A stretch of 40,723 bases of DNA from a virus. Position numbers and translations under genes: made by a program. Each line of letters begins with the position of its first letter. The stretch's first letter is position 1. The stretch spans positions 1 to 40,723 of the IMG/VR virus record IMGVR_UViG_3300006789_000004. The stretch is one strand, 5' to 3'. The notes under the pieces were generated by a model. The model made no database searches and was not told where the DNA came from. It saw nothing but the letters and a program-made list of their open reading frames with translations. Shown piece by piece: positions 1 through 40,723 of the stretch.

Positions 1-123
1 CTTCGAGATATTTCAGGAGTAATCTGGTTTAGAAGTTCCCGCCTAAACTCATGCGGTTTCATTCCAGCAAACTCTGCAAAATACTCTAAAGCACCCATTG
101 CATCTTCATTTTTTATTTTTTCA
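1..123. repeat. Terminal direct repeat, left copy
   Basis: Bases 1-123 are identical to 40601-40723. Merging the two copies leaves the scaffolding-protein gene in frame across the junction, so the repeat is best read as the overlap of a circular assembly (or a circularly permuted genome) rather than a duplicated gene segment. A true packaging terminus in the middle of an essential gene would be unusual. Confidence 0.95.
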
Positions 124-608
124 GCAAAATTATTAATATAGCCATTGATCTGATCAAGTTCCTTATCATACTGGCTTTTATAGTCGTCAAATTCTTTTTT
201 ATCTGTAGAAAACTCTTGGAATTTTTTATCATAAGAAATTTTTCCACTATAATTATTTAGTAACTCTTGTAGTTCTACGTCTACTTCTTCTCCGTCGATC
301 TTGTGTTTAAATACTGAGTTCGCTGCAATTTCCGTCTCTTGTTCGCCATTTCTCGCAACGATTTTTTTAATTTCCTCTTCAAGCGTTTCTTCTGGAGTTT
401 CTTCCTCTTCTCCATTACTCTCTGCTTGACTCGATAGTTCGTTTTCTTGTGGCGTTGTCTTTTCAGTACTCTCTTCAGAGGAATCTCCTTCGATAGTTAA
501 TTCATCTAGGTCATCAAAAGAAAGGGATGCTGCATCTGATGTATCTACACTATCAGAGGACATATCCTCAGCTATTTCTTGATCTAAATTTCTAATTTCA
601 TCACTCAT
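1..608 (-). CDS. Scaffolding protein, N-terminal part (continues at 40600)
   Basis: This is the first ~202 codons of a 378-residue protein that runs off the left edge and resumes at 40600, ending at 40072. The lengths (608 + 529 bases) sum to exactly 379 codons, which shows the junction is in frame. The start ATG (608-606) overlaps the end of the portal gene by 8 bases. The N-terminus is very acidic (runs of Asp, Glu and Ser), followed by a Lys/Glu-rich predicted helical region. Acidic, low-complexity, helical proteins directly between portal and capsid are typical of podovirus scaffolding/assembly proteins, which guide procapsid assembly and leave before DNA packaging. The identification rests on position and composition, not on a diagnostic motif. 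Confidence 0.8.
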   Translation of the reverse strand, partial: MSDEIRNLDQEIAEDMSSDSVDTSDAASLSFDDLDELTIEGDSSEESTEKTTPQENELSSQAESNGEEEETPEETLEEEIKKIVARNGEQETEIAANSVFKHKIDGEEVDVELQELLNNYSGKISYDKKFQEFSTDKKEFDDYKSQYDKELDQINGYINNFAEKIKNEDAMGALEYFAEFAGMKPHEFRRELLNQITPEISR

Positions 609-2715
609 TATCTTCTCCCTGTTCTAATTCTGAGTTATCTTCTCCAGGAATCATTCCTGTAACTGGTAAACCTTGGTTAGCTTGTCCCTGTACTATAAGT
701 CTTTGTTGCTCTAATGACTTCGGTACATATCCATTTGGAAATACAGGAAAATTAGGTAATTCAGCTAATTTTGCCTCATAGGCAGGATTCATTTTAGCTC
801 TTTCTACCATTAAAAATTCATGTATAGCTATATGCTGTAACATTTCTTCTCTTAGATCAGCAGGACACTCTTCTTTAAATGCTCTCTCTTGCATAGCTCT
901 TGTATGCACTTTCCAATGTAAAATATGATCTTCAAATTCTTCAGGATCTGCTACTGGACGAGCTGCTAATATATCTTCATTCTCAGATTCAGCTGCTCTT
1001 ATAGATACTGTTACTAAAGAGTTAGCTTTTTCAGAATCTCCTAGATCTAATAAATCTATCCATCTTTCATTAGATAAAAGATCTGGTTTCATTTGCATTA
1101 TTTCTACAATACGTTGAATTTTACCTGCTTTAGATTCAGGTAATCCTGATCCTAGCTCTAATCTAACATCATAATTCTTACTTAGGTTAGCAGTATCGAA
1201 ATGTCTAATAGAGAACTTATTATTTTTACCTACAATACGTAGCATACGACCATCATCAGGCTCGTAGTAATCTCCACATACAGCAATAGTCATTCTAGCT
1301 ATATTTTTTATCATGTCATTATGTTTAATAACTGTTGTAGAGTTTCTCTCTTGTTCTTGTTCATTTAGAAATTGTAAGGCTACTGCTGCCGTAATACCTT
1401 TAGGAGGTTGTCCTCTAGATACTCCTTGTACACCATATATCTGTCCCATTTCCTCTCTCAATTGATTTCTAAAGCTATACGCTTCAGGAGGATTAGGCTG
1501 TGTCTGTAGCATTGTTGGAGGCACTGGTCCTTGATACTGTACAATAGTATTATCATTACCTAGAGATTCTATTTTACAGGCTCCCCTCGGCATAACCCAT
1601 TTAGAATGTCCCATAAGATAAATATTTTTAGATAATAATGTAGATAAATTATTATGCATATTTTGAATAGGTCTAACCATTTCATATTGAGATACACCAT
1701 TTAATTGTTCAGGTACATCCATATCTGTCATTCTAATTAAAGGTAATTCTCCATGACTGAACGGTAAATAATCCATTTCTAGTATTACATCATCAGTAAA
1801 CTTTACATAGTATCCCTCAGGGCAATATTCTGTTTTTTTATGAAACATTTCATATACAACTGTTTCTTCTTCTAATAGATGTTCTGACAAGGAGTCTACA
1901 TCAAAAGCTTTAACATTAACACTACTTTTTAATTTATCTTTTAATTCAGGATATTTCTTTTTTACTGTTTCTGTAGGCATTACATCCGTTCTAAAGCAAT
2001 ACTCTACTTTATTAAAATCTTTCTGTCTTTGTAGATATACTCTCCAAGGAACTTCTATACTATAATCTATATCTCCTACGTGAACTGGTTTACCTGGATC
2101 AAATATAACAGGTTCACCATTTTCGTCATATATAGGATTTGCCTCTTCATCTAGTAGAGGTAGAGGTAGACCTAGATCTCTAGATTGTACGTACATAGGG
2201 TGAAGATCGCCTTTATTACTATTCCATGTTATAAAACAGTAAGACTCTCCAAAAATAAAAGAGTTTCTAAGCATTTTTTGTCTTAATTCATCTACATTAT
2301 TTATGTACCATAAGTGATTTATTAAGTACTTTACAGCTCTAGCTGCATTTCTATCTTCAAATTCATCATTTGTAGGTAATACGTTAACTGCTGGTTTTAA
2401 TCTAGATAGTTGGGAGATACGTGTTTCTGTCATATCGTGTAAATGATTAACAACAAATTTATCTGTTCTATTTAAAAATTGTTTCTCTGCTCTACGTACA
2501 GAATTCATAGTAGAACTAGGAACAGCTCCTCTATATGTTTCTAGATTTTTACGCATTTTAGCATTTCTAGATAAAGCTTGTTTTTGTAAAGATCCTATAA
2601 CCTTATTACACCACTCCAAAACATCTTTTTTATCTTTTTTATCAATTGCATGGAAAGGCTTAACATTTAACTTATCGGGTCTATCCTCGCTTAAGTCCTC
2701 GAAAAAACTGCTCAT
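601..2715 (-). CDS. Portal (head-tail connector) protein
   Basis: A 704-residue protein that should form the dodecameric channel at the head vertex through which DNA is packaged and ejected. Evidence: length typical of P22-like portals (~700 aa), position between the large terminase and the scaffold/capsid genes, and a portal-like make-up: an N-terminal segment with YRG and FLNRTDKFVVN motifs, a central segment with a VPWRVYLQRQ motif, and a region around residues 425-455 (EEMGQIYGVQGVSRGQPP, then ITAAVALQFLNEQEQER) that resembles the portal stem/wing of this family. The C-terminus is acidic. Its stop codon lies inside the scaffold start. Related portals in marine podoviruses are a close expected match, but I could not search. 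Confidence 0.85.
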   Translation of the reverse strand: MSSFFEDLSEDRPDKLNVKPFHAIDKKDKKDVLEWCNKVIGSLQKQALSRNAKMRKNLETYRGAVPSSTMNSVRRAEKQFLNRTDKFVVNHLHDMTETRISQLSRLKPAVNVLPTNDEFEDRNAARAVKYLINHLWYINNVDELRQKMLRNSFIFGESYCFITWNSNKGDLHPMYVQSRDLGLPLPLLDEEANPIYDENGEPVIFDPGKPVHVGDIDYSIEVPWRVYLQRQKDFNKVEYCFRTDVMPTETVKKKYPELKDKLKSSVNVKAFDVDSLSEHLLEEETVVYEMFHKKTEYCPEGYYVKFTDDVILEMDYLPFSHGELPLIRMTDMDVPEQLNGVSQYEMVRPIQNMHNNLSTLLSKNIYLMGHSKWVMPRGACKIESLGNDNTIVQYQGPVPPTMLQTQPNPPEAYSFRNQLREEMGQIYGVQGVSRGQPPKGITAAVALQFLNEQEQERNSTTVIKHNDMIKNIARMTIAVCGDYYEPDDGRMLRIVGKNNKFSIRHFDTANLSKNYDVRLELGSGLPESKAGKIQRIVEIMQMKPDLLSNERWIDLLDLGDSEKANSLVTVSIRAAESENEDILAARPVADPEEFEDHILHWKVHTRAMQERAFKEECPADLREEMLQHIAIHEFLMVERAKMNPAYEAKLAELPNFPVFPNGYVPKSLEQQRLIVQGQANQGLPVTGMIPGEDNSELEQGEDNE

Positions 2716-2723
2716 TTATGCTC

Positions 2724-2969
2724 CTAAACCATGCGGTAAAATTCTTCATTTTCGTCTTGTTGCTCAGTATTTATTTCAGTTATATCAGTATCTGTTTCTG
2801 CTATGTTAGATTCTGTGATAGCCTGGTCTACAGGCATAAATTGTACCGTGTGAGTCTGTTTTTCCAAACTCTTAACTAAAATTAGAGCATACAGCGTAAA
2901 AGGTAACAGAATTATGCTTAAAATGCAAGACAAAAGTGATAAAATTATTGATATTTGTGTAATTTCCAT
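2724..2969 (-). CDS. Small membrane-anchored acidic protein
   Basis: An 81-residue protein with a long hydrophobic N-terminal segment (residues ~5-34, one or two membrane passes) followed by an acidic, Thr/Glu-rich tail. It sits between the large terminase (3-bp gap) and the portal (8-bp gap) and is surely co-transcribed with them. No family is recognised. A small membrane protein here could be a holin or lysis regulator out of place, or a protein of DNA packaging. No function is assigned. Confidence 0.6.
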   Translation of the reverse strand: MEITQISIILSLLSCILSIILLPFTLYALILVKSLEKQTHTVQFMPVDQAITESNIAETDTDITEINTEQQDENEEFYRMV

Positions 2970-2972
2970 GTG

Positions 2973-4457
2973 TTAGTCCTCCCAGGGTATTATGTTATGT
3001 GTCCAATCTTTTTCTGATTTAAATTCATCTAAATCATCCTGTATACTTCTCCATCCTCTATCAGAAGGATCTTTTAAATTTTTCTTTTGTATAATCTCAT
3101 TCATGTCATAGTTAGCAGCTGCATTTAAATATCTCCAGGTATCTATTAAATGGTCATTTCTCTTGGGTATATCCCCTTTATCTGTTCGTACATAGTTTTG
3201 TACTTCCCATTTAAGCTTTACCATACGATCAGTAAAAGTTATAGTATCATATATCATTTGATCTTTACATAATGACAGCCCATTTTCTTTTTTATGTAAA
3301 TGTTTAGCTGTAGGCATAAAGTAATCTCCATATTGTCCCATTAATTCAGTAGCAAACCAAGCTGCTGCTTCATCATATACTTTATACCAATCCTCTACAT
3401 CTATATGAGGATTCAATTCTTTCATTTTAGCTTTTATCCTAGGATAAATCTGCCTAACTGTTGTATTCGTCTGGTCAGTCTCGTAGAGTTCGTCAAGAAT
3501 ATACACCTGTTTAGTATAAGGATTGATAGCAGCAAAAAGAACGGCAAAACAAGTAGTGGAGCCAGGGTCAGTAATGCAATACCAATCAAGTTTTTTAATA
3601 TCTTTTGATAGTTCATTTAGGACTCTTCCGAAGGGTTGTAATTTTTTGGGGTCAAACATTGGGAAAATAGCGTTCCTTCCTCCCAAGCTAATTTGTCCAA
3701 AATACTCTCGTTGGATGACATCATCTTCACCACGTAACCTGAGCTTTTCAATTTCCCTGTCGATTTCCTCAGAAGGGATGTGGGGGTTATCATAAGATGA
3801 CGCGATAATATGTGCGCAGTCTTTCCTACTAAGACATTCATCAGCAAACTCCATGTATTGATCTTGGTTACGATCACCTGGCTTAGGCGGTGTACCAATT
3901 ATTATTAAAGGCGCTTTACGAACAATACGGTTTGGATTCATCTCAGTATGGAACATAGGATGAAATACCTTAAATTCGTCATATACGACAAAATCAGGTG
4001 TAAGTCCGTTAGCAGCAGCCCAGTTCTCTGAGCCTACTATTTTTATTGTACTATTATTTTTAAATGTTATACGAGAATCTGTATTAGCTATAGTTTTTAT
4101 ATACTTTTTTAATGGCTCTTCTCCACCTGGAAGTAGTCTACCTTTATCATCTGTTTCTCTACCAAATTTAGATAATCTACCATTATGCCAAACAAGTTCT
4201 CTACCGTGAGCTAGTTCAGGTGTAATGTAGTAACATGTAGAGCCTGGATGTAATAGGGCATGTCTCCACAGCATGTATACTGCGAAGTCAGTTTTACCCC
4301 ATTTACGTCCACATTGTATAAAGACCGTACCTACATCTCCCTTAATTAAAGGCATCCCTACCTTTACTTGTCCCTCATGGGGAGCCCAGTACTTATGCAG
4401 ATCTTCCATGATTTGCAGATATAAGGCATCACTAGGTTTTAGGTCTATTAAGCTCAT
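2973..4457 (-). CDS. terL: Terminase large subunit (ATPase/nuclease)
   Basis: A 494-residue packaging motor. The N-terminal ATPase has a Walker A-type motif CGRKWGKT (residues 49-56) and a Walker B motif VVYDE (157-161). The C-terminal RNase H-fold nuclease shows an acidic motif ITDPGST (near residue 297) and the HLIDTWRY motif close to the C-terminus. It acts with the small subunit and portal to translocate and cut concatemeric DNA. The ATG overlaps the stop of the upstream ClpP-like gene as ATGA, implying translational coupling. The central part (about 3500-3990) looks richer in G+C than the flanks, a possible recombination patch. Confidence 0.95.
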   Translation of the reverse strand: MSLIDLKPSDALYLQIMEDLHKYWAPHEGQVKVGMPLIKGDVGTVFIQCGRKWGKTDFAVYMLWRHALLHPGSTCYYITPELAHGRELVWHNGRLSKFGRETDDKGRLLPGGEEPLKKYIKTIANTDSRITFKNNSTIKIVGSENWAAANGLTPDFVVYDEFKVFHPMFHTEMNPNRIVRKAPLIIIGTPPKPGDRNQDQYMEFADECLSRKDCAHIIASSYDNPHIPSEEIDREIEKLRLRGEDDVIQREYFGQISLGGRNAIFPMFDPKKLQPFGRVLNELSKDIKKLDWYCITDPGSTTCFAVLFAAINPYTKQVYILDELYETDQTNTTVRQIYPRIKAKMKELNPHIDVEDWYKVYDEAAAWFATELMGQYGDYFMPTAKHLHKKENGLSLCKDQMIYDTITFTDRMVKLKWEVQNYVRTDKGDIPKRNDHLIDTWRYLNAAANYDMNEIIQKKNLKDPSDRGWRSIQDDLDEFKSEKDWTHNIIPWED

Positions 4458-5164
4458 CTTCTTCTAGGACTTTTTGCGCGTTCAACTCTAGTATATCCAA
4501 TTAAAGGACATTTAGTAGAGTATACTGTATAAGACCCAAAGAATGTATTAACAGTCTTACTAGTCTCTTTATTAACAAGTTCTTTACTGCAAGATACGTT
4601 TTGAATAGCGTCTACAAAATTTTTCTTTACGCAATCGTGCCCATGACACCAATAATCATCCTTTGCTAAGGATTGATACTTTTCTAAAGAGAGGTTCATA
4701 CGTTTAGCATTTACTTTTTCCATAGATTGAACAATACCTGTCCATAACTTTAGTTGGGTTTCTACAGATCCATTATTAAAGGTACCTCTAAAGCTCCCTG
4801 AGGCTCTGTGTGCCATAGAAGATACATTAGGTACGCCATATCTCTTACCTGGACATGCTTGCAGGAAATGGTGTCCCATAGAGTACGCTCTAAGAGCTAT
4901 ACACTCCACATTCCGAGGTATCGTAGCAAAGAGCTGAACAAAATTGAGCCCGTCGTAGACAGAACCACCAGGACTATCAAGAACAAGATATATCGTGCTC
5001 CTGGGCTTAGTTTTGAAGCTAAGTTGGAGCAATTCTTTTGAAGCTTTAGCAACAGATTTCGCATTTACGACCCCCTTAAATAGAATATGATTATTCTCTG
5101 TTAGTGTTATCTGACTCAGAGCTAATGTCGGAATCAGAAGCATTAGTGCTATCAGTATTTTCAT
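4454..5164 (-). CDS. Signal-peptide-bearing ClpP/SppA-like serine protease
   Basis: A 236-residue protein. I chose ATG 5164 over the in-frame ATG at 5209 because it has a GGGAG ribosome site 8-9 nt upstream and directly begins a classic signal peptide (MKILIALMLLIPTLALSQ). The ClpP/crotonase-type protease core follows: DSPGGSVYDG (residues 63-72, oxyanion loop), nucleophile Ser95 in AYSMGHH, His119 in MAHRAS, and a DDYW...FVDAI segment near 169-187 matching where ClpP has its Asp. ClpP-like proteases in phages usually mature the prohead, but this one appears exported, and it has Cys residues (104, 173, 178) compatible with an oxidising periplasm. It lies between terS and terL and overlaps both. 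Confidence 0.85.
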   Translation of the reverse strand: MKILIALMLLIPTLALSQITLTENNHILFKGVVNAKSVAKASKELLQLSFKTKPRSTIYLVLDSPGGSVYDGLNFVQLFATIPRNVECIALRAYSMGHHFLQACPGKRYGVPNVSSMAHRASGSFRGTFNNGSVETQLKLWTGIVQSMEKVNAKRMNLSLEKYQSLAKDDYWCHGHDCVKKNFVDAIQNVSCSKELVNKETSKTVNTFFGSYTVYSTKCPLIGYTRVERAKSPRRR

Positions 5165-5624
5165 CTTTGATCTCCCTAAACGACGCATCCTCGATGTAGA
5201 ATGGGTCATTTTTTAATTTAGCCTTTAACTCGATAACCGTAGAAGGCTTGTGTTCACTAATTATATCGGTAGGCTCACCATCATCTAATCTGATGATACG
5301 ATCAATCTCAGATACGATATTGGTAAGCAATCGAGCTTCGTGTATTGTAGGCGGTTTATCTCTTTTCTTCAAGTCTTCAATCGCCCTATCTACGCAATCC
5401 AGTGAATTAGACGTGAGGCTAACTAATATAGCTCTCTTGTTATCTGCTAGATCTCGTAAAATCTCTTTTCTTATCATGTTTCGCTCTTCTTCCCACTTCT
5501 TCTTGTGGTAAACAAGCGTCCGGTATTTGATACCTAGTACTGAAGCTATCTCTTTTAGCGGTTTAAAGTCCATAAACATGGTTTTAGCCGCAGTTAGGTC
5601 ATATTTTGACTTAATTTCGCTCAC
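5091..5624 (-). CDS. terS: Terminase small subunit (DNA-recognition)
   Basis: A 177-residue protein with an N-terminal helix-turn-helix (residues ~8-36: LTAAKTMFMDFKPLKEIAS followed by a GIKYRTLVYHKKKW recognition helix), a central helical oligomerisation region and an acidic, Ser/Asp-rich C-terminus. This architecture and its place upstream of terL match small terminase subunits, which bind the packaging site and recruit the large subunit. Its 3' end overlaps the ClpP-like gene by 74 bases. No specific recognition site could be identified. Confidence 0.8.
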   Translation of the reverse strand: MSEIKSKYDLTAAKTMFMDFKPLKEIASVLGIKYRTLVYHKKKWEEERNMIRKEILRDLADNKRAILVSLTSNSLDCVDRAIEDLKKRDKPPTIHEARLLTNIVSEIDRIIRLDDGEPTDIISEHKPSTVIELKAKLKNDPFYIEDASFREIKDENTDSTNASDSDISSESDNTNRE

Positions 5625-5943
5625 TTAGGTACTCCCATAGTTCAGGGTTATCGTTAATTAGTTGCATCAGAACTGGAGATATTAATCTTATAAGATTTTC
5701 CTCTTTATCAAACTCTTTTTTATCAGGGTCAAAGTTAAATACAGCTTCTGCCTTATCTTCCATGACCACATGTAATAATTCATGTAGTAGTGTTTCCCTG
5801 GTAATCTCTTTATTCTTACATTTGTATATAGTTACTGTTTTGTTATGCGAGTCCGTCTTACCATACATTTCCTCAGCATCCTCAGGGGACCAGTAGATAG
5901 ACCACGTAAAACAGCCTGATGTAAATTTAGTAGGTTTTCGCAT
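5611..5943 (-). CDS. HExxH zinc-metalloprotease-like protein
   Basis: A 110-residue protein with TLLHELLHVVMED, i.e. a zinc-binding HExxH (residues 54-58) as in ImmA/IrrE-, SprT- and other small metalloproteases. It is the first gene of the late leftward operon, next to the control region, and overlaps terS by 14 bases. A likely ribosome site (AAGG) lies 10-11 nt upstream of the ATG. The family in phages is mostly uncharacterised; IrrE/ImmA-like members cleave repressors, so a regulatory protease is possible. The catalytic motif is seen; the substrate is not known. Confidence 0.7.
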   Translation of the reverse strand: MRKPTKFTSGCFTWSIYWSPEDAEEMYGKTDSHNKTVTIYKCKNKEITRETLLHELLHVVMEDKAEAVFNFDPDKKEFDKEENLIRLISPVLMQLINDNPELWEYLSERN

Positions 5944-5993
5944 TATCTTACCTTAACACACTATATTGCAGAAGTCAATGTACGGATGGCAGC

Positions 5994-6025
5994 TTTTAAA
6001 CATATCGCTTCGCTCATGTTTAAAA
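5994..6025. repeat. Perfect 10-bp inverted repeat (operator or hairpin)
   Basis: TTTTAAACAT (5994-6003) and ATGTTTAAAA (6016-6025) are perfect complements around a 12-base spacer. No U-run follows on either strand, so it is not an ordinary terminator. The dyad lies ~50 bp upstream of the first late gene and could be an operator or an activator-binding site. Confidence 0.6.
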
Positions 6026-6045
6026 AAGTCTACGCTTACGCCTGT

Positions 6046-6231
6046 GGGGGGAGGAATATCTATAAATATGCCTCTCTTCCAGTGTAAAATCAACCTAATG
6101 CCTAAGTTAGCGTGATTACGGGGGGTTACGTGTCTAGGGGGTAGCTGAAAAATATAGAAAAAATACGTGTGGAGGACTATAACTTATATTACTCTTCTAT
6201 ATCCTGAGTGGGGGGGTTAAAAAAGAGGGGG
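6046..6231 (+). other. Cluster of G5-G7 runs on the + strand
   Basis: Runs of G occur at 6046-6051, 6120-6125, 6137-6141, 6210-6216 and 6227-6231, all on the + strand, in an otherwise AT-rich genome. They are spaced about 70, 12, 70 and 11 bases apart. The spacing is too wide for a textbook intramolecular G-quadruplex, but the one-sided G bias is not explained by coding. Possible roles: protein-binding repeats, origin or packaging signal. Confidence 0.5.
6059..6088 (-). promoter_or_regulatory. Weak candidate sigma-70 promoter for the late operon
   Basis: On the minus strand TTTACA (6088-6083), 18 bases, then TATAGA (6064-6059). It points into the HExxH gene and the structural operon. The -35 is 5/6 and the -10 4/6 against consensus, so this is only a candidate; no better leftward promoter was found in the region. 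Confidence 0.3.
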
Positions 6232-6254
6232 CTAGTTTAGGCAACAAGCTTGTC

Positions 6255-6269
6255 TGGCACGAGGTGAGC
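6255..6269 (+). promoter_or_regulatory. Second, imperfect sigma-54-like element
   Basis: TGGCACG (6255-6261), four bases, GAGC (6266-6269). The invariant GG (-24) and GC (-12) doublets have correct spacing, but the -12 element lacks TT. A third TGGCAC (6315-6320) has no GC at -12. These are either weak sigma-54 sites or repeated binding elements. Confidence 0.4.
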
Positions 6270-6330
6270 TGAAATGTTTAAGATGGTTTGTGTGGGAGAG
6301 AGGACAGACTTTACTGGCACTAGACTTAGT

Positions 6331-6346
6331 TGGCACGAGACTTGCA
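6331..6346 (+). promoter_or_regulatory. Exact-consensus sigma-54 (RpoN) promoter core
   Basis: TGGCACG (6331-6337), AGAC, TTGCA (6342-6346). This matches the TGGCACG-N4-TTGCW sigma-54 core at every defined position, with a pyrimidine before it. Predicted transcription start is near 6357, rightward, giving a ~140-base leader before the first early gene. Sigma-54 promoters need an enhancer-binding activator; none is recognisable among the phage genes, so a host activator would be required. Confidence 0.7.
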
Positions 6347-6355
6347 CAGACTAGC

Positions 6356-6383
6356 TTGGCAAGAAAACCCTGGATTTTATACT
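6356..6383 (+). promoter_or_regulatory. Sigma-70-type promoter for early genes (upstream)
   Basis: TTGGCA (6356-6361), 16 bases, TATACT (6378-6383); 5/6 matches in each hexamer. It overlaps the predicted sigma-54 start point, so the two polymerase forms would compete for this DNA. Confidence 0.5.
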
Positions 6384-6435
6384 ATAATGATATGATAAAC
6401 TATAAACTTTTATTTAATAATAATATTTATTTTTC

Positions 6436-6464
6436 TTGACGCGTTATAATTTATTTGATAAGAT
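6436..6464 (+). promoter_or_regulatory. Sigma-70-type promoter for early genes (downstream, strong)
   Basis: TTGACG (6436-6441), a 17-base spacer, and TAAGAT (6459-6464), preceded by a very AT-rich upstream stretch that could act as an UP element. The start point would be about 6471, 27 bases before the first early ATG. This is the best vegetative promoter seen in the window. Confidence 0.7.
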
Positions 6465-6497
6465 TACTGCAAGACATAAAAACTTAGGGAGGTTCAC

Positions 6498-6662
6498 ATG
6501 TCAGACAAAACACAAACACTTTCAACAAAGATTCTTAAACTACCAGCAATACCTACAGACGTAGAGGTTCAATGGGATGCAGAGGTTGACGAATGTCGTC
6601 GATCGGTCGAACGCACAGACGTTTGGTGGTTAAATATTAAAAAACTTAACAATATAGCATAA
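6498..6662 (+). CDS. First early protein, 54 aa, unknown
   Basis: A 54-residue ORF starting at ATG 6498 with a strong TAGGGAGG ribosome site (6485-6492) and lying ~27 nt downstream of the best sigma-70 promoter. It has a TKILKLPAIPTDVEVQWDAE segment and a C-terminal RTDVWWLNIKK segment, with no membrane span or known motif. Being the first gene expressed on entry, a host-takeover role is possible but not shown. The strong translation signals make it credible despite its size. Confidence 0.65.
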   Translation: MSDKTQTLSTKILKLPAIPTDVEVQWDAEVDECRRSVERTDVWWLNIKKLNNIA

Positions 6663-6676
6663 CTTAGGAGGTTATA

Positions 6677-7066
6677 ATGAATATTTTTAAACAATTTGCA
6701 CTTATTTCAGCAGAACGTAAAGAATTAACACCACACGAGAATGAAGCTCGCACGAATCAGTTAAAACTAATGTTAAATCAGTCTAAATTTACTTTCGTTG
6801 AGGGTCAAGGCTTTTATAATAATCATAAAGAGGTTACATTTTATGTTGAGTTACCAAAACAAGACGATATTGAACGCATTGAAATGATAGGTTTAGATAG
6901 ATTTCAGCAAGATTGCGTTGCTATTCAATACCCAGATGGTCATACTAGATTGCATTATCCAAACGAAATACAACATATAGGCAAAATTAGGCAAGTAAGT
7001 GAAAAAGCAGCTAAATCAAGTAATGCTTATAGCGTTTTTAATGGAATTCATTATGCGACTGTTTAA
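6677..7066 (+). CDS. Early hypothetical protein, 129 aa
   Basis: Starts at ATG 6677 behind a TTAGGAGG ribosome site. Soluble, mixed alpha/beta composition with a central FYVELPKQDDIERIEMIGLD segment; no motif recognised. It is in the leader gene cluster of the early operon, followed by a 14-base overlap with a tiny membrane ORF. Confidence 0.7.
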   Translation: MNIFKQFALISAERKELTPHENEARTNQLKLMLNQSKFTFVEGQGFYNNHKEVTFYVELPKQDDIERIEMIGLDRFQQDCVAIQYPDGHTRLHYPNEIQHIGKIRQVSEKAAKSSNAYSVFNGIHYATV

Positions 7067-7142
7067 TTGGGCTATACTTAGATCAATTTTGGTGCTAGGA
7101 TATTTATTTGTGTCAATGTATTATCTTACTGGAGGTTTTTAA
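7053..7142 (+). CDS. Tiny membrane peptide, 29 aa
   Basis: ATG 7053 to TAA 7140-7142 encodes a basic N-terminus (MRLFNWAILR) then one hydrophobic helix ending YYLTGGF. It overlaps the end of the gene before it, and its last codons form the GGAGG site for the next gene, whose ATG overlaps its stop (TAATG). This coupling is the main support; the ribosome site is weak, so it may be only a spacer. Confidence 0.4.
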   Translation: MRLFNWAILRSILVLGYLFVSMYYLTGGF

Positions 7143-7345
7143 TGATTATTTATGATTTTATAGAGCAACGCTTTGATCAATTACTTAATAATGATCATAC
7201 TTCTAAAGATGCTGAAAACATGGTTGACTCTTTATATGACCTTAATTTTTTAAAGTTTAGGCAAGGAGATCCAATGGTAAATGATATATGTAAAGAGTTA
7301 TACTATGAAATAGAATCAATATATACTGAAGATATACCATTTTAG
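7142..7345 (+). CDS. Early hypothetical protein, 67 aa
   Basis: A 67-residue acidic soluble protein with a GGAGG ribosome site. It contains many Asp/Glu and aromatic residues (DFIEQRFDQLL) and looks helical. No family is recognised. Small acidic early phage proteins often bind and inhibit host enzymes; that is only a general expectation. Confidence 0.6.
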   Translation: MIIYDFIEQRFDQLLNNDHTSKDAENMVDSLYDLNFLKFRQGDPMVNDICKELYYEIESIYTEDIPF

Positions 7346-7355
7346 GAGGTAAGAA

Positions 7356-7526
7356 ATGAATTATCATGGCTTTAAAGCTGAAATTGAACTAACTGACGGA
7401 CAACTTGATGAACTCATCATCAAAGATTTAAAATGGCATGCTGAACACGCTGAGGATTTAGAGGATGTTGAGGCATTGCGGAGAGTATTGCATTATTATA
7501 AAGGAGGATGTGAGAATGAACTTTAA
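7356..7526 (+). CDS. Early hypothetical protein, 56 aa
   Basis: ATG 7356 follows a TTAGGAGG site. The product (MNYHGFKAEIELTDGQLDEL at the start) is acidic and helical. It ends by overlapping the next start by 11 bases. The longer in-frame reading of the following gene from 7465 would lie inside this ORF, and is less likely because it lacks a ribosome site. Confidence 0.6.
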   Translation: MNYHGFKAEIELTDGQLDELIIKDLKWHAEHAEDLEDVEALRRVLHYYKGGCENEL

Positions 7527-7731
7527 TGATATGGACCCAACTGAAAAACTAGCTTCATTGTTTATAAATATAACAGTTGAGCAAGCTTTATACAGAATCT
7601 GTTATGTATTTTCCTTATTTGCAGTACTTGCGGCTATAACAGCTGGCATGATCTATGCAGGTATATGGTTATACGAATTAAAAACTAGCTTAGGCATTGA
7701 TATAATCCCAGGCTTTTCATTCTTTCACTAG
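7516..7731 (+). CDS. Small membrane protein, 71 aa
   Basis: I chose ATG 7516 (site AAGGAGG at 7501-7507) rather than the upstream start at 7465. The protein has a polar N-terminus and one long hydrophobic segment of ~25 residues (VFSLFAVLAAITAGMIYAG), then a short tail. It could sit in the inner membrane. No holin-specific features beyond size and the helix; function unknown. Confidence 0.6.
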   Translation: MNFNDMDPTEKLASLFINITVEQALYRICYVFSLFAVLAAITAGMIYAGIWLYELKTSLGIDIIPGFSFFH

Positions 7732-7739
7732 GAGGTAAC

Positions 7740-7910
7740 ATGGCTAGAGAATACACATTACATTTATATGATTTATTAGATCAAGAGTATGTATCAAAAG
7801 AATTTGTCATTGATATGTGTTTAAGATGGTTGTCAGAAGCTGATGTGGCGGAAATGTTAGACCACAATGATTTAACAGAATTTATCAACATGGAGAAAAC
7901 TAATGATTGA
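7740..7910 (+). CDS. Early hypothetical protein, 56 aa
   Basis: ATG 7740 follows CTAGGAGGTAAC, an excellent ribosome site. Acidic and helical (WLSEADVAEMLDHNDLTEFI), resembling short host-interaction proteins of early phage operons; no family recognised. The stop overlaps the next start by 8 bases. Confidence 0.6.
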   Translation: MAREYTLHLYDLLDQEYVSKEFVIDMCLRWLSEADVAEMLDHNDLTEFINMEKTND

Positions 7911-8085
7911 TTTACAAGACATGAACGAGGATATTGATTTTAACTATACTGCCACAGAGATATTACAACAGTATGCACCTCATCTCCTAAACAAGGTACA
8001 AAATGAGTTCTTAGAGTTACATCTGGCACAGGGTAATATTGTACAGACCGAGTTTGATGGCGGTTATGTTTGGAAGGAGGATTAG
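7903..8085 (+). CDS. Early hypothetical protein, 60 aa
   Basis: ATG 7903 overlaps the previous gene by 8 bases; a GGAG lies upstream. Acidic helical protein of 60 residues with a YAPHLLNKVQNEFLELHLAQ segment. It ends immediately before the next ATG, its last codons giving that gene's AAGGAGG site. No function known. Confidence 0.6.
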   Translation: MIDLQDMNEDIDFNYTATEILQQYAPHLLNKVQNEFLELHLAQGNIVQTEFDGGYVWKED

Positions 8086-8610
8086 ATGAATATATTCTTT
8101 TTAGATACTGATACTAAGCAATGTGCAAAATACCACTGCGATAAACATGTAGTTAAGATGATACTAGAATATTGTCAGTTGTTGTCTACCGCGCATCGTT
8201 TGTTAGATGAGGATTGTTTAGACCCAAAACTAGATGAGGTCCTATACAAGGCAACCCATAAGAATCACCCGTCAAGTGTATGGGTTAGAGAAAATGCTAG
8301 GCACTACCAGTATGTATTTGATCTACTCTATAGCCTAAGTCAGGAGTATAAACAACGGTATGGTAAAAGTCATGCTTCGTGGCAGAAGCTTAGGTTTGCG
8401 TTGTGCATGTATCCTAAAAACATACCATTAGACAACATTAGAGAACCGCTTAGTCTGGACCAGGCACCTCAATGCATGCCCGATGAATATAAAGATGAGA
8501 GTACAATACAAGCGTATCGTAAGTACTATAATGGAGATAAAGCGTATATGGCAAAATGGAAAAACACAGTAACCCCAGAATGGTTTAAACCGGAGGTAAA
8601 TAATGCATAA
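8086..8610 (+). CDS. Conserved phage protein, possible pyrimidine-dimer glycosylase-like
   Basis: A 174-residue protein with the opening MNIFFLDTDTKQCAKYHCDK, then HVVKMILEYCQLLSTAHR and THKNHPSSVWVRENARHY. This set is familiar from a conserved family found in many marine and cyanobacterial phages; some members are annotated as pyrimidine-dimer DNA glycosylase/endonuclease V-like, others as unknown. If so it would repair UV-damaged phage DNA. The family resemblance is from memory and the catalytic assignment is unproven. Good AAGGAGG ribosome site. Confidence 0.6.
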   Translation: MNIFFLDTDTKQCAKYHCDKHVVKMILEYCQLLSTAHRLLDEDCLDPKLDEVLYKATHKNHPSSVWVRENARHYQYVFDLLYSLSQEYKQRYGKSHASWQKLRFALCMYPKNIPLDNIREPLSLDQAPQCMPDEYKDESTIQAYRKYYNGDKAYMAKWKNTVTPEWFKPEVNNA

Positions 8611-8851
8611 TTTTGGAGTAATGATTAGAAGGAAAGGAAAAGATGAAAAGGGCTGCTTTCCAGAAGTAGTAGAAGTAAAAGATTTAAGAACATATAGAAG
8701 AGATCAGGATTTCCTTGTTAAATTTGGAGTAACGAAAATCCAGGCATTAACAATAAAAAATTGTATTGAAGAAGGTTTGCTTGACATGAATTTGGGTACA
8801 CGTATTGGTATGAAAGAGTTAGTAGATAGTATATTCTTTGGAGGTAAGTAA
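8603..8851 (+). CDS. Early hypothetical protein, 82 aa
   Basis: Overlaps its neighbours by 8 and 1 bases, with a GGAGG site before the ATG. Basic N-terminal half with a RRKGKDEKGCFPEVVEVKD segment and a helical C-terminal half (IQALTIKNCIEEGLLD). No motif recognised. Confidence 0.6.
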   Translation: MHNFGVMIRRKGKDEKGCFPEVVEVKDLRTYRRDQDFLVKFGVTKIQALTIKNCIEEGLLDMNLGTRIGMKELVDSIFFGGK

Positions 8852-9498
8852 TGAATAAAAAAGAACGTAATGAAAAGATTAAACAAGCGAAAGATTTCTA
8901 TGCTAAGTATAAGTTTGCTAAACAACAAGCGAGGGAGTTTAGGTATAAGATAGTGAAGTTATGTGATGAAGTTTGCCACATTCATTATGGAGGTAGGGAT
9001 AAAGCCCACTTGGAGGATATTAAATTAGGTAAGATTTATACATTAAAACAGTTTGCATTAGATGTAGGTGTAAATCCTATGACGCTACAGAAATGGAGTG
9101 AAGAATATAGAAATATTGTAAAGCCCCTGGAGGAGGAGGGTTTAATAACTACAGAGAAAATGACTAAAGAGACTGCTATTATCATTAGAAATATGGCTAG
9201 ACCTATAAATAATAGGATACGCAGGGATACACCTAAGGAAAAGGTTATTGAAAGATTTAGAGAGGTATGTAATTCCAGTAAAGAGGATAGATTGTTAGAG
9301 CGTTACGTACTAGCTGCTAACAGTGTATTTAATTTTGTTAATGAGCATAGGTTAGACAAATTGAATCAAGAGCAAGTAGGGTATTTACGTAACGTAATTA
9401 ATAAAATACATGATAAGTTAAAACCGGAGAACCTAGATCTTAATGCTAAACCAATAGTTAAAAATACTAAAAGGAGATACGATAATGCAGGCTTTTAA
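8851..9498 (+). CDS. Helix-turn-helix DNA-binding protein, 215 aa
   Basis: Basic, helical protein. Residues ~62-88 (IYTLKQFALDVGVNPMTLQK then WSEEY) read as a helix-turn-helix with a recognition helix, as in MerR/phage regulatory folds. The rest is charged helices with no enzymatic motif. It starts TAATG-coupled to the gene before it and overlaps the PhaR-like gene after it; the pair look like regulators placed together in the early operon. Target unknown. Confidence 0.55.
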   Translation: MNKKERNEKIKQAKDFYAKYKFAKQQAREFRYKIVKLCDEVCHIHYGGRDKAHLEDIKLGKIYTLKQFALDVGVNPMTLQKWSEEYRNIVKPLEEEGLITTEKMTKETAIIIRNMARPINNRIRRDTPKEKVIERFREVCNSSKEDRLLERYVLAANSVFNFVNEHRLDKLNQEQVGYLRNVINKIHDKLKPENLDLNAKPIVKNTKRRYDNAGF

Positions 9499-9766
9499 AG
9501 GACACTTAATTAGAAAGTACAGTAACAGAAAATTATATTCTGTAACAGAGAGTAAACATGTAAACCTGGAGTTTGTAGCAGAAGAGTTCCGTAAGGGAAG
9601 TGCCTTTATTGTAAGGGATGCGAAAACCCAGGCAGACCTAACGGTCGATACCTTAGTTAAAGCCTTAGCGAGCAGCGGCGCATTTAATGACCAGGTTGAG
9701 ACGCAGAACTTAAAGAATATGCAAGACAACCTAACCTTACAAGGGATAAAAGTAAATGTCATCTAG
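9485..9766 (+). CDS. PhaR-like (PHB accumulation regulator) DNA-binding domain protein
   Basis: A 93-residue protein. Residues ~8-62 (LIRKYSNRKLYSVTESKHVN, then FVAEEFRKGSAFIVRDAKT and ADLTVDTLVKAL) match the PHB/PHA accumulation regulator N-terminal domain: KY-NR-LYD, followed by V/I-T/N-L, then F-V-DAKT-DLT. In bacteria this domain (PhaR) binds DNA and polyhydroxyalkanoate polymer and represses phasin genes. Here it is essentially the whole protein; the usual C-terminal extension is missing. Ribosome site AAGGAGA; overlaps both neighbours by 14 and 11 bases. A phage regulator captured from host carbon-storage control is the natural inference. Confidence 0.75.
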   Translation: MQAFKGHLIRKYSNRKLYSVTESKHVNLEFVAEEFRKGSAFIVRDAKTQADLTVDTLVKALASSGAFNDQVETQNLKNMQDNLTLQGIKVNVI

Positions 9767-10166
9767 GAGAACTTATTTATGTACATGTAAAAGCGTATAT
9801 CATACTAAGAATAGAGGGGATGAGTATAGGCATCTAAAATTCCATGAGACGGAAGTAGACGATGAGGAAATATGTGTCCATTGTGGGCACTATGCCTGGG
9901 AAAAGCCACAACATACTCGGTATCCTAGGGGATCGCAAGGAACGCAAGTGCCATGGATGACAAAAGTAAAGAGTAATGACTCAACTAATTGGATAGGGCA
10001 GCAAGAAATGAGGATGGCATACTATGAGAAGAATATGTTTAGTGATTTCGGAGTGGATAATGGAGACTCTTTTAAGTATAAGACAAAAGATACGGACAGC
10101 TTTCAAGATGAACTTAGAGATTTGTATATCAGATGGGGAGGAAATAGTGGCGAAGGACAAAAATAA
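9756..10166 (+). CDS. Cysteine/histidine-containing protein, possible zinc ribbon, 136 aa
   Basis: The N-terminal third has CTCKSVYHTKNR and, after ~20 residues, CVHCGHYAW, a CxC...CxxC pattern compatible with one zinc site. The remainder is polar with no known fold. The start overlaps the previous gene. It may be a small nucleic-acid- or protein-binding adaptor; no family recognised. Confidence 0.55.
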   Translation: MSSRRTYLCTCKSVYHTKNRGDEYRHLKFHETEVDDEEICVHCGHYAWEKPQHTRYPRGSQGTQVPWMTKVKSNDSTNWIGQQEMRMAYYEKNMFSDFGVDNGDSFKYKTKDTDSFQDELRDLYIRWGGNSGEGQK

Positions 10167-10311
10167 CGAGATTACATTTGATGATCTAGCAGAGGCAATG
10201 GCAGATTTAACTATAGAAGTACGGATTCTAGAGACAAAAGTTCAACGGTTATCAGAACTTCGTGATACTCTTGGTTATGTGCCAATTTACGAGACTGGAG
10301 GCAAACAATAA
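10147..10311 (+). CDS. Coiled-coil small protein, 54 aa, GTG start
   Basis: GTG at 10147 has GGGGAGG at 10135-10141, much better than any upstream ATG in the same frame. The product is mostly a heptad-like helix (IEVRILETKVQRLSELRDTL). It overlaps the previous gene by 20 bases and is overlapped on the opposite strand by the 3' 101 bases of the RusA-like gene. Confidence 0.55.
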   Translation: MAKDKNNEITFDDLAEAMADLTIEVRILETKVQRLSELRDTLGYVPIYETGGKQ

Positions 10312-10681
10312 ATTTGTCATCAATGTCAAAGTTTTCAATGATAACTCCATCAATCTCCCTACCATTGTAGCGTGATTCGAATAGGTTATCTTGAATAAGT
10401 TTTTCAATATTGGTGAGGTCCATGCTTCGTCGTGAGATCTCTCCCTTTTTAGTGAGGAGTATTTTAGATGGATAAAAAAAGTCATAAGAAACGGATAACG
10501 CATGTTTTGTTGAGTTCCATTGCTGCTTTAGCGATTGTATTTGTTGGAGTACCTCTGGTTTCTGCAATAGAAGTAGAAAATCCGAGCGCCACGTTCGTGC
10601 TTCTTTTGTTAGTTGTCGGTTCTTATAGTACGCTTTATTTACGCTAAAGGGTTTAGATTTAATGGCAAAGGAGACTATCAT
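10211..10681 (-). CDS. rusA: RusA-like Holliday junction resolvase, on the strand opposite to its neighbours
   Basis: A 156-residue protein. The N-terminus (KPFSVNKAYYKNRQLTKEAR then TWRSDF) matches the RusA P-P/F-S-x-N-x-x-Y...W region. The catalytic segment SMDLTNIEKLIQDNLF (Asp88, Asn91, Lys94) plus a downstream IDD (residues 120-122) corresponds to RusA D70-L-D72-N...K76 and D91; Asp72 is replaced by Thr90. RusA resolves recombination/replication junctions as a dimer. It is the only minus gene within the + block, has no ribosome site, and an extended -10 promoter ends 6 nt before its ATG, suggesting leaderless expression. Confidence 0.75.
   Translation of the reverse strand: MIVSFAIKSKPFSVNKAYYKNRQLTKEARTWRSDFLLLLQKPEVLQQIQSLKQQWNSTKHALSVSYDFFYPSKILLTKKGEISRRSMDLTNIEKLIQDNLFESRYNGREIDGVIIENFDIDDKFIVCLQSRKLAHNQEYHEVLITVELLSLESVLL
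10468..10647 (+). CDS. Candidate 59-aa two-helix membrane protein nested antisense to rusA
   Basis: ATG 10468 has a GAGGAG site at 10453-10458 and encodes a basic N-terminus (MDKKSHKKR) followed by two hydrophobic stretches separated by a short loop containing EVENPS. It lies entirely inside the RusA gene on the other strand and would fill the gap between + genes ending at 10311 and starting at 10680. The strong ribosome site and positive-inside layout favour it; hydrophobic ORFs can also arise by chance antisense to A/T-ending codons. Confidence 0.4.
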   Translation: MDKKSHKKRITHVLLSSIAALAIVFVGVPLVSAIEVENPSATFVLLLLVVGSYSTLYLR

Positions 10682-10901
10682 GCAAGAATCATACCATAAA
10701 TTGACTACAAATGAAAGGCAAATGTTATTTAAGGTATTTAGACAATCGAAGTTTTACAATTTTGTAAGGTTTCTAAATCACGTGGAGGAATTATATGGAG
10801 CGTGCTACAAAACAGCAATACGAGAAAATTTTAGCAAGGTGCAAACGGTCTTTGACGAAAGTGGAAACCGCAGGGGCAACAATACAAAACGAAGAAGCTG
10901 A
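10680..10901 (+). CDS. Early hypothetical protein, 73 aa
   Basis: ATG 10680 with AAGGAGA upstream is preferred to the ATG at 10662. Basic, helical, with a KFYNFVRFLNHVEELYGACY segment. It overlaps the next gene by over 100 bases, more than usual here, so its 3' half may be less well conserved. No family known. Confidence 0.45.
   Translation: MQESYHKLTTNERQMLFKVFRQSKFYNFVRFLNHVEELYGACYKTAIRENFSKVQTVFDESGNRRGNNTKRRS
10688..10696 (-). promoter_or_regulatory. Extended -10 promoter of the RusA-like gene
   Basis: On the minus strand TGGTATGAT (10696-10688) is a TGnTATAAT-type extended -10. It is followed by six bases and then the RusA ATG, so the transcript would begin at or within a base or two of the A of the start codon. 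No good -35 is present, as expected for extended -10 promoters. Confidence 0.5.
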
Positions 10902-11037
10902 ATTCCACGAGACGTTGTACGCCTTAGCGTTGAATAACCTTAGGTTTATGATAGATTGTAGTTTTGGAGACGAGGCGGAGTCAGAATTTGGTGAGGATGT
11001 AGCTGATATTGATACTTATTTTTTGGATATAGACTAA
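10795..11037 (+). CDS. Early hypothetical protein, 80 aa
   Basis: ATG 10795 with GTGGAGGAATT upstream, a good site. Basic N-terminal half (KILARCKRSLTKVE) and a very acidic C-terminus (FGEDVADIDTYFLDID). This is the last gene before the iteron/origin region. No family recognised. The out-of-frame overlap with the preceding ORF is long, and of the two this one has the clearer ribosome site. Confidence 0.6.
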   Translation: MERATKQQYEKILARCKRSLTKVETAGATIQNEEAEFHETLYALALNNLRFMIDCSFGDEAESEFGEDVADIDTYFLDID

Positions 11038-11076
11038 TCTCCCGATAGGGTTAAACGTCTACAAACTAGTCTATAT
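11027..11076. repeat. 10-bp inverted repeat at the edge of the origin-like region
   Basis: ATATAGACTA (11027-11036) and TAGTCTATAT (11067-11076) are perfect complements with a 30-base spacer containing a smaller CCC-gata-GGG hairpin. There is no U-run directly after it. It could be an RNA hairpin or a protein-binding dyad. Confidence 0.55.
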
Positions 11077-11086
11077 TAAATATAAT
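11058..11086 (+). promoter_or_regulatory. Candidate sigma-70 promoter upstream of the iterons and replication genes
   Basis: TCTACA (11058-11063), 17 bases, TATAAT (11081-11086). The -10 is exact and the -35 is 4/6. It would drive rightward transcription through the iterons into the PQ-loop and replication genes. It lies within the inverted repeat, so the dyad might regulate it. Confidence 0.4.
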
Positions 11087-11170
11087 ATTTGTCAAGAGAA
11101 AAATGTAATAAATGAATGATTATAGGGACTTAAATACTGGATTAATATATGAGGGAGCGCGCTAAAATAC

Positions 11171-11234
11171 AAAAGGTGTATAAAAGGTGTATATTTAGTG
11201 TATAAAAGGTGTATGGGAGTGTAGAAAGGTGTAT
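11171..11234 (+). repeat. Tandem 11-bp iterons (AAAAGGTGTAT), candidate origin or operator
   Basis: Six head-to-tail units. Near-exact AAAAGGTGTAT copies lie at 11171-11181, 11182-11192, 11204-11214 and 11225-11234 (10 bp); diverged ones are at 11193-11203 (ATTTAGTGTAT) and 11215-11224. The 11-bp period puts each copy on about the same face of the helix, as in iteron origins and cooperative operators. An 8-bp palindrome AGCGCGCT (11156-11163) and AT-rich DNA lie just upstream. The last unit covers the start of the next gene. Confidence 0.75.
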
Positions 11235-11480
11235 TTTAATGAAATAGGATGGATAGGGGGAATTTGCATGGCGTTATGTGCTATTGCAGAGGTTATTCAT
11301 TGCCTAAGGAAGGGCTATACTGGGTGTTCTTGGGGACTCCTGGTGTTATGGATGCTGGGTGAGGTATGTTTATGCATTGTAGAATTACAAGATATATACA
11401 TGCCTCGTTTGGTAAATTATATTGTAAATATACTTTGCCTTACATACTTAATTAGGTGTAAGATAAAGAGGAGGAGGTAA
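11229..11480 (+). CDS. PQ-loop/SemiSWEET-like small membrane protein, 83 aa
   Basis: Three predicted membrane helices (GWIGGICMALCAIAEVIHCL; SWGLLVLWMLGEVCLCIV; NYIVNILCLTYLI). The order resembles PQ-loop small proteins: a first helix ending in AI-PQ (here AIAEVIH), a basic KGYTGCSW loop and an NY-x-x-NIL third helix. The GTG start at 11229 keeps helix 1 whole; the ATG at 11268 would cut it. SemiSWEETs transport sugars, but the phage versions are uncharacterised and the PQ itself is altered. Confidence 0.6.
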   Translation: MYFNEIGWIGGICMALCAIAEVIHCLRKGYTGCSWGLLVLWMLGEVCLCIVELQDIYMPRLVNYIVNILCLTYLIRCKIKRRR

Positions 11481-11481
11481 C

Positions 11482-11868
11482 ATGTTAACAGAACTTACAA
11501 TTGGTGGGCTAATATTCCACACTCTATCATTAGAACCGGCTATACCAGACGTGATGACTGCCCCTAATGTAATAATGAAATTTGATAACCATAATATTTT
11601 GATAGGAGAAAACAGTGTTAGGAAACCTATTATTGGCTACGGCTATGATTATAATCTTGTTAATCACCCAACAGCATCTATAGATTTTAAATTAGGTGCA
11701 TATATCCAGGACCCTCAACCTTTTAGAGATAGAGGTATAACCCTAGCCTTTGATGCTGTTATGCCTATAATGGGATTTGAGTTAGATCTACCTTTAAATG
11801 ATAGTATTGCAATTACAACAACAATAACTCCATTGATGACATTCACTGGAATAACTTTTAAATTTTAA
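11482..11868 (+). CDS. Hypothetical beta-rich protein ending in Phe, 128 aa
   Basis: Starts behind GAGGAGGTAAC one base after the previous stop. The sequence is rich in alternating polar/hydrophobic strands (ASIDFKLGAYI, GITLAFDAV, IAITTTITPLM, FTGITFKF) and ends in Phe, which resembles outer-membrane beta-barrel segments. The N-terminus is hydrophobic but not a clear signal peptide. No family recognised; a small barrel or a soluble beta protein are both possible. Confidence 0.5.
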   Translation: MLTELTIGGLIFHTLSLEPAIPDVMTAPNVIMKFDNHNILIGENSVRKPIIGYGYDYNLVNHPTASIDFKLGAYIQDPQPFRDRGITLAFDAVMPIMGFELDLPLNDSIAITTTITPLMTFTGITFKF

Positions 11869-11869
11869 T

Positions 11870-12034
11870 ATGATTAAATTTATAAAAACAAAACATCACT
11901 TTGATAACTTAAATAATACAGAAGACGGTATGCAAGTAGAGATACAAACAGATGGTCAAACATTAGGTGATGTAGTAGACGCTTTTAATAAATTCTTGGT
12001 AGCTTGTGGTTATCAAGTGGAGGATGAAGAATGA
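11870..12034 (+). CDS. Small protein upstream of primase, 54 aa
   Basis: ATG 11870 to TGA 12032-12034, overlapping the prim-pol ATG as ATGA. Its last codons carry the GTGGAGGAT ribosome site for that gene. The C-terminal half (VEIQTDGQTLGDVVDAFNKF, then LVACGYQVEDEE) resembles a short acidic protein commonly found in phages before DNA metabolism genes, but its role is not known. Confidence 0.6.
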   Translation: MIKFIKTKHHFDNLNNTEDGMQVEIQTDGQTLGDVVDAFNKFLVACGYQVEDEE

Positions 12035-14133
12035 ATTTGTATAAGCAGTATGCTCGTGAGTTTACGGATGCAGGTTACTCTGTAATTCCTGATAAGTTTA
12101 TGAGTAAACAACCCGCTATTAAAGGATGGACAAACTACTGTGCTAATAAACCTACTGACCAGGAAATAGAAAATTGGTCAAATAGTTTTGATAAATCTAA
12201 TGTAGCTGTATGTCTAGGAGAAGCTTCTGGAATAGTAGCAATAGACCTAGACTGTGTAGACCCCGAAATAGTTGAAATCATTGAGAAAATAGTACCTCCT
12301 TCCAAAGTTGAGAAGGTAGGGAGTAAAGGGTGGACACGCTTTTTTAAGTGGGCTCCAGGTATTCTAACTGATAATATAAAAGTAAACGGTAATATAGTTT
12401 TGGAGATTCTGAGCACAGGAAAAAAGACGACAATACCTCCAAGCGTCCATCCTTCAGGCAATAGTTATGTATGGTCAGGTGAGTCCCTAGCCAATATAAA
12501 GCCTGAGGACCTGGACGTATTTCCTATATACCTTGTAACTACATTAAAAAGTTTATTAATAGGAAAAAATAAAGGTTCAGCTGAGGTAGGCTATAATAAA
12601 ATTGTTCAAGGAAGAAACGATGCCTTATCAAAGTTTTGCGCTACTGTAATAAAAGAAGAAAATGAATTATCAGTTATACTTAATAAGTTAGTTAAGTATG
12701 ATCAAGAGAATCATGAGACTCCTTTATTTACAGATGCTCAAGAGTTTGGTAATGACCATGCTCCTACTAATGCATTAGCTTTTTTCTCTTCTCACTTAAC
12801 ATCATTTAATAGTAAGAGATATAATGCTAACCAGACTTACGAAGATATAATACTACCAACGGAGGGTAGTGAGGGAAAGTTAAAAAGCGAGGCACAAGAA
12901 AACTCAAACAACCCAGAGTTACCGAAACCGGAAGGTGTCCTCGCTGCAATCATGAATTACATACTAAAGAATAGTTATATTGAACAACCAGCTTTTGCCT
13001 TCTCGGCAGCTTTATCCTTAATAGCTACATTATCTGGTCGTAAGTTTGAGTTCGAAGGAGTCGCACCTAACTTATATTTATTAAATGTAGCACCGTCAGG
13101 CTCAGGTAAGAACGCACCTCAAGAGAAAATCAAGGAAGTTCTGATTGACGCAAAATGTGATTACCTTTTGGGAAGTGGGGATTACGTTTCAGATGCATCA
13201 TTAATGGATGGACTACCTGAGTCCCCTGTACGGTTAGATATTGTAGATGAAGCGGGAGGCATGTTAAAGAGTGTTAACCGTGGAGGAGCCACATACAATG
13301 CCAAGATGGCAGACATTCTAGCCGAGCTATATACAACATCAACATCAATATTCCTAGGTAGACAAACTGCCGAGGGAAATAAGGGGCGTGCCTTAAGACC
13401 TAATGTTAACCTCCTTTGTTCAACAACCCCGACAGGACTCTCTGAGGGAGTTACTGTTACGGCTATTGAAAAAGGTCTTATGGGACGTTTTCTTATTTTT
13501 ATAGGAGATGGAAATAAAAAAGCTAGGAGAGTAGAAGCTCCTACAAGGGTAGACGGAAATACCTTAGGACAACTACAAACCTTAGCAGCGTATCAACCAG
13601 AAAAATCAGATAAGGTTATTGCTGGACATGCTCAGGATGTTACCTTTATTGATAAAACAGAAAGCGCTAACCAGATGTTACAATCAGCATTTGAATACTT
13701 TGATGGATTAAGAATAGATGCTGAGGGCGATGATGTTATGTTACCAATTATCTCTAGGCTATATCAACAAATGCTAAAGATAACAATGATACACGCTATC
13801 TCGAGACAGATATATAAACAAACACCTACAGTAGATCATAATGATGTTACCTTTGGATACCAGACAGTTCAATACTTCTACCATAATATGAAAAATATTG
13901 TAGAGCAATGTGTATTCAGTAATAAGAATGAAGAATATATAAGAAAAGTTTTAAGGGTTATTGAGAGAAAAGAAGCTAAAGGACTAAATAAAAAAGAATT
14001 AGCTAATAGAACACGATTCTTAAAAAAGAAAGAAAGAAATGAGATACTAGAGGATCTACTAGAAGCAGGTCAAATTGAGTATGTATCTCTTAACCACGAC
14101 GGTAAAATATCGTACGTATATAGGAGAGTATAA
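12031..14133 (+). CDS. Bifunctional primase-polymerase / helicase
   Basis: A 700-residue replication protein. The N-terminal ~180 residues form a prim-pol (PF09250-type) domain: catalytic acidic pair in GIVAIDLDC (Asp72, Asp74) and a PPSVHPSG motif (His near 138). The C-terminal half is a P-loop ATPase (DUF3987/helicase-like): Walker A APSGSGKN (354-361), Walker B LDIVDEAGG (~402-410), and an LLCSTTPTGLSEGV-ALMGRFLIF-like sensor region. It should prime and unwind phage DNA. It replaces the T7-style TOPRIM primase-helicase. The ATG is coupled to the small gene before it, and the stop overlaps the exonuclease start (TAATG). Confidence 0.9.
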   Translation: MNLYKQYAREFTDAGYSVIPDKFMSKQPAIKGWTNYCANKPTDQEIENWSNSFDKSNVAVCLGEASGIVAIDLDCVDPEIVEIIEKIVPPSKVEKVGSKGWTRFFKWAPGILTDNIKVNGNIVLEILSTGKKTTIPPSVHPSGNSYVWSGESLANIKPEDLDVFPIYLVTTLKSLLIGKNKGSAEVGYNKIVQGRNDALSKFCATVIKEENELSVILNKLVKYDQENHETPLFTDAQEFGNDHAPTNALAFFSSHLTSFNSKRYNANQTYEDIILPTEGSEGKLKSEAQENSNNPELPKPEGVLAAIMNYILKNSYIEQPAFAFSAALSLIATLSGRKFEFEGVAPNLYLLNVAPSGSGKNAPQEKIKEVLIDAKCDYLLGSGDYVSDASLMDGLPESPVRLDIVDEAGGMLKSVNRGGATYNAKMADILAELYTTSTSIFLGRQTAEGNKGRALRPNVNLLCSTTPTGLSEGVTVTAIEKGLMGRFLIFIGDGNKKARRVEAPTRVDGNTLGQLQTLAAYQPEKSDKVIAGHAQDVTFIDKTESANQMLQSAFEYFDGLRIDAEGDDVMLPIISRLYQQMLKITMIHAISRQIYKQTPTVDHNDVTFGYQTVQYFYHNMKNIVEQCVFSNKNEEYIRKVLRVIERKEAKGLNKKELANRTRFLKKKERNEILEDLLEAGQIEYVSLNHDGKISYVYRRV

Positions 14134-14924
14134 TGTTAAAGTTAGGCGTAAACAAATGTGAGAACGAAGATTATCATGCTGATAGGCATTTTAAATCTAG
14201 TTCCACTCTAAAGATGTTTTTAAAGGACCCTAGAGAGTTTTATAAAAGATATGTTAAGGGGGAGAAGAGAGAAGATGGATACAAGAGTGCCTATGACTTT
14301 GGATCATACGTACATAGTATAATATTAGAACCTCATCAAACAGATAAAGAGTTTGCTATATTTGAGGGAGCTACTAGAAGGGGGAAGGTCTATCAAGAAT
14401 TTAAATCCGCTAACGAAGGTAAGACAATTATTACAGCGTCTCAAGCGCAACAAGCTAACGATCTTCTACAACTCTTTAATGAACACGTGGACACTACAGG
14501 ACTGATAGAAGATGGAGTTCCTGAGCATACCTTATGCGTAGAACTAGATGGCATGCCTATAAAGGTACGTGCCGACTATGTTAAAGAGGGAGCCATTATA
14601 GATGTTAAGACTACTGCTGACCCTGTTGATCGTTTTAGTGCAGCGAAAACAATTATACGTTTCGATTATGATTTATCTGCGGCTTTATACGTGGACGCAT
14701 TTAAAGAATACACTGGGAAGGATCATGATTTTATTTTTGCTTTTCTTAATAAGCAGAATGGAGACGTAGGTATCTTAAAAGCAAGTGAAGAACTACTAGA
14801 GAATGGTAGAAAAAAGTATAAACATGCTATAAAAACACTTGCGGAAGCAGAGGCAACAGGTATATACTTTAAAGAGGGGATGCAAGAAGTAGATCTCCCA
14901 TCTTGGGCTAAGTTTGAGGAATGA
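14133..14924 (+). CDS. RecE-like PD-(D/E)XK exonuclease
   Basis: 263 residues. Motifs of the RecE C-terminal/PDDEXK exonuclease family (PF12684-like): SAYDFGSYVHSIILEP (His61), then KVRADYVKEGAIIDVKTT with catalytic Asp148, Asp157 and Lys159, then RFDYDLSAALYVDAF. A 5'-3' dsDNA exonuclease that makes single-strand ends for annealing-type recombination; the partner could be the DUF669-like protein downstream, as no RecT/Bet/Erf annealase is recognisable. Located between prim-pol and small genes of the replication operon. Confidence 0.85.
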   Translation: MLKLGVNKCENEDYHADRHFKSSSTLKMFLKDPREFYKRYVKGEKREDGYKSAYDFGSYVHSIILEPHQTDKEFAIFEGATRRGKVYQEFKSANEGKTIITASQAQQANDLLQLFNEHVDTTGLIEDGVPEHTLCVELDGMPIKVRADYVKEGAIIDVKTTADPVDRFSAAKTIIRFDYDLSAALYVDAFKEYTGKDHDFIFAFLNKQNGDVGILKASEELLENGRKKYKHAIKTLAEAEATGIYFKEGMQEVDLPSWAKFEE

Positions 14925-15106
14925 ATAAAAAGGAGTTAACTTATATGATTACTGATTATAAAGATGCTATAAAGCTTGTAAAATTTCATTTAAGTGAAAA
15001 TCCTGTATCTGCTGATATTAGCTTATGGACTAATGAGTTACATAATTTAAAAAACAGATTAGCAGAACTAGAAGAATGTATGTACTTAGGAGAATATGAT
15101 GAGTGA
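14921..15106 (+). CDS. Small helical protein, 61 aa
   Basis: Starts ATGA-coupled to the exonuclease. Acidic, helical, coiled-coil-like (LWTNELHNLKNRLAELEECM). No family assigned. The overlap with the next ORF by 8 bases continues the tightly packed operon. Confidence 0.6.
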   Translation: MNKKELTYMITDYKDAIKLVKFHLSENPVSADISLWTNELHNLKNRLAELEECMYLGEYDE

Positions 15107-15224
15107 GATGACACTAAGAATTATTGAAGGTTTAGTAATGTATGACCTATTCAAGATATTTGTAAATTTAACATTGCGTTTAGCTTTAAATGCATTACCA
15201 GGAGGAGAGAAAGATGCCGACTAA
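15099..15224 (+). CDS. Very small hydrophobic-helix protein, 41 aa
   Basis: ATG 15099 to TAA 15222-15224, overlapping both neighbours. One amphipathic/hydrophobic stretch (DLFKIFVNLTLRLALNALP). It carries the GGAGGAG site for the next gene in its end. Supported by coupling; the ribosome site upstream (TTAGGAGAA) is good. Confidence 0.45.
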   Translation: MSEMTLRIIEGLVMYDLFKIFVNLTLRLALNALPGGEKDAD

Positions 15225-15381
15225 AAAAGAGTTAGAATTAGAACAAAGAAGTTTGCTATTAGACATGGCAGGTAAGATTGATTTTATATTTAGTATATTA
15301 AGTCAAGCTACTATCCAAAATGAACAAGAGGAGCCTAAAAGTGAACGGAAGACACGCAAGAAAACTAAGAAAACTGAGTGA
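15214..15381 (+). CDS. Small basic-tailed protein, 55 aa
   Basis: ATG 15214 with AGGAGGAGA is preferred to the earlier in-frame ATG at 15190. Charged helical N-terminus followed by a Lys/Arg-rich tail (KSERKTRKKTKKTE) suited to nucleic-acid contact. No family recognised. Confidence 0.55.
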   Translation: MPTKKELELEQRSLLLDMAGKIDFIFSILSQATIQNEQEEPKSERKTRKKTKKTE

Positions 15382-15568
15382 ATTTAAACCTAACTCAAAA
15401 AGGCATTATCATCAGTTTAATAATTCTGGTAGGTACATGCTTGGTGACGGTGGGAAATTTGAAAGATGTCCTGGGACTGTTGTGGAAGTAACTACAGATG
15501 GAGAAGCTACTACACCTAGAGCTACATATAAGTATATGAAGGAAAAATATTATGATAGAACCTTTTAA
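15341..15568 (+). CDS. Small basic hypothetical protein, 75 aa, GTG start
   Basis: GTG 15341 has a GAGGAG site seven bases upstream, inside the previous gene; the ATG at 15320 in the same frame has none. Basic N-terminus (GRHARKLRKLSEFKPNSKRH) and a RATYKYMKEKYYDR end. No function known. Confidence 0.5.
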   Translation: MNGRHARKLRKLSEFKPNSKRHYHQFNNSGRYMLGDGGKFERCPGTVVEVTTDGEATTPRATYKYMKEKYYDRTF

Positions 15569-15779
15569 TGAAACATCAATGATGACTATAGTAGATGAGA
15601 TTCTAAAGACAGAAACCTTAGATCATCTCTCTATAGAGGATCAAATGATGGTAATAGATTTAGTATGTGATTGTTTAAAAAGATATAAAGGTCTAGAGAC
15701 TAAAAACTTTTTAGATGAGATAGATGAAGAATACCAAAAGAAAAAAGAAGCTTACAGATATAATTTATCTGACTTGTAA
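15552..15779 (+). CDS. Small acidic helical protein, 75 aa
   Basis: ATG 15552 overlaps the gene before it by 17 bases. Acidic, helical (SIEDQMMVIDLVCDCLKRY, then EIDEEYQKKKEAYRY), no known motif. It precedes the ssDNA-binding-like gene and DNA polymerase, so a replication accessory is possible but not shown. Confidence 0.55.
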   Translation: MIEPFNETSMMTIVDEILKTETLDHLSIEDQMMVIDLVCDCLKRYKGLETKNFLDEIDEEYQKKKEAYRYNLSDL

Positions 15780-15803
15780 CCCTGCCACACACAAGGAGAA
15801 TAC

Positions 15804-16214
15804 ATGATAAACAATGTACAAACACAGTCAAGTGAAGAAAAGAAATCTTACGAACCCTTATCAGATGACAGCTATACGGTTGTCTTTAATAGGGTAGGTG
15901 AGAAATCAACCAAAGCCGGAAATGGTACTCTAATAGATGTATCTTTTCAGGTAGTAGATGGAGAGTTTAAGAATCGATTGATTTGGGACTCATTCTTAAT
16001 TAGTCACCCTAACCCTAAAGCCGCAGGCATTGGATTGCAACGTCTTGATAAGATGTTAAAGTCTGTTGGTGTCCATGGAGGATTTGACGCTTTAGGTAAC
16101 GATAGTTCTCAACTGGAGCAATTCATTGGGAAGGAGCTTGTAATAGATACCTCAATTGAGAGTAATCCTGGATACAAGCCACGTAATGTAGTTAAAAGAT
16201 ACAGTAGGAAGTAA
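15804..16214 (+). CDS. DUF669-like protein, probable ssDNA-binding/recombination accessory
   Basis: 136 residues with the DUF669 pattern: GEKSTKAGNGTLIDVSFQVV, DGEFKNRLIWDSFLISHPNP, KAAGIGLQRLDKMLKSVGV. Members sit beside phage replication and recombination genes and are thought to bind single-stranded DNA, although the biochemistry is thin. Basic C-terminal tail (GYKPRNVVKRYSRK). An AAGGAGAAT site precedes the ATG. DNA polymerase follows by 2 bases. Confidence 0.75.
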   Translation: MINNVQTQSSEEKKSYEPLSDDSYTVVFNRVGEKSTKAGNGTLIDVSFQVVDGEFKNRLIWDSFLISHPNPKAAGIGLQRLDKMLKSVGVHGGFDALGNDSSQLEQFIGKELVIDTSIESNPGYKPRNVVKRYSRK

Positions 16215-16216
16215 GT

Positions 16217-17920
16217 ATGTTATTCAATGGTATAGAGTACAATATACAGTTCTGGCAGGGACAAGAGTTAGGTAGAACTCTAGCCATTGATACTGAAACT
16301 ACTATAAAACCTTTTACAGAGACTCCCGATCTTGTTACCTTCCAGGTGTTTGATGGGGAGAATCTGTTCTATGTTGATAGGTGCGATGTAAACAAGTTTT
16401 TAACACAACACTTAAGTAGAACACTAGTGTTTGCCAATGCACCTTTCGATGTAGATGTACTGAGAAAGTTTACGGAAGATAAATACCTTTTGAAGGAGCA
16501 GATAGAAAATGATCGTGTTTTTGATGTTAATATTATGTATCGGTTGTGGGGCTTGGGTTCTAGGGGCAGCGTGCCTCGTAAGTACAGCCTTGCTCATATC
16601 ACTAGTGAATTACTTAGAGAGGATCTTAATAAAGATGAAAATATTAGATGTAACTTTGAAGAATACCTAGACACACCTTTAAGAGAAATACCTAAAAACT
16701 TTTTAGAGTATGGAGCAGCTGATGTTATTGCTACCTTTCATTGCTTTACTCGGCTCAGGATTGAGATTAATAGATTAAAAAGTAATACTAATTTATCGCA
16801 TCATATACAATTGCTGGGGTCCTTAGCCCTTAACCGGATGTACAAAAATGGTATTGGTTTTGATGAACATAAAGCTCAAGAATTATTAAGAGAACTTAAT
16901 GCTACCCTGGAGGTACAACATGCCAAGATGTCTTGTTACGGTTTTGTAAAAGGCATTAAAGGAAATCAGAAAGCATATAATCATGTAATAGAATACTTAG
17001 GTATTAAGTTACCTAAAACTACAGAAGGTGATTACTCTATGAAGGAGAGTGATCTTGAAAAATACAAAGGTAATCACTTCATAGCTTCTTTCTTGGATTA
17101 CAAAAAGACTGAAAAAACTACATTCTTTATTAGAAAGTTATCTGGCAGTCGCGTTCACCCAAGATATGATTTGCTAAAAAATACAGGGAGGACCGGATGT
17201 TCCTCACCCAATATACAGCAGTTACCTCGTGATGGATCTATACGATCAATGTTCAAAGCGGAGGAAGGTAACACTTTACTGATAACGGATTACAGTGCTA
17301 TAGAGCTTGCTACACTGGCTCAACACGTATACACCACACAAGGAAGCTCGGTTATGCGCGACAAGATAAACGAAGGGGCGGATCTGCATAAATACTATGC
17401 ATCCGTCTTATTCGGAGTAGATGAGGACAAAGTAGAGAAGTGGCAAAGACAAGCCGCTAAGGCTGCTAACTTTGGATTCCCAGGTGGATTAGGTATAGAA
17501 ACCTTTGTCGAGTTTGCTAAGGGGTATGACATTAATCTAACAGCAGACGAAGCGCAACACATGAAGAACACATGGTTTAATGCCTTCCCTGAGATGAAGC
17601 AGTATATGCAGGGAGAACAAGGGAGCGTATGGACCCTTACAGGTAGGCTTAGAGCTGATACAACCTACTGCGCAGAGAAGAACACAGCCTTTCAAGGATT
17701 AGCCGCAGATGGGGCTAAAATAGCCTTATATAACCTTATGGACGCAGGTTACAAGCTGGTAGGCTTTGTACACGATGAAATAATCACGGAAGTGCCTGAA
17801 AATACAGCAGAAGAAATGCGTGGACTACAGGAGGAAATTATGATAAACTCAATGTCACTCGTAGTACCTGATGTAAAAATCAGTGTAGAATCTACAGTTT
17901 CATCCAGGTATTGTAAATGA
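16217..17920 (+). CDS. DNA polymerase, family A, with 3'-5' exonuclease
   Basis: 567 residues, short for T7-type Pol but with all signature motifs. Exonuclease: LAIDTETT (Asp25, Glu27), FANAPFDVD (exo II) and YGAADVIA (exo III). Polymerase: RTGCSSPNIQQLPRD, motif A DYSAIELA (Asp358), motif B RQAAKAANFGFPGG (about 411-424), motif C FVHDEI (Asp520). Copies the phage genome; unlike T7 there is no thioredoxin-binding insert obvious. The stop is ATGA-coupled to the next gene. Confidence 0.95.
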   Translation: MLFNGIEYNIQFWQGQELGRTLAIDTETTIKPFTETPDLVTFQVFDGENLFYVDRCDVNKFLTQHLSRTLVFANAPFDVDVLRKFTEDKYLLKEQIENDRVFDVNIMYRLWGLGSRGSVPRKYSLAHITSELLREDLNKDENIRCNFEEYLDTPLREIPKNFLEYGAADVIATFHCFTRLRIEINRLKSNTNLSHHIQLLGSLALNRMYKNGIGFDEHKAQELLRELNATLEVQHAKMSCYGFVKGIKGNQKAYNHVIEYLGIKLPKTTEGDYSMKESDLEKYKGNHFIASFLDYKKTEKTTFFIRKLSGSRVHPRYDLLKNTGRTGCSSPNIQQLPRDGSIRSMFKAEEGNTLLITDYSAIELATLAQHVYTTQGSSVMRDKINEGADLHKYYASVLFGVDEDKVEKWQRQAAKAANFGFPGGLGIETFVEFAKGYDINLTADEAQHMKNTWFNAFPEMKQYMQGEQGSVWTLTGRLRADTTYCAEKNTAFQGLAADGAKIALYNLMDAGYKLVGFVHDEIITEVPENTAEEMRGLQEEIMINSMSLVVPDVKISVESTVSSRYCK

Positions 17921-18189
17921 TATTTGTTACAGGAGAATGGGTACGAATTACGAGGGAGGGAATAAGTCACGATAGCTTAGGAGCCGTGGTAGGCACAGAG
18001 CTATATAAAGGTGACATGATCTATAGAGTAATCCTACTAGAAAATCCAGAAGTTGAAATCACATGTAGCGGAAAAGATTTAGAGCGGTGGACAGATAGTA
18101 TCAAGAATAAAAATTTGCCATCTATTTGCGAGTGTGGAGGCGACAAACTGGAAATACCACATCATTATGATTGGTGTCCTAAGGGTTAG
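17917..18189 (+). CDS. Hypothetical protein with C-terminal Cys/His cluster, 90 aa
   Basis: Starts overlapping the polymerase stop. N-terminal beta-rich KOW/SH3-like pattern (GEWVRITREG...GAVVGTELYKGD) and C-terminal CECGGDKLEIPHHYDWC, a possible zinc knuckle. No family assigned. Confidence 0.55.
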   Translation: MIFVTGEWVRITREGISHDSLGAVVGTELYKGDMIYRVILLENPEVEITCSGKDLERWTDSIKNKNLPSICECGGDKLEIPHHYDWCPKG

Positions 18190-18191
18190 TC

Positions 18192-18440
18192 ATGAGTAAA
18201 ATAGTGAAGATGCACGACAGCAGAGACAAGATGATTGATAAATTAATTGATGATAAGAATCGCATATATACTAGACTAAAAAGAGAAGAAAGAGAAAATG
18301 CAGTACTAAGATCTCAGATAAAGTATGTCAAGGAAAGGCTTAAACATGCTGAGAAAAAGATGAAGGAATTATCTAATGAAATCAATGACAATAGAGCTAA
18401 AGAAAAAAGATCTGGAGATAGCGACACAATTCGCCAATGA
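18192..18440 (+). CDS. Coiled-coil protein, 82 aa
   Basis: Highly charged heptad-like helix for most of its length (RLKREERENAVLRSQIKYVK). AAGGG ribosome site. Its 3' end overlaps the next gene by 65 bases. No function assigned. Confidence 0.55.
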   Translation: MSKIVKMHDSRDKMIDKLIDDKNRIYTRLKREERENAVLRSQIKYVKERLKHAEKKMKELSNEINDNRAKEKRSGDSDTIRQ

Positions 18441-18987
18441 TAGGGTAGGACTTTCTATAGATCATTACAAGAAAAGAGGGCAGGGTAGTTTAGATAAGAT
18501 TACCCATGATATTACTACCGGAGCTTTAGGTGAGATAGGTATTGCCAGAGCTCTTAAACGACTAGGTATTAAATCTAGCAAACCGGATTTTAACGTATAT
18601 GACACTAAAAAGAAAAGTTATGATGCTGACCTTACAGATAATTCTGGTAACAGATTTCATTGTAAATCACAATGCGTTGAGTCGGCTAATAAATATGGTA
18701 AGTCCTATATACTACAGTATGGTGGTAACGGTATGGGACATGTTGACAAACTATTCAGAAATGTTACTAATCGTGATTTTCTTATTCCTTGTCTTGTCGA
18801 TGTGGAGAACATGGAAGTAATTATATACGGATGTATAAAAATAGAAACCATAGTTAAAAAAGAATTAATAAAGATGCCACGAGTGAAGTGGTTAGAGTAT
18901 AGTAAACGAGCTATATATCTAGAAGATCTATTTACTTTATCTTGGTATGAAAGATGGGGTAGACTAAAGAAACAAAGTATGGTATAG
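18376..18987 (+). CDS. PD-(D/E)XK nuclease-like protein, 203 aa
   Basis: Start at 18376 is chosen because AAGGA lies seven bases upstream; an ATG nine bases later lacks a site. The central part (GALGEIGIARALKRLGI; KPDFNVYDTKKKSYDADL; RFHCKSQ) has a conserved Glu, a PD, D and x-K arrangement of PD-(D/E)XK nucleases such as restriction-like enzymes. It may process DNA ends or degrade host DNA. The family call is tentative because the catalytic spacing has not been aligned. Confidence 0.55.
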   Translation: MKSMTIELKKKDLEIATQFANDRVGLSIDHYKKRGQGSLDKITHDITTGALGEIGIARALKRLGIKSSKPDFNVYDTKKKSYDADLTDNSGNRFHCKSQCVESANKYGKSYILQYGGNGMGHVDKLFRNVTNRDFLIPCLVDVENMEVIIYGCIKIETIVKKELIKMPRVKWLEYSKRAIYLEDLFTLSWYERWGRLKKQSMV

Positions 18988-19008
18988 TTAGATATGGGTT
19001 ATTATTTC

Positions 19009-19040
19009 GGAGGGTAGCTTAGGCTTTAAACACACCCTCC
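19009..19040. repeat. Intergenic inverted repeat
   Basis: GGAGGGT (19009-19015) and ACCCTCC (19034-19040) form a 7-bp stem with an 18-base loop in the 75-base gap before the acetyltransferase gene. No U-run follows, so termination is unlikely. It could be an mRNA processing/stability hairpin or a site that hides a GGAGGG sequence. Confidence 0.45.
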
Positions 19041-19062
19041 AGATCCATTACAGGGAGTTTAT

Positions 19063-19425
19063 ATGTATAAAGAGTACTTAAAAGAAGCTGAAGGTAAAGA
19101 ATTATATGAATTTGATCAAGGGTTTATAATTTACCACTTAATGGGACCTGGTAAAGGTACTTACATAGATTCAATATATGTAAAACCTGAGTATAGAACT
19201 AAGACAGCAGCTCTTGATTATTCCTTAAGTTTTTTAACAGATATAGAAAAATATGAAGAAGATGTATATGGAGAGGTAGATGCTGTTCATCCTGAAGCTA
19301 CTAAAATGATACAATTATATATGAACATGGGCTTTAATGTACATAGTATGTCCAGCGAAAGATTAGTTCTTAAAATGCCTCATGAAGTAGTAACAAAACT
19401 ATGGAATATTACTAATGGAAGGTAA
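19063..19425 (+). CDS. GNAT-family N-acetyltransferase-like protein
   Basis: 120 residues, at the short end of the family. The core YIDSIYVKPEYRTKTAALDYSL corresponds to GNAT motif A (beta-4, pyrophosphate-binding loop), although the typical R/Q-x-x-G-x-G/A is altered to R-T-K-T-A-A. The downstream YMNMGFNVHSMSSERLVLKM matches the C-terminal strand region. GNATs of phages acetylate unknown host or phage proteins. GGGAG site before the ATG. Confidence 0.65.
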   Translation: MYKEYLKEAEGKELYEFDQGFIIYHLMGPGKGTYIDSIYVKPEYRTKTAALDYSLSFLTDIEKYEEDVYGEVDAVHPEATKMIQLYMNMGFNVHSMSSERLVLKMPHEVVTKLWNITNGR

Positions 19426-19735
19426 AAAGTTTGATACAGATAAACCACAATATGACCTAATAGACGCACATGCCCTAGAGGACCTAGCTAAGGTTCTAAC
19501 TATTGGTGCACAAAAATATGATAGATATAACTGGAAGAATGTAGAACCTCATAGATATGAAGCTGCCTTACTTAGGCACATACAATCATGGAGAATGGGG
19601 GAGAAGAAAGATCCAGAGACAGGATTACACCACATGGCTCATGCCTTAGCAAATGCAATGTTCTTATATTGTCATGATAATTTAGAACCAGTAGAAAATC
19701 CGTGGGATATAGAAGATAACGAAATATTTCTGTGA
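19415..19735 (+). CDS. dATP/dGTP diphosphohydrolase-like protein (DUF5664)
   Basis: 106 residues with the family pattern KFDTDKPQYDLID, LTIGAQKYDRYNWKN, HRYEAALLRHIQSWRMGE, DPETGLHHMAHALANAMFL. These all-alpha MazG/HD-like hydrolases alter dNTP pools; relatives (MazZ) remove dATP/dGTP in phages that use 2-aminoadenine. There is no PurZ gene here, so ordinary nucleotide clean-up is more likely. It is the last + gene; its stop is 6 bases from the convergent holin gene, with no clear terminator between. Confidence 0.75.
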   Translation: MEGKKFDTDKPQYDLIDAHALEDLAKVLTIGAQKYDRYNWKNVEPHRYEAALLRHIQSWRMGEKKDPETGLHHMAHALANAMFLYCHDNLEPVENPWDIEDNEIFL

Positions 19736-19741
19736 TCTTTA

Positions 19742-20131
19742 TTACTTTCCTAGCTTACTTGCACTTACAATCTTCTCTATGGTACGTCCTCCAACATAAG
19801 CACCTAAAAAGATCTCGGCTAACTTGTATAGTTCGGGACCTGGTTGACAAAGACCAAAAGAAGCTAACACAATAATAGTGACCAGGGCGGTCGAGCAGAT
19901 GGGTCGCCACATGGCAACGAATGGATGAGGTGAATTAGCCTCTGCGATTAGCAATTTGTGTCGATACTCTGCCAGCTTACTTTCATAGTCCAGGATTCGG
20001 TCCTGTGCTTTTCCTTGTATCTTAGCCAGCTCATTCTTTAACGTAAGCTTTTCTTCATCAGAAGTATGTAGCTCGTCAACTATCTTTGCAGCTGGACTAA
20101 ATATATTACTTATAAAATCAAATAATCCCAT
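19742..20131 (-). CDS. Holin, 3TM/GTA-like family
   Basis: 129 residues. N-terminal amphipathic MGLFDFISNIFSPAAK, a charged coiled-coil region, then PHPFVAMWRPICSTALVTII and a second hydrophobic stretch (EIFLGAYVGGRTIEKI). This order (WRP motif, C-terminal GGR) matches the holin_3TM family of gene-transfer agents and phages. It would open the inner membrane so the lysozyme can reach the wall. It is the last gene of the late transcript. Confidence 0.75.
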   Translation of the reverse strand: MGLFDFISNIFSPAAKIVDELHTSDEEKLTLKNELAKIQGKAQDRILDYESKLAEYRHKLLIAEANSPHPFVAMWRPICSTALVTIIVLASFGLCQPGPELYKLAEIFLGAYVGGRTIEKIVSASKLGK

Positions 20132-20133
20132 TA

Positions 20134-20322
20134 TTATTTTTTCCTTTTAACATTTTTTAGAGGACCTTTAGACAAAGGACCGCCTGCTAAAGGATTATGA
20201 TCTAAACTTAGCATAGCTTTAGCCTTAGCTTTTTTTATTTTTTTGCTACTTTCTTCTCTACTTGCTCTTTTTTTCATTTGTTTATACTTTTTATAAGCAC
20301 TATCTTTTACTGATTTAGACAT
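20134..20322 (-). CDS. Small lysine-rich protein, 62 aa
   Basis: Very basic (SREESSKKIKKAKAKAML). It lies between the 78-aa basic protein and the holin with 2-10 bp gaps. GGAGAAT upstream of the ATG. Possibly DNA- or membrane-binding; no family. Confidence 0.55.
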   Translation of the reverse strand: MSKSVKDSAYKKYKQMKKRASREESSKKIKKAKAKAMLSLDHNPLAGGPLSKGPLKNVKRKK

Positions 20323-20331
20323 AAATTCTCC

Positions 20332-20568
20332 TTATTTATTTTTACTTAACTTTTTCTTTGCAGCTTTTTTACGCATATCTCTCTCATGTTCTTGTTTAGC
20401 TTTCATGCCCTTAATCTTACTATCATAAGCAGCATCATCTATCTTACCTTTCTCAAGTTTATCTTTAATCTTTTTTGCTCTAGCTGCATCTCTAGCCGCT
20501 ATACTACCTAATCCAGCAGCACCTCCACCCAAACTTGCGATCTTAATTAATGTGTCATGTTTTCTCAT
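20332..20568 (-). CDS. Small basic protein with C-terminal lysine motif, 78 aa
   Basis: I chose ATG 20568, ATGA-coupled to the gene before it and with GGAG upstream; the ATG at 20607 would lengthen it by 13 residues without a site. It has a glycine/alanine-rich hydrophobic segment (residues ~9-25) and ends DMRKKAAKKKLSKNK, which closely resembles residues 20-34 of the 43-aa protein at 30321. No function known. Confidence 0.55.
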   Translation of the reverse strand: MRKHDTLIKIASLGGGAAGLGSIAARDAARAKKIKDKLEKGKIDDAAYDSKIKGMKAKQEHERDMRKKAAKKKLSKNK

Positions 20569-20798
20569 AGCTTCTCCGTTAGATAAAGTGTAATTGCTGC
20601 AATGCATCCTAAGAGTAGTAAAATGAAGCGGACGTTTTCACGTAACCATTTCCATACCACTAGAGGTTGAAGTAGTTCTGTATTAGATGCTACTTTGTCT
20701 TCGAGCAAGTCAGTTCTCTTGATATGATATTTTATATCTTGTTCCATACGAATCTGAGATTCCCTTATAACTTTAATGTCTTGCTCTATTTCTTTCAT
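20565..20798 (-). CDS. Tail-anchored membrane protein, XhlA/spanin-like, 77 aa
   Basis: A coiled-coil N-terminal two-thirds (DIKVIRESQIRMEQDIKYHI) with a single C-terminal membrane segment (RFILLLLGCIAAITLYL). The layout resembles haemolysin XhlA-type and other phage lysis accessory proteins. Placed between the lysozyme-fusion gene and the holin. Assignment by architecture only. Confidence 0.6.
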   Translation of the reverse strand: MKEIEQDIKVIRESQIRMEQDIKYHIKRTDLLEDKVASNTELLQPLVVWKWLRENVRFILLLLGCIAAITLYLTEKL

Positions 20799-20799
20799 A

Positions 20800-23436
20800 T
20801 TAGTACCTAGGATTCCTTATTTTTTCCTTAGCTTTTTTGTACACAAAACTATTTACAGGATCTACTTGAGGAGCAAATAATTCTTGAGGAATTACTTTAT
20901 CCTGATTAAATTTAGTAGTAATCATCATTCTTTTACGAGGACTTTTTATTTTGGATAGCATAGCTTGTACTTGTTCAATATCCTGTTCTGTAACAGCTTT
21001 TCCGTCCCATCCTATACCCTCTCTGATATATCCTTTAGGTGCATTTTCAGCTAGAGAAGTCATTACCATTTGTATAGTCTCTACATCTTTTTGTCTAATA
21101 GCCTCTCTTAACTGGGTAGCTAATCCTTTATCCATAGTTTTTAGCATAGTTAATAAAGTATCTTTCCTTTTAATAACAGCATCAGTAGATCTGTCTAAAG
21201 GATCTAATCCAAACTCTATTTCTGCTGTGACTTGTTGCATCTCATCCGTAAATGCCTCACCTGAAATACTACTGGCTGTAATTAATCTTCTAGCTATAGG
21301 CTCAAACTTATCAGGATTTTGTTTTAACCCTGTCTCTATCATCTGGGCACTTTTTATAACTAACCCATTAACGGCTTTATTTGTAGATATAGCTCTAAGC
21401 CCAGCAATCGCAGCCCCTAAGTGCGCTCCAGGAATACCTACAGCAGAACCTAGCACAGCTCCAGCTGAACTAAACCTAATAACACTATCATTAAATAGTC
21501 TTCCTAAAAACCCTTTACCTGCATCAGCCGCAATACTTTTATTAAGACTGGTACTAGCTTCAGCTAAATCTCCGTACACTACTTTTGATTGCTTAAATAG
21601 AGAAGCTAGTTCAGGATTTGCCTGTAACGTAGCAGCTTCTTCTACCGACTCCGCTACCCTATTATTTAAAAATCTAGCTGCTTTTATTTTTATATCTTGA
21701 ATAGCCGTTAGATCAGCTCTTTTTTCTTTTAATACTTTTGTTGTCTTACCAAAAATATCTGATTGTAGCTTATGCAAAGTTACTACATTAACATCATCTC
21801 GTGGAACTGTTTTTGATTTTGTAACTATCTGACCTGTCTTTGGATCGAGAGCTTCTTCTACATCTACTTTTTTAAAAAAAGACTTTTTAAAATAACTTTT
21901 TACTTTATCTACAGCCAGCACTGTATCTGGATCAATAGTATCTTCTAGTATAGGATCAAATACTTGGCGAGAAAGATCTTCATACAAGTCATCAGGAACT
22001 ATATTTACTTCATCTTTAGCTTGTGACATGACTGTTTTCATATCCGTCCACGCTGCCTGTTTAGCATTATTTACATCTGATAACATATTTTGTCTAGATT
22101 GTGTTGGTTTTATTAAACTGTTCCCCTCTATATCTACATAATTTACTACTCTTTCAGCCCACTCATGTACTGGTTTACCTACTCTAGCTAAGTTGTGTTC
22201 TACTGTAGCAAACTTATCTCCTAAAAAGGTAATTAATGAGGATGCTTTTACTTTAGGTAAAATTCTACCTCCTACCGCACTTACTGCGGCGCCTCCTGCC
22301 ATAGCCATTGTGGGGATTGCTCCTGCAACAGCTCCGATACCAGCTCCTTCTAAAGTATCTATTCCCATTCCCATTATAGTATCTTCTTCAGATCTACCTA
22401 AGCCATGTACCATACCCATAGCAGCCTCTGCTCCTATTTTTGCGGGTAGAGTTAAAGCAGATCCACTTCCTATAGTAGCTGCCCCTAAAGCAATACTTCC
22501 TGCAATATCACCTGCCATAAACGCGGCTGGATGTTGTTGTCTAGCTCTACGTAAAGAAGCTTCTTCTATGTCATGATTAGCTTCATAATTTTCTGCTATA
22601 TTAGAAAAACTAGCAGGGATACCTTTTAATCCGTGACGTGTAAAATTATCAGCTACATTCTCTAATACCTGTTTACCTGTTTCTCCAGCAGCTAACATCT
22701 CATCAGAAAAACCTGCTGTTATACCTTGAGCCCCTCCCATAAGAGCAGCTTGGGGGGTACTTATAGGAGCAACATGTCTATCATATTCTTCTTGACTTAC
22801 CTTTAACCTACCCTCAGAAGGTTGTGGCTGCTCTGCTTGAGGTGTTTCTTTCATGTCTAATTGAGCCGCTTCTTCAGCAGATAGTTTTATTCTTTCCATA
22901 GGTTGTCCTTGTTCCGGTTGTAAAGGAGGCATTTCCCTAGTAGCTGAACCCGCATCGGGAATACTAAAAGGGTTTAAATCTCCTAAAGAGCTATCCTTTT
23001 TTTTATCTGTATCTATTCTAAATAAATCAGTGACTTCTTTAGCTCTTTTAGGCGTTTGTTTAGGAGACGCCCATTCAGACCTTAAAGCCTCATCAGCAGC
23101 TTGATTGTAGTTACCTTGTTTTAATAAATTTAAAGTTTTTTTAAACTTAGAAACTCTCTTTTCTCCCATCTGGAATACCATATTAGTTAATGCATCTTGC
23201 TGGGTACCAGATAAAGATAAGTTATTATTTTTTATAATGTTGCTAGATCCTTTTCTAGCAATAGCTAAATCTTTTTGAAATAATTCTTCTACTTCATCAT
23301 CAGTTAGTTTGGTAAAGTTCTCACCTTTTTTAAGTAGATGCCCTATACCTATAGTTTTATTTTTTAAGTGATCAGAATAAACTTCATTTCTGTACCCTTC
23401 TTGGCGCCTAAGCATTTTTTCTAATGTTTCAGCCAT
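20800..23436 (-). CDS. Virion lysozyme-ejection protein fusion (GH24 + internal core-like)
   Basis: 878 residues. Residues 1-145 are a T4-type lysozyme: catalytic Glu13 (RRQEGYRNEVY), Asp22 (YSD) and Thr28 (KTIGIGHLL) match T4 lysozyme E11/D20/T26. Residues ~215-400 contain Gly/Ala-rich hydrophobic stretches (ATIGSGSALTLPAKIGAEAA; GAGIGAVAGAIPTMAMAGGA) suited to membrane insertion. The rest is helical. This resembles the internal virion/ejection proteins (T7 gp16-like) that punch through the wall and membrane at infection. No free-standing endolysin exists elsewhere, so this protein may also serve lysis. Overlaps the next gene by 1 base. Confidence 0.85.
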   Translation of the reverse strand: MAETLEKMLRRQEGYRNEVYSDHLKNKTIGIGHLLKKGENFTKLTDDEVEELFQKDLAIARKGSSNIIKNNNLSLSGTQQDALTNMVFQMGEKRVSKFKKTLNLLKQGNYNQAADEALRSEWASPKQTPKRAKEVTDLFRIDTDKKKDSSLGDLNPFSIPDAGSATREMPPLQPEQGQPMERIKLSAEEAAQLDMKETPQAEQPQPSEGRLKVSQEEYDRHVAPISTPQAALMGGAQGITAGFSDEMLAAGETGKQVLENVADNFTRHGLKGIPASFSNIAENYEANHDIEEASLRRARQQHPAAFMAGDIAGSIALGAATIGSGSALTLPAKIGAEAAMGMVHGLGRSEEDTIMGMGIDTLEGAGIGAVAGAIPTMAMAGGAAVSAVGGRILPKVKASSLITFLGDKFATVEHNLARVGKPVHEWAERVVNYVDIEGNSLIKPTQSRQNMLSDVNNAKQAAWTDMKTVMSQAKDEVNIVPDDLYEDLSRQVFDPILEDTIDPDTVLAVDKVKSYFKKSFFKKVDVEEALDPKTGQIVTKSKTVPRDDVNVVTLHKLQSDIFGKTTKVLKEKRADLTAIQDIKIKAARFLNNRVAESVEEAATLQANPELASLFKQSKVVYGDLAEASTSLNKSIAADAGKGFLGRLFNDSVIRFSSAGAVLGSAVGIPGAHLGAAIAGLRAISTNKAVNGLVIKSAQMIETGLKQNPDKFEPIARRLITASSISGEAFTDEMQQVTAEIEFGLDPLDRSTDAVIKRKDTLLTMLKTMDKGLATQLREAIRQKDVETIQMVMTSLAENAPKGYIREGIGWDGKAVTEQDIEQVQAMLSKIKSPRKRMMITTKFNQDKVIPQELFAPQVDPVNSFVYKKAKEKIRNPRY

Positions 23437-24464
23437 TACTGTCCTCTACCTGTTAAAATACTTTTAAGCTGTGAGTTAGGTATTCTTCTAACACTTCCAT
23501 CTGGTAACTCTACTTCTGTACTTGTAAGCTTCATTATATCTTCTTGTGAAGCAGGTCTATCAGACATTTGACCTGTCTCTATTCTTTTTCTAGCACTTTC
23601 TAATGCCTCTCTTCTTCTATCTAACCATACTTTCCATTCAGATTCATCTGCTGTCATCTGTGGAGCTTTTTCTAAAAATAGTTTCATTTCTGCATCAGAT
23701 ATAGCACCTTTAGTTTTTGCAACGGATTCTAATGCTTCATCCACCCTCATCTCTCTAAGTATTTGTTGAGTAGTAGTTGTAGAAGTATCTCCTAATCCCA
23801 CTCTTCTAGCGGCTGCTGCTCCATACTTATCAAATAATCCTGTTACTCCGCCTTTAGCCAACCCTGCCTGAGCTTTTCCGAACTCAGATAATTTAGTATT
23901 TATATCTTCTAATTGTTGCTTTTTTAAGTCTTCCATTTTCTGTAACTGGGCTTGTTGCTGATTCTGTCTTTCTAGTCCTAGCGCGGCTATTTTCTTATCT
24001 TCCATTGCTAAAGACTCAGCCTGGTATTCAGTCATGGGGGCTCTTCCTTTTGACTTCTTTAATTGTTCTTGCTGTTGACGCCTATCCTGCTGAGTATTTG
24101 AGAATCCCTGGTAATCATCTAGTAGACCGCTTGTTATATTCATAGCTTCAGGACCCCCAATAATTAATGAGGCTAACCGAGGTCCAAAATAAGATAGGGC
24201 ATCTTTAACTCCTGTAGTTAATTGCTGTCTACGTACCTCACCGTCTTTGTCGGAAGGTTGTACAGGAGGAGCTTGCTTAGGAATAGGCTCTTGTTTATTA
24301 GACATACTTTTCTCTTGCTGAGACGCTCTTGATACTCTCTCTATATTCCTCTCTTGCGCTCTAGGATCTACATCTTGCATTACATTATCTATATTAGCAT
24401 CTTCTTCTAAATCTTGCTTTCTTAGAGGTCCTAATAAAGGTTGTTTATTTTTAGTTTTTGCCAT
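23436..24464 (-). CDS. Glutamine-rich internal virion protein, 342 aa
   Basis: Very Gln/Lys/Glu-rich, largely helical (QQDRRQQQEQLKKSKGRAP; ALGLERQNQQQAQLQKMEDL). It sits between the Hint-domain protein and the lysozyme fusion, the slot of T7 gp14/gp15-like ejection proteins. No enzymatic motif. It overlaps the previous gene by 14 bases. Confidence 0.65.
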   Translation of the reverse strand: MAKTKNKQPLLGPLRKQDLEEDANIDNVMQDVDPRAQERNIERVSRASQQEKSMSNKQEPIPKQAPPVQPSDKDGEVRRQQLTTGVKDALSYFGPRLASLIIGGPEAMNITSGLLDDYQGFSNTQQDRRQQQEQLKKSKGRAPMTEYQAESLAMEDKKIAALGLERQNQQQAQLQKMEDLKKQQLEDINTKLSEFGKAQAGLAKGGVTGLFDKYGAAAARRVGLGDTSTTTTQQILREMRVDEALESVAKTKGAISDAEMKLFLEKAPQMTADESEWKVWLDRRREALESARKRIETGQMSDRPASQEDIMKLTSTEVELPDGSVRRIPNSQLKSILTGRGQ

Positions 24465-25887
24465 AATGTATTCCTTCTATACTATATGTTACATCTTCTC
24501 TTTCTTCTCTATAATCTGTCTCCATTCCAAAATCACCTGAAACAAAGCTAGTTACATAACATCTATTTTCTGTAAACAATGGATATACAATTACATTTGC
24601 TTCTTTAGCATGTAATGTACAATCTACAGATTCGTCTGCTCTTGTATATTGTTTAGTGAGCTTATCAAATATTAAGTGGGAGGCTGTGAATATTTCATTA
24701 TTCAATGTGTATAAAGATTCGTGGTTAAGTAAACTACCACACCCTAATACTTCTCCTCCTATCATAACTACATCACCTATCTGTATATCTTCAATATTTT
24801 TATACGTAGTATCTTTCATGAGTACTTTAGTACCTGCTATATGACATTGAGCTTTACCTGCTTTTACTTGAGCATCGGCAGCCATTTTCGCCTGTCTCTC
24901 AGCACTACTCATCTGCTCATATTGCATACCTAAACTAGCTATTAACTCTTTCTCTGCTGCGGCTTGTCCCATATCATAAGTTTTCATTTCTCCTACTGCG
25001 GATCTCCTAGACTCAAAGGCAGCTTGTTGCATTTGTTGTCCTTGTCCTATACCTGTTATTGCAGCTTGCTCTCCTTGGAGTCCTACTGCCATACCCTGTA
25101 AACCTCTTTCTTTTGCCTTTTCATTTTCTAAAAATATATCTCTTTCAATACCGGCTCTACCCATCATTCCTTGAGCAGCAAGACTTCTTTGCTGAGCCAT
25201 TGCTGAGGCACCTTTAGCCCCGCCCATGGATGCTCCTAAACGCATACCCGCGATCTGCTCTTGTTTAGCCATTCTTTGAGAATCTGCTACCCGTCTAGCT
25301 TCCCTAGCTTCAGGACTCATCCCTTGATCAGCCATCTGCTCATACCTAGAAGTTAATCCTTTTTGCCTATCTAATTGACCTTCAGCCAGTTTAGTATATT
25401 TAGCTAATTCTCCTTCCCTGCCTTCACTTTCTTGTAATAATTTTTGAATATCTTTATCTTCTTCAAGTCTGCCTAGACCCTCATCTCCAAGAATCTCAAT
25501 AGCTCTATCTCTACCTTTATCAAATTCACTTACTTTACTCGCATCTGCAATCTTTTTGTCTGCTTCTGCAAGTTTTGCCTTATCCCCCATACGTTGAATA
25601 TTGCCCCTCATACCCACTACTTCAGCATTACCTCCACTAGCAAGTATCCTTTTCCTTTCCGCAGCATTTGCTTCCTCTCTTGCCTTAAATTCCATTGCTA
25701 AGTTATTTTTACTTGACTGAGCTTCTTTTATACTAGCTGCTCTAGCAGTATCTCTCTTTGCCTTATCTTGCATGTAAGATCTTTTAGGTGCAGCTGCCTG
25801 TCCCTGTGACATACTCTTTTCTGAAGAGCCTTGGTATATACCTTTTCTCTTATTACTTGTTAGTTTTCTTATTAGTTTTCTTGCCAT
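24451..25887 (-). CDS. Internal virion protein with C-terminal Hint (intein-like) domain
   Basis: 478 residues. The N-terminal ~345 are Ala/Gln/Lys-rich helical, like ejection proteins (GMRLGASMGGAKGASAMAQQ). From Cys348 (CHIAGTKVLMKDTTYKNIED, then IQIGDVVM) to the C-terminus lies a Hint fold: block A-like start, TASHLIF resembling block B's T-x-x-H, and a PLFTENRCYVTS...GDFGMETDY end seen in phage Hint proteins. The intein His-Asn and +1 nucleophile are absent at the C-terminus, so splicing is unlikely but N-terminal self-cleavage at Gln347-Cys348 could occur. Maturation of the virion protein is a reasonable inference. Confidence 0.75.
   Translation of the reverse strand: MARKLIRKLTSNKRKGIYQGSSEKSMSQGQAAAPKRSYMQDKAKRDTARAASIKEAQSSKNNLAMEFKAREEANAAERKRILASGGNAEVVGMRGNIQRMGDKAKLAEADKKIADASKVSEFDKGRDRAIEILGDEGLGRLEEDKDIQKLLQESEGREGELAKYTKLAEGQLDRQKGLTSRYEQMADQGMSPEAREARRVADSQRMAKQEQIAGMRLGASMGGAKGASAMAQQRSLAAQGMMGRAGIERDIFLENEKAKERGLQGMAVGLQGEQAAITGIGQGQQMQQAAFESRRSAVGEMKTYDMGQAAAEKELIASLGMQYEQMSSAERQAKMAADAQVKAGKAQCHIAGTKVLMKDTTYKNIEDIQIGDVVMIGGEVLGCGSLLNHESLYTLNNEIFTASHLIFDKLTKQYTRADESVDCTLHAKEANVIVYPLFTENRCYVTSFVSGDFGMETDYREEREDVTYSIEGIHYGKN
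24454..24846 (-). other. Hint domain segment of the virion protein
   Basis: Residues 348-478 of the protein encoded at 24451-25887. The first residue is Cys, the usual nucleophile for the N-S acyl shift. The final residues IHYGKN lack the terminal His-Asn pair of complete inteins. Confidence 0.7.
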
Positions 25888-25889
25888 AA

Positions 25890-26204
25890 TTACCTCATAA
25901 AAATTACCGTCACAACAACGGGGTTAGGTCCATAATTTATTAAATACAAAAAGTCCTTGTTCCAAGTACCTGTTTTTGCTACAATTCCATTGCCCGTTTG
26001 AGCCGTAATTATATACTTATCAGGTATAAAAGTCAACTTATTTCGTATACTTACCTCATCTCCATCAGCTGCCCATACAGGTATCTCCAGATCCTGAGAT
26101 GAAAAAGATTCCATATTATCTTCAAATGTAAGTTTTCTTAATCCAATAGATAGTTTATTAACTAAATCTATAACGTCTTGAATAGAAGCTAAATTAAATT
26201 TCAT
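25890..26204 (-). CDS. Small virion protein, 104 aa
   Basis: Sits between the nozzle gene (1-base overlap) and the Hint protein (2-base gap). Beta-rich second half (DKYIITAQTGNGIVAKTG, NPVVVTVIFMR). Position suggests a minor tail or internal protein; no family recognised. Confidence 0.55.
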   Translation of the reverse strand: MKFNLASIQDVIDLVNKLSIGLRKLTFEDNMESFSSQDLEIPVWAADGDEVSIRNKLTFIPDKYIITAQTGNGIVAKTGTWNKDFLYLINYGPNPVVVTVIFMR

Positions 26205-28783
26205 TACTCTTTAATCTCCTTGCTAAAAGGAGCTGCTATTTCAAGCTCATAATTAGTTATTAAGACATTTTGTAATAATTTATCATTGGCAAATTTTAAT
26301 TTTACACATTTACTCTTACCCGCAGGTAACTTACTTTTAAAAAATTGATTAGGTGGACCGCCCCATGGGTAAGCTCCCCAAGGATCTGCTCCCCAACCTA
26401 CAAGATCTCGTCCTCCACCAAAGTCAAAAGGTATAACGCCTACATCAAAATTAAAAAAATCTTTTTGAACAGCTACATCTAAATCAAATCCTGGAGTTTC
26501 AAAAGAAAGGTCTGTATCCATGGCATATAATTTAGCACGTAAAAACTTTTTAGGTACTGTAGGATCTCCTAAAGATTCCCAATTTGTCTCATACTCAAAC
26601 TCTATAGCTTTTTCATGATCACTATAATCATAAGTAGTATTTGTATTGTTAAAAGTAGATAGCTTAAAAGAAGCATATAAATCTACATTTAATTCTCTAG
26701 ATGTAAAGAATATATTATTTTCTACAGAGGTCATTCCTCCGCTAAAGTCTAATCCGTCCCATTTTAACCAGGCATCTTTGTATGTATCATAGGCTAAAGT
26801 CAAACTTTTATCTGTACTAACTACTACAGCTTGTCCTGTGACGCCTGTAGTTTCTTTAGGAATATGTAATAAAATTAAGTTTTGATCATTCCAATTAAAA
26901 GCTACGGCTCTTTTCTTTACTAAGGATTTATCCTGGAAAAAAGGCTTTATTAAAGATGACATTTCAGATAGGGCATTTTTTGAATCAATAGCGTACATAC
27001 CTGACTCAGATAGAAAAAGAAGTTGTCCTCTAAATTCTACAATAGAGGAAAAAGAGGTACATCCAATACCACCTTCTTTTGTCAAAAGTTCTACTGAGTA
27101 TGCAACCCCACTAGGAGAGGTTATATCCCCACCTAATACGTGTATACTATTTTTATGGAATACATATAATAAATCTCTAAGAGGAGCAATTGCACTAATT
27201 CTATCTCCAAAAGAAGATTCTATAATTACAGCATTATCATCATCTGGGAAATATTCTGAGCCAATTTCTGATAACGAGGCACCACCTGGAGTAGAAAATT
27301 GTAAGTTATTTACATTTTCATTTTGTCCTGACAATACTAAACAGCTTTGAAATGTTGTTAAATATCTACCTAAAGGAGGTGGATCTCTTCTTTTAATAGG
27401 ATCTTTTAAAAAATCTACACCCGCCGTGGAGGTGGATAAATCTATAGTATCATCTATAAATCGTACAGTAGTCGGATCAGTGGGACCAGGAAAAGGTACT
27501 GTAACCCCTGTATCATTGTCCCAAGGAACTGTTCCAATATGATAAAATAAGCCCGATACGTCAGGGTCAGTCCCAGTCGTGCCTGTTATACTTTTATATA
27601 TCTGAACTTTTAAAGGACTGTCCTCACTCGCTGTACTAGGTATCTTGTTTAAACCATTAAAAATATAATCTTCCCATGTTATTTGGCTATATCCATGAGT
27701 TTGATTGAATGTAGCTATAATTGGATCTGATGGCTGACTTTGTACTAGATTACCCTGAGCATCTGTATATTCAATTACAAACTTATATGCTACTCTATCA
27801 TCGTGATTATACAAATCGGCATTTGTACCTGAAACATCATGAATACTAATAGTATCTACTAGACCACCTGCTTCTTGATTAGTATCTATAGTATATGCCC
27901 ATGACCCTGGTATAGGAGTCTCTACAAGTCCTGGTAGACCTGCTCTATATACATGCGTACCATCATACTTCATAACAGGATCTTGCCCATTACTTAAATA
28001 CATAACGCTATTTAACTGAACAGCACTTATATTTTCTATTAAATCTGTAGAAGCTACATACGTATCTGTAGATTGATAACTAGGAAATATTGTAGAAGAA
28101 GGTGTTGCTTGCCCACTTACTTTATTAATAAATTTAGTAAAATCTATATCACTAGAAGCACCTTCACTAATAAGTGTTTCTTGTAATATACTCATATAGG
28201 CAGCAGGTGTATCTGCTGTTATAGAACTACTATCTACTTTAAGCAAAGATGTTGCAGCTATGTTTAAATTAGCTTCATTATTTATATTGGTAAGTAAAGT
28301 AGCTATAGTCATATCGGAAGAATTATTTCCTGTACCTAAATCAGCAGAAAAATAAATAGCTTCATTAGCAACATCGCTTATTTTAAATACAAAAGTTCCT
28401 GTAGATTTATTTAAATAATGAGCTATTAGAATCTCAACATCTTCTCCAGCAGTAGTATTTACACTCGTTCTATTATTGACTAAGTGTATCACACATTCTT
28501 GTACTTGCCTTATTTTATCATTAACCATTAAAACTTCTTCTGCAATAGATCCGTCTGCACTAGTCTGTCTATAAGTAAATGTTCCATAAGATGTTTCATC
28601 GGCAGATATACTAGAAGATGCTGTGGTATGGAATCCTTTTCTTTTATTGATAGCTCCTGATACTCTAAAAGCAGCATTTTTGACATCCGTAGCAAATTCC
28701 ATAGTTCTTTTTAAATCAGAACTACGTTTGTCAATACCTCTAAAGTTTTCAGAATTTCTAATAATTATGTGAGGTACTGACAT
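26204..28783 (-). CDS. Tail nozzle protein (T7 gp12-like)
   Basis: 859 residues from ATG 28783 (GGAG site, TAATG coupling with the adaptor stop). An in-frame ATG 12 bases upstream has no good site. It is beta-rich and contains LGRYLTTFQSCLVLSGQNEN, GDRISAIAPLRDLLYVFHKN and an FSTPGG motif, features of podovirus tail-tube B/nozzle (stabilisation) proteins with a propeller fold. It closes the tail tip beneath the adaptor. The product order adaptor-nozzle matches T7 gp11-gp12. Confidence 0.85.
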   Translation of the reverse strand: MSVPHIIIRNSENFRGIDKRSSDLKRTMEFATDVKNAAFRVSGAINKRKGFHTTASSSISADETSYGTFTYRQTSADGSIAEEVLMVNDKIRQVQECVIHLVNNRTSVNTTAGEDVEILIAHYLNKSTGTFVFKISDVANEAIYFSADLGTGNNSSDMTIATLLTNINNEANLNIAATSLLKVDSSSITADTPAAYMSILQETLISEGASSDIDFTKFINKVSGQATPSSTIFPSYQSTDTYVASTDLIENISAVQLNSVMYLSNGQDPVMKYDGTHVYRAGLPGLVETPIPGSWAYTIDTNQEAGGLVDTISIHDVSGTNADLYNHDDRVAYKFVIEYTDAQGNLVQSQPSDPIIATFNQTHGYSQITWEDYIFNGLNKIPSTASEDSPLKVQIYKSITGTTGTDPDVSGLFYHIGTVPWDNDTGVTVPFPGPTDPTTVRFIDDTIDLSTSTAGVDFLKDPIKRRDPPPLGRYLTTFQSCLVLSGQNENVNNLQFSTPGGASLSEIGSEYFPDDDNAVIIESSFGDRISAIAPLRDLLYVFHKNSIHVLGGDITSPSGVAYSVELLTKEGGIGCTSFSSIVEFRGQLLFLSESGMYAIDSKNALSEMSSLIKPFFQDKSLVKKRAVAFNWNDQNLILLHIPKETTGVTGQAVVVSTDKSLTLAYDTYKDAWLKWDGLDFSGGMTSVENNIFFTSRELNVDLYASFKLSTFNNTNTTYDYSDHEKAIEFEYETNWESLGDPTVPKKFLRAKLYAMDTDLSFETPGFDLDVAVQKDFFNFDVGVIPFDFGGGRDLVGWGADPWGAYPWGGPPNQFFKSKLPAGKSKCVKLKFANDKLLQNVLITNYELEIAAPFSKEIKE

Positions 28784-29736
28784 TAAAAGCTCCAATCATC
28801 CCAGCTATTAAGCCGAGGTATATATTGAACGTCATCACTAATAACAGCGTAACTCTGAACAATCTCTTGTTGCATTAAAGTTAATTCCTGAAAAGCTTCT
28901 TGACTGTCTACACTGGAATCTCTTTTTAAAATTTTCCATGCGACATAGGCAATTAAGTACCGTTCTGTTTCAATACTTAATTCGCTATGCGTTGTAGTAT
29001 CTTTACCACCTACTATATAAGCTCCTACAGGAATTTCTGTTGATTCATCAGAGTTTACTGCATGGGCTCCTAGTACCATCTCTTCTGAGTCTATAGAGAT
29101 TAAAGGTACATTTTTTACTACATTGTTTCCATCTTTATCTATTATACATATATAGTTATGTTCAGATAAAGAAGCAATATCTGTTTCTAAGTTTGATTGA
29201 TCTAAATCAATTGTTGTATTACTGGAACTACTTAAAATAGTACTTACAGGCGCACTACTTTCAAATTTCTGAGCTACCTGAGCCCTTTTTAAATCTAATT
29301 CAGATAATCTTCGTACATAATTTATTCTAAGTTTACCTGAACTTTGAGGTACAGGAGCTAACATTAATTTACCTGCTATTCTAATGTATCTAGAAGGATG
29401 TCCACTAGTACCTGTAGCTCTTCTTTTTAAGTTGTCTTGACTTAGTACATAGTAATCATCTTCAGATCCTGTAGAAGAATATTCTACATTATGCACTTTA
29501 TTGCCTAAAAAACAATCGCTAGGTAATTCGTATGCCTCTAATCCAGAGGTTACTGTAATAATAGCTTCTGCTATGAATACTCTAGGATGTTGGTGAACTA
29601 TAGCTGATTGTAGATTATATTGAGCATCATTTAGATACTGAATAAATTCAGAGTCTTTAATGCCTGTGAAATCAGAAAAATTCTCATTTTCTGTTTGATT
29701 TCTTATTTGGTTTATTAAACGGGTTACTGATCTCAT
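28783..29736 (-). CDS. Tail adaptor protein (T7 gp11/P22 gp4-like)
   Basis: 317 residues. N-terminal helical part (SEFIQYLNDAQYNLQSAIV) followed by beta-rich GLEAYELPSDCF and a PSRYIRIAGKLMLAPVPQSS stretch characteristic of podovirus adaptor/tail-tube A proteins, which join portal to nozzle. Its stop is coupled to the nozzle ATG. The C-terminal helix-rich half (HSELSIETERYLIAYVAWKI) also fits the family. Confidence 0.8.
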   Translation of the reverse strand: MRSVTRLINQIRNQTENENFSDFTGIKDSEFIQYLNDAQYNLQSAIVHQHPRVFIAEAIITVTSGLEAYELPSDCFLGNKVHNVEYSSTGSEDDYYVLSQDNLKRRATGTSGHPSRYIRIAGKLMLAPVPQSSGKLRINYVRRLSELDLKRAQVAQKFESSAPVSTILSSSSNTTIDLDQSNLETDIASLSEHNYICIIDKDGNNVVKNVPLISIDSEEMVLGAHAVNSDESTEIPVGAYIVGGKDTTTHSELSIETERYLIAYVAWKILKRDSSVDSQEAFQELTLMQQEIVQSYAVISDDVQYIPRLNSWDDWSF

Positions 29737-29745
29737 TATATATCC

Positions 29746-30324
29746 TTAAAAATTTATACTTCTCTTACGTCCTGATCCACCTAATACTCGACTAATTGTT
29801 TGAGACATTTCTCCTTGAATCTTAGCTTTTTGTCCCATTCCTTTAGCTAATTCCATATCTCCTCTTGCCTGCCCCATTCTTTTTGCCTGTTTCTCTTTTT
29901 CTAAGCCTCCTATAACACCCATAACAGCGGCGGCTCCCATAACGGCTGGATTAAATCCTGAAGAAATACCTGCTGTTAATACGGCTCCTGCTGTGTCTCC
30001 TGTCGTACCGCCTCCTAGTAGACCAGATGTCATATCTCCAGCTGCCTGGGCTCCTATATCTTTACCCATTTTTGATAAATCTCCTTTTAGATCTGGTCCT
30101 TCATCTACGTTTAAGTTAGTCTTTTTTAAACTCTTTTTAACAGCAGATTTTTTTAACTTTTCATCTAGATCTAATGCCTGATTTAAAGGCATAGGTGTAT
30201 AGTTTAAAGACTGTATCTGAGGTGGTGGTGTATCCTCTCTAGATTGATATTTACTATAATCAGGTTCTAAAGATTGTCTTTTTGGTACAGTGGGACTAAT
30301 TATTTGGTCAAATATATTATTCAT
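29746..30324 (-). CDS. Internal virion protein with hydrophobic Gly/Ala segment, 192 aa
   Basis: The C-terminal half has a Gly/Ala-rich hydrophobic stretch (GAVLTAGISSGFNPAVMGAA) and a Lys/Arg/Gly-rich tail. Resembles T7 gp14-type ejection proteins or the short membrane-inserting virion proteins. Position next to the adaptor gene supports a virion role. Starts ATGA-coupled to the 43-aa gene. Confidence 0.6.
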   Translation of the reverse strand: MNNIFDQIISPTVPKRQSLEPDYSKYQSREDTPPPQIQSLNYTPMPLNQALDLDEKLKKSAVKKSLKKTNLNVDEGPDLKGDLSKMGKDIGAQAAGDMTSGLLGGGTTGDTAGAVLTAGISSGFNPAVMGAAAVMGVIGGLEKEKQAKRMGQARGDMELAKGMGQKAKIQGEMSQTISRVLGGSGRKRSINF

Positions 30325-30452
30325 CCTCTAACTCCTAGTGATGCTGCTTTTTTATTCTTTTTCAATTTTTTCTTAGCAGCCTGCTTCTTCATATCCTTAT
30401 CTTTAGATTGAAGAGCCTTGCTGCCTTTACGTATTAATTTTTTTATACTCAT
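30321..30452 (-). CDS. Small lysine-rich protein, 43 aa
   Basis: ATG 30452 with GAGGAAAT site to TGA 30321-30323, overlapping the next start as ATGA. The sequence is very basic (residues 20-34 DMKKQAAKKKLKKNK) and similar to the C-terminus of the 78-aa protein at 20332. It may bind DNA or act as a small virion component. Confidence 0.55.
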   Translation of the reverse strand: MSIKKLIRKGSKALQSKDKDMKKQAAKKKLKKNKKAASLGVRG

Positions 30453-30490
30453 TATTTCCTCAGTTTACTTTATGTATGTGTAGATAGTTA

Positions 30491-33466
30491 TCATCCTAAT
30501 TTTGCTATAGATATATGGGATACCAAAGTTCCACCCATAGATGAATTCCCTTGAACGGTATAACTATTATCCTCATTACCACCTTGTGGATCTATATACA
30601 CTTTTGTCGTGTCACCTGCGTCATAATAGTTCATGTAAGTTAAAGTGGTTCCACCAACATCGTCCTCGGGTTGACCTCTATCCACACTAGTAAAGTAAGT
30701 ATAAACATGTGAACTAACTCCATCAGTTATTCTCATGTTTGCAGAATATTGAAAACCTGTGAGTATTACGTTTGCAGTAATAAGGTAATAACCTGATTCT
30801 GGGAATGTATATACTCCAGTACTAGTATCAAAGCCTGAATGTGTGTCAAAAGCAGTCTCATTAAAAAGTATTGTGTGACTAGCGGCATCGGTTCTTGTGT
30901 AGTCAGCATTTACAAATGCCTTACATGCAACCGGAGTTGCTTCAACTGGTTCTGGATAAACCGTTGTTCCAGCTTCTCTTTTTGCAATCTGAAATCTACC
31001 TCCTGCCATACTAACAGCACTGCTATCTGACGTTAAAGCAGAAAACTGTACCTTTACTAACTGATCTTTTTCTAGGTAGGTTCCTATACAGGACGCATCT
31101 GCGGATGATTGTCTTCCTGTAACCCAGGTACCATTTAATGTCGTTGCACTAATTACTAGAATACCATTATCACTTGCCGGCGTGGAAACTGGCGTACCAC
31201 TTGCATCACATACAATTATCCAAATAGCAGAAGTAAATTCTTTTTGACTTGCATTAAGGTCTGTAACTGCACGAGCTTGTATATCATAATAACCTGTTTC
31301 CGGTACAGTGTAGACACCTGTACTAGAATTAAACGAATTTGTAGTATCTGTAACCGTTGTAAAATCTTCTATATAATCAGTGGTATTGTGGGCGAAGGTT
31401 TGCGTACTACTACCATCTATATTAGCTGTGCATATAACCGGAGTTGCTTCAACTGGTTCTGGATAAACCGTTGTTCCACTCTCTAATTTATGTATATTAA
31501 GAAATGTATCTGTAACATTGGACGTTGCTATTACATCGTACGCTGTGTCTGCATAAACATCTACACATAGAAATATTTTATCATCTTTATTAAGTTTAAG
31601 GACACCGCTTGCTTGAGCAAATTCTACATCAGTACTTGAATGACTTCCTGATCTATTAGATCCTCTTAGTAGTGGAGCGCCTCCTGAAACGGTATTTTTT
31701 GTAACAAGACAATAAAGTATATCAGTACTGAGGATATTATCTGTCCCTACTTGTGCAGATATATAATAGTACCCCGTTGAAGGTATTAAATAATAACCAT
31801 TGTTATCTGTATCATCAGTACTAGGTACAAAGCCATTTATAGTATCTTCGGTGGTACCGTCTAACTCAATCTTATTCGTGGTGCTACTACTTATTGCTTG
31901 ATTGCTTGAAAGTGTTGCAAATAGAGATACTGTTTCTGGAGCATTTATTACAGTAGTTTGTACCGTTTCTCTTTTTGCAATATCTATGTAAGTTCTCTGA
32001 CCCCCCATGTCTTGAACTTTATTTTGTTCGTTGTTAACATTATCATGTTTAGCCATAAAGGTAATCTCTGAACCAGCTTCCATGTAATACCCAATGGCTG
32101 TGACATTTACAAAATTAGTCTCGGTTCCGCCAGTCACAGCAGCCGACTCCCTAATAATATCAGTGTCTACTTTTATCATAGCCATCACTCTCCACATGTC
32201 TGCATTACCATCCTGTACTATAGATATACCAAAATTTACATCATAGTACCCTGACTCGGGTACAACATATTTACTATTAGTAGAGTCCCAAGCTGATTTA
32301 GTATCCTTAAATGGAGTATTCCAATTAGTTAGTGTATAGTCACCACCTGCCAAAATTTGCGCTGAAGTCAGTCCATTTATGGTACATATAGTAGGCAATT
32401 CTCCCGTATCTACTGAAGTGGTGCCTGTTGCCCATGAAGAAATAGGTGCTGTCATTCTAACATTGAACTGATGCCCCGCACCCCATGAATTTAGAGGAAA
32501 AGAAGAATCCCAATCACCAGTAACCCCATCATGTTTTGTACCTGTTATTATAAAGTCTGTAGTTGATGATCCATTAGTCTGTATGTCGTATCTACCTAGA
32601 TTACCTGATCCTGTTACTACATTGGCGTGTCCGTATGTAACTATTCGGCTATTGTTAACGTCCGCATAAGCGAATAAATCTGTAGATAATCCTGATGGGA
32701 GTGAAAATTGCATAACGCCACTTACACTTGAGGTTGACCCTAGCAATACGTTTCCTGTGATTTCAATATCAGAACCGACTCTTCTGTATGTCCATTCTTG
32801 GCTACCATTACCTAATGTAATATTTGTTAAAGTAGGTGTGTATTCTTGCCAGTCTGTGATTATGCCCGTACCTCCGCCACCACTTCCACTTCCACTACCG
32901 CCTGTAGGCTCTGTATTTCTCCACTCATTAGCTGAACTGTTCCATGACAGAACTTGTCCTGAGGTAGGTGTAGATGTAGAAACGTCTGTTAAATCATTTA
33001 CAGTTAGAGCAGCTATACTAGAAGTATTTGCAGCTATGTCAGTATCATTTGAAGATATGTTAGCTGCGTTTGTAGCTATGTTAGTTTCGTTAGGTGTTAT
33101 CTTATTTACTAAGGTATCTAAATCAGGATGTAATTTAGCTTGTGTAATACCATCATCTTTTAATCTTAAATTATTATCTGTATGAATTTCTATAGAGGAA
33201 TCGTCTACTTGCACATCTAAAGCTTTGGACGTATTATTTTTACTTAGAGCTGTACCTGCTACATCAGAGTGTATCTTAGTAGCTTTAACAGACTCATCTT
33301 GTAGAGCTGAAGACGATAATTGGGCTCCTGTTCCACTACCTGTATGGGTATGTTCGCTTAGAGCTTTAAAAGCATCCTTAACAATTTGAGCCCATCCTGT
33401 CTCCCCACTAGCAGGTATAATTATAGTGATGGATTGACCATCAACTTTTTTTATTGTTACAGACAT
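30491..33466 (-). CDS. Tail fibre/appendage with four C1q-like domains
   Basis: 991 residues. An N-terminal helical/trimerising region is followed by VNDLTDVSTSTPTSGQVLSW (a common fibre motif) and a Gly/Ser linker (GGSGSGSGGGG). Then come four C1q/TNF-like jelly-roll modules, recognised by repeats of VPESGYYDVNF (~residue 403), IPSTGYYYISA (~564), VPETGYYDIQA (~723) and FPESGYYLITA (~890). Two modules are separated by identical TTVYPEPVEATPV linkers. Likely the receptor-binding fibre. The DNA repeats inside make this gene a hotspot for module exchange. Confidence 0.8.
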   Translation of the reverse strand: MSVTIKKVDGQSITIIIPASGETGWAQIVKDAFKALSEHTHTGSGTGAQLSSSALQDESVKATKIHSDVAGTALSKNNTSKALDVQVDDSSIEIHTDNNLRLKDDGITQAKLHPDLDTLVNKITPNETNIATNAANISSNDTDIAANTSSIAALTVNDLTDVSTSTPTSGQVLSWNSSANEWRNTEPTGGSGSGSGGGGTGIITDWQEYTPTLTNITLGNGSQEWTYRRVGSDIEITGNVLLGSTSSVSGVMQFSLPSGLSTDLFAYADVNNSRIVTYGHANVVTGSGNLGRYDIQTNGSSTTDFIITGTKHDGVTGDWDSSFPLNSWGAGHQFNVRMTAPISSWATGTTSVDTGELPTICTINGLTSAQILAGGDYTLTNWNTPFKDTKSAWDSTNSKYVVPESGYYDVNFGISIVQDGNADMWRVMAMIKVDTDIIRESAAVTGGTETNFVNVTAIGYYMEAGSEITFMAKHDNVNNEQNKVQDMGGQRTYIDIAKRETVQTTVINAPETVSLFATLSSNQAISSSTTNKIELDGTTEDTINGFVPSTDDTDNNGYYLIPSTGYYYISAQVGTDNILSTDILYCLVTKNTVSGGAPLLRGSNRSGSHSSTDVEFAQASGVLKLNKDDKIFLCVDVYADTAYDVIATSNVTDTFLNIHKLESGTTVYPEPVEATPVICTANIDGSSTQTFAHNTTDYIEDFTTVTDTTNSFNSSTGVYTVPETGYYDIQARAVTDLNASQKEFTSAIWIIVCDASGTPVSTPASDNGILVISATTLNGTWVTGRQSSADASCIGTYLEKDQLVKVQFSALTSDSSAVSMAGGRFQIAKREAGTTVYPEPVEATPVACKAFVNADYTRTDAASHTILFNETAFDTHSGFDTSTGVYTFPESGYYLITANVILTGFQYSANMRITDGVSSHVYTYFTSVDRGQPEDDVGGTTLTYMNYYDAGDTTKVYIDPQGGNEDNSYTVQGNSSMGGTLVSHISIAKLG
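30929..30971. repeat. 43-bp direct repeat in fibre gene, copy 1
   Basis: Bases identical to 31436-31478; both encode the TTVYPEPVEATPV linker on the minus strand and are exactly 507 bp (169 codons) apart, so recombination between them would delete one C1q-like module in frame. Confidence 0.9.
31436..31478. repeat. 43-bp direct repeat in fibre gene, copy 2
   Basis: Second copy of the linker repeat found at 30929-30971, on the upstream side (in gene order) of the third C1q-like module. Confidence 0.9.
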
Positions 33467-33474
33467 ATTTTCTC

Positions 33475-33795
33475 CTACTTAGCAAATGTTGTATGATGAA
33501 CTTTACATAAAGTCACAGATCCTGAAGTACCTATATCTATTTTTGCTCTAACATATCTAAATATGTTAATACTATCAGATAAAGATTGCATTGTATCTAC
33601 AGAAAATGCATCTAGTTCATTAATTCCGTACCAATTTATTCCATCAGGGCTAGTTTCTATTCTTACACTAAACTCTCCTGTTCCGTTTACTTCAAAAATA
33701 AGTCCTTTAGCTTTTAAAGGTAATTTTATTTTTTTAGATATACTATCTACTGTTATACTTGAATCTATTAGACTCTCTGCATTAATTGAAATCAT
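33475..33795 (-). CDS. Small structural protein with SPDG-NW domain, 106 aa
   Basis: Contains FSVRIETSPDGINWYGINEL (residues ~42-61) and a second half YVRAKIDIGTSGSVTLCKV, matching the two halves of the same domain in the 173-aa and 1422-aa genes immediately upstream. Likely a beta-sandwich virion decoration or fibre-adaptor protein. It is the smallest and the most diverged of the three paralogues. Confidence 0.6.
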   Translation of the reverse strand: MISINAESLIDSSITVDSISKKIKLPLKAKGLIFEVNGTGEFSVRIETSPDGINWYGINELDAFSVDTMQSLSDSINIFRYVRAKIDIGTSGSVTLCKVHHTTFAK

Positions 33796-33803
33796 TGTTT
33801 CTC

Positions 33804-34325
33804 CTAAGTTACTTTTTGGTTTTGTTGTGGTGTACTTGTTCCATACGTTACTTCTTGTTCAATTGAATCATCCGCTTTACCAGATGTTACTGAACCAGCG
33901 CTAGCTTGTTCCTCTAATTCATGATAAAGTCCTACTGAGCATGTGCCTCCTGTAGATCCTGCATTACCAATCTTAATTCTTACAAATGGGAGTAGATTTA
34001 CATCAATAACTTGAGAGGTACAATCACCTGCTGTTGCAGTACACTCAAATTCGCAATCAGACCCTGAGCTTAACACACAAGGACACCAATTTACTCCATC
34101 TGGACTCATTTCTAAACTTATTTCTACTGTACACCCATCGCATAGAGCTGTCAAGATGTAATCATCTGTATCTCCATTTAATGTCATAGTAGGGCTATAA
34201 GCATAGTTACCTGAGCCTACGATATTAGCTGTGGCTAGTGGAGTACCTGAGGCATCGACTAACCCTAATGTAGTGGTGCTTATAGTCACACCGCTTAAAA
34301 ACATACTTCTATAATTAGATGCCAT
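33804..34325 (-). CDS. Cysteine-rich structural protein with SPDG-NW domain, 173 aa
   Basis: Contains VEISLEMSPDGVNWCPCVL (residues 67-85) and FVRIKIGNAGSTGGTCSVGL, i.e. the complete domain shared with its neighbours, plus eight Cys residues (CDGC, WCPC, DCEFEC, DC, TC). The Ser/Gly-rich C-terminal tail is disordered. Probably a virion decoration or tail component; disulfides may stabilise it outside the cell. Confidence 0.6.
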   Translation of the reverse strand: MASNYRSMFLSGVTISTTTLGLVDASGTPLATANIVGSGNYAYSPTMTLNGDTDDYILTALCDGCTVEISLEMSPDGVNWCPCVLSSGSDCEFECTATAGDCTSQVIDVNLLPFVRIKIGNAGSTGGTCSVGLYHELEEQASAGSVTSGKADDSIEQEVTYGTSTPQQNQKVT

Positions 34326-34330
34326 TTCTA

Positions 34331-37300
34331 TTATTCCTTTATTCTAAAGTTAATCTGTGCTTCCACACTATCACTACCTAAGTCACAAGAACCAGCTCCT
34401 GTAAACTTTACTCTTAAATATTTTAATACTGGAGATGCCATCTGTTTTAGATTACATGCTCCTACCTCTAAAGCTGCTACAACAACTTGAGGAAAGCTAA
34501 TTCCTATAGATCCCGAAGCAGTTCCTGCGGCTCTATCTGCCAAATGTATAGAATCAGCAGAGGTCATTAATTGCCTATCTGCTGTTACAATCCCAAAAGC
34601 AGCTATATCTCTAGCATTTATACTATCATCATGATCTTTAACATCATTTATTGTAATGGAACAATCTCCTGGAGTATCTCCCCATCGCCACCATCCTTCT
34701 AGCCCACCGATTGAGGTAGCTGCATTTTCCTGCGTTTCCCCCTTACGATATGGATTAATAAACTGGTTGCCTCCTCTGGATGACCCAATTTTTGCTGGAT
34801 CATTTAAAGGATACGGTACACCTGCTAGGTATTCTGTTCCTGCTCCTCTGTTTGAAAGAGCTGTAGTATTACCATGAAGTGCTGCCGGTTTCTCTGCGTT
34901 AAGTGTATTTGTTATAACAGAAGTTCCTGCCTGATCTATCCACCAACAATCACTATGGAAAGAGGTTTCATCAACATATCCCTGAAAAGCATTAATATTG
35001 TCTACACCTACAACCTCATGAATACCTGCTGAAAACTGTGCATGTGGCTTATATACTTCTTCAGCATTTCCACTATCATATTTTAAATGTCTGTTATATA
35101 TTGGAAAAGATACATTATATGTAGTAGCATTATATGTAGATGTAGCTAAATTATTTAAGCCTCCAATATAATCTGCTCCTGATCCATCATTTATAGCTGT
35201 TAATGGTTGTCCATCAAAAGATAATCCCCAGTGATATGCTAATGAGTTAGCGGGTCCTGGTCCAAACAATACGCTATCTCCCTCTGAAATATTGTCTCCA
35301 GAAAGATCATTATTACCTCTATAAGATAGGATTACATTATGCCATCCTCCATCACATATATCTATAGTAGATCCTGCGATAGTTTGTGAGCATTTCCATA
35401 GAGCAAAATATTCTGCTTGTTCTTCAAATCCGTTAAAGGACACACAAATAGCTCCGTCTTGATCTGCTGTAGATACCCATTTTTTTGTTGTAAAGTTAAA
35501 TGATTTAGTAAGTGACATTGTTATCGCATTACCATTTATAACATCTTCTGCTAAAACTTCTCCGGTAGCCGTAGCTAATTTAGATACTAAGGTAGCTGAG
35601 GCTCCATCCTGGTATACTAACGATACTGCGTTTCCTGAAGAATCTTGCTCAGGCGTTGTAGGATCTTGTAATTGCCACCAAGCCTTTATAGCACCTTCAG
35701 TGATACTAGGTAAATTCTTTATATTTCTAACATGTCCATTACTGTATATTTGTTTTACGGCATCTGCACTAAGTGCTTCACTATGTACTGACCAATTAGA
35801 TATACTAGCACTTAACTTTGAAGCATCTGAAGCTCCTGGACTTGCCGCATGTGCATTTTCTTGTCCATCACCTAATAGTGTAAATCCGTTGTCTCCTTTT
35901 AAATCATCATCTGTTAAAGAAGAAGAGGTAGTAGAACTAATTTCTACACCGTCAATAAAAGTTTTTTGACTTCCGCTTGTATATGTAAATACTAGATGAT
36001 GCCAATTTCCATCGTTAACTACTGTAAGAGAAGGATCTACTAAACTACTATCGTGGTGAGTCAGTGTTGTTCCTGTACTGGTAACTTCCATTGTCATACC
36101 TGTAGTAACTGCTCCACCTGTATTACTAAATAGAGTACCTGTATCAGTAGTCTTGAACCAGCCTGATATACTGAAACCTCCGGTGCCTGACGTAAATACA
36201 TCATCTAATAGTAGACTAGGCGTTGCCATAAAACCTAATGCTGGGGATCTAGTATATCCAGTAGTTATGATGTTGGTCTGTGTACCAGCTGTCTCATAAA
36301 TATCTACTCCATATCCAGATACATCTTTGAGTCCTGCGAACACACCTGCTACACCTGAAAGGTGAGGAAGTTTTTGATCTGCATCATAAGCCCTTACTAA
36401 GCCTGTTTTAGATATTGGAAAAGCTGCGTTAGTACTTAAATCAGTAAAATCTAAAAGCTTTCCTCCATTATATAATTTAGATGCTTCTGCTGCCGTTAAT
36501 ACTCTAGTAAAATCTAAATGATTATTTATGGCATTTCGGTAAAATTCTGTCGTAGCCCCATATTGAAGTTGACTATCTGTGAATGTAGATGATTCATGAG
36601 TATATGTCTCATCTCCTTTGAAATAATTATCTGCTGGAGCATATCCTTCTACATAATCTGTACCACTCTCAGTAGTTACTTTTATCTTTATTTTATTACC
36701 ATTTATATACATACATATAGCTGATTCTGGAATACCATTCTCAGGGTCTGTAGGAGCATAATAAGTAGTGACACAATTAAAACCCTCGTTTAAATTTACG
36801 TCAAAGGTTGTTGAAGATCCATGATGAGTAAAAGTAAGTAGAGGAGAGCTATCATATATATACCAGTAACTGGATGACATTTGGGATATAACTGGTATAA
36901 CTTCCAGGGATCTTGCTCCTCCAGCTATAACCGAGTCCGCTACTAGATCAAAAAAGGCTGGCTCGCCATGATACCTTGTGTAAGTACCCGCACTCGTATA
37001 GTTAGGTCTAAAGCTATATCCATCGAAATAAGAGCCTCTTCCTTTCCAATGTGAACATGCATAATCACTTCTTCCATAGAGCCATCTAGACGTTGAAAAA
37101 TCTTCGTCTGGCTTAAATTTAGAATGTAAATGTTTACCTAAATTTCCTTCGTTATTACTAGATAGGAATCCAGATGTCCCAAAGTGAGTGGCTGCATCTG
37201 ATCCTGCTATTATCTCAATGTTAGCCTGCCCACTACCAGCAGAAACGTAGTTATGTACCGTAGTATAGGTAGACTTAGGTTCAACTAAATTCTGTGTAAG

Positions 37301-38599
37301 TTCTGATGGTCCTAAGCTATATAAGTTATCGGTTGTAGCTAAGGCTGGAATTGCATCACTAGATGTAAATGCACTATTAGTTAAAGTTGGAAATACTCCA
37401 TTAACTGGAGTTACTAGGGCTTTAGTATCTGAGCCTCCAAATCTATACCAATCTATTAGATTTGCATGACTAGTAAAATCTTTAGGTTTTATATTACTAC
37501 CTACTGTTTCATATAAGGTATTTAAATTTCCATCTGCTACAAAAGTATTTAGATAAGCTAGTTCATCTGTATTTAATACTCCTGACTGACTTGTCCAGGT
37601 GTTTCCAGAAATATTATATCCCGAAGGTATTGTATAACTTACTTGCTGATTATATAATGAAGTACCATCACTATCTATTACATCTATATGAGCTACTCCT
37701 GTATTACCTACACCGGCACTAGCATCGTTTCTTTTTATTATACATAAAGCTTTTGTGTAGTCTGTAACATCAAAATATGCGTTTGATCCGTAAAAAGGGG
37801 CTGGTCCACTTCTCCAATTAAAGTATAAGTAGAGTCTATCCGCATAAGCGCGAACAATATGCTGCGCATAAATACCTCTATTAGCCGACGTAGAATTATA
37901 AGAACCGCCTGCATATACTGCTCCTGAAGAAGGAAGTAGATTTAAATCTATCCATTCAACGATTGTAAAACTATTATCGGGATTTAGTGATGAAACACCA
38001 TTAACGGTAGACGGTTGATAAGATAACCCCATGGAGTTTTGTGTATTAGCTATAGTACCTGCTCCTGACTGATCGTCTAATTTAATATTTTTAGTATTTT
38101 CAAATGTATCGTGTCCGCCATGTCTAAATAGGACAGGCTTATATGTAGTAGTCGGATTCTCACTTGTCTTGAACCACTGACTGTAATTAAATGATTTATT
38201 TATAGCTACGTGCTGATCTAATAGATCTCTTGCACCTGAGCCGTCTGGGGTAACTACACTTCCACTAACGTCAAAGTTTAATCCACCTCTTGCATGTTTA
38301 TTTTTAAACTCCCCTGCATCAGGAGTAAGTTTTACTGATTCTTCATTACCAACGATTTCTGTTACTGATCCGCCAGGTACTAATGATTGAGTACGTGATA
38401 CAGCTGGACACCAATTAGTGCCATCTGGACTCATTTCTAAGTTAACATCAACAACTCCACTACAAGAAGAATCGGCTTTGACATTTAGTACTAGTCCCTC
38501 GGTATTATCGGGCATAGCTAGTGTATCAGATGTAATCTCAGCTCCTGCTCCCTTACTACTAGCTTGCGTTACAAAAGTTTTTTTATTATCTGATGACAT
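34331..38599 (-). CDS. Giant virion protein with LamG-like modules inside an SPDG-NW domain
   Basis: 1422 residues. The N-terminus has VDVNLEMSPDGTNWCPAVSR (51-70) and the C-terminus YLRVKFTGAGSC...DSVEAQINFRIKE (about 1394-1422); together they equal one SPDG-NW domain of the small paralogues. Between them are at least three concanavalin/LamG-like modules, e.g. NYSQWFKTSENP (~135), GFSISGWFKTTDTGTLFSN (~806) with DGNWHHLVFTYTSGSQKTFI, and GGWHNVILSYRG (~1083). Likely a carbohydrate-binding appendage displayed on the capsid or tail. It is the largest gene in the genome. Confidence 0.75.
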   Translation of the reverse strand: MSSDNKKTFVTQASSKGAGAEITSDTLAMPDNTEGLVLNVKADSSCSGVVDVNLEMSPDGTNWCPAVSRTQSLVPGGSVTEIVGNEESVKLTPDAGEFKNKHARGGLNFDVSGSVVTPDGSGARDLLDQHVAINKSFNYSQWFKTSENPTTTYKPVLFRHGGHDTFENTKNIKLDDQSGAGTIANTQNSMGLSYQPSTVNGVSSLNPDNSFTIVEWIDLNLLPSSGAVYAGGSYNSTSANRGIYAQHIVRAYADRLYLYFNWRSGPAPFYGSNAYFDVTDYTKALCIIKRNDASAGVGNTGVAHIDVIDSDGTSLYNQQVSYTIPSGYNISGNTWTSQSGVLNTDELAYLNTFVADGNLNTLYETVGSNIKPKDFTSHANLIDWYRFGGSDTKALVTPVNGVFPTLTNSAFTSSDAIPALATTDNLYSLGPSELTQNLVEPKSTYTTVHNYVSAGSGQANIEIIAGSDAATHFGTSGFLSSNNEGNLGKHLHSKFKPDEDFSTSRWLYGRSDYACSHWKGRGSYFDGYSFRPNYTSAGTYTRYHGEPAFFDLVADSVIAGGARSLEVIPVISQMSSSYWYIYDSSPLLTFTHHGSSTTFDVNLNEGFNCVTTYYAPTDPENGIPESAICMYINGNKIKIKVTTESGTDYVEGYAPADNYFKGDETYTHESSTFTDSQLQYGATTEFYRNAINNHLDFTRVLTAAEASKLYNGGKLLDFTDLSTNAAFPISKTGLVRAYDADQKLPHLSGVAGVFAGLKDVSGYGVDIYETAGTQTNIITTGYTRSPALGFMATPSLLLDDVFTSGTGGFSISGWFKTTDTGTLFSNTGGAVTTGMTMEVTSTGTTLTHHDSSLVDPSLTVVNDGNWHHLVFTYTSGSQKTFIDGVEISSTTSSSLTDDDLKGDNGFTLLGDGQENAHAASPGASDASKLSASISNWSVHSEALSADAVKQIYSNGHVRNIKNLPSITEGAIKAWWQLQDPTTPEQDSSGNAVSLVYQDGASATLVSKLATATGEVLAEDVINGNAITMSLTKSFNFTTKKWVSTADQDGAICVSFNGFEEQAEYFALWKCSQTIAGSTIDICDGGWHNVILSYRGNNDLSGDNISEGDSVLFGPGPANSLAYHWGLSFDGQPLTAINDGSGADYIGGLNNLATSTYNATTYNVSFPIYNRHLKYDSGNAEEVYKPHAQFSAGIHEVVGVDNINAFQGYVDETSFHSDCWWIDQAGTSVITNTLNAEKPAALHGNTTALSNRGAGTEYLAGVPYPLNDPAKIGSSRGGNQFINPYRKGETQENAATSIGGLEGWWRWGDTPGDCSITINDVKDHDDSINARDIAAFGIVTADRQLMTSADSIHLADRAAGTASGSIGISFPQVVVAALEVGACNLKQMASPVLKYLRVKFTGAGSCDLGSDSVEAQINFRIKE

Positions 38600-38640
38600 T
38601 ATATCTCCTATAATGATTATGTGTAAATTAAATGCCTCCC

Positions 38641-38674
38641 TAAAAACCCCCAGCCGGTTTTAAGAACTGGGGGG
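38641..38674 (-). terminator. Rho-independent terminator after the capsid gene (leftward)
   Basis: On the minus strand CCCCCAG (38673-38667), a 13-base loop, CTGGGGG (38653-38647), then TTTTT. A strong stem with U-run 37-70 bp beyond the capsid stop, equivalent in position to the T7 late terminator. It would reduce readthrough into the giant virion gene and so favour capsid expression. Confidence 0.8.
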
Positions 38675-38704
38675 AGAGAACCAGGGAGGATAGTTCTCTT
38701 TTTT
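38675..38704 (+). terminator. Opposing terminator hairpin (rightward)
   Basis: On the + strand AGAGAAC (38675-38681), an 11-base loop, GTTCTCT (38693-38699), followed by T's to 38704. It faces the opposite way and abuts the leftward terminator. It would stop rightward, antisense transcription before it enters the capsid gene. Confidence 0.6.
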
Positions 38705-38710
38705 AGGTTA

Positions 38711-40045
38711 TTATCCTTCTAGACCTCTAAGAACACCGTGAAACACAGGGTTAATATAGATTTCTAAATATCCACCATAACGAGCTTCATACTCATCTTC
38801 TCCAGATTTACGTAGGAAAACAGTTCCATCATCATCAAACCAACCGAAGTCAGGTCTGTGATAAATATGGATATTACTATCATTTAGAAAATAAATAGTA
38901 TCATCTTCAACGAAACGCTCAGGAAAAATCCCTACAGCTCCGTCAATTGACATGAACTCAATCCCAGAAAAACTAATGTCAGCCCCAGATTTTGACTTTA
39001 AGCCAGCTCTAGTATTAACAGTAAATTGTTTTTGACTTTCTAACATATTTAGAAGTTTTTCATATTGTGTATAAGAACAAACAATAAGATTAGGTGATTT
39101 ACCACTCTTTTTCTTAACTTTTAACATTACTTCATTCAACATGTCTGTTGTAAGAGCAGCTTTAACACCAGCAACTTCTTTGTTAATGTCAGTAGCTTCC
39201 CATCTACGTCCGTGGGAAATGTTATACGATTTACCTGATTCTCTGTCAGATTGTTGTAATACACCTTTAAGTCCATCAGGGTCATTTCCTTCTGATCCTT
39301 GCATGTGAATCTGAGCTGCAACCAAGTCATTTTCTGTACTACCAACGGCAGTTACTTTAAAATCAGCTAAACTTACTTTAGTTCCGTCTAATGTAATAGT
39401 CTTTAGATCAGGGTCAACACTCATGATCTCTACTGATTTTTTTACTGTTTGGGCACTACTGCCTGCTCCAGCGTCCGCACTAGGAGTAACATCTACAAGA
39501 TCTCTCTCTTCAAAGTTAGCTTCTTTCATATTTCCAATTGGAACAACAACATTACTATCACTATCAAGAGCTAATAAAGCCGCTATAGCTGAATCAGCTG
39601 CGTCTGCTTCACTAATATCAATAATAGCAGAAGATCCTAAACTACCTGAACCATCATTAAATAATATACGAGACATATTTCGCATAAAAGATTCTACACC
39701 TTTTTTAACTACTTCTTTTGTAGCTTCTACGAAAGCGCCTTCTGAAGATTGAGATGCCTTAATTGTTTCACGATCAATATCTACTACTGCGTAAACTTTT
39801 TTAGCTTCAATTTCAGCTGCTGCATATTTTGCTGCACTTGCTTTTGGTAAAGAACCAGAACCAACACCACCAGCGAAAGACTGAGGTACAGTTATCTGTA
39901 GTTTTCTACCTGTAAAATTATAAGATTTTTTTACTCGCCCTAAAAGTACGTTAGCTGAGTTATATACATTCTCAGAAAGCTTTTCGTACTTAATCTTAAA
40001 TAGAGCGTTAATATCCGTAAGGGATAACTTAAATTCGCTTGCCAT
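38711..40045 (-). CDS. Major capsid protein (HK97-fold)
   Basis: 444 residues. N-terminal helical arm, then IEAKKVYAVVDIDRETIKAS and AFVEATKEVVKKGVESFMRN (spine helix-like), and a C-terminal DDTIYFLNDSNIHIYHRPDF and YEARYGGYLEIYINPVFHGV segment typical of podovirus capsids. The region around 160-290 is an insertion domain. Follows the scaffold gene by 26 bp with an AGGAGTT ribosome site, and is followed by a strong terminator. It would self-assemble on the scaffold to build the icosahedral head. Confidence 0.9.
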   Translation of the reverse strand: MASEFKLSLTDINALFKIKYEKLSENVYNSANVLLGRVKKSYNFTGRKLQITVPQSFAGGVGSGSLPKASAAKYAAAEIEAKKVYAVVDIDRETIKASQSSEGAFVEATKEVVKKGVESFMRNMSRILFNDGSGSLGSSAIIDISEADAADSAIAALLALDSDSNVVVPIGNMKEANFEERDLVDVTPSADAGAGSSAQTVKKSVEIMSVDPDLKTITLDGTKVSLADFKVTAVGSTENDLVAAQIHMQGSEGNDPDGLKGVLQQSDRESGKSYNISHGRRWEATDINKEVAGVKAALTTDMLNEVMLKVKKKSGKSPNLIVCSYTQYEKLLNMLESQKQFTVNTRAGLKSKSGADISFSGIEFMSIDGAVGIFPERFVEDDTIYFLNDSNIHIYHRPDFGWFDDDGTVFLRKSGEDEYEARYGGYLEIYINPVFHGVLRGLEG

Positions 40046-40071
40046 TTTTAACTCCTATAGTTAAATTAAGT

Positions 40072-40723
40072 TTATAAATCGTCCCAATCTACAAGATTTC
40101 CTTGTTTTGGTTGAGACTGTTGTACATTTTGTTTCTTTGCAGGCTTTGCCTTTTTAGAAACAGATTTAGATGCTTCTTTTAAAAAATCTCCGTAAACCTC
40201 TTCCACGATCTCTTTCAAATCATCGTTATCAAAAGATGGATTCTCCACAATCACCTTTTGAAGACTTTCAATAATTTGATCTTGTTCTGAAAGAACTGGG
40301 CTGATACTTTCCAGAATCGAATCTGCCTTGGAGAAAGCTTGGCTATGTGTATAATACTTAGCTACCACTTCAGGCGTTATCGTTCCTTCAAAATCAGATT
40401 CCGTTAAGTCTTTGTAAGCTTCTTCAAAATCATCACCGGATATACCATGAGCTTCCTGGACATTGGCAATCTCTTTCTGGAGGTCTATATAAGCTTGCTC
40501 CTCTTTAGATTGTTTCTGCGCAGACTCTTGTTTTTGCAAAAGATACTCATTTTGATGAGATAGTTCTTCTGCATGTAGCTGCTCTGGGCTTAAATTAGCT
40601 CTTCGAGATATTTCAGGAGTAATCTGGTTTAGAAGTTCCCGCCTAAACTCATGCGGTTTCATTCCAGCAAACTCTGCAAAATACTCTAAAGCACCCATTG
40701 CATCTTCATTTTTTATTTTTTCA
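40072..40723 (-). CDS. Scaffolding protein, C-terminal part (continues from 1-608)
   Basis: The C-terminal ~176 residues, in frame with 608-1 once the terminal repeat (40601-40723) is merged. An ATG near 40698 is inside the repeat and is not a real start. The C-terminal half is helical with charged coiled-coil stretches (LLQKQESAQKQSKEEQAYID) and a basic tail (KSVSKKAKPAKKQNVQQ), as in scaffolding proteins whose C-terminus binds the capsid. It ends 26 bp before the capsid ATG. Confidence 0.8.
   Translation of the reverse strand, partial: EKIKNEDAMGALEYFAEFAGMKPHEFRRELLNQITPEISRRANLSPEQLHAEELSHQNEYLLQKQESAQKQSKEEQAYIDLQKEIANVQEAHGISGDDFEEAYKDLTESDFEGTITPEVVAKYYTHSQAFSKADSILESISPVLSEQDQIIESLQKVIVENPSFDNDDLKEIVEEVYGDFLKEASKSVSKKAKPAKKQNVQQSQPKQGNLVDWDDL
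40601..40723. repeat. Terminal direct repeat, right copy
   Basis: Identical to bases 1-123; see the left copy. Confidence 0.95.

Follow-up and report, generated by a model that had tools for sequence, protein, structure and literature searches.

Transcription of phage genes is generally ascribed to sigma-70 or to phage polymerases, whereas the sigma-54 polymerase stays silent until an ATPase activator signals the state of the host. Because of this gating, phages using sigma-54 would couple the timing of infection to host physiology. What, then, does a sigma-54-like site do between two operons of a marine phage? The site in question lies in a circularly closed record (IMG/VR IMGVR_UViG_3300006789_000004; the whole stretch of 40,723 nucleotides is referred to here as the window), whose first 123 bases recur at its end (∼40.6 kb net, GC 36%).

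The intact predicted −24/−12 element, TGGCACGAGACTTGCA (TGGCACG-AGAC-TTGCA), occupies positions 6331 to 6346 of the plus strand. The core is complete, with GG at −25/−24, GC at −13/−12, and the fixed spacing TGGCAY-N5-TTGC. The window contains one copy of TGGCACNNNNNTTGCW, against 0.01 expected from shuffles. To score sites we used a matrix built from 42 intergenic-sense E. coli sigma-54 sites mapped by ChIP-seq (Table 1 of PMC4591121). On this E. coli matrix, the element reached 21.7 bits and was the top site of the window. The 42 E. coli sites themselves ranged from 9.2 to 21.9 bits (median, 17.1), and the best site in random window-like sequence averaged 14.1 bits. Since the −12 C corresponds to C6345, transcription is predicted to start at ∼6357. 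A preliminary description of this DNA had reported an exact match to the sigma-54 consensus in a noncoding divergent region, aimed at the early operon. Both points were borne out: the element lies within the divergent noncoding control region (5944 to 6497) and faces the early operon, with 152 nucleotides between the site and the first ATG.

Two operons diverge from this region. The leftward one, on the minus strand, begins with an IrrE/M78-like gene (5611 to 5943; PF06114, weak; phrog_1233) and a candidate for the DNA-binding small terminase subunit (TerS, 5091 to 5624; phrog_4151; adjoining TerL), and also includes a head protease, TerL (2973 to 4457, minus strand), and portal (601 to 2715). 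The rightward, early operon opens on the plus strand with a small open reading frame (ORF) of 54 amino acids (6498 to 6662; 75 to 79% identical in relatives G002 and G003) and a SAM lyase, an early counter-restriction-type gene (6677 to 7066; PF23780, E 1e-20; phrog_2226). It continues with a pyrimidine-dimer glycosylase-like gene, a PhaR-N domain protein, prim-pol, an exonuclease, and PolA. A small early gene at 9485 to 9766 (plus strand) encodes the domain with which PhaR, a regulator of PHB/PHA accumulation, binds DNA (PF07879, E 7e-14); it is unusual for a phage, with homologues in G002, G003, and G008 and none in phage isolates. A RusA-like gene (10211 to 10681) runs on the opposite, minus strand within the early operon and was kept in 14 of 14 relatives checked (30 to 87% identity); at its start is a sigma-54-like sequence, ATGGTATGATTCTTGCA (15.9 bits), that recurs in relatives.

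The control region carries further features. Upstream of the first sigma-54 site, at 6120 to 6140 and 6209 to 6231, lie G-run pairs (GGGGGG, ∼12 to 15 nucleotides that are often T-rich, then GGGGG), which are conserved across eight relatives and are candidates for a packaging site, a regulator site, or a DNA structure. A conserved block, GTGTGGGAGAGAGG (6288 to 6303), separates the first site position from the second and is recognizable even in distant relatives. A perfect 10-bp inverted repeat, TTTTAAACAT-N12-ATGTTTAAAA around CGCTTCGCTC, marks the left edge of the region (5994 to 6025), and close relatives have a similar hairpin (TTTTTACA...TGTAAAAA). Many contigs among the relatives (L013 to L030, L038 to L049) end in or near the divergent region, 1.3 to 2.4 kb upstream of TerL; these ends may be physical genome ends or may reflect high local variation.

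Relatives were collected with TerL as the query, in sets of 50 and 80 loci. Of those extending into the divergent region, most carry TGGCAY-N5-TTGC in it, commonly in 2 to 4 copies with differing spacers. When seven close relatives were aligned, the −24 and −12 bases proved invariant and the spacer variable, and the window's site at 6331 to 6346 aligned with the conserved early-facing site. Across 15 relatives, TGGCAY-Nk-TTGC matched 23 times at k = 5 versus 0 to 3 times at any other k (range, 0 to 15), and nearly all of the k = 5 matches fell inside the divergent region. Early proteins diverge strongly among these genomes while the element stays, and clusters are also present in four distant relatives (44 to 50% TerL identity). 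Many relatives, G004, G007, and G009 among them, have in addition a reversed copy facing the TerL operon, which the window does not. Two relatives (G005 and G010) had no good site, and none was found in a third (G014), whose contig ends near the region. Other high-scoring sites of the window (at 7643 and 31189) had no counterparts among the top sites of relatives. Judged by these alignments, the element is kept by selection in relatives: both boxes and the layout persist as the spacer changes. The comparison with related phages thus came out in favor of the preliminary description, whose central claim of a real sigma-54 element in a phage control region gains further strength from the independent E. 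coli ChIP data. The evidence supports reading the element as a genuine sigma-54 −24/−12 recognition sequence.

Within the window, the one intact early-facing copy is accompanied by three decayed copies, all on the plus strand. At 6255 to 6269 is TGGCACGAGGTGAGC (11.2 bits), where relatives have an intact TGGCACGAAACTTGC; at 6315 to 6329 is TGGCACTAGACTTAG, whose −12 box is lost; and at 6357 to 6371, 26 bp from the intact site, is TGGCAAGAAAACCCT. The 26-bp separation of full or partial copies also occurs in four relatives (L025, L026, L027, and L032). From this comparison, the window element is a local remnant of site arrays, a small cluster in which it alone has stayed intact. The preliminary description mentioned neither this cluster nor the copies that, in relatives, often face the other operon. 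The preliminary description had further placed a sigma-70 promoter across the start point. The overlap stands, in that the predicted start falls within TTGGCA (6356 to 6361), the −35-like box of a plus-strand sigma-70-like match, TTGGCA-16-TATACT (6356 to 6383). This is a consensus match that does not exceed chance, sigma-70-like matches in the window alone numbering 8 against 8.0 expected. The sigma-70-like promoter at 6436 to 6464 (TTGACG-17-TAAGAT, plus strand) has a TTGACA-17-TATAAT-like counterpart at the same place in seven relatives (L013, L018, and L023 to L027) and is better supported than the match at 6356 to 6383.

No close cultured relative was found with TerL, portal, PolA, primase, or the PhaR-like protein, and a TerL search of genome contigs returned no host match. 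TerL alignment gave two distant matches in metagenome-assembled genomes (36 to 39% identity), one from Alphaproteobacteria and one labeled Proteobacteria; both genomes contain rpoN. Strong Shine-Dalgarno sites, TTGACA/TATAAT promoters, and the PhaR-N gene together point to a host in Proteobacteria. The Pyr_excise-like gene was rejected as a host marker, being widespread in phages.

We scanned IMG/VR for two TGGCAY-N5-TTGC-type sites close together, in tandem or divergent orientation. Each pattern matched at least 120 stretches, with fewer than about one estimated by chance. A control with an N4 spacer gave 0 matches, and one with an N6 spacer gave 14, which look like coding-sequence repeats, are mostly identical or near-identical, and contain no N5 sites. 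Among the matches listed, 216 array loci held 254 arrays of 2 to 10 sites, comprising 533 distinct 17-mers, and links through shared proteins sorted these loci into 35 groups, or ∼35 lineages: a large one with 177 loci and 34 that are small. The arrays are intergenic: their centers fell in ORFs of at least 150 amino acids in 25 of 230 cases among the matches listed, whereas 54% of random positions did so. In the genomes of large array phages such placement is uninformative, since most of them are covered to >90% by simple ORF calling. Where an array family is frequent, almost every flanking gene is transcribed away from the array. In other lineages, arrays lie next to genes for terminases of various families, exonucleases, a primase, and an anti-restriction and a tail protein, and the GC content of array phages spans 31 to 57%. 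Array phages of 36 to 51 kb have nearly all of their sites at a single locus. In those of 82 to 223 kb, sites are spread mainly along one stretch of 10 to 30 kb rather than at one point, as expected of promoters. Two other loci (L313, 2054 to 4550, and L376, 5077 to 7056) have pairs of sigma-54-like sites every ∼0.5 to 1 kb along runs of small ORFs, resembling a gene-by-gene promoter cassette; the divergent pairs of L376 flank a spacer containing CCGGTTCGG. Tandem pairs were absent (0) from 398 Pseudomonadota genomes, although single sites are common in bacteria (27 of 40 genomes), which marks clustering as a phage feature.

We then considered what reads these sites. The five spacer positions, left free in the search pattern, follow the E. 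coli sigma-54 base frequencies (r = 0.83, the best of 120 position permutations). A purine follows TGGCAY in 95% of array sites, and position 17, which the search pattern partly fixes, is A/T in 93%. To our knowledge, no factor other than sigma-54 has TGGCAY-N5-TTGCW specificity. The sigma-54 DNA-binding domain (PF04552) was absent from the window record and from 50 array-phage records, some of them possibly fragments. Genes for activators, the enhancer-binding ATPases (bEBPs; PF00158), were not detected in 15 relatives, and the 50 array phages gave one weak match; no activator or enhancer site was recognized. With no convincing gene in any of these sets, a phage-encoded sigma-54 or activator was rejected. 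Nor was any protein family common to 16 array genomes, the widest being PolA in 10. Since the array phages tested have neither a shared protein family nor a sigma-54 DNA-binding domain, a host-encoded reader is needed, and that reader is probably host sigma-54.

The best explanation, to which we give a probability of roughly 0.62, is that the window carries a site for host sigma-54 holoenzyme (E-sigma-54) with a bEBP-gated rightward start, and that the arrays are a multisite docking element. Host E-sigma-54 would bind 6331 to 6346 as a silent closed complex. There it might contend with sigma-70 polymerase for the −35 region that overlaps the start, and an active host bEBP might then trigger a rightward start at ∼6357 into the early operon; both steps are conjecture, as are the switch between the two holoenzymes and the tie of infection to host nitrogen, stress, or motility activators that the preliminary description proposed. 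Such a start, reading into the small ORF, the SAM lyase, and the genes beyond, would add to the output of the sigma-70 promoter at 6436 to 6464. Because the phages have no convincing bEBP gene, a host activator would be needed, and the phage-shock (psp) system, which phage infection itself sets off, would make an appealing candidate pathway. Elsewhere, arrays probably serve as multisite E-sigma-54 docking elements regulating divergent operons; what clustering might add is a matter for conjecture.

The geometry of the arrays bears on this explanation. In 209 nonredundant arrays, start-to-start distances of tandem sites fell at 25 to 29 and 35 to 41 bp, with almost none at 30 to 34, and those of divergent pairs at 20 to 25, 30 to 36, and 40 to 43 bp, the search patterns imposing floors of 25 (tandem) and 20 (divergent). 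Convergent pairs, free of this constraint, were 18 to 22 bp apart. Array spacing keeps a helical period of about 10.5 bp; the phasing P values are indicative, given the search floors and the nonindependence of related arrays. A simple promoter reading is strained most by the convergent sites, which at 18 to 22 bp leave no room for a full holoenzyme on each, and arrays with sites 18 to 29 bp apart in both orientations misfit the use of one site as one promoter. Orientation was biased as well. In 95 nonredundant TerL-linked arrays, 253 sites pointed toward the non-TerL (early) side and 147 toward the TerL side. At the early end of the array, the outermost site pointed outward in 65 of 95 arrays (P = 0.0004), and the outermost TerL-side site pointed toward TerL in only 34 of 95. 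Arrays thus favor the early side, yet they are not clean promoter pairs. A universal sigma-70 promoter beside the array was rejected, being found on the early side in 13 of 86 cases versus 5% in shuffles.

Tandem pairs being absent from the 398 bacterial genomes, such an arrangement falls outside ordinary promoter practice, and its presence in many otherwise unrelated phages suggests a phage use of sigma-54 not seen in the bacteria examined. A tentative alternative, clearly behind the docking explanation in our estimation, is that in phages of many lineages the phased arrays bring together several molecules of host sigma-54 or E-sigma-54 as a nucleoprotein switch between operons rather than acting as ordinary promoters, so that infection depends on or seizes host sigma-54. 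If so, the host's most tightly gated polymerase would have been turned into a binding scaffold. It is unlikely that the array is instead a sponge or roadblock, capturing E-sigma-54 or free sigma-54 in silent complexes that titrate host sigma-54 or shut the divergent promoters, with no starts from the sites. High-affinity-like sites, clustered in both orientations at spacings too tight for productive promoters, would suit such capture, as would the lack of a phage activator (one weak match in 50 array phages). Sigma-54 sites beside sigma-70 promoters have been proposed to repress or activate (PMC3844500), and for many E. coli sigma-54 sites no promoter role is known (PMC4591121). However, helical phasing and a constant location between operons are more than a pure sponge requires, the early-side bias suggests directional use, and the window has a single intact site.

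Two further readings assign the repeats to a protein other than sigma-54. That a phage protein (TerS at pac/cos, a replication initiator, or a repressor) recognizes them, the motif merely coinciding with the sigma-54 consensus, is somewhat less likely than capture. In the window family and the largest array family the repeats are indeed multicopy, phased, and confined to a single locus by TerS/TerL, and conserved G-runs and other blocks adjoin the sites. However, the array lineages share no protein family, large phages have sites over 10 to 30 kb, the motif does not drift along with phage proteins, and the spacer too follows E. coli sigma-54 preferences. Recognition by TerS at a pac site was rejected specifically, since homologues of the window's TerS candidate occurred in only 4 of 16 array genomes and gene contexts were varied. 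We consider it improbable that the reader is an unrelated host DNA-binding protein: spacings of 18 to 29 bp with helical phasing do resemble a small cooperative protein, and no such pairs occurred in the bacterial genomes searched, but the match to sigma-54 extends to noncore positions. Chance, which the single exact copy in the window might suggest, was rejected given 0.01 copies expected and conservation with variable spacers in relatives.

The array class is an unexpected result and a variant on known sigma-54 sites; we found no description of phage sigma-54 arrays in the literature searched, subscription journals lying outside its reach. Arrays are also a searchable sequence signature, one that predicts rpoN in the hosts of these uncultured phages. 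Among known systems, the psp promoter is driven by sigma-54 and PspF and is part of a host response to phage infection. It has the same type of sigma-54 element as the phage but drives a host operon, and the phage region yielded no PspF-type site. Bacterial sigma-54 promoters mapped in E. coli (PMC4591121) resemble the phage sites in the core bases, the 5-base spacer of TGGCAY-N5-TTGC, the purine first in the spacer, the A/T after GC, and their intergenic position aimed at an operon. In contrast, the sites of the relatives are clustered at 2 to 10 per locus, in both orientations, 18 to 41 bp apart. Overlapping sigma-70 and sigma-54 promoters compete at glmY and glmZ, glnA has separate sigma-70 and sigma-54 promoters, and additional sigma-54 sites may hasten the search for promoters or else exert repression or activation on neighbors (PMC3844500). 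As in regions of the glmY/glmZ type, the phage site lies over or beside a sigma-70 promoter where the holoenzymes can compete; however, glmY and glmZ have a single sigma-54 site and known activators, whereas the phages have repeated sites, viral genes, and no recognized activator. Functions of the Gifsy-1 prophage bear on expression of the sigma-54/RtcR-dependent RNA repair operon (PMC9879122), but there phage genes affect a host sigma-54 operon and Gifsy-1 itself is not under a sigma-54 site array. Aeromonas phage phi-1422 has a gene for a sigma-54-type regulator (PMC3391216); its link to sigma-54 runs through that gene, whereas here the link runs through DNA sites.
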